DNA from: a virus
Reading direction: 5' to 3' (one strand)
Length of the DNA: 24,236 bases
IMG/VR virus record: IMGVR_UViG_3300023171_000039
Span: 1 to 24,236 of that record
The position numbers were made by a program, and so were the translations under genes. Below the pieces are notes generated by a model that saw only the letters and a program-made list of their open reading frames with translations, made no database searches and was not told the origin of the DNA. Below are positions 1 through 24,236 of this stretch, one piece after another; the first letter of the stretch is position 1, and each line of letters begins with the position of its first letter.

Positions 1-48
1 GTCCGGAAGGCGAGGCCTTTCCAGACTTTCAGATACCCCCCCGGTCAC
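1..48 (-). CDS. Start of a gene running off the left edge, function unknown
   Basis: A leftward frame opens with a GTG whose last bases form the stop of the preceding gene (GTGA overlap) and stays open for the 16 codons left in the window (MTGGVSESLERPRLPD). The overlap style matches its neighbours, which is the main support. No Shine-Dalgarno is clear and no domain can be seen. The spot downstream of an HNH gene is where many tailed phages keep the small terminase, but that is only context. Confidence 0.35.
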   Translation of the reverse strand, partial: MTGGVSESLERPRLPD

Positions 49-245
49 CGCTTGCGCGGCATCGGCGGCTCGCCATCGATGTGGCATGTGGTGGGCTGAT
101 AGACGCCACGACGTGGAGGCAGTGGAGGTGTAGGCACCCGGCTATAACCACCGAACATGATCAACATTGCGAACAAGGGTAGACACCCAATGCAGGCACC
201 AGCAATCAACGACGTGATGAGCAAACGGGTAAGCTCCGGTGTCAC
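45..245 (-). CDS. Small single-pass membrane protein, 66 aa
   Basis: The product has one strongly hydrophobic segment at about residues 8-32 (LLITSLIAGACIGCLPLFAM and onward), then a proline-rich stretch (PTPPLPPRR) and a basic end (MPRKR). The start is GTG and overlaps the stop of the HNH gene by four bases (GTGA), so translation is probably coupled. It looks like a small inner-membrane protein of unknown role. Short membrane proteins of this kind are common between early and packaging genes of phages. No homologue is recognised. Confidence 0.6.
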   Translation of the reverse strand: MTPELTRLLITSLIAGACIGCLPLFAMLIMFGGYSRVPTPPLPPRRGVYQPTTCHIDGEPPMPRKR

Positions 246-592
246 TGGGCCAACTCCAACTTCCGCTTGTCGCTATCGTGGTAGGCTTTGCTCACAGCCT
301 GCAGGTTGCCGATGTCCCAGAACAACTGCTCATCGCCACGATGTGGGATCACATGGTCAACTACTGGGCTGTTCGGTTCGGGCGCCTTGCCCATCAGGAT
401 CACGCCAGTCTGCTGGCAAGTGAAGAGATCGCGGGTCAACACCTGCATACGCAACGCCTGCCAACGGGCTGACTTGTACCAGCCGCGCACTGTGGCATCT
501 GGGCTGTAGCGCTTATCCCTGATTTCTCGGGCCGCCTTCAGCTTCGGCCGCATGGCTGTCAGCCTGGGCTTGAGGGTGGTAAGCTTGGGCAT
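242..592 (-). CDS. HNH endonuclease, 116 aa
   Basis: The C-terminal half carries a HNH nuclease signature: Asp79-His80 (VVDHVIPHRGD), Asn96 (DIGNLQAV) and His105 (YHDSDKRK), after a helical lead with RDLFTCQQTG around residues 54-62. HNH proteins of this size are free-standing metal-dependent DNA nucleases. In many tailed phages one is encoded next to the small terminase and helps packaging or cleavage of replicated DNA. The first 40 residues are basic. The ATG has no strong Shine-Dalgarno. It is followed by a small membrane gene with GTGA overlap, and a divergent gene starts only 17 bp away on the other strand. The family is clear; a role in packaging is inferred from position and the terminase itself is outside the window. 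Confidence 0.85.
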   Translation of the reverse strand: MPKLTTLKPRLTAMRPKLKAAREIRDKRYSPDATVRGWYKSARWQALRMQVLTRDLFTCQQTGVILMGKAPEPNSPVVDHVIPHRGDEQLFWDIGNLQAVSKAYHDSDKRKLELAQ

Positions 593-609
593 TTCATGGA
601 GAACCGTTG

Positions 610-858
610 ATGGACGCCCAAGAGTACTTTGATCGATACCGAGCCTCTGCAGCCGACTTCGCGTTTCCGGCTGACGCCAGCAACGTGGTTTTCAGTGACA
701 GTGGGGCGAGCATGGAGACCTGCATCGTAGACCTGGTCGGAACCGGCGAAGCCTTCAATGGCGAGTTCCGGGTGTTCGAGGACGGATACAAAGCCATCAA
801 GATCGACAACGACCTAGTCAACGAGATGATCGAACTCGTCAGGCACAGGGACAAATAA
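610..858 (+). CDS. Hypothetical protein, 82 aa, divergent
   Basis: An acidic soluble protein with no recognised domain (MDAQEYFDRYRASAADFAF to ELVRHRDK). I chose the ATG at 610 over the TTG just before it; GGAG at 597-600 serves as Shine-Dalgarno for either. It points rightward inside an otherwise leftward block, divergent from the HNH gene and convergent with the next small gene, so it probably has its own promoter. The upstream space is only 17 bp, so that promoter would have to lie within the start of the HNH gene. Confidence 0.6.
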   Translation: MDAQEYFDRYRASAADFAFPADASNVVFSDSGASMETCIVDLVGTGEAFNGEFRVFEDGYKAIKIDNDLVNEMIELVRHRDK

Positions 859-941
859 CCTGCTCATCAAACCTGTGCCTCGCACAAGTTGGGTGAACAG
901 GCCGAGCGCATAAGCGCCCGACCGAAATTCAGCTAATGGGG

Positions 942-1184
942 TTAGGCAGCCATTCGGCCAGGATCGAAGTGGCCGGCGGTGAAATCGGCATGGGCACGAG
1001 CGCTATCAACAAAGGCGCGGAAGCGACTTCGGGCAGCAGGCAGCACGCCGAGGGGCTTGGCCATGAGATCGAGCGCCAGGCTCTCGCTGGCATTAGGATG
1101 GTACGTGAAGGCGGCGACGATGACCGTGAACGGCCAGGCGACGATGGCAAAGGCAATACTGAGCAGATGCAGCATATAGCGCAT
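942..1184 (-). CDS. Small membrane or secreted protein, 80 aa
   Basis: The N-terminus is hydrophobic (MRYMLHLLSIAFAIVAWPFT, about residues 4-28) and can act as a membrane anchor or uncleaved signal. A basic and aromatic tail of about 50 residues follows. The ATG at 1184 is preceded by GAAAGG at seven bases spacing; the longer frame to a TTG at 1220 would run into the terminator stem and is rejected. Only 35 bp separate the start from a strong bidirectional terminator, leaving little room for an own promoter. Function unknown. Confidence 0.55.
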   Translation of the reverse strand: MRYMLHLLSIAFAIVAWPFTVIVAAFTYHPNASESLALDLMAKPLGVLPAARSRFRAFVDSARAHADFTAGHFDPGRMAA

Positions 1185-1219
1185 GAGTAGACCTTTCGAT
1201 GTTGAATGGGCTGACAGCA

Positions 1220-1251
1220 AAAGACCCGCCGGATTTATCTGGCGGGTCTTT
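1220..1251. terminator. Strong bidirectional rho-independent terminator
   Basis: Eleven-base perfect arms AAAGACCCGCC (1220-1230) and GGCGGGTCTTT (1241-1251) enclose a 10-nt loop. Read on either strand the GC-rich stem ends in a short T run (TCTTTAT rightward, TCTTTTG leftward). It separates the leftward gene ending at 1306 from the small membrane gene starting at 1184. Confidence 0.85.
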
Positions 1252-1305
1252 ATCGGAGCGGAAGCCCCATGCTGGAATTAACGCTTTATTTCGCAGGCTG
1301 ATTTG

Positions 1306-1899
1306 TCAAGCGGCTCGTGAGGCCGGCAGATCTTCCTCTTCAATGCACCCGAAGTAATGCGCCAAGGCATTGAGCGCGAGCCGCAGATCCCCGTGCATGT
1401 GCGGCACATCGACGTCGCGCATCACTATGGTGTCGAGAGCAGCGGGGAAGTTCGACCCGCGATGCTTATGCAGGGCGTTCTCATCCAAGAGGGCCCTGGC
1501 GGCGCCCTCATACCGCGCGATGGCCCGTTTATGGCGGTCGACCTCATTGCTGAGATATTCGGATGCGGTGCCACCTGACATGTCGGTGTTGCCACGCACC
1601 GCTGGCGCACAAACTGCCGTCCGATAGGACATCACACAGGCTTCATAGCGATATGCCGCCTTAAGCTGCCCGGCATTGATGACCTTGGCGCGCTTGAGCC
1701 GACCGACGACGGTTCCAGTGTCTGGATTCATGGTGTCGAGCTTATCGACGCCGAAGACCCTGGTCCGCGCTTCCCTGGCCGTTGCCGTTACCTCCGCTTC
1801 GGTTTCAGCCTTGCGGACGATCACATCATCCTTGCGCTGCGAGATGCGACCGTTGACGCGCTTGACGCCAACCTTACGCTTGCGGCCAGCCTTTGCCAT
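1306..1899 (-). CDS. Hypothetical basic phage protein, 197 aa
   Basis: The N-terminus is strongly basic (MAKAGRKRKVGVKRVNGRIS), followed by a helical, charged middle (KAETEAEVTATAREARTRVF) and a C-terminal helical part. The ATG at 1899 is preceded by AAGGGATTGAAAGAA; a TTG three codons upstream is less likely. It is the last gene of the leftward replication operon, five bases after a 59-aa gene, and is followed by a terminator. The basic start suggests nucleic-acid binding, for instance a late-gene regulator or packaging factor, but no family is recognised and this is inference. Confidence 0.75.
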   Translation of the reverse strand: MAKAGRKRKVGVKRVNGRISQRKDDVIVRKAETEAEVTATAREARTRVFGVDKLDTMNPDTGTVVGRLKRAKVINAGQLKAAYRYEACVMSYRTAVCAPAVRGNTDMSGGTASEYLSNEVDRHKRAIARYEGAARALLDENALHKHRGSNFPAALDTIVMRDVDVPHMHGDLRLALNALAHYFGCIEEEDLPASRAA

Positions 1900-1904
1900 T
1901 TCTT

Positions 1905-2084
1905 TCAATCCCTTGCTTTGTTTATGATTTCAGCCTCGAAGGCCTGATAGGCGGTGACGGTGATCAGCAGTGCTTCGGCACGGTGTAGGCGGGGTAGTAG
2001 GTGCGGTTTGTCGGCTGCGGCTTTCTCCAAGGCATCACGATGGAGCCGGGCTTCCTCGATTTGCTCGGCCAGATGGACTTTCAT
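1905..2084 (-). CDS. Small helical protein, 59 aa
   Basis: A short gene (MKVHLAEQIEEARLHRDALE ... AEIINKARD) that starts inside the stop of the replication gene (ATGA overlap at 2081-2084) and ends five bases before the next ATG. It is almost wholly charged or aliphatic and predicted helical, with heptad-like Leu/Ala spacing, so a small coiled coil is plausible. It may be a partner of the replication protein it is coupled to. No known family is recognised. Confidence 0.65.
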   Translation of the reverse strand: MKVHLAEQIEEARLHRDALEKAAADKPHLLPRLHRAEALLITVTAYQAFEAEIINKARD

Positions 2085-2944
2085 TGACGTGCCCTGGCCT
2101 GCTCAATTTCTTCGATGCGGAAGGTCGCTTTGCCGCTATTTCCAACCAGAATTGCTTTGCCGCGAAGGTTTTGGACCGCGATAAAATCGGGATGGTCCGA
2201 TGCCAGCACGACTAGGCCGTTGACTGCCGGAGGCACCGGGTCGGACTTCAGCGGAATGTGAAGCGCGTTGACCCAAGCGCCTGTGCGAATCCATTTCCCC
2301 AAGCCAGGTCGAAATTCCAGTTGCACCGCTGAGGGAACGCCGCGGGCCTCCGCATCTTCGACATGCCACTGAGCAAACCGCTTTGCTGCAATAACCAGCC
2401 GATGGGTTTCGCCGGCGTCGAGATTGGCAAATGCCCGCTCGGCTTCCTTCCTGTTCGTCATTGATCGTTTAGGGAACACGTCAAAAACATCGTCAAACGA
2501 GGCTCGCTCGCCACTCGTTAGAGAGGGGTTCGTTGAAAGGGGTACGTTAACATAGGTGCCGATCCTTGGGTCGGCAGGGGGTGCCGGTGTAGGGTCGGCA
2601 GGGGGTGCCGACCTGTCGGCAGGGGTAGCCACTACATCTTGTGTCGGGTCGGGTACGTCGAGCACAACTCGGTATTCGTGTGCACTGTCCCTTACGCCCT
2701 TGGTGTGAGCTTCGTTCTGAGGCCGCTTTTCCAGCCAGCCCGCTATGACCAGACGCTCGATCGAGGCCTGGACGGTAGATCGCGCGCAACCGATCTCACG
2801 GGCCATGACGACCTGCGACCGGCGGCACCAGCCTCTCTTGTCAGTATGCTTGCCAAAGACGCAGAGTACCTGCAGGTCACGCGGCTCTAGCCGTTTGTCC
2901 AGCACTGCATCGGCAGGGATAATTGAGAAGCGAGGGTCAGCCAT
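2081..2944 (-). CDS. Phage replication protein with N-terminal helix-turn-helix, 287 aa
   Basis: The N-terminal part (about residues 14-75; RRSQVVMAREIGCARSTVQA followed by SIERLVIAGWLEKRPQ) is a winged helix of the kind found in phage and plasmid replication initiators. A proline-rich linker with repeated APPADP follows, then a C-terminal part beginning FDDVFDVFPKRSMTNRKEAE, seen in many phage replication proteins that recruit a helicase or loader. The ATG at 2944 overlaps the upstream DnaA-like gene by eight bases; a longer frame to 3061 is rejected because it lies within that gene. By analogy with lambda O it would bind repeats at the origin, and repeats do lie within its own gene at 2568-2630. 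The HTH is secure; the replication role is inferred from context. Confidence 0.75.
   Translation of the reverse strand: MADPRFSIIPADAVLDKRLEPRDLQVLCVFGKHTDKRGWCRRSQVVMAREIGCARSTVQASIERLVIAGWLEKRPQNEAHTKGVRDSAHEYRVVLDVPDPTQDVVATPADRSAPPADPTPAPPADPRIGTYVNVPLSTNPSLTSGERASFDDVFDVFPKRSMTNRKEAERAFANLDAGETHRLVIAAKRFAQWHVEDAEARGVPSAVQLEFRPGLGKWIRTGAWVNALHIPLKSDPVPPAVNGLVVLASDHPDFIAVQNLRGKAILVGNSGKATFRIEEIEQARARQ
2568..2630. repeat. Iteron-like direct repeats inside the replication gene
   Basis: The 19-mer GGGTCGGCAGGGGGTGCCG occurs twice without mismatch (2568-2586 and 2592-2610, 24-bp step). A third, degenerate copy (GTCGGCAGGGGTAGCC, 2615-2630) follows after 21 bp. The second copy extends to a perfect inverted repeat, GGTCGGCA (2593-2600) and TGCCGACC (2606-2613). 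The steps are multiples of three and encode the repeated APPADP linker. This could be an origin of replication, as iterons lie in lambda O, or merely a repetitive protein linker. Confidence 0.5.
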
Positions 2945-3422
2945 TAGCGGCAATCGCCTCTTTGGCCTTGCCGTAGAGCGGCTTGGCATATGCTTTCCCC
3001 AGCAGGCTAGCCTCATATCGGCGCACGCCGTGCAACACGGTGGTATGGTCCCTGCCGCCAAGCCTGCGCCCTATGGCAGGTAGGTTCATGGCGGTCTCGG
3101 TCTTCATCCTGTACATGGCTTCATGACGGGCTGCGACGATGGGAGACGACCGCTGGCCGCCGATTAGCTCTGCAACAGTGATGTGGTGCTTTGTGGCGAC
3201 CTCATAGACGATACGTTTCCACGAGGGCATGTCGAACGACAGGTCGGGTGTTGGCGCCTGAAGATGCTCGGTGTTGGCCGACCCAATGTGGATGAAGTCA
3301 CGCTTGGCGCGGGGCTCAAGGCTTCGCCGCATAGCGGCCTGGAAGCGGCTATCCATCACCAAGATGCCGGCGCGCATTTCAGATTGCTTCGAGTATTTCC
3401 AGAATCCTTCGGAAAACCTCAT
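2937..3422 (-). CDS. DnaA domain IV-like DNA-binding protein, 161 aa
   Basis: Residues about 65-140 match the C-terminal DNA-binding domain of the replication initiator DnaA, including its signature LGGRDHTTVLHGVRRYE (residues 121-137). In DnaA this domain reads the 9-mer DnaA box. There is no AAA+ ATPase domain, so this is a free-standing box-binding protein. The start at 3422 is fixed by an ATGA overlap with the preceding gene; it overlaps the next gene by eight bases. It may recruit host replication factors to the phage origin or compete with host DnaA. The domain call is strong, the role is inferred. Confidence 0.85.
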   Translation of the reverse strand: MRFSEGFWKYSKQSEMRAGILVMDSRFQAAMRRSLEPRAKRDFIHIGSANTEHLQAPTPDLSFDMPSWKRIVYEVATKHHITVAELIGGQRSSPIVAARHEAMYRMKTETAMNLPAIGRRLGGRDHTTVLHGVRRYEASLLGKAYAKPLYGKAKEAIAANG

Positions 3423-3703
3423 GACCGGGCAGCCTCGAAGTCGGCGATCCATCGCGACACGGTTCCGTTGTGCTGATGGCGAAACCATTGAGCGATCGCA
3501 GGGATCGAGTATCCGGCATCACGTGCTGCGATCAGCACATCGCGACGGAGCGCCATGACCTGGTCGCTGACATACTCGTGGCGCTCGCAGCGGAACTTCT
3601 CGACGTCAGCACCATGCTCGATACAGATGCGCTCGATTAGGCTGGCCAGAACCACTTGGCTGGGCACGCGCACCTTGTCAAAGATTGGAGACTGCAGGTT
3701 CAT
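3419..3703 (-). CDS. Second small DnaA-domain-IV-like HTH protein, 94 aa
   Basis: A helical protein whose C-terminal part (residues about 50-90; RRDVLIAARDAGYSIPAIAQ then WFRHQHNGTVSRWI) has the pattern of DnaA domain IV, with HNGTV in place of DHTTV. It is more diverged than the neighbour and could also be called a generic HTH protein. The ATG at 3703 has a good Shine-Dalgarno (GGAAGAAGGG) and overlaps the stop of a 33-aa gene. It sits in the replication operon and is probably DNA-binding. Confidence 0.7.
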   Translation of the reverse strand: MNLQSPIFDKVRVPSQVVLASLIERICIEHGADVEKFRCERHEYVSDQVMALRRDVLIAARDAGYSIPAIAQWFRHQHNGTVSRWIADFEAARS

Positions 3704-3801
3704 GGCTTACCCTTCTTCCTTGATTGGGAGAGTTGTTTTGAAAGGCGGATGAGCTTGGTTTTGACCGAAGGATTCCGCTTGGGAGGGGTGAAGGCGGTCA
3801 T
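3700..3801 (-). CDS. Micro-gene, basic 33-aa peptide
   Basis: A 33-codon frame (MTAFTPPKRNPSVKTKLIRL, ending SQSRKKGKP) has an ATGA overlap at both ends: its ATG lies in the stop of the methyltransferase gene, its stop in the start of the next gene. This double coupling is the main evidence that it is translated. The peptide is very basic (about ten Lys or Arg) and may bind nucleic acid, or may only serve to carry ribosomes to the next gene. Confidence 0.55.
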   Translation of the reverse strand: MTAFTPPKRNPSVKTKLIRLSKQLSQSRKKGKP

Positions 3802-4451
3802 GCTGCGGCCTCGTCAAACTTGGTCGCCTGGCTGCCCCACGACGCCCATCCGGGCCGGGATTGCCGAGCGAACAATTCGACGTATGGCCCGTCGAACATC
3901 GTCTGGATCCGCTCGTACTGCTCATCAGGCTTCCGGCTATGCTCACGGCGAGGCGCCCGAAGTGCGTCGCTTGGCATTACCTCGATGAAGTCGCGCACGC
4001 TGCGCACACCGGCGGGTACGGAACCTAGGCCAAACAGATCAGCCGGCAGTTCTGCGCGCAGGCTTGGATTCCCACGGGTGGCCAAAAGGCATGGCTCTAG
4101 ATTTTTCCGAGTCCCGTACCCGCCGCCGAAAGCATATTTGCCCGTCTCGGGATTGAACTTGATCCACTCCCAGGCGAGCCCGGCAAACTCAAAGCCCCAC
4201 GCGCGGATTAGTCGCTCCCAATTCGGCATGAAAGGCCACGTCATCCAGATGAACAGCGCGCAATCATCAGCAGCGAGAATGTCCACCGGCATTGCCGCGA
4301 TCTCATCCATGGGCATGCAATCGTAGTGGGCTTGGGCAGATTTCCCCTGCCCCTTGTCGGAGAACTGTTCGAACGCCCACGGCGGATCAGCGAGGATCAC
4401 CCGGTACCCGCCGATTGGGCGCATCTCGACAAACTGACGTGCGAGCGTCAT
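3798..4451 (-). CDS. MT-A70 family adenine-N6 DNA methyltransferase, 217 aa
   Basis: The catalytic motif DPPW is at residues 22-25 (VILADPPWAFEQF), with the SAM-binding and core stretches ALFIWMTWPFMPNWERLIRA and LEPCLLATRGNPSL downstream, as in the MT-A70 family. Phage members methylate adenine in their own DNA, commonly as protection against host restriction. The ATG at 4451 has GGGGAAAG upstream and overlaps the previous stop (ATGA). The longer frame to 4655 runs through two other genes and is rejected. A second, unrelated adenine methyltransferase lies at 10997. Confidence 0.9.
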   Translation of the reverse strand: MTLARQFVEMRPIGGYRVILADPPWAFEQFSDKGQGKSAQAHYDCMPMDEIAAMPVDILAADDCALFIWMTWPFMPNWERLIRAWGFEFAGLAWEWIKFNPETGKYAFGGGYGTRKNLEPCLLATRGNPSLRAELPADLFGLGSVPAGVRSVRDFIEVMPSDALRAPRREHSRKPDEQYERIQTMFDGPYVELFARQSRPGWASWGSQATKFDEAAA

Positions 4452-4612
4452 GCGTCTTTCCCCTGCTTGAGAGAGGCGGACAAATCTGCAACCACATGGG
4501 CGCGAAGATGCGTCAGCCGTATTTTCTCGCCTGTTGCATCCTTTGGTGCCTCTGCATTGGCTATCCGGGATAGAGCCTGAAGCTTTTCTTCGGGGGTGGT
4601 GGTGGAGAGCAT
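4448..4612 (-). CDS. Small hypothetical protein, 54 aa
   Basis: Reads MLSTTTPEEKLQALSRIANA and ends in LSASLKQGKDA; mostly helical and charged. It begins two bases after the stop of the 114-aa gene and ends in an ATGA overlap with the methyltransferase start, so it fills the gap exactly. Its place directly ahead of the methyltransferase suggests co-translation with it. No family recognised. Confidence 0.6.
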   Translation of the reverse strand: MLSTTTPEEKLQALSRIANAEAPKDATGEKIRLTHLRAHVVADLSASLKQGKDA

Positions 4613-4614
4613 GG

Positions 4615-4959
4615 CTAGGCTGCCTTCGCCAAAACGGCTTTAACCTGTCTAGCAAGAGCGGCGACCGGGCCAGATGCTTTGCCCAGATCGCCTTCCGCTG
4701 TGCCGTCCCAAGTCACGTCTGCCGCAGCGGGGCACTGCTCAGAAAGCTTACGAGCAAGGTCCATCGCTTCGGTGAGAGCGCCGAAACTCTGAATTGGGAG
4801 CTTCAAGCTCGTGCGGGCATGAGTGACATTCCAAAGCATCGGTTCTTCGATATGCCGATGAGCGCAGAACTCCGCGCCTTCAAAGGGCACGAACCCGACT
4901 GTGAAAAATGGATCCGTTTTCGTGCGGATTTCGAGAATGAACTTGATAGGGTCGGTCAC
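4615..4959 (-). CDS. Hypothetical protein, 114 aa
   Basis: A soluble protein (MTDPIKFILEIRTKTDPFFT through ALARQVKAVLAKAA) with a beta-rich first half and helical end; no domain recognised. The start is GTG, chosen because a full AAGGAGG stands six bases before it. It lies 21 bases after the stop of the 124-aa gene and two before the next start, within the leftward early operon. Confidence 0.75.
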   Translation of the reverse strand: MTDPIKFILEIRTKTDPFFTVGFVPFEGAEFCAHRHIEEPMLWNVTHARTSLKLPIQSFGALTEAMDLARKLSEQCPAAADVTWDGTAEGDLGKASGPVAALARQVKAVLAKAA

Positions 4960-4980
4960 TCGTCGCCTCCTTGTGGTTTG

Positions 4981-5355
4981 TCAGTCGGTTCGTTCGGAAG
5001 GCGCTCTTTCCGCCGACCCCGCCGCCGCTCCCAAAAGAGCCTCAGCCTCATCGACAAGAGCGCGGCCAGCCGCCGAAGCGGTGATGGCCTTGGTAATCGC
5101 GAGTTCATGGGCAAGCTTGGCCTCCTGGCTTTGGATTTCGGCCGCAACAGCCAGTTCAAGTTGCTTGTAAAGATCGGCCCATATTCTCTTGGGCTTGCGA
5201 TAGCGGAGCGCCCAAAGCACCTGCTCGGGCAGCTTGTGTTTCCGGGCCGCGCGTTGGCGGGCAGCGTCAATGGTGTCGCCGGGACCGCGATGCTCGCGCC
5301 TCACCAGCAAGTCGGCCCACGTGGCCGCTTCATCGACAACAGACAGGTCAGTCAT
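4981..5355 (-). CDS. Hypothetical protein, 124 aa, first gene of the leftward replication operon
   Basis: The protein has an Ala/Glu-rich helical C-terminal half (ELAVAAEIQSQEAKLAHELA ... DEAEALLGAAAG), possibly a coiled coil, after a basic middle (RKHKLPEQVLWALRYRKPKR). The ATG at 5355 has GGAG at nine bases; the longer frame to 5391 has no good site. It appears to be the first gene of the operon running to 1306. Its Shine-Dalgarno lies inside a perfect dyad (5361-5377), which may control it. Function unknown. Confidence 0.75.
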   Translation of the reverse strand: MTDLSVVDEAATWADLLVRREHRGPGDTIDAARQRAARKHKLPEQVLWALRYRKPKRIWADLYKQLELAVAAEIQSQEAKLAHELAITKAITASAAGRALVDEAEALLGAAAGSAERAPSERTD

Positions 5356-5360
5356 AGGCG

Positions 5361-5377
5361 TTTGCTCCGGGAGCAAA
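5361..5377. promoter_or_regulatory. Perfect dyad over the ribosome site of the 5355 gene
   Basis: TTTGCTCC (5361-5368), one centre base, and GGAGCAAA (5370-5377) form a perfect inverted repeat. On the leftward mRNA the right arm contains the GGAG that serves the start at 5355. It could be a protein operator, or a hairpin that hides the ribosome site. Confidence 0.5.
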
Positions 5378-5404
5378 GGATCTTTGCGCACGCGTCAATC
5401 CGTT

Positions 5405-5428
5405 CTCGTTAGGGTCAATCCCAACGAG
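5405..5428. promoter_or_regulatory. Inverted repeat between divergent genes
   Basis: CTCGTT-A-GGG (5405-5414) and CCC-AACGAG (5420-5428) pair with one bulged A around a 5-nt loop. It lies in the 97-bp space between the leftward 5355 gene and the rightward 5453 gene, so an operator or a 5' leader hairpin is plausible. There is no T run for a terminator. Confidence 0.35.
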
Positions 5429-5452
5429 GACGGCAGCCGCAGGAGTTTTGAG

Positions 5453-5707
5453 ATGGCGAAGGGGCGCAACAGCGATACGCTTTACTGGCAGCTGATGCGC
5501 GAAGGCTTGAGGCCGAAGACCGTTGGCGCGGTCATGGCTTCGAATGAAAGAGCGGGCGTCTGCCGACTTGGCGACGGCCCGCAGGTTACCGCTGCAACCC
5601 CTGGAGGTAGGGGCGACGATTCTCGCAGCGGAGTGAGACTGGTCTGGATTAATCCGGCCATGACGAAGCGTGCTCGCAGCAGGGCGCGCTTGGTGATGAT
5701 CGAATGA
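5453..5707 (+). CDS. Hypothetical basic protein, 84 aa, divergent in the leftward block
   Basis: An ATG at 5453 has AGGAG seven bases upstream (5441-5445), and the frame has the high third-position GC typical of the window. The product starts MAKGRNSDTLYWQLMREGLR and is basic, with no known domain. A leftward frame covers the same bases (5348-5738) but has no Shine-Dalgarno and a composition rich in Arg, Pro, Ser and His, as shadow frames have. I prefer the rightward reading with moderate confidence. If right, it has its own promoter in 5356-5440. Confidence 0.5.
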   Translation: MAKGRNSDTLYWQLMREGLRPKTVGAVMASNERAGVCRLGDGPQVTAATPGGRGDDSRSGVRLVWINPAMTKRARSRARLVMIE

Positions 5708-5736
5708 TAGGGCGGAGAGGCAGGGGCGCGCTGACA

Positions 5737-5838
5737 CTAGAGCGCACCCAGCACGAAGCAGGCCGTCAGGATAACGACCCAAGGGGCAAGCCCGTATGCG
5801 GCCAGCCATAGGCATACGCGTGACCGAGACGGGCTCAC
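5737..5838 (-). CDS. Micro membrane peptide, 33 aa
   Basis: A GTG overlapping the stop of the GapR-like gene (GTGA at 5835-5838) opens a 33-codon frame: [20 protein letters not shown] followed by [13 protein letters not shown]. It is a basic head plus one transmembrane segment. The coupling to the gene before it and the clean hydrophobic segment support it. It would be the last gene of the leftward immunity operon. Function unknown. Confidence 0.5.
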
Positions 5839-6668
5839 GAGACGAGCTCCATTTCCAGAGCCGCGATGATGTCGGCCTTACGCTTGGGCTCGATCTTGAT
5901 GAGCGCCTGGGCGACGCGGCTTTTATCGGCATCGGACATCATCCGGCCGGCGACGTTCCACTTGATGCAGTCGATCAGCGGATCAGTGCCGTCGTACTGC
6001 ATGACCGGGTAGAAGGCCGTTTGACCATCGAGGCCGACCGTGCGGCTGGCGCAAAGATACCGTGCCCATCCATCCAGGATCTCGTCACCAATCATCACGA
6101 CTGGTTCGGACTTGGCCCCAGAGATATCGTCGGCAATGACGTAATGATCTTGACCGAAATCGCTGAAGGCTCCGGAATACTTGTGGCGCTTGATGTCGTC
6201 GCTGTGTCGGCGAACCCATTCCACGCCATCGCCCGCTACTGTATCCGCCATGGTCTGTGCGCGGGTTACAGGGCCGTTCGCAGCATCAAGGGCGCGCTTG
6301 ATGATCTTGCGACCCGCCTCGGTCTTGTTGCCTTCAATGAAAGCCTTGACCAGATCAGCGTCGACGTCGCTCAAATCAACGGCAGCACGCATCGGCGGCT
6401 GATAGGGTTCATCCTCTGGCGGAGCCGCCACCATGCCCAACGCCCCCATGTAGAGGTCGAGAATGGCTTCGTGCTCCATCCGGTCGCTGGCATCCTGCTT
6501 ACGGAGGCGCACGATCTCGCGGATCACCTTTGTATCGAAGCCATTACCCTTGGCCTCGGAGTAGATTTCCTTGATGTCGCCCGCGATGGCCGATTTTTCT
6601 TCTTCCATGCGCTCGATGCGCTCGATGAACGCACGGAGCTGGTCTTGGGCTACGCTCTCTTCGGCCAT
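5835..6668 (-). CDS. GapR (DUF2312) domain fused to a ParB-like region, 277 aa
   Basis: Residues 1-80 match GapR/DUF2312: [20 protein letters not shown], then [20 protein letters not shown] and the end DLYMGALGM. GapR is an alphaproteobacterial nucleoid protein that clamps overtwisted AT-rich DNA ahead of replication and transcription; it is normally only 80-90 aa. Here a helical linker (about 98-132) and a C-terminal part follow. In that part [20 protein letters not shown] (191-210), [20 protein letters not shown] (229-248) and RVAQALIKI resemble the ParB/sulfiredoxin-like N-terminal domain (ILDG-x-x-RY, then N-x-x-R). The start abuts the preceding stop with no gap. The GapR call is strong, the ParB-like call moderate. 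A role in phage DNA topology, partition or copy control is inference. Confidence 0.8.
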
Positions 6669-7067
6669 CTATGCGACTCCAGAATTTATGTGAGCAGCGC
6701 TTACACTATGAACGTGGATCAGAGCGATCGACCGGGCGCGTCCCGGGATGCGGGTGACAAAGCCACGGTCGACCAGCGCGGTTACAAGCGCCTGGGCATG
6801 GCTAAGGCTGATGCCGAGGCCACGAGCCATCTCACGAAGGGATGGTGCCGGGTCGCGCTCATTGGCGCATTGAGCTTCGATGAACGACAGCGCCGACAAC
6901 TGAGGGGCTGTCAGGCCGAAGCGCGAGGCGGTAGGCTTTGGCCCAGCCTGCTGCCCAGCCATGAATGCGAGAGCAACCATCTCGACCTGTTCGGTTTCGA
7001 GATGTGCATCCCAATGATCCGCCGCCCACTGATAGATTTCTGGTGGAATATTGGCCGGGATGGTCAT
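6669..7067 (-). CDS. Winged-helix regulator with LexA-type DNA-binding domain, 132 aa
   Basis: Residues about 50-115 (LTAPQLSALSFIEAQCANER, then DPAPSLREMARGLGISLSHA and VDRGFVTRIPGRARSI) follow the N-terminal winged helix of LexA. There is no S24 peptidase domain, so it cannot cleave itself. The first 48 residues are a separate helical part. It follows the Cro-like gene with an ATGA overlap and precedes the GapR-like gene without a gap, so it is an immediate-early regulator. Targets might include phage operators or host LexA sites; that is inference. Confidence 0.75.
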   Translation of the reverse strand: MTIPANIPPEIYQWAADHWDAHLETEQVEMVALAFMAGQQAGPKPTASRFGLTAPQLSALSFIEAQCANERDPAPSLREMARGLGISLSHAQALVTALVDRGFVTRIPGRARSIALIHVHSVSAAHINSGVA

Positions 7068-7267
7068 GCTGCGGCCCCCTCAGATCGCGGCGCAAAGAAG
7101 TCAGCAGGCTTCACCAGCCCATCGCTCACCCGCTCGATTTCCTCGATTACGGAGAGCGTCAGATGCTCACCACGCATGTAGCGGTGGACCTGTTGCCTGC
7201 TCTTTTTGAGCTTCTTGGCGAACTCGGTTACGGTGGAGTGCTGTCTTATGTAGGTTTCAAGCTGCAT
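7064..7267 (-). CDS. Cro/YdaS-like helix-turn-helix protein, 67 aa
   Basis: A short HTH protein (VTEFAKKLKKSRQQVHRYMR GEHLTLSVIEEIERV) divergent from the repressor gene, in the position of cro. It is the first gene of the leftward operon. There is no Shine-Dalgarno before the ATG, and a 19-bp operator (7267-7285) abuts the start codon. With a -35 TTGACA at 7303-7298 the transcript would begin at or near the ATG, so leaderless translation is likely. It probably turns off the repressor gene and tunes early transcription, as Cro does. Confidence 0.8.
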   Translation of the reverse strand: MQLETYIRQHSTVTEFAKKLKKSRQQVHRYMRGEHLTLSVIEEIERVSDGLVKPADFFAPRSEGAAA

Positions 7268-7285
7268 GTAACAGTTTTTGCTACA
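7267..7285. promoter_or_regulatory. Operator O1 (19-bp dyad)
   Basis: TGTAACA-GTTTT-TGCTACA is a near-perfect dyad with 7-bp arms and 5-bp spacer. It matches the reverse strand of the site at 9108-9126 in 18 of 19 positions. It covers the start region of the leftward Cro/GapR operon. Confidence 0.75.
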
Positions 7286-7303
7286 TCACAGGTCGCATGT
7301 CAA
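7276..7303 (-). promoter_or_regulatory. Leftward early promoter of the Cro-like operon
   Basis: A consensus -35 TTGACA is read leftward at 7303-7298. The -10 falls near 7281-7276 and is poorly conserved (GCAAAA). Operator O1 overlaps it and O4 lies just upstream. The predicted start of transcription is next to the ATG at 7267. Confidence 0.45.
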
Positions 7304-7309
7304 GCGCAC

Positions 7310-7328
7310 TGTAACATTTTCTGGCATA
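7310..7328. promoter_or_regulatory. Operator O4 (weaker 19-bp copy)
   Basis: TGTAACA-TTTTC-TGGCATA agrees with the operator consensus in 14 of 19 positions, with a perfect left arm and a poor right arm. It starts 43 bp, about four helical turns, from O1 and precedes the repressor start. It may serve autoregulation of the repressor. Confidence 0.45.
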
Positions 7329-7343
7329 GATGCGGCAACGGCC

Positions 7344-8084
7344 ATGGCCAATAACTGTCGCATGGCAAATTGGCTCGCACCGTTCCTCGAGAATTCACCA
7401 GTTACCTCGCAGGAGGAGCTTGCGGACAAGCTCGACGTGTCGCGCGCCACGATCAATCGGCTGGCAAATGACCACTCGAAATTGAAACGCGATCGCGCTG
7501 AGGCGATGGCAGCACTGCTGAAAGTGACTGCGGAAGACCTAATGCTAAATCGCTTGCCGTGGGCGGCGAAGACCAGCCCACCGGTGGATGACGCCGCCGT
7601 GACGCGGGGTAAGCGCCTGGGCAAGGCAATCCTCGTCGCAACCGTCGAGGCCGGCGCTTGGCGTGAGGTTGACGAGCTCGATCAATCTGACCCGGAGTGG
7701 GTCGCCGTGCCGCCCGACGATAAATACCCAGACGCGACACAAGAGGTTTACGCCGTTTCTGGCGACAGCATGAACGCGCTGCAGCCCCATCCTATTACGC
7801 CTGGCTCCCGTCTGGTCGCCGTGCGGTACGACGAGATCGCGTTCCGCGCGCCGCTCCGCGATGGGCTTGTCGTTGTCATCCAGCGGTCACGCAATGGCGG
7901 CCAGGAGCGCGAGCTATCGGTAAAGCAAGTCGCCTGGTTCGATGACCGGATAGAGTTTCAGCCGCGATCTACAAATCCAAAACACAAGCCGATCGTAGTC
8001 GAGCACGACACCTGGGAGGATAACGGGGTCGAGGTCGCGATCGTGGGGTTGGTTAGAGATGTCATTCACAGGCTGCCGGGATAA
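7344..8084 (+). CDS. CI-like S24 repressor, self-cleaving type, 246 aa
   Basis: The N-terminal HTH is at residues about 21-45 (TSQEELADKLDVSRATINRL). A C-terminal S24/LexA peptidase fold follows, with the Ala103-Gly104 cleavage site (VEAGAWREV), the catalytic Ser142 (SGDSM) and Lys194 (ELSVKQVAW). Such proteins keep lysogeny and cleave themselves when stimulated by RecA filaments. The start is uncertain: ATG at 7344 or 7362, neither with a Shine-Dalgarno. The frame opens back to 7278 but that would run over operators O1 and O4. It is divergent from the Cro-like gene and followed after 15 bp by a membrane-protein gene. Confidence 0.9.
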   Translation: MANNCRMANWLAPFLENSPVTSQEELADKLDVSRATINRLANDHSKLKRDRAEAMAALLKVTAEDLMLNRLPWAAKTSPPVDDAAVTRGKRLGKAILVATVEAGAWREVDELDQSDPEWVAVPPDDKYPDATQEVYAVSGDSMNALQPHPITPGSRLVAVRYDEIAFRAPLRDGLVVVIQRSRNGGQERELSVKQVAWFDDRIEFQPRSTNPKHKPIVVEHDTWEDNGVEVAIVGLVRDVIHRLPG

Positions 8085-8099
8085 TCGGAGGGGGAATTT

Positions 8100-8435
8100 A
8101 TGGCCAATCAAGGGGGCGGTGCCTTAGTGTTTCTGGCACTTGGCGGGCTATGGTTTTGGCTGGGGAACCCAAGCAAAGATGCGGCCGATTGGTTCTATAA
8201 GACCGATGCGGCGCCATGGGAAAAGGTTGACGCGTTTTACTACCCGAGCAAGTTCGACCTATCCGTCTGGCATTCCACAAAGGGCTTAAAGAACGCAGAA
8301 GCCTGTCGAGACTGGGTCTATGAGATGGCTGCGGTGCGCGCTGATCCAGGCCTTGTTCGTGGAGACTATGAATGCGCCCTTGGTGCACCTTACAACTCGA
8401 ACGGCATGGAGGTGTACCGCGCTACCGTCAAATAG
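8100..8435 (+). CDS. Membrane-anchored protein cotranscribed with the repressor, 111 aa
   Basis: The first 25 residues hold one transmembrane or signal-anchor segment (GALVFLALGGLWFWLG). The rest is probably periplasmic and has two Cys (AEACRDW and DYECAL, about 30 residues apart) that could form a disulfide. GGAGGGGG stands seven bases before the ATG. The 15-bp gap to the repressor suggests expression in the lysogen. In other phages such genes alter the host surface or exclude superinfecting phage, but no family is recognised and that role is inferred from position only. Confidence 0.75.
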   Translation: MANQGGGALVFLALGGLWFWLGNPSKDAADWFYKTDAAPWEKVDAFYYPSKFDLSVWHSTKGLKNAEACRDWVYEMAAVRADPGLVRGDYECALGAPYNSNGMEVYRATVK

Positions 8436-8458
8436 TGCGGTCCACAAAAGCGCCGGCA

Positions 8459-8767
8459 TCACTGCAACCGAGACAAATCAAACGCCCGCAGTATGCTCTG
8501 TATTTCCATCACCGCCATCGGATCGAGATGGCACATGGTCATGGCTCCATCAGCCCTCGGTTCTTCACCAGGCTCAGGCAGCTTGTTCATGATCGGCACG
8601 ACAGTGAATTCGTCGTCGCCGCTCAATGGTCCGAATGGCTCGATCCTGAACCGGTAGAGCGGGAAATGCGCCTCAAGGTATAGGCTCAGGCGCTCGGCCG
8701 CCCACTCTGTCGCCTTGCCCTGGTTCGCTGGCGCAATGACGATGAAGTCCTTCACGCTATGCTGCAT
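8459..8767 (-). CDS. Hypothetical protein in a LexA-boxed operon, 102 aa
   Basis: Reads MQHSVKDFIVIAPANQGKAT onward, a probable alpha/beta fold with an acidic second half. The ATG at 8767 overlaps the end of the zinc-ribbon gene by 11 bases; a longer frame to 8818 lies inside that gene. It is the second gene of a leftward operon behind a GTTC-N7-GTTC LexA box and converges on the repressor operon. A SOS-induced antirepressor would fit here, but no similarity is recognised. Confidence 0.65.
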   Translation of the reverse strand: MQHSVKDFIVIAPANQGKATEWAAERLSLYLEAHFPLYRFRIEPFGPLSGDDEFTVVPIMNKLPEPGEEPRADGAMTMCHLDPMAVMEIQSILRAFDLSRLQ

Positions 8768-8981
8768 GGCGCGATCCAGCGATTTTGAACGCGACAATTT
8801 CAGCGAACGGCGCCTCACATTTCGGGCAGCGGAACTGCATATTCCTCACCTCGGGGAATTCCATCAACTGATCGCCGTCCATTGGCTCGCCCTGCCCCGC
8901 CGGCAGCACTACGCTTTGCTGGTACAATTTCGCGCATCCTCCACACCGCACGTGGAGCAAGACCGAGCTTCCGTCACACAT
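8757..8981 (-). CDS. Zinc-ribbon protein, first gene of a LexA-boxed operon, 74 aa
   Basis: Two CxxC pairs, Cys13/Cys16 (RCGGCAKLY) and Cys52/Cys55 (RCPKCEAPF), 36 residues apart, mark a small zinc ribbon that may bind protein or nucleic acid. The ATG at 8981 has a strong AGAAGGAGG five bases upstream. The LexA box at 8996-9010 lies 14 bp before the start, where LexA would block transcription. It thus should be made during DNA damage. By position it is a candidate antirepressor or induction factor; that is inference. Confidence 0.7.
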   Translation of the reverse strand: MCDGSSVLLHVRCGGCAKLYQQSVVLPAGQGEPMDGDQLMEFPEVRNMQFRCPKCEAPFAEIVAFKIAGSRHAA

Positions 8982-8995
8982 CGCCGCCTCCTTCT

Positions 8996-9010
8996 GTTCC
9001 TGTTATGTTC
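8996..9010. promoter_or_regulatory. LexA (SOS) box upstream of the 8981 operon
   Basis: GTTC-CTGTTAT-GTTC is an exact GTTC-N7-GTTC, the LexA site of alphaproteobacteria. It lies 14 bp before the start of the zinc-ribbon gene and about 65 bp from the phage operators O2/O3. An exact match by chance in a given short intergenic region is unlikely, and a second exact match also lies before a gene start (17797-17811). Confidence 0.75.
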
Positions 9011-9075
9011 TCATTAAGACCGGGAACACAGAAAGAGTCGAGTCGCAAAACCCGTAAAATGCCAGCAAAGGGTGA

Positions 9076-9094
9076 TGTTGCAGTTTATGCTACA
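9076..9094. promoter_or_regulatory. Operator O2 (19-bp dyad)
   Basis: TGTTGCA-GTTTA-TGCTACA has the same 7-5-7 layout as O1 and O3 and differs from the reverse of O3 at two positions. It lies 32 bp, about three helical turns, from O3, upstream of the rightward promoter. Confidence 0.7.
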
Positions 9095-9100
9095 TCACAG

Positions 9101-9128
9101 TTGACAGTGTAGCATAAACTGTTACATT
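9101..9128 (+). promoter_or_regulatory. Rightward early promoter
   Basis: A consensus -35 TTGACA (9101-9106), a 16-bp spacer and a -10 TACATT (9123-9128) precede the rightward early operon that ends in int. Operator O3 fills the spacer, so repressor binding would exclude RNA polymerase. Transcription should start near 9135. Confidence 0.65.
9108..9126. promoter_or_regulatory. Operator O3 (19-bp dyad)
   Basis: TGTAGCA-TAAAC-TGTTACA is the reverse complement of O1 with one mismatch. Together with O2 it also forms a perfect 14-bp inverted repeat, CAGTTTATGCTACA (9081-9094) and TGTAGCATAAACTG (9108-9121). It sits between the -35 and -10 of the rightward promoter. Confidence 0.75.
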
Positions 9129-9172
9129 GTATCCATCAGATCAGCGAGGCGAGCGCCTCTATGGAGATGGAA

Positions 9173-9355
9173 ATGAAGCACAGCAAGGAAGCAAATCTCG
9201 GTCACGGCTGGATGGCAAAGCTTCATTCGGCCGACGGCGTCGAGGCGCTGTGCCTCCGCAATACCGAAACTGGTGGGCTGATCAATCTCCCCGATGAGAG
9301 CGTGAAGCGCCTGCGGGCAATCTTCGACGCCGTCGACGGCAAGGTCGCCGCTTAG
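9173..9355 (+). CDS. Small hypothetical protein, 60 aa, first gene of the rightward operon
   Basis: Reads MKHSKEANLGHGWMAKLHSA and onward, a compact, probably beta-rich protein. Three in-phase ATGs lie at 9161, 9167 and 9173. I choose the third because GGAG (9163-9166) is six bases before it. As the first gene after the repressed rightward promoter it is immediate-early; no family is recognised. Confidence 0.65.
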   Translation: MKHSKEANLGHGWMAKLHSADGVEALCLRNTETGGLINLPDESVKRLRAIFDAVDGKVAA

Positions 9356-9377
9356 TCCCTCCCCCTGGGCGGCGGGT

Positions 9378-9629
9378 TTGGCCAATAACCGGCCCGCCGA
9401 TTTCTCAATGCCTGAAGTCTCTGAACAGCAGCTCGCCGCCTTTCATCGGGTGATGCACGAAGCCGCGGCTTTTGCGGCCAGCATCCAGCGCGACGAAACC
9501 GGCGACATCATCGGCGACCATTTCACCGGGAATGGAAACGGCGGGAACATTTCCAGAGAAAGCCTAATCGCCAAAAGCCGACTTCAACTCTCACTCAATG
9601 CGCTGACGATCAGCAGCAAGGAAGGCTGA
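9378..9629 (+). CDS. Hypothetical protein, 83 aa
   Basis: A soluble protein (MPEVSEQQLAAFHRVMHEAA ... NALTISSKEG) with a helical first half and a Gly/Asn-rich middle. The start is doubtful: TTG at 9378 after GGCGGCGGG, or ATG at 9408 without a Shine-Dalgarno. It lies 22 bp after the preceding stop and four bases before the next gene. Confidence 0.6.
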   Translation: MANNRPADFSMPEVSEQQLAAFHRVMHEAAAFAASIQRDETGDIIGDHFTGNGNGGNISRESLIAKSRLQLSLNALTISSKEG

Positions 9630-9632
9630 ACC

Positions 9633-9878
9633 ATGACCCATGGCATTACGACCGATCGTCGGTCCTGGAAGATCTATGATCGCAAGCCTCGCGTGGCTTT
9701 CGTGCCGGTTTCGCCAGAGGTGAAGGCTCGCACCGGCGCGCTGATGGATGAGGCGCTTGAGCGCATCGCATCTGGGCGAAGCCTGAGGGGCATGGAGAAG
9801 ATCAAGGATCGTGAAGCACGCGTCGCCGTTGAAGGCGATACCGATGGGAACCACGACAATTTCGAGCCAGCGCAATGA
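9633..9878 (+). CDS. Hypothetical protein, 81 aa
   Basis: The product (MTHGITTDRRSWKIYDRKPR then VAFVPVSPEVKARTGALMDE) is charged and mostly helical; AAGGAAGG lies seven bases before the ATG. Its stop overlaps the next start (ATGA). The middle ALMDEALERIASGRSL resembles a short helix pair seen in small phage DNA-binding proteins, but that is too weak to name a family. Confidence 0.65.
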   Translation: MTHGITTDRRSWKIYDRKPRVAFVPVSPEVKARTGALMDEALERIASGRSLRGMEKIKDREARVAVEGDTDGNHDNFEPAQ

Positions 9879-10030
9879 AGACGGCGCTCTTGCCCCATCC
9901 CTTCAAGCCTCTTCGTTCTTTCCTGGCCTATGCCGTGGGAGACGAGAAGATCGAGCTTAAGCCGGAATGGTCTGGCGTTGTTGCAACGCCCGCGCTTCGG
10001 ACTGTCGAGCCAGCTGAGCGCGCAGCATGA
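9875..10030 (+). CDS. Small hypothetical protein, 51 aa
   Basis: A 51-codon gene (MKTALLPHPFKPLRSFLAYA ... EPAERAA) with ATGA overlaps at both ends, filling the space between two clear genes exactly. No domain or membrane segment stands out. The double coupling is the evidence. Confidence 0.6.
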   Translation: MKTALLPHPFKPLRSFLAYAVGDEKIELKPEWSGVVATPALRTVEPAERAA

Positions 10031-10248
10031 AAAAGCTCTCCGACAATGAACGCGAGCTTTTGCGCCGGGTCGCGGCGGCCGGCGGCTCGCATTGCTTCAG
10101 CGCCGACGACAACATTCCTGGCGCCGGCCACAAGGCTTTCCGCTCTCTGGAATACCGCGGCTATCTGACTGTTGAGGCGACCGACGACGGGCCGCTGGTG
10201 GCCCTGCTCCCGCTCGGGCAGTTGGAGGTCGACAATGGTGGCCTTTAA
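10027..10248 (+). CDS. Small winged-helix-like protein, 73 aa
   Basis: MKKLSDNERELLRRVAAAGG then HKAFRSLEYRGYLTVEATDD has the helix-helix-wing order of a minimal winged helix (leading helices, a recognition-like helix, then a short strand pair). It starts in an ATGA overlap and its end overlaps the ASCH gene by 14 bases. It may be a small regulator or a DNA-binding partner of the ASCH protein; no family assigned. Confidence 0.6.
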   Translation: MKKLSDNERELLRRVAAAGGSHCFSADDNIPGAGHKAFRSLEYRGYLTVEATDDGPLVALLPLGQLEVDNGGL

Positions 10249-10603
10249 CTTCCAGCCCCAATTCGTTGACGACATTCGGAGCGGCAAGAAGACCCAGACC
10301 ATCCGCCGGCGCGCTAGGGCGAAAGAAGGCGACCGTCTGCAGCTCTATACCGGCATGCGCACCAGCCATTGCCGCAAGATAATCGAAGCGGACCCCATCT
10401 GCATCCTGACCAACTACATTCACTTGCAGCCTGACGGCATCACCTTCGGCAACGCGAGCCTGTCCCCCAGCGCCGACGAGTTCGCGCGCATGGATGGATT
10501 TCGCGACTATGCCGACATGCATGCTTGGTTCGCTGAGCGATACGGCAGCCCGTATTTCGTCGGGGCATTGGTCAGGTGGAGGCTTGACGATGCCCAGGCA
10601 TGA
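10235..10603 (+). CDS. ASCH-domain protein, 122 aa
   Basis: The N-terminal half has the ASCH pattern: NFQPQFVDDIRSGKKTQTIR (4-23), RARAKEGDRLQLYTGMRTSH, then CRKIIEADPI. ASCH domains are PUA-like and bind RNA or modified nucleotides; phage copies are common but poorly understood. The start is inside the preceding gene (14-base overlap) and its end overlaps the HNH gene by 14 bases. Beside two methyltransferase genes, a function reading modified bases is thinkable but not shown. Confidence 0.8.
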   Translation: MVAFNFQPQFVDDIRSGKKTQTIRRRARAKEGDRLQLYTGMRTSHCRKIIEADPICILTNYIHLQPDGITFGNASLSPSADEFARMDGFRDYADMHAWFAERYGSPYFVGALVRWRLDDAQA

Positions 10604-11000
10604 GTTCGGCAAGCCCGTGAAGCGTGAAGCCCTAAAGCGCTCCGAAGGCCGCTGCGAGGCGATTGGCGAGGTCTACGGCCTATCCGCCGGCCAGCGCTGC
10701 AATGCGCCTCTGAGCCATGGCGTCGAGTTCGATCACTACCCATCGCCGGCTGGCGACCCCGGCAGCGACACAATCGAAAACTGCGTTTCGTGCTGCCGCA
10801 CCTGCCACAGCTTCAAGACCCGCACCTATGACGTGCCACTGCAGGCCAAGGGCAAGCGGGTCAGCGACAAGCACCTGGGCATTGGTCGTGCTTCCGCATG
10901 GCCGCAAGCCCAGCGGAAGAAAGCCCCTCCCCAGCACAACGCAACACGCCGTCTGACCAAGGGTGTCGGACTGGCATATTTCGAGGATCCCCAGCCATGA
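10590..11000 (+). CDS. HNH endonuclease, 136 aa
   Basis: The HNH core is Asp48-His49 (VEFDHYPSP), Asn64 (DTIENCVSC) and His73 (CCRTCHSFKT), with structural zinc likely held by Cys22/Cys37 and Cys68/Cys72. The first 20 residues are basic (FGKPVKREALKRSEGR). GGTGGAGG precedes the ATG at 10590. The protein is a free-standing metal-dependent nuclease, between an ASCH gene and a Dam-type methyltransferase gene. The pair could act as nuclease and protecting methylase, but the genes are not otherwise like a restriction system. Confidence 0.85.
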   Translation: MPRHEFGKPVKREALKRSEGRCEAIGEVYGLSAGQRCNAPLSHGVEFDHYPSPAGDPGSDTIENCVSCCRTCHSFKTRTYDVPLQAKGKRVSDKHLGIGRASAWPQAQRKKAPPQHNATRRLTKGVGLAYFEDPQP

Positions 11001-11512
11001 ACTCGACTGTAAACCAAACGCCTGAGACGATCAGGGCGAACCATCAGAGCTTGCTGACGCCTGCGGAGAATAAGTTCCATGTCGGCAACGGCGGCGACGG
11101 CAAGCACTATTGGCTGACGCCGCCCGAATTGTACGCGCAACTGGACGCTGAATTTGGCTTCACATTTGACCCCTGCCCCTACCCCCTGCCGCCCGGCTTC
11201 GATGGCCTGACATGCGAGTGGGGTCAGTGCAGCTACGTCAATCCGCCGTTCGGATCCATCATGCACGAGGGCAAGAAGAAAGGCCCAACGGCATGGGTCC
11301 GCAAGGCCATCGAGGAATGGCAAAAAGGCAAGACCGTCGTCCTGGTTTACCCGGTCGATAAGTGGCTGCTGATGATGGTCAGGGCCATCTTTGGCGAAGC
11401 GGCTGACATTCGAAACCTGGGCGATGTGAAGTGGGTCGCCACGGAAGATCGAAGCGTCGGCAAGGGCACAGGCAGGCACATCGCGGCTTTCATCCTGCGA
11501 GCAGCATCATGA
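10997..11512 (+). CDS. Phage Dam-type DNA adenine-N6 methyltransferase, 171 aa
   Basis: The family signature YWLTPPELYAQLDAEFGFTF (38-57) with DPCP, then the catalytic NPPF (82-85; SYVNPPFGSIM), and later RNLGDVKWVATEDR match the phage DNA N-6-adenine methyltransferase family. These enzymes transfer methyl groups from SAM to adenine in phage DNA and protect against restriction. The ATG is fixed by an ATGA overlap with the HNH gene, and the end again overlaps the next start. At 171 aa it has the usual family length. Confidence 0.9.
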   Translation: MNSTVNQTPETIRANHQSLLTPAENKFHVGNGGDGKHYWLTPPELYAQLDAEFGFTFDPCPYPLPPGFDGLTCEWGQCSYVNPPFGSIMHEGKKKGPTAWVRKAIEEWQKGKTVVLVYPVDKWLLMMVRAIFGEAADIRNLGDVKWVATEDRSVGKGTGRHIAAFILRAAS

Positions 11513-11736
11513 CCCAGGCTGAGACGATCAGGGATGACGGCGGGCCTGCGTTTGCGGGGCATGGAAGCGCAGAGTTTCAGCGCGACCACAGCGGCATGAG
11601 CTTGCGCGATTATTTCGCAGCGCAGGCTATCGCGGCAATCATCATCGGCAATGACGCAGACGTTAGTGCCATGACAGTCGGCGCAGCGAAGGATGCATAC
11701 GCCGTTGCTGACGCCATGCTGGAGGCCCGCAAGTGA
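11509..11736 (+). CDS. Small conserved phage protein, 75 aa
   Basis: The motif GMSLRDYFAAQAI (29-41) after DDGGPAFAGHGSA is seen in many small uncharacterised proteins of tailed phages. The protein is Ala-rich and helical after that. Start and stop both overlap neighbours (ATGA, GTGA). Function unknown. Confidence 0.7.
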   Translation: MTQAETIRDDGGPAFAGHGSAEFQRDHSGMSLRDYFAAQAIAAIIIGNDADVSAMTVGAAKDAYAVADAMLEARK

Positions 11737-12194
11737 CCCCTCCCGATAGCCTGAGCGATCTGCTGGAGCGGTGCCGAAAGGCGACGGGGCCGGATAGCAG
11801 CATCGATGTTGCTTTGCTCCCTTTTTGGGCACCGGATCACGACGCGCTGAAAGCGTATGACGCCCAGTACGAGACAGAGTTTCGTGACGGCGGGTTCTCT
11901 GTCTGGAAAAAAGACGGCGGATATTCCGCCAGCACCCCCTTCCCGCGCTTCACCGCCTCCATCGACGCAGCCCTAGCGCTGACAGAGCGGTTGCTGCCGG
12001 GGTGGGTTGTGTCGGACTTAGCGCAGGCCCCGCGCCTCGCTGGAGACCCGTGGGGTTGTGGGTTGGCGGTTTATTACGGCAGCGACCCATCGAAGAGCCA
12101 ATCGGCTCATTCGGGATACGACTTTCCGACTGCGCCCCTCGCCATTCTCGTCTGCCTACTCCAGTCATTAATCGCCAAAGGTGAAGCATCGTGA
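11733..12194 (+). CDS. ABA-sandwich-like phage protein, 153 aa
   Basis: The stretch STPFPRFTASIDAALALTER (about 68-87) and the end PLAILVCLLQSLIAKG follow the pattern of the phage ABA sandwich domain. The N-terminus is SLSDLLERCRKATGPDSSID. Members occur in early operons of many alphaproteobacterial phages without known function. The start is GTG, in a GTGA overlap, and the end gives another GTGA overlap. Confidence 0.7.
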   Translation: MTPPDSLSDLLERCRKATGPDSSIDVALLPFWAPDHDALKAYDAQYETEFRDGGFSVWKKDGGYSASTPFPRFTASIDAALALTERLLPGWVVSDLAQAPRLAGDPWGCGLAVYYGSDPSKSQSAHSGYDFPTAPLAILVCLLQSLIAKGEAS

Positions 12195-12415
12195 GCAAAT
12201 TTGGCCGGTTTTACACCAACGAAGAGCCGCCGCGTAAACTGGTGATCCTGGGACGCAGCGGCATCAGCCCCGATGTCTTGGTTGCACATGACCCAGACAA
12301 GGAGGGTGAGGTGCTTTGGATTGTCGAGAATGGAGATACCAAAGCGACGAACTTCTTCGTCTGCCACAAGCCTTATCGCGCCGTTCGCATGCCTGAAATT
12401 GGGGCGAAGCCATGA
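12191..12415 (+). CDS. Hypothetical protein, 74 aa
   Basis: A small protein, probably beta-rich (PRKLVILGRSGISPDVLVAH ... VENGDTKATNFFVCHKPYRA). Starts at GTG in an overlap and ends in an ATGA overlap. No domain recognised. It lies in the middle of the tightly packed early operon. Confidence 0.65.
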   Translation: MSKFGRFYTNEEPPRKLVILGRSGISPDVLVAHDPDKEGEVLWIVENGDTKATNFFVCHKPYRAVRMPEIGAKP

Positions 12416-13002
12416 CCACCCAAACGATCATCCCAAGCGAGGAACGGCTGCCCGATTTCTATGATGAGCGGGTCCAAGCAATTTACGCCATCCTTTGCGA
12501 CACATCTCCCCCGCCCGATGGCGAGCATTGGGAGGGGTTCTGCGCTCGCCGCATCGTCGCACGCACCTCTAGCGCTGTGCCTGCGGTGAAGTGGGGCGAT
12601 GCTGAAACCGTGGGCAACCTCATCGCGCAGTTGCAGACGTTCGACCCCGCAACGCCGATCTATGGCGTCTTCCACGCTGACGCGGGAGATGGGCGGAAAG
12701 CTCGTATTCGTGGGCTGACTTTGTCACGAGAACGGGTAAATGGCAGGCTGATCGATACCGGAAATGTCTTGGTCCCGTATGCCATTGTTGCGTGGTCCGC
12801 GCCAGACGAACGCCCATCTACGGAGCCGAGCGAGGAGATGGTGGAGGCGCTGAGGCCGTTCGCTGATATCGCCAACGAATACGACGATGCCGAGGATGAT
12901 GATTTTCAGGTCTGGAAAGATTTTGACGTCATGGGCGCCTCTTTGCCATTGAAGCATTTCCGCCGCGCCCGCGCCGCTCTCAACGAAAGCCAGTCAAAAT
13001 GA
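12412..13002 (+). CDS. Hypothetical protein, 196 aa, modular
   Basis: An N-terminal region of about 60 residues, a middle (VGNLIAQLQTFDPATPIYGV) of a type often seen in small phage proteins, and an acidic C-terminal part (SEEMVEALRPFADIANEYDD ... RRARAALNESQ) typical of accessory phage proteins. It seems assembled from parts that also occur alone. Start and stop both overlap neighbours by ATGA. Function unknown. Confidence 0.7.
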   Translation: MTTQTIIPSEERLPDFYDERVQAIYAILCDTSPPPDGEHWEGFCARRIVARTSSAVPAVKWGDAETVGNLIAQLQTFDPATPIYGVFHADAGDGRKARIRGLTLSRERVNGRLIDTGNVLVPYAIVAWSAPDERPSTEPSEEMVEALRPFADIANEYDDAEDDDFQVWKDFDVMGASLPLKHFRRARAALNESQSK

Positions 13003-13166
13003 GCGAGGATATTTTCAGGATCGGATCGTACATCGGCGTCTTGCTTGGGCTGGGCTACGGAGCGGCCTTCGGAACCGGATGGCATACAGGGTTTCTTGCC
13101 GTGCTTTGCGTCGGTTGCATATTGTTTTGCGCTCGCCGGCTGAACGAGGTTCGCCATGACCAGTGA
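12999..13166 (+). CDS. Small two-pass membrane protein, 55 aa
   Basis: MSEDIFRIGSYIGVLLGLGY followed by GAAFGTGWHTGFLAVLCVGC and ILFCARRL gives two hydrophobic segments and a charged tail. The ATG is in an overlap with the preceding stop and the gene ends 11 bases inside the next. It is one of three micro membrane proteins in these early operons. Function unknown. Confidence 0.6.
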   Translation: MSEDIFRIGSYIGVLLGLGYGAAFGTGWHTGFLAVLCVGCILFCARRLNEVRHDQ

Positions 13167-13656
13167 ACAGCATATCTCCGATGCCGCGCTAGAGGCGTGC
13201 CCATTTTGCGGCGGGCCAGCCAAGGCGCCAATCCACTACAATGGGACCTGGGAAACCGGATGCGCCGGCCCGCACGAATGTCCTGGCACGGATGTTCTCG
13301 TCCCGCTCGCCGCATGGAACCACAGATCGCAACCTACCCAGCCTATGGCTATGACCGAAGCAATGGTCGAGCGTGCGGCGATGGCACTTTACGATAACGA
13401 TGGCGCTTGGGCGAGAGAGCTGCCATGGGCGAAACTCCTAAAGTCCGAAGCGGATAGCTATCGTGAGTTGGCCAGAACTGTCCTGCTAGCCTTATCAATG
13501 GACCAGGGTATCGACGCGACAAAAGCCGCACTGATTGCCGACCTTGATAGACGTGCTGAGTATTTGAAAACTCCGGGAATGTCGCATGATCGAGAGCGCA
13601 CCGTGGCATTGTTAGAGCGCGCGTCTGCATATCTTTTAAGCGGGGCCGGGCAATGA
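13156..13656 (+). CDS. Lar-like zinc-ribbon protein with extra C-terminal part, 166 aa
   Basis: The first 60 residues match the Lar restriction-alleviation type: CPFCGGPA (Cys15, Cys18), Cys36 and Cys42 (CAGPHECPG), then AAWNHR (52-57). In Rac prophage Lar relieves type I restriction, but many Lar-like zinc ribbons are uncharacterised. The C-terminal part (MTEAMVERAAMALYDNDGAW ... SYRELARTVLLAL) is a separate helical module common in phage accessory proteins. The start lies in the previous gene, and the stop overlaps the next. Confidence 0.75.
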   Translation: MTSEQHISDAALEACPFCGGPAKAPIHYNGTWETGCAGPHECPGTDVLVPLAAWNHRSQPTQPMAMTEAMVERAAMALYDNDGAWARELPWAKLLKSEADSYRELARTVLLALSMDQGIDATKAALIADLDRRAEYLKTPGMSHDRERTVALLERASAYLLSGAGQ

Positions 13657-13754
13657 GCGACAAGCCAAAATACGATTGGGTCGCAACCGCACGGTGGGCT
13701 TATTGGGCGCGCCTTGGCCTCGTGAAGCCGCAGGAGATCTCCAGTGATGAATAG
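13653..13754 (+). CDS. Micro-gene, 33 aa
   Basis: MSDKPKYDWVATARWAYWAR LGLVKPQEISSDE is a short aromatic and basic peptide. Its ATG overlaps the stop of the Lar-like gene and its end overlaps the next start by 11 bases. It could be an amphipathic peptide or a coupling cistron. Evidence is position and overlap only. Confidence 0.5.
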   Translation: MSDKPKYDWVATARWAYWARLGLVKPQEISSDE

Positions 13755-14298
13755 CCCCCAAATCACTGATGAGATGGTGGACGCCGTATGCCAAGTCCTG
13801 TGGGACGGCGATGTGGATTGGATCACGGCCTGCTATTTGGCCAAGTGGGACCGCACGCGACCAGATTACTGCATAGACACCATCGGCCTGCGCAAAAAGG
13901 TTAGAAGCGCACTGGCGGAAGCCCTGGATATCCAGCCGTCGCCGCCCACCAGCGATGCGAACGCTGTTCTAGCGAATGAGTTGGCCGATATCTGCGCTGG
14001 CGACACGGTGGATGAAGATCAGGCAACTGCCATCCTGCGGGCCAAGGTCTTCATCGAGGACCACGGCCTTGTGTTCCCGACGCCTTCGTCTCGCATCGTC
14101 GGCCATATCTCCCCCATAACAGAGAAGGTGGCAGAGGGGTGGGTGCTTGCCCCAAAGATTGAAACCGACGAAATGTGCGAGGCCGGCCTAGAGGCCCTGC
14201 GCGAAAATCTCGGGCACACCGCCGTCATCGCTCGGGACGTTGCCGCCTGTTACCGCGCTATGATCGCTGCCGCCACATCATCTGAGGGAAAGCCATGA
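13744..14298 (+). CDS. Hypothetical protein with two similar halves, 184 aa
   Basis: Residues 9-60 (TDEMVDAVCQVLWDGDVDWI ... RKKVRSALAEAL) and 145-178 (DEMCEAGLEALRENLG ... VAACYRAMIAAA) share the same helical module found near the C-terminus of the 13156 product. Such modules recur in accessory phage proteins. GGAG at 13733-13736 fits a GTG at 13744 or the ATG right after it at 13747. Function unknown. Confidence 0.65.
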   Translation: MMNSPQITDEMVDAVCQVLWDGDVDWITACYLAKWDRTRPDYCIDTIGLRKKVRSALAEALDIQPSPPTSDANAVLANELADICAGDTVDEDQATAILRAKVFIEDHGLVFPTPSSRIVGHISPITEKVAEGWVLAPKIETDEMCEAGLEALRENLGHTAVIARDVAACYRAMIAAATSSEGKP

Positions 14299-14645
14299 GC
14301 GCCCGAACCATGGACGCGCGTGTTGCTGACGGCGATACCTACCGAGGGCTTAAACGCTTCATTGCCGATACCTTCCCCGACGTTCATTGGGAGGTCTATA
14401 GCTGGCACCAATACACCGGAAGCCCCGACACCTGGGAGGAAGGCAAAACTTTCTTGATCTACGGCGGTCTTGTGGACGGTTGGAAATATGGCCTGCCGCA
14501 ATTCAAAGCGCCGGATGGCGATGAATCGGCAGTAATTGGGGCGCTTTACGACCAGATTGAGGTGTGGTGGCGCGAGCGCAACCCCGGCCTACCGATGCGT
14601 GTTTTTAATGCCGTGCGCGCTGCTCTAACCTCGGGGCGGCCATGA
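14295..14645 (+). CDS. Hypothetical protein, 116 aa
   Basis: A protein rich in Trp and Tyr (HWEVYSWHQYTGSPDTWEEG ... GGLVDGWKYGLPQF), probably a small alpha/beta domain. Start overlaps the previous stop (ATGA), stop overlaps the next start. No family is recognised. Confidence 0.7.
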   Translation: MSARTMDARVADGDTYRGLKRFIADTFPDVHWEVYSWHQYTGSPDTWEEGKTFLIYGGLVDGWKYGLPQFKAPDGDESAVIGALYDQIEVWWRERNPGLPMRVFNAVRAALTSGRP

Positions 14646-14782
14646 ACAGCTATCGTCATAAGGCAGGGGCACTGGCATGGACTGTTGCGGCATGTATTGC
14701 CGGCGGATTTATCCTCTGGCTACAGTTCATTCAGCCCATATGGATTGCTACTGAGAAACTGGTGAGGGGGTGGTTCGGATGA
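14642..14782 (+). CDS. Micro membrane protein, 46 aa
   Basis: Reads MNSYRHKAGALAWTVAACIA, then GGFILWLQFIQPIWIATEKL: a basic head, one transmembrane helix and a basic end (VRGWFG). ATGA overlaps on both sides fix its frame. It lies three genes before int. Function unknown. Confidence 0.55.
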   Translation: MNSYRHKAGALAWTVAACIAGGFILWLQFIQPIWIATEKLVRGWFG

Positions 14783-14952
14783 GCCGCGCCCTTTCCATCA
14801 CCAAGCGCCAGGCCAAGTCTCTGCTGCAGGCTGCCGAGGAAGAGCATGGCATTGTCGAGGTCGAGACCAAGATCGGCATTGTTCGGCTGATCCCGGCTTC
14901 AATGGTCCGGAGAGACGAAAAGCTTGACGAGGAGCCGAAAGGCTACTTCTGA
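14779..14952 (+). CDS. Small protein upstream of integrase, 57 aa
   Basis: MSRALSITKRQAKSLLQAAE then VETKIGIVRLIPASMVRRDE is a charged protein with a helix-then-strands layout. Small genes of this kind often precede int in alphaproteobacterial prophages, and an excisionase or Int helper is a natural guess, though the HTH of typical excisionases is not evident. It overlaps both neighbours. Confidence 0.65.
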   Translation: MSRALSITKRQAKSLLQAAEEEHGIVEVETKIGIVRLIPASMVRRDEKLDEEPKGYF

Positions 14953-16046
14953 TGCCCGACATGCCACGTCGCCGCAAGCCATATACCCAGCGTGAGAAGA
15001 CGCGCCATGGAAAGACCGTCTGGTACTTCCGGCGAGGCACTGGTGCGCGCGTGCGGCTGCCGGGCGAATATGAAAGCCCGGAATGGCTCGCTGCGTATGA
15101 GGCGGCTTTGGGCGGCCTGCCGCCGCCGGCGCCGACCGCAGGCGGAACCTTCCGGTGGCTTGTCGAGCGATATAAGGCCAGCGCCAAGTTTGCGGGTCTC
15201 GCCAAGGAAACGCAGGAGAACCGATCGGGGATTCTGGATCGCGTCGTCAAGACGGCCGGCGACCTTCGCCTGAACCAGGTTACGCGCAAAATGCTGGCCG
15301 AGGGGCGAGACCGCCGCGCTGCCACGCCGTTTGCGGCGATCAATTACCTGAAGGTCATGCAGCAGATTTTCACCTTCGCTGTCGATGCCGGCTACATGGC
15401 CGAGAACCCAGCAAAGGGCATCGACCGGCCATCGCCGGCCACAGACGGCCACCACACATGGACCATTGAAGAAGTGCGCCGATACCAGGCGCGGTGGCCA
15501 GTGGGAACGCGCGAGCGGCTTGCCATGGATCTGTTGCTCTATACTGGCCTGCGCCGCGGCGACCTGGTGCAGATCGGCCGGCAGCACGTTCGCAACGGCA
15601 TCATCCGATACCGAGCCACAAAGAATGGCGTCGAGATCGTCTTGCCAATGCTGCCTGTGCTGCAGACGACCATCGACGCTGGGCCAACTGGCGATCTGGC
15701 TTTCCTCGTCACCATGCGGAATACGCCGTGGAAGAAAGAATCGTTCGGAACGTGGTTCAGGGATGCGTGTATTGAGGCCAAGGTGCCGGGCCGCGCTCAT
15801 GGGCTTCGCAAAGCGGGCGCGACATTCGCTGCCGAGAATGGGGCGAGCGATCAGCAGCTGATGGCGATCTTCGGGTGGACAAACCCGGAGCAAGCGGCGG
15901 TCTACACGCGAACCGCCAGCCGCGCAAAAATGGCAGCTATGGGGGTGGGGATGCTTATCCCTACCCCCGAAAATGGGGACCAATCGGGAACGACTATTCC
16001 CGCACCTATCGACCCGGTGCGGGGGAAAGGCGAAAAAGACCAATGA
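14952..16046 (+). CDS. int: Tyrosine-family phage integrase, 364 aa
   Basis: All parts of a tyrosine recombinase are present. An N-terminal arm-binding part (GKTVWYFRRGTGARVRLPG) is followed by a SAM-like core-binding domain (about 65-150) and the catalytic domain with Arg201 (TGLRRGD), Lys224 (ATKNG), His283 and Arg286 (HGLRK), Trp309 (FGWTN) and nucleophile Tyr318 (AAVYTRT). It would join attP to attB and, with an excisionase, reverse this. The ATG overlaps the previous stop by one base; a second ATG three codons later is an alternative. It is the last gene of the rightward operon, so repression of that promoter also silences int. Confidence 0.95.
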   Translation: MPDMPRRRKPYTQREKTRHGKTVWYFRRGTGARVRLPGEYESPEWLAAYEAALGGLPPPAPTAGGTFRWLVERYKASAKFAGLAKETQENRSGILDRVVKTAGDLRLNQVTRKMLAEGRDRRAATPFAAINYLKVMQQIFTFAVDAGYMAENPAKGIDRPSPATDGHHTWTIEEVRRYQARWPVGTRERLAMDLLLYTGLRRGDLVQIGRQHVRNGIIRYRATKNGVEIVLPMLPVLQTTIDAGPTGDLAFLVTMRNTPWKKESFGTWFRDACIEAKVPGRAHGLRKAGATFAAENGASDQQLMAIFGWTNPEQAAVYTRTASRAKMAAMGVGMLIPTPENGDQSGTTIPAPIDPVRGKGEKDQ

Positions 16047-16227
16047 AAACAATTACGTTTTTTGCACCTTGCGATCCTGCCGGGATCGCCATATTCTCTA
16101 TATTTCTCAAGGATTTCAGAGGCGAGGCCCCGCACCGGGCCAAATTTCGTGCCTTTGATTCCTTTGAAGGATTCCCAGCGTCGCCCGCACCGCTTGCCCA
16201 TCTACCAGGGCCAGAATAGTCTCCGGT
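16047..16227. other. Gap after int, candidate attP region
   Basis: No gene is visible in these 181 bases, the longest gap in the window. It starts AT-rich (about 16050-16070 and 16090-16110) and holds a perfect 7-bp stem GCGATCC (16071-16077) and GGATCGC (16083-16089). It also has a direct repeat CCTTTGA (16152-16158, 16161-16167) with a TCCTT/AAGGA dyad around the second copy. attP normally lies next to int; the crossover sequence cannot be named without the bacterial site. No tRNA fragment is recognised. Confidence 0.4.
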
Positions 16228-16554
16228 ATGCATCTTTATCAGTGGACCACCGACGACGATGAGGTCGCGCTCGACGCGATCACCGTCGGCATCGGCGACG
16301 ATTCGCCCGCGCTCGAAGCCGCTGGCTTGTCGCCAGTCGAACAGACCGCCAACGTCTATTGGCCGGACTGGGTGACCTGCGGCGATGTGGTCAAAGCAGC
16401 CATGGAAGGCCCCTACTCCGTTCCCGAAGCGCTTGAGCGCGCGGAACTGTTGTGCGCCCTCTGGGCTTACAACCGCGTGGTGATCGCCATCCAGAGCCGC
16501 TCCACCTGGCGCCGGGAATGGGGCGAACTTCGCGAGATGGAGGGCTTGGACTGA
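16228..16554 (+). CDS. Hypothetical acidic protein coupled to the SRAP gene, 108 aa
   Basis: An acidic protein (MHLYQWTTDDDEVALDAITV ... EALERAELLCALWAYNRVVI) with a helical C-terminal half and no recognised domain. No clear Shine-Dalgarno precedes the ATG. Its stop overlaps the start of the SRAP gene (TGATG), so the two are translated together and possibly work together at damaged DNA. Confidence 0.65.
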   Translation: MHLYQWTTDDDEVALDAITVGIGDDSPALEAAGLSPVEQTANVYWPDWVTCGDVVKAAMEGPYSVPEALERAELLCALWAYNRVVIAIQSRSTWRREWGELREMEGLD

Positions 16555-17237
16555 TGTGCGGACGCTTCACCAATGAGATGACCTGGTCTGAGCTGCATGC
16601 GCTCTACAGCATCCACAATGCGCCGCCGCCAAAGACCAACATGCAGCCGCGATACAATATCGCCCCGACCCAGGAGGTCCACTTCGTGCACCTCGACAAG
16701 GTGGGGAATCGCGAAATCGACAGCGGCAGATGGTGGCTGGTGCCGTTCTACGCCAAGGAACTGCCGAAGAATGCCATGTTCAACGCCCGCGTCGAGACGG
16801 TTGATACGTCAGGCGCCTTTCGCGAGGCATGGAAATCGCGCCGCTGCCTGATCCCCGCCGATGGCTATTTCGAATGGACCACGAGCGAGGTCGACGGCAA
16901 GAAAGACCCTTGGCTCCTGCAGATGCCCGATGCCGCGCCGTTTTCATTCGCCGGCCTCTGGGCACATAACGACAACCTGGGCGTTACGAGCTGCACCATC
17001 ATCACCGGCCCGGCCGTGCCCGAGATCGCGCAGATCCACACCCGCATGCCGTTCATTCTCACGCCCGAAGCCTACGACGCATGGCTCAGCCCGGAGACGC
17101 CGGCAGACATGCTCAAGAGCGTGCTGGTCGACGGCCAGATGGATCACCTGCTGACCTTCCATCGCGTCGGCCGCGAGGTGAACAATTCACGCTATGAAGG
17201 CACCGACACCAAGAAGCCGTTGATCAACTCGCTCTAA
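16554..17237 (+). CDS. SRAP/HMCES (YedK-like) abasic-site shielding protein, 227 aa
   Basis: The family hallmark is intact: MCGRF with Cys2, which becomes the N-terminal residue and forms a DNA-protein crosslink with abasic sites in single-stranded DNA. Asn77 (FNARVET), Glu107 (GYFEW) and His162 (IHTRMP) match the other active-site residues. The length is normal for the family. The ATG overlaps the previous stop by one base. No LexA box was seen upstream of it or its partner. It is found in bacteria and phages alike, so it may be host or phage; it lies between int and the late genes and converges on the frameshifted gene at 17241. Confidence 0.9.
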   Translation: MCGRFTNEMTWSELHALYSIHNAPPPKTNMQPRYNIAPTQEVHFVHLDKVGNREIDSGRWWLVPFYAKELPKNAMFNARVETVDTSGAFREAWKSRRCLIPADGYFEWTTSEVDGKKDPWLLQMPDAAPFSFAGLWAHNDNLGVTSCTIITGPAVPEIAQIHTRMPFILTPEAYDAWLSPETPADMLKSVLVDGQMDHLLTFHRVGREVNNSRYEGTDTKKPLINSL

Positions 17238-17240
17238 GCG

Positions 17241-17586
17241 TCAGGGCTTGCCCTTCTTGTTCTCCGGCGGTTTGCCATCCTGCCAGTAAATTTCGTCGGT
17301 CCATCGCCATATCTGCCGAGGCCTCCGGATGGTCAGGGCGCCGTCATCATCGAGGTGAGGGAAACGATGGCTGATGTGCATGTATTCGTATTTGCCGCAC
17401 TGCGAGCACCGCTGAAACAGGTCTTTGACCAGGAATGTGGCTCCGTAAAAAGCCAGCCAGATCAGACGCTAGGAAATAGGTGGTCCGCCTGCAGAGATTG
17501 CAACGAACCACAAAGAGCCTGCCGTCCCTCGCAATGTCCGCGATCGTCAGGCTCTCGATCTGGCGCCGGCTTGGCGTCATGCCCAT
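17241..17586 (-). pseudogene. Zinc-ribbon protein gene split by a frameshift
   Basis: The first 43 codons (MGMTPSRRQIESLTIADIAR, then FVVRCNLCRRTTYFLASDL) are in one frame and carry one CxxC. About 70 codons that follow are in the next frame (AFYGATFLVKDLFQRCSQCG ... KPPENKKGKP) and carry the second CxxC. The two halves make one sensible protein of about 114 aa with a complete zinc ribbon. The shift lies at about 17446-17460 in GGCTGGCTTTTTA, as one extra base. It may be a mutation, a sequencing error or a +1 programmed slip. The uninterrupted first frame gives only a 79-aa product with a meaningless end. It follows the HTH gene by two bases in the second LexA-boxed operon. Confidence 0.7.
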
Positions 17587-17588
17587 GG

Positions 17589-17759
17589 TTAGGCACGTCG
17601 GCCGCTGGTAACGACGTTGTCCTGCCAGGCCAGAGATTTTTTGACGAAGGTCACCGAGAAGCCGTAGCGCCTGGCAATCTGCCCCGGCGTCAGGCTGGCG
17701 TCCTGCGCTTTCGCCCAGCGAACGATCGCGGCTTTACTCGGTGGAATGGCAATGGACAT
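17589..17759 (-). CDS. Small HTH protein in the second LexA-boxed operon, 56 aa
   Basis: A homeodomain-like HTH (IVRWAKAQDASLTPGQIARR then YGFSVTFVKKSLAW) fills nearly the whole protein. The ATG at 17759 has AGGAG six bases upstream; a longer frame to 17855 would run over the LexA box and is rejected. The LexA box at 17797-17811 is 37 bp before the start. It is likely a SOS-induced DNA-binding protein, for example a late-gene activator, but that is inference. Confidence 0.7.
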   Translation of the reverse strand: MSIAIPPSKAAIVRWAKAQDASLTPGQIARRYGFSVTFVKKSLAWQDNVVTSGRRA

Positions 17760-17796
17760 GGTCGACTCCTTGGCAAGGCGTCGAGTCATAAAACTA

Positions 17797-17811
17797 GAAC
17801 GAAATGAGAAC
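17797..17811. promoter_or_regulatory. Second LexA (SOS) box
   Basis: Read leftward it is GTTC-TCATTTC-GTTC, an exact GTTC-N7-GTTC with the T-rich spacer common in alphaproteobacterial LexA sites. It lies 37 bp before the HTH gene at 17759 and just after the last late gene (stop at 17827). Confidence 0.75.
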
Positions 17812-17826
17812 AAGCCGGGCAACCGA

Positions 17827-18069
17827 TCAAATGTCGAGATGGTCCACAGGCGCATCGGGCCATAGCGGAACGCCTCGGGCGGGCACGAGGACGTCGACCC
17901 GCACCATCTCCCACTTGCCAGTTGGATCGCAGACGAGACATCGTCGCGACATCCAGGGGCTTCCGCCGATCACATGCAGGTCCAATTCCATCTTCCGTCC
18001 ACAGTGCGGGCAGATCTGGCGCAGAATCAAGGGTAGATTTCTGATCTCGTGACCCAGAACGGGTGGCAC
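17827..18069 (-). CDS. Small zinc-ribbon-like protein, 80 aa
   Basis: Two CxxC pairs (QICPHCGRKMEL and RRCLVCDPTG) about 30 residues apart suggest a zinc ribbon. The rest is EMVRVDVLVPARGVPLWPDA. The frame continues upstream to 18255 but that part is unconvincing. The start is uncertain: GTG at 18069, or TTG at 18030 in a TTGA overlap with the preceding stop. It is the last gene of the late/lysis operon. Confidence 0.5.
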   Translation of the reverse strand: MPPVLGHEIRNLPLILRQICPHCGRKMELDLHVIGGSPWMSRRCLVCDPTGKWEMVRVDVLVPARGVPLWPDAPVDHLDI

Positions 18070-18449
18070 CTTGAATATATCTCGGCAAATACCCCGTCCC
18101 GAAGCACGTCGGGTCGGACATCGATAATGTAATGCCGCGTGATGTTTGCGCCCAGCGGCCTCGCGGGGCCCGGATCGCCTTCCGCTCGAAAGGCAAGCTG
18201 CCGATACGACGCCCCCAGCTCGCCAGCAAACCAGGAGAACCCTTGCGGCTCGCATTGCCTATATTTGGTGTATCCGAAGACCACACGGGACTGGCCATCG
18301 CCATAGGGCTCGACGCTGGCTAGTTGGAACTTGGAATATGCTGGGAAGAGCTTCGTCTCGACATAAGGGCCGATCGTAAAGACGCCCATGTAGAGCACCA
18401 GGGCAGCCACGCTCGACAGGATGAAGTTGACAGCATCTTTGCGGCTCAT
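18027..18449 (-). CDS. Membrane-anchored protein in the lysis region, 140 aa
   Basis: One N-terminal transmembrane segment (FILSSVAALVLYMGVFTIGP, about 9-28) is followed by an outward domain with two Cys (YRQCEPQG and YSRCHPFW) that may form a disulfide. The start overlaps the stop of the coiled-coil gene (ATGA). It lies within the lysis cluster, so a role in host envelope disruption or in superinfection control is possible; no spanin signature is clear. Confidence 0.65.
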   Translation of the reverse strand: MSRKDAVNFILSSVAALVLYMGVFTIGPYVETKLFPAYSKFQLASVEPYGDGQSRVVFGYTKYRQCEPQGFSWFAGELGASYRQLAFRAEGDPGPARPLGANITRHYIIDVRPDVLRDGVFAEIYSRCHPFWVTRSEIYP

Positions 18450-18778
18450 GGCGCCAGCCCTCCGCGGATAATGAAAGTGGCGAAGGCCACGATGATGGCA
18501 GAGACGAAGATCCAGAGCGCCTTGGCGAACGTGCCCTTGATCGAGGATATGTCCGCCTTCATGCTGGCGACGTCGGATAGCAGGGCCTTCGTGCGCTCTG
18601 CATCGCCCGCGTCTGTGACTCTGCGCTCCTGATGCGCTTCGTCGTGCTTATCAAGGCGTTGGCCTGCGCTTCGAAGTTCATCGGTAAAGGCCCCCAGTGT
18701 CCTAGCCTGGTCGGCCTGATTGCGCTCCAGCGTATCCATGCGCCGCTGGAGAGCCGCAACGTCGTCACTTAATGCCAT
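18446..18778 (-). CDS. XhlA-like holin-associated membrane protein, 110 aa
   Basis: Residues 1-80 form a coiled coil (DDVAALQRRMDTLERNQADQ and LLSDVASMKADISSIKGTFA). One C-terminal transmembrane segment (LWIFVSAIIVAFATFIIRGG) follows. This is the layout of haemolysin XhlA-type phage proteins that assist holin and endolysin. The ATG at 18778 has GAGGG five bases upstream; an earlier ATG at 18790 lies over this site. Position after an endolysin and a holin-like gene fits. Confidence 0.7.
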   Translation of the reverse strand: MALSDDVAALQRRMDTLERNQADQARTLGAFTDELRSAGQRLDKHDEAHQERRVTDAGDAERTKALLSDVASMKADISSIKGTFAKALWIFVSAIIVAFATFIIRGGLAP

Positions 18779-18807
18779 TGCGGCCCTCATAGTATGAAGT
18801 GGTCAGG

Positions 18808-19173
18808 TCAGCGGCCGAAGCGTTCCGCAATGCGCTCCAAAATGGTCTTCGGCTTTGGGGCGGCAACGGCCTTGGCCTCGATTTCGCTAGCGGCTCGCGT
18901 ATCCGGCTTGACGGGGATCTGCTGCTTATCGCCGGTCACAACATGCGTGCCGACTGTCGATCGGAACGACCAGACATAGCCCCAGAGCGCGACTACGATA
19001 CCGCCGATGGCAATGGCGATGTTCTGGGGGGATGCGGCGCCGGTCAGCACTTCGGCTATCGCCGCCTGCACATAAGGCGGCAGAGCGGCGTAAACCTGGG
19101 AGACGAAGACCACGACGCCCCCAACCTCAAGAGCACGCCGAAATAGCCATGCGACGATGACGTTCTGAAACAT
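18808..19173 (-). CDS. Putative holin, 121 aa
   Basis: Two hydrophobic segments (about 13-32, and 50-70: IAIAIGGIVVALWGYVWSF) and a charged C-terminal tail with a basic end (KPKTILERIAERFGR) fit a class II-like holin, which opens the inner membrane at the end of the lytic cycle. AGGAGG lies five bases before the ATG. It is nine bases after the endolysin stop. The holin call rests on topology and position, not on a family motif. Confidence 0.65.
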   Translation of the reverse strand: MFQNVIVAWLFRRALEVGGVVVFVSQVYAALPPYVQAAIAEVLTGAASPQNIAIAIGGIVVALWGYVWSFRSTVGTHVVTGDKQQIPVKPDTRAASEIEAKAVAAPKPKTILERIAERFGR

Positions 19174-19182
19174 GTGGTCCTC

Positions 19183-19884
19183 CTAGAACCGGACTTTGGT
19201 GATAAAGAAAAGGCCCGCCGCAGCGAGCCCGAGAACCACGATGATGATGGCAGCCCAATTGGGACCGGGCTTGTCCTTGGTATCGGCAGGCACAACGATG
19301 GGGATAGGCTTCGGGGTCGGGGTTAGGATGGGTGGCACGGCGACGGCTGTCTTCACCTGCACCAGGATGGCCTCGACACGCTCCGCCGCCACGAGGGCTT
19401 TGTTCTGGCCGTCGCCGGCATAGTAGGACTGTCCGCGCACGAGATCGCGATGCGCTCCCTTAGTCGGCGCGAGAACGGGGAAGCTCGCCCATTCCTGCGC
19501 CAAGCGCTTGCCAAATTCGGTGGCGCTGATCTGCCCCGACATGAACGCGTCATAGCCACGCCGCTTGAGCAGGTGATAGGCCAGCCGATCCTGCAGGTTT
19601 CCGTCCAGGATCTGTGAACCGCGAACGCCAAGCTCCTCTCGTAGCCCCTTGAGGGTCGCCTTCATGAACTGCGCTGCGCCAGTGGCGGATGATCCGAATT
19701 TGCGGGACCAACTAGCCTGGGCTGCTGCGACCTCGTCCAGTGTCATCTTCGTAAGCGGCTTGGCCAGCTTGTTCTGGTTGTGGCCATAGATGACCTCGTA
19801 GCATTCAGGCGGCTCGCGACTCGTCTCCGTCCGATAAATGAACGCGAGCAAAAGCGCAGCGCCGGGCGGCACTGTCTTGTCCAT
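19183..19884 (-). CDS. Tail-anchored endolysin (lysozyme-like), 233 aa
   Basis: The catalytic part is N-terminal: LLLAFIYRTETSREPPECYE with probable catalytic Glu20, then VIYGHNQNKLAKPLTKMTLD and SSATGAAQFMKATLKGLRE, a lysozyme-fold phage muramidase pattern. A proline-rich linker (PPILTPTPKPIPIVVP) leads to a C-terminal transmembrane segment (NWAAIIIVVLGLAAAGLFF). Thus the enzyme appears anchored by its tail. The ATG at 19884 has GGAG six bases upstream; an upstream frame to 19926 has no such site. It would degrade peptidoglycan at lysis. Confidence 0.8.
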   Translation of the reverse strand: MDKTVPPGAALLLAFIYRTETSREPPECYEVIYGHNQNKLAKPLTKMTLDEVAAAQASWSRKFGSSATGAAQFMKATLKGLREELGVRGSQILDGNLQDRLAYHLLKRRGYDAFMSGQISATEFGKRLAQEWASFPVLAPTKGAHRDLVRGQSYYAGDGQNKALVAAERVEAILVQVKTAVAVPPILTPTPKPIPIVVPADTKDKPGPNWAAIIIVVLGLAAAGLFFITKVRF

Positions 19885-19910
19885 GATGGTCTCCAGTGAT
19901 GTTGTTGAGG

Positions 19911-20894
19911 TTAGCTCAGCGCCCAAACGCTCGTGTCGCTTAGTGGTCCGCCAAGGATATAGACTTCGCCCTTGTGGACGCAGGCAGCGTGGGCATGGCG
20001 CGCCGCAAAGGGCGCTTCGCCCAGGTTCCGCCAGGAGCCGCCGGGCTTGAGGGCAATCACATCGCGCGTGTTGACGCCGTCAAAACCCCCAATGCTGACG
20101 ACATGCCCCTTATAGGCGACGACGGTATTATACCGCCGTGCCGATATCGGGATCGTCCCGGCCGAGATCCATGTCTTGAGGTCCACGCTGGTATAAACGG
20201 TATTATAATAGGTGTCGGCATCACCTTCGGTCGTGTAGTGACCGCCACCGACCATCCAGTATTTTCCGTCGACAAAAGGCACCCCAATCACAGCAGACAT
20301 CGAGCCGAAGGCGAGGCTGGTGGTTTCCTGCACCCAGCTCGCGCCCTCGTCTACCGAACTCCATGCGTCGAGATAGTAGTTTGGCGACATGCCGACGGGG
20401 TCGCTGGCAAAGTCGTCAAAGGTCTGGCCGGCTAGAACCCAAAGCTTGTTGCCATCCTCCGCCGCCATGTGTAGGCAGCGGCGGCCCCATGGCGCATTGG
20501 CCGTGCTCTGCACCCAGCCATTGACGGCATCGTAGCGCCAGCAATCCTTCTGATAGTGCCCCTTCTGGGTATCACCGCCCAGGACGTGCAGCTTGCCCTT
20601 GTGCTTGATCCAGCCCGCGGAGTGGCGGCCATCCCATGGCGCATTGGCCAGCTGCGTCCAGGTCTGCCCATTGTCACTGCTGCGCCAATGCTCATTGACG
20701 GTGGGGTCCAATGGCCACGCCGTTGGATTCCATCCGCCCAGCAAATGCAAATCGTCGCCCAGAGACAGCAACCCGAGCCCGTCACGGCCCGTCCATGGCG
20801 AAGACGCAGCAGCGCGACGCCATTGTCCGTAGAGCTCCGCGCTAGGGAGGTTCTCCTGCGTCCTCCACAACCAGCCGGCACTTTGCTGTGCCAC
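19911..20894 (-). CDS. Kelch-repeat beta-propeller protein, probable receptor-binding part of the tail, 327 aa
   Basis: At least five repeats with a hydrophobic strand, GG and downstream Trp are visible (LHLLGGWNP, LHVLGGDTQ, WMVGGGHYT, VVSIGGFDG, VYILGGPLS), as in kelch propellers. The start is GTG at 20894, inside the end of the fibre gene (53-base overlap) and without a clear Shine-Dalgarno, so the true start is uncertain. Position after the fibre gene suggests a distal fibre or chaperone-like tip that binds the host surface. Confidence 0.75.
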   Translation of the reverse strand: MAQQSAGWLWRTQENLPSAELYGQWRRAAASSPWTGRDGLGLLSLGDDLHLLGGWNPTAWPLDPTVNEHWRSSDNGQTWTQLANAPWDGRHSAGWIKHKGKLHVLGGDTQKGHYQKDCWRYDAVNGWVQSTANAPWGRRCLHMAAEDGNKLWVLAGQTFDDFASDPVGMSPNYYLDAWSSVDEGASWVQETTSLAFGSMSAVIGVPFVDGKYWMVGGGHYTTEGDADTYYNTVYTSVDLKTWISAGTIPISARRYNTVVAYKGHVVSIGGFDGVNTRDVIALKPGGSWRNLGEAPFAARHAHAACVHKGEVYILGGPLSDTSVWALS

Positions 20895-21732
20895 CGTAGC
20901 TGCCGCTGTTCATGCGAATGGCGCCAGATACCGCACCCACCCGGATCTTGTAAGTGTGAACCGCCGTATCGCCGGGCACCCATTCATAAATGAAGCCAAC
21001 ATCTTCAGAATATCCCGCCGGCGCCACGCCCACGCCGGTTTCACGCGCGCTTGTTTCACTGTCGATAAAAAGCGCCGCGGCAATGGCCGGATCCCCAGTC
21101 TGTGCGGCGCCCTTGCCGGTGAAGACGACCTTCACTTTTGCCGTCGGCGTCGACGCTGCAAAATCCAGGGTCATGATCTGCGTACCCTGGCTGCTCGACG
21201 GCGGCGAGGCTCCGGGATTCATCACCGTGGCCATCGAAGCATTGGATGCATAGGTGACCGATGCGGTGCGCGGCCCGGCAATCGCGCGTACCTGTGCCGT
21301 GCTCAGGTCTTGCGGCGTCCCTGTCCCTGCGCCGGCGGCGCGGCCCTTGAATGTGCCCTGGGCCATGTCAGCCAGTTGGGCATTCTCGGCCTTCCTCCAT
21401 TCCGAACCGGTCTCGTCAGCCTTGGCGCGCAAGAGCTTGCCCCCGTCACCGGACGTGACGGGCGGAATGTTCACACCAGCCGCTGAAGCCGCGGCCTGGT
21501 CCCGAAATTCTTCCGCCTCGTCCCTGAAAGTCTCGGCATCGCCGATGACGGCAGCCGCCTCGCCGACGACCTCCAGCAGCACTTGCCTTATGTCGGATTT
21601 CTTGGGGCTGAACGCGCCCGAATTCGGGTCGCCAATAGGCAACGGCGCCGCGGCCGGTTCGCCGGGCAGGCCGTCGCCAGTATAGCGCTTGAATTCGCGA
21701 TAGACGCGATTGACCGTATCGATAAAGGACAT
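20842..21732 (-). CDS. Tail fibre protein, 296 aa
   Basis: An N-terminal part (SFIDTVNRVYREFKRYTGDG) probably attaches to the tail. A helical stretch (EAAAVIGDAETFRDEAEEFR) and the fibre motif AQLADMAQGTFKGRAAGAGT then TPQDLSTAQVRAI (about 118-150) follow. That motif is common in phage tail fibres at the joint to the distal domain. The C-terminal domain ends CRLVVEDAGEPP. GAGG lies five bases before the ATG. It precedes the kelch gene. Confidence 0.8.
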   Translation of the reverse strand: MSFIDTVNRVYREFKRYTGDGLPGEPAAAPLPIGDPNSGAFSPKKSDIRQVLLEVVGEAAAVIGDAETFRDEAEEFRDQAAASAAGVNIPPVTSGDGGKLLRAKADETGSEWRKAENAQLADMAQGTFKGRAAGAGTGTPQDLSTAQVRAIAGPRTASVTYASNASMATVMNPGASPPSSSQGTQIMTLDFAASTPTAKVKVVFTGKGAAQTGDPAIAAALFIDSETSARETGVGVAPAGYSEDVGFIYEWVPGDTAVHTYKIRVGAVSGAIRMNSGSYGGTAKCRLVVEDAGEPP

Positions 21733-21750
21733 GTGGGCCTCAACGGAAAC

Positions 21751-21766
21751 GCCCGCAGATGCGGGC
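21751..21766. terminator. Short hairpin between tail tip and fibre genes
   Basis: GCCCGCA (21751-21757) and TGCGGGC (21760-21766) form a perfect inverted repeat in the 59-bp gap between two late genes. Read leftward it is followed by GTTTCC, a poor T run, so it may be a weak terminator or an mRNA-processing or stability hairpin. Confidence 0.4.
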
Positions 21767-21791
21767 TACAAAATCGGGATGGGTTACAAAG

Positions 21792-23504
21792 CTAGACCGT
21801 GATTTCAGCCAAGGGGCTCGTCCATGCACCGCCGGAGCCCAGTGGCCCCCGCCAGCGCGCCCGCACCTGGTACATGCCCGAAGCGTCGGGCCCGAAAATC
21901 CCAGTCAACGCGCCGGGACTCACCTGCATTTCCTGCCAAAGCGAGCCGGCGCCGGCGCGGATCTGCAAATGCAGGTCGAGATCGTCTCTTTCGGGATCGT
22001 CCACCTCTGCCTGCACGTATCCAGGATCAGGCTCGCTCAACACCAGTCCCGTTGGGACAGGGAAAGTCAGGTCGGGGCTAGTGTCTTCCGGCAGCGGCGC
22101 CGACTGGCCTTCTTCGGCGCTCGTCCACAGATAGGCCGCCTCGCTGATCGATAGTACGCTCGTTTCGACGGCCGTCAGGTCTGGCCGAAGGCTTAGGCCA
22201 GCAACATAGAAGGCATCATCGATTTCGAGCTCCGGCAGCACCAGCCTGGCGGTTCGTTCGCCCAGCACATCGAGGCCGGCAATATTGGTGGCCACTGTCC
22301 CCTTCCATGCGGGGTTGGATTTGGCGACATGGATCTTTGCCAACCTCCGCGCCTGCGAGGCCGAGGGCACCATATCGAGCATCAGGCTAGCTTGCAGCAC
22401 GCCGCGCTCAGCCTGGTCGGCCAGGTCGCTCCAGGCCGTCGCCTCCATCGTCTGGAAATCGTGGTCCGCCGAGGTGTAAAGGATTTTGAGTTCATTGAAG
22501 GCGGAGAACCGGTTGTTGCCCTGCTCCATAACGTGGCCGAGAATGTCGCGTTCGCGGATCGTGACGGTCGGCGCGGTCCACTTGCCACCGCGAATGGCCA
22601 CCTTGCCCGAAGCCGTCTGGTAGAACTCGGCATCGCAAGCCGCCCGCATCTTGGCCAGGACATCCTGCGGATCTTCGTCCAGGCGGTAGATGCCCCAGAT
22701 CCGATAGCGCGGCTCGGTCCCGCCCGCCGCCAGAGGAATGGCCTCGGCGCAGATATCCGCAAAGGCCTTGAAGCTGTCGATGTCGACATCATCCAGGGTC
22801 TTGTTATAGCCGTCCTTATGGGTCAGGTAATCGAGGATGCACAGCGAGGCATTATCGCTCCAAAGCCACGTCTCCTCATCGTCAGGGTCTTGTGCGGGGT
22901 CGCGCGGATCATAGACCAGCGATAGCCGGCATTGCGCGCGAACCGGGGTATTGTAGCCCTCGGGGAAAATGGCCTGATAATCGTCCGCCGGTGGCGAGTT
23001 GAAGGCAACGAACCAGTTGGCAATGCCGCGCAGCCGATGCGCCGACGTCCAGATGCCCGGCCAGGCCGCGAGCATAGCGGCATGCGCCGTCTGGTCGGCA
23101 GTTCCCAGCTGCGGCAGAATACGCAGATACGAATAGAATGGGCTGCTGATGCAGTACCCCGAAGCATCCAGAAGCACTGCCTTATCGCCAACGAAGAAGC
23201 GCTCGATGGCATCGATCCGCCCGTGATGCGCCATGACGATCTGGTAAAGCGTTCCGCCCGAACTATCCCAGAAGGCACGCGTGCCACCCAACTTGGCCTT
23301 GCCATAGCCACGGATGCGCGGCCCCACGGCCTGGTTGATCGTCGCTTGTGCCTGGGGCGTCGAGCTTTGTGGCGCCTTCCCTCCAGCGAGCAGGGCGCTG
23401 ACGCCCAGCAATGCGGCGCCGACGGCAATGTTTGCGATCACGCCGGCAAGAAACGCGCCGAATGTCGCCGTCAGCCAAGCGCCGATCGCGGTAAAAATTG
23501 CCAT
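21792..23504 (-). CDS. Lambda gpJ-like tail tip / host specificity protein, 570 aa
   Basis: The N-terminus has a hydrophobic Gly/Ala segment (VIANIAVGAALLGVSALLAG) as in many phage tip proteins. The body (SSGGTLYQIVMAHHGRIDAI ... DVLAKMRAACDAEFYQTASG ... RERDILGHVMEQGNNRFSAF) follows tail-tip proteins of the siphophage J family, and the end is a fibronectin-like beta domain (DLDLHLQIRAGAGSLWQEMQ). The ATG at 23504 overlaps the GNAT stop by one base with GAAGG upstream. It forms the cap at the end of the tail and probably contacts the host. Confidence 0.8.
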   Translation of the reverse strand: MAIFTAIGAWLTATFGAFLAGVIANIAVGAALLGVSALLAGGKAPQSSTPQAQATINQAVGPRIRGYGKAKLGGTRAFWDSSGGTLYQIVMAHHGRIDAIERFFVGDKAVLLDASGYCISSPFYSYLRILPQLGTADQTAHAAMLAAWPGIWTSAHRLRGIANWFVAFNSPPADDYQAIFPEGYNTPVRAQCRLSLVYDPRDPAQDPDDEETWLWSDNASLCILDYLTHKDGYNKTLDDVDIDSFKAFADICAEAIPLAAGGTEPRYRIWGIYRLDEDPQDVLAKMRAACDAEFYQTASGKVAIRGGKWTAPTVTIRERDILGHVMEQGNNRFSAFNELKILYTSADHDFQTMEATAWSDLADQAERGVLQASLMLDMVPSASQARRLAKIHVAKSNPAWKGTVATNIAGLDVLGERTARLVLPELEIDDAFYVAGLSLRPDLTAVETSVLSISEAAYLWTSAEEGQSAPLPEDTSPDLTFPVPTGLVLSEPDPGYVQAEVDDPERDDLDLHLQIRAGAGSLWQEMQVSPGALTGIFGPDASGMYQVRARWRGPLGSGGAWTSPLAEITV

Positions 23505-23926
23505 CAGAAAACCTTCACCCACGCCTGCTCGGCAAGAGCAAAGCCGCATCGATCGAGGATTTGCGCAGCGCGCGCATTGTGCGGCGGCGTTGACATGCGC
23601 ACGGCAAAGCAGCGAGCCCGGCGCGCCCAGGCGATATATGCTCTCAGCAGGTCAAGCCCGCCGCCCTGCTCCGCCCACCAGCCATGCTCGGCCGCTATCG
23701 GCAGCATCGAAATGGAGGCCGAGCCGATGGATGCCGCGAGAAAGCCTGTTGGCCCGTCGACGCCATCGACAACACGAACCCAACCCATGGGTGAAGCCAG
23801 CAATAGCCCGACAAACCGCGCCGTGACCTTGGGATCCACCGCGAGCGGCGACGCCACAGACGCACGAAGGCGTTCTGTCATCGATACGATGGCCGGGATG
23901 TCTGCCGGCAATGCGGGACGGATCAC
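23504..23926 (-). CDS. GNAT-family acetyltransferase, 140 aa
   Basis: The N-terminal IRPALPADIPAIVSMTERLR and the C-terminal PHNARAAQILDRCGFALAEQ are typical of GNAT folds; the latter is the CoA-side helix region. It is placed between two tail genes. GTG follows the preceding stop directly and the end overlaps the tip gene by one base. Such phage GNATs occur in tail operons of alphaproteobacterial siphophages; substrates are unknown, perhaps a tail or host protein. Confidence 0.8.
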   Translation of the reverse strand: MIRPALPADIPAIVSMTERLRASVASPLAVDPKVTARFVGLLLASPMGWVRVVDGVDGPTGFLAASIGSASISMLPIAAEHGWWAEQGGGLDLLRAYIAWARRARCFAVRMSTPPHNARAAQILDRCGFALAEQAWVKVF

Positions 23927-24236
23927 TCAAAACACCGGCCAGCGATTGGTCTTGTTGACGAGGTCGACCACCTGTTCGAGTCCCCGATCGCCGGGAAACC
24001 GGGCATTCTGATCGCGGTCGGTGTAAAACCCGTATGGCGGGCGCCGCCGGTTGGTCCAGAAACTCTCTGCGGTCAGCGTCACGCCACGCTGTGACGGACC
24101 CTGCGCCGAATAGGTCATCTGATCCATCAGTCCCGACCAGACGGCAAAGGGCGTATCGAGCAGCGACCATGGCGCCACCGAAGCATCGTCGGGATGCAGG
24201 TCGAAAAATTGCAGATACACCGTGCAGCGCCGGTCC
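23927..24236 (-). CDS. Distal tail protein, C-terminal part (cut by the window edge)
   Basis: The frame enters from the right edge and reads on through SVAPWSLLDTPFAVWSGLMD and SFWTNRRRPPYGFYTDRDQN to GLEQVVDLVNKTNRWPVF. The Arg-rich FWTNRRRPPYG followed by TDRDQ and FPGDRG is a recurring end of phage tail proteins encoded before the tip protein. A GTG at 24220 is not taken as the start, since the frame stays open to the edge. It lies directly before the GNAT gene. Confidence 0.7.
   Translation of the reverse strand, partial: DRRCTVYLQFFDLHPDDASVAPWSLLDTPFAVWSGLMDQMTYSAQGPSQRGVTLTAESFWTNRRRPPYGFYTDRDQNARFPGDRGLEQVVDLVNKTNRWPVF

Follow-up and report, generated by a model that had tools for sequence, protein, structure and literature searches.

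Which protein reads the 19-bp palindrome that recurs on both sides of the repressor gene of this phage, and do its copies form the two arms of one regulatory circuit? The window, by which we mean the whole analysed stretch of 24,236 nucleotides, belongs to a temperate phage of soil bacteria. We consider it likely, with a probability of roughly 0.87, that the locus serves this phage as its immunity region, in which one repressor would read one 19-bp palindrome in two flanking clusters. The four sites are given below, with mismatches counted over the 14 fixed positions of TGTARCA-N5-TGYTACA.

7267..7285, plus strand: left-arm site 1, exact (0 mismatches), adjoining the Cro-like start codon
7310..7328, plus strand: left-arm site 2, 3 mismatches, 14/19 identical
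9076..9094, plus strand: right-arm distal site, 1 mismatch, two bases unlike 9108-9126
9108..9126, minus strand: right-arm proximal site, exact (0 mismatches)

The first site reads TGTAACAGTTTTTGCTACA, and 9108-9126 is its reverse complement at 18/19 bases. Four copies in two clusters had been described in the initial annotation; the coordinates and identities are right, and the window holds no fifth match at ≤3 mismatches. The idea that chance or mere sequence repeats explain the sites can draw on the weak 7310 copy, which is non-significant by itself because 200 first-order Markov simulations of the window reached up to 5 matches at ≤3 mismatches (mean 0.83, against 4 observed). At ≤1 mismatch, however, three copies stand against a mean of 0.005 expected from the same simulations, and the sites are kept across 25 loci, so we regard chance as ruled out for all practical purposes. 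The constant 43-bp spacing in relatives lends support to the weak 7310 copy. A third left-arm site is absent from the window. Rhizobial relatives have a possible third one 53 bp into the Cro-like gene, with 1-3 mismatches, which is inseparable from protein conservation because it lies within coding sequence.

The sites coincide with predicted promoter elements, as judged from consensus hexamers and their conservation.

7298..7303, minus strand: -35 TTGACA of the putative leftward Cro-like promoter, lying between sites 1 and 2 of the left arm
7322..7330, plus strand: extended -10 TGG-CATAGA of the probable repressor promoter, overlapping site 2
9101..9106, plus strand: predicted -35 TTGACA of the rightward promoter
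9123..9128, plus strand: predicted rightward -10 TACATT, into which the proximal site extends

The TTGAC of the leftward -35 is invariant in the aligned relatives. TGGCATA, the right half of site 2, is also found in relatives at the equal 43-bp spacing and probably doubles as the extended -10 of the repressor. The proximal right-arm site, earlier placed exactly between TTGACA and TACATT, does fill the spacer and also reaches four bases into the -10. For the Cro-like promoter, no -10 could be assigned confidently; since site 1 abuts the ATG, one might guess that the Cro-like mRNA is leaderless.

The genes in and around the interval, and one further regulatory element, are the following.

7064..7267, minus strand: Cro-like helix-turn-helix (HTH) protein, encoded divergently from the repressor, with its ATG next to site 1
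7362..8084, plus strand: repressor with a lambda-CI-like HTH and a LexA/CI-type S24 domain
8100..8435, plus strand: small ORF 3' of the repressor, hydrophobic at its N-terminus, without matches in Pfam or PHROG
8459..8818, minus strand: ORF between the arms, no family match
8757..8981, minus strand: ORF between the arms for a cysteine-pair protein, weak zinc-ribbon matches only
8996..9010, minus strand: LexA-box-like GTTC-N7-GTTC before a leftward two-gene operon
9173..9355, plus strand: first ORF of the rightward operon (listed start 9161; by eye, 9173 has the better ribosome-binding site)

The divergent repressor and Cro-like genes have operators between them; the same operator recurs at the other early promoter, in a cluster of its own, with the repressor lying between the two clusters. 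The description of the leftward operon as an SOS operon is plausible because the LexA box is kept at the equal place in three close relatives (L003, L004 and L005). A homologue of the 8757..8981 protein was recognized by eye in L005 and L018. Gene content between the arms varies among relatives.

The repressor itself probably starts at the conserved 7362 (M-A-N-W-L), and the start at 7344 assumed before is less likely. Its HTH profile matches lambda CI, and the S24 family PF00717 is matched just over the cut-off (23.4 bits vs 23.3). In the predicted model (pLDDT 82.5, with the linker 70-84 below 50), the C-terminal fold matches LexA and lambda CI with Z of 10-14, including the octamer structure of lambda CI, 1kca (Z 10.6). 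The fold claim is based on the predicted model because the PDB sequence searches gave no relevant match: a query with the whole repressor gave no hit at E 0.01, and the C-terminal profile gave one weak, irrelevant match only. Among 21 sequences, numbered from 7362, the Ser136/Lys188 dyad is invariant and the Ala97-Gly98 cleavage site is conserved at ≥90%. The sequence and the model point to a LexA/CI-type domain that would cleave itself.

We gathered 25 viral loci by the protein sequence of the repressor HTH half alone. The left site is present upstream of the repressor at ≤1 mismatch in 24/25 of them, the exception being L041 with 3 mismatches. A near-perfect right site lies downstream of the repressor within the fetched DNA in 24/25, and the 25th locus (L019) has its right arm ~5.5 kb off on the same contig. 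The spacing in the left cluster is 43 bp in 27/28 loci, L041 giving 44 from an anchor one base off; in the right cluster it is 32 bp in 22 of 27 loci and 31 in 4, and one has no nearby partner. Column identity in relatives is 0.90-0.99 for the halves of the strong sites and 0.96-0.99 for the -35, compared with 0.35-0.51 in nearby DNA outside the sites. The distal right site is less conserved (0.61-0.70).

The site follows the DNA-binding half rather than the C-terminal half. None of the 57 loci combining the same S24 C-terminal half with another HTH carries it. Where this HTH is joined to a second C-terminal domain, the right site is present in 10/10 loci and the left in 9/10, compared with 0/45 for other HTHs on that domain, although all 10 sit on contigs already among the 25 and many loci are near-duplicates. 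In L005, gene order and the LexA box are kept, yet both arms carry the palindrome GCATTAATGC, and the repressor HTH and the Cro-like protein are both exchanged. The comparison shows the identity of the site, its presence in both arms, its fixed spacing and its linkage to the DNA-binding half. The OL/OR-like two-arm circuit proposed at the outset is well supported because site and DNA-binding domain are co-inherited, because they are swapped on two C-terminal-domain backgrounds, and because the sites are near-exclusive to the arms in whole host genomes. Of 11 contigs found by the DNA pattern, L008 and L010 contain nothing related to the repressor HTH and appear to be chance hits.

In principle, the Cro-like protein could be the sole or main reader of the sites, with the repressor acting elsewhere, because the repressor and the Cro-like protein co-occur in 29/29 loci and both are exchanged in L005. 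The Cro-like protein and the sites also occur together in 29/29 loci, and its recognition helix, S-R-x-Q-V-H-R, is similar to S-R-A-T-[IV]-N-R in the repressor. The two-arm palindromes, however, vary by repressor HTH class over six classes, and site 2 is placed on the probable repressor promoter; we regard this reading as very improbable.

Each of the six HTH classes has its own two-arm palindrome, with own-class operator counts being partly circular for classes A-E. A longest-common-word search was clear for classes C and E, and A, B and D were mostly not above the null; a palindrome search resolved B and D, and class A just in part, with both arms found in 6/16 class A loci, or 8/16 at ≤2 mismatches. 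A wider proposal would hold that the HTH half, the Cro-like gene and all operators are co-inherited and co-exchanged between phages of rhizobia and Devosia, so that a common LexA/CI-type chassis would carry at least six immunity specificities, and also that the LexA-boxed operon makes an antirepressor, so that DNA damage would act via cleavage and via a second, LexA-controlled route. We regard this combination as rather unlikely to hold in its entirety.

When four host genomes were scanned, 11 of the 12 places matching at ≤1 mismatch fell in the two prophage arms, and nearly no other copies exist in the whole genomes. The notion that a host regulator owns the sites, which would then be mere passengers of the prophage, was accordingly rejected; nothing was found in its favour, and it deserves practically no credence. 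The reversed pattern gave 5-11 matches per genome, so a sequence of like length and composition does not necessarily match rarely at such stringency.

With one repressor reading both arms, the circuit might work as follows. The repressor would bind both operator clusters, ~1.8 kb apart around its own gene. Of the left-cluster sites, site 1 lies over the putative divergent Cro-like promoter and the start of that gene, and site 2 over the repressor's own probable -10. On the right, the proximal site spans the spacer and -10 of the predicted rightward early promoter, with the second site 32 bp upstream of it. The two lytic promoters would be shut by the repressor in a lysogen, and abundant repressor would shut its own promoter too. 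DNA damage would lead to S24 self-cleavage with the help of RecA, thereby opening both promoters, and after induction Cro, presumably binding the same sites, would hold the repressor promoter down.

The repressor may also bridge the arms in a loop. The arm separation in relatives ranges from 0.9 to ~5.5 kb (882-3779 bp, and ~5.5 kb in L019), a variability that does nothing to favour a tuned loop. It is compatible with the repressor binding both arms independently, as two separately repressed promoters without a DNA loop; the changing gene content of the interval also suits that possibility, and two sites per arm would permit pairwise cooperativity. On the other side, lambda CI links operator sets ~2.3 kbp apart, each set comprising three operators (PMC5880393), and the predicted C-terminal fold is that of lambda CI, with the octamer structure 1kca among the matches, a likeness that by itself shows no oligomer. 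We place independent binding somewhat short of even odds.

In lambda, CI and Cro share one operator cluster between their divergent genes, and a second cluster lies at the other early promoter; OL and OR are these clusters. The window resembles lambda in this layout, in having the repressor and accessory genes between the clusters, and in the HTH profile and C-terminal fold matching CI. It differs in having two clear sites per arm instead of three, at steps of 43 and 32 bp, in the operator sequence, which is unrelated, and in a convergent leftward operon that lies, with its LexA box, within the interval. The main value of the locus is an operator code, six DNA-binding classes with six operators, from which shared immunity among prophages can be predicted. 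Sequence alone yields candidate operators for related repressors, and repressor-operator recognition becomes testable by simple swaps.

The operator of phage 16-3, ACAA-4/6 bp-TTGT, is a different one from TGTARCA. As in the window, this rhizobial temperate phage has two operators in each of two arms, and its C repressor acts at oL1, oL2, oR1 and oR2 (PMC12429752). The same 2025 study found neither lambda nor 16-3 operators in phiLM21-like Sinorhizobium prophages and left their operators unknown (PMC12429752). In the literature on Devosia prophage repressors and rhizobial operators, where subscription papers were mostly out of reach, the matches listed held no report of the TGTARCA operator, and a search for the literal half-motif returned unrelated papers only, among the matches listed.

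The Sinorhizobium phages phi2LM21 and phi3LM21 also have a CI/Cro-like divergent pair, and the main text of the paper describing them has 0 occurrences of the word "operator" (PMC5537653). Their DNA-binding halves are unlike that of the window's repressor: phi2LM21 shares the C-terminal half of the rhizobial relatives, its stretch having no TGTARCA site at ≤3 mismatches, and phi3LM21 belongs to HTH class A. In phiLM21, with no convincing partner in the second arm, one class-C-like site lies between the repressor and the Cro-like gene. The host group of the window phage is inferred to be Devosia-like alphaproteobacteria, because the two closest prophages both reside in Devosia.

Sequence comparison identifies a repressor switch with two arms, of the lambda-like type, and binding at both arms is predicted as very likely. 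The positions of the four sites in the initial annotation were correct when re-located in the window. Three of them match TGTARCA-N5-TGYTACA with ≤1 mismatch, for which Markov simulations of the window gave an expected mean of 0.005, whereas the 7310 site, with three mismatches, does not by itself reach significance in these simulations. Scanning the window, a virus record of 24,236 bp from IMG/VR, with ≤3 mismatches returned no further site.

Sites, probable promoter elements and nearby genes
5835-6668, minus strand: protein with an N-terminal GapR-like DNA-binding domain (PF10073, 2.7e-34)
6669-7067, minus strand: LexA-type winged-helix gene (PF01726, 2.2e-8), adjoining the Cro-like gene
7267, leftward (minus strand): start of the Cro-like protein, its ATG abutting site 1
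7267-7285 and 7310-7328: left arm, sites 1 and 2
Between these two sites, leftward strand: TTGAC, invariant in aligned relatives
8757-8981 and 8459-8818, minus strand: ORFs of a two-gene operon inside the putative loop between the arms
8996-9010: GTTC-N7-GTTC, ahead of this leftward operon
9076-9094 and 9108-9126: right arm, distal and proximal sites
9101-9106, plus strand: TTGACA, right arm
9123-9128, plus strand: TACATT, right arm, 16 bp from TTGACA
17797-17811: another LexA-box-like repeat, GAAC-N7-GAAC, close to an ORF on the leftward strand

The sites overlap probable promoter elements. The proximal right site had been placed exactly between TTGACA and TACATT; it does fill the 16-bp gap, and it also covers part of the -10 element. 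In site 2, the right half is TGGCATA without exception in the 23 left arms compared (column identity 1.0). Together with the CATAGA into which it continues, it resembles an extended -10 element for the repressor gene, and such a double role as promoter may explain why site 2 is a weak operator. Among aligned relatives, column identity is far higher in the strong sites and -35 elements than in the DNA between them.

When only the aligned HTH half of the repressor was used to search viral contigs, independently of the operator sequence, 25 loci were obtained. A site with ≤1 mismatch lies upstream next to the repressor in 24 of them (the exception, L041, has 3 mismatches) and downstream in 24 (in the exception, L019, the contig does contain a right arm, but at a distance of ~5.5 kb). 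The left-arm spacing is 43 bp in 27/28 loci, with 44 in L041, where the anchor is one base off, and the right-arm spacing over 27 loci is 32 bp in 22, 31 bp in four and unmatched in one. The proposed steps near whole helical turns hold, at about four and three turns. Third operator-like sites, 53 bp from left site 1 and within the Cro-like gene, occur in L030, L033-L036 and others; these have 1-3 mismatches, lie in coding sequence and are missing from the window.

In whole genomes, the HTH was found in Devosia soli, Devosia sp. LC5, a Rhizobiales bacterium and Sinorhizobium glycinis (4.1-6.0 Mb). The site with ≤1 mismatch occurs at 12 places in these four genomes, 11 of which are in the two arms, the sole other being elsewhere in S. 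glycinis. The pattern read backwards gave 5-11 matches per genome, and therefore patterns of the same letters do match by chance at this stringency. In these host genomes, the site is near-exclusive to the arms.

Natural domain swaps were found with the C-terminal S24 half as the query (59 loci). Two are Devosia prophages with the window-type HTH, and both have the sites; among the 57 other-HTH loci, none has TGTARCA-N5-TGYTACA at ≤1 mismatch. A Cro-like relative is present in 29/29 loci with the window-type HTH (25 viral and four genomic, two Devosia prophages being counted in both sets) and in 0/57 other-HTH loci. The 57 loci sort into classes by HTH, and the palindromes in their arms are class-specific.

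Candidate operator classes, with loci having their own motif in both arms at ≤1 mismatch; counts for A-E are partly circular because these motifs were derived from the same loci
R0 (class of the window repressor): TGTARCA-N5-TGYTACA, 3/3, window included
A: GGATTTNAAATCC, 6/16 (8/16 at ≤2)
B: AATGTAN9TACATT, 5/12 (12/12 at ≤2)
C: TGCGATNATCGCA, 12/12
D: TCGTACN5GTACGA, 12/12
E: GCATTAATGC, 1/1

Off-class matches at ≤1 mismatch are zero for every motif except the short E motif, which matches six off-class loci, all only in the 4.5-kb downstream stretch. At ≤2 mismatches, both arms are matched off-class by motif C in two loci, by motif E in four and by the other motifs in none. The clearest swap is L005, a relative whose C-terminal domain is 84% identical and in which a leftward gene of the zinc-ribbon-like kind and the LexA box keep their positions; its HTH and its Cro-like gene are different ones, and each of its arms has two copies of GCATTAATGC.

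In rhizobial relatives, the window-type HTH is joined to another type of C-terminal domain. Querying with this rhizobial-type domain gave 55 loci; the ten with the window-type HTH, on contigs already counted among the 25, have the right site in 10/10 and the left site in 9/10, and the 45 with other HTHs have none. The site was also absent from the stretch of phi2LM21 read, which combines the rhizobial-type domain with another HTH. The sites thus follow the HTH half, in line with the OL/OR-like two-arm switch first proposed, which gains interest from the operator code that emerges when HTH classes are compared.

Phage lambda has two sets of three operators ~2.3 kbp apart, according to PMC5880393. 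Two further papers describe phiLM21-like prophages without lambda or 16-3 operators, whose own operators may differ from known ones (PMC12429752), and CI/Cro-like pairs, given there without operators, in phi2LM21 and phi3LM21 (PMC5537653). No report of a TGTARCA-N5-TGYTACA operator was among the literature matches listed. In phiLM21 itself (L164), one class-C-like palindrome lies at 7251 between the repressor and the Cro-like gene, with no convincing second-arm partner within the 14 kb read.

The N-terminal half of the repressor is an HTH (Pfam HTH_3, 5.9e-9), for which lambda repressor is the best profile match among solved structures (E 5.7e-4), and the C-terminal half is an S24 domain. Translation of the repressor probably starts at 7362 rather than at 7344, as first annotated, because a methionine two or three residues ahead of N-W-L is kept in relatives. 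The predicted model (pLDDT 82.5) matches the C-terminal domains of LexA and lambda CI (Z 10-14), including RecA-bound forms. Across 21 sequences, Ser136 and Lys188 do not vary, and Ala97-Gly98 reaches a conservation of 90% or more; RecA-driven self-cleavage would follow from membership of the LexA/lambda CI family.

The repeat at 8996-9010 has the form of the alphaproteobacterial LexA box, and L003, L004 and L005 have it in the equivalent position, the seven inner bases varying; its conservation before the leftward operon agrees with the suggested SOS operon between the arms. The operon products had no family matches above the cut-off, and the operon is a candidate for encoding a damage-inducible antirepressor. 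In the LexA-type gene at 6669-7067, no protease domain was found in Pfam. Several rhizobial relatives (L022 5753-6106, L026 5725-6072, L030 6181-6579, L034 5753-6154 on the minus strand, and others) encode a small protein convergent to the repressor. On visual inspection this protein looks like an S24 domain lacking an HTH (GDAMEPTLRGGRDY), and it could associate with the repressor or interfere with it.
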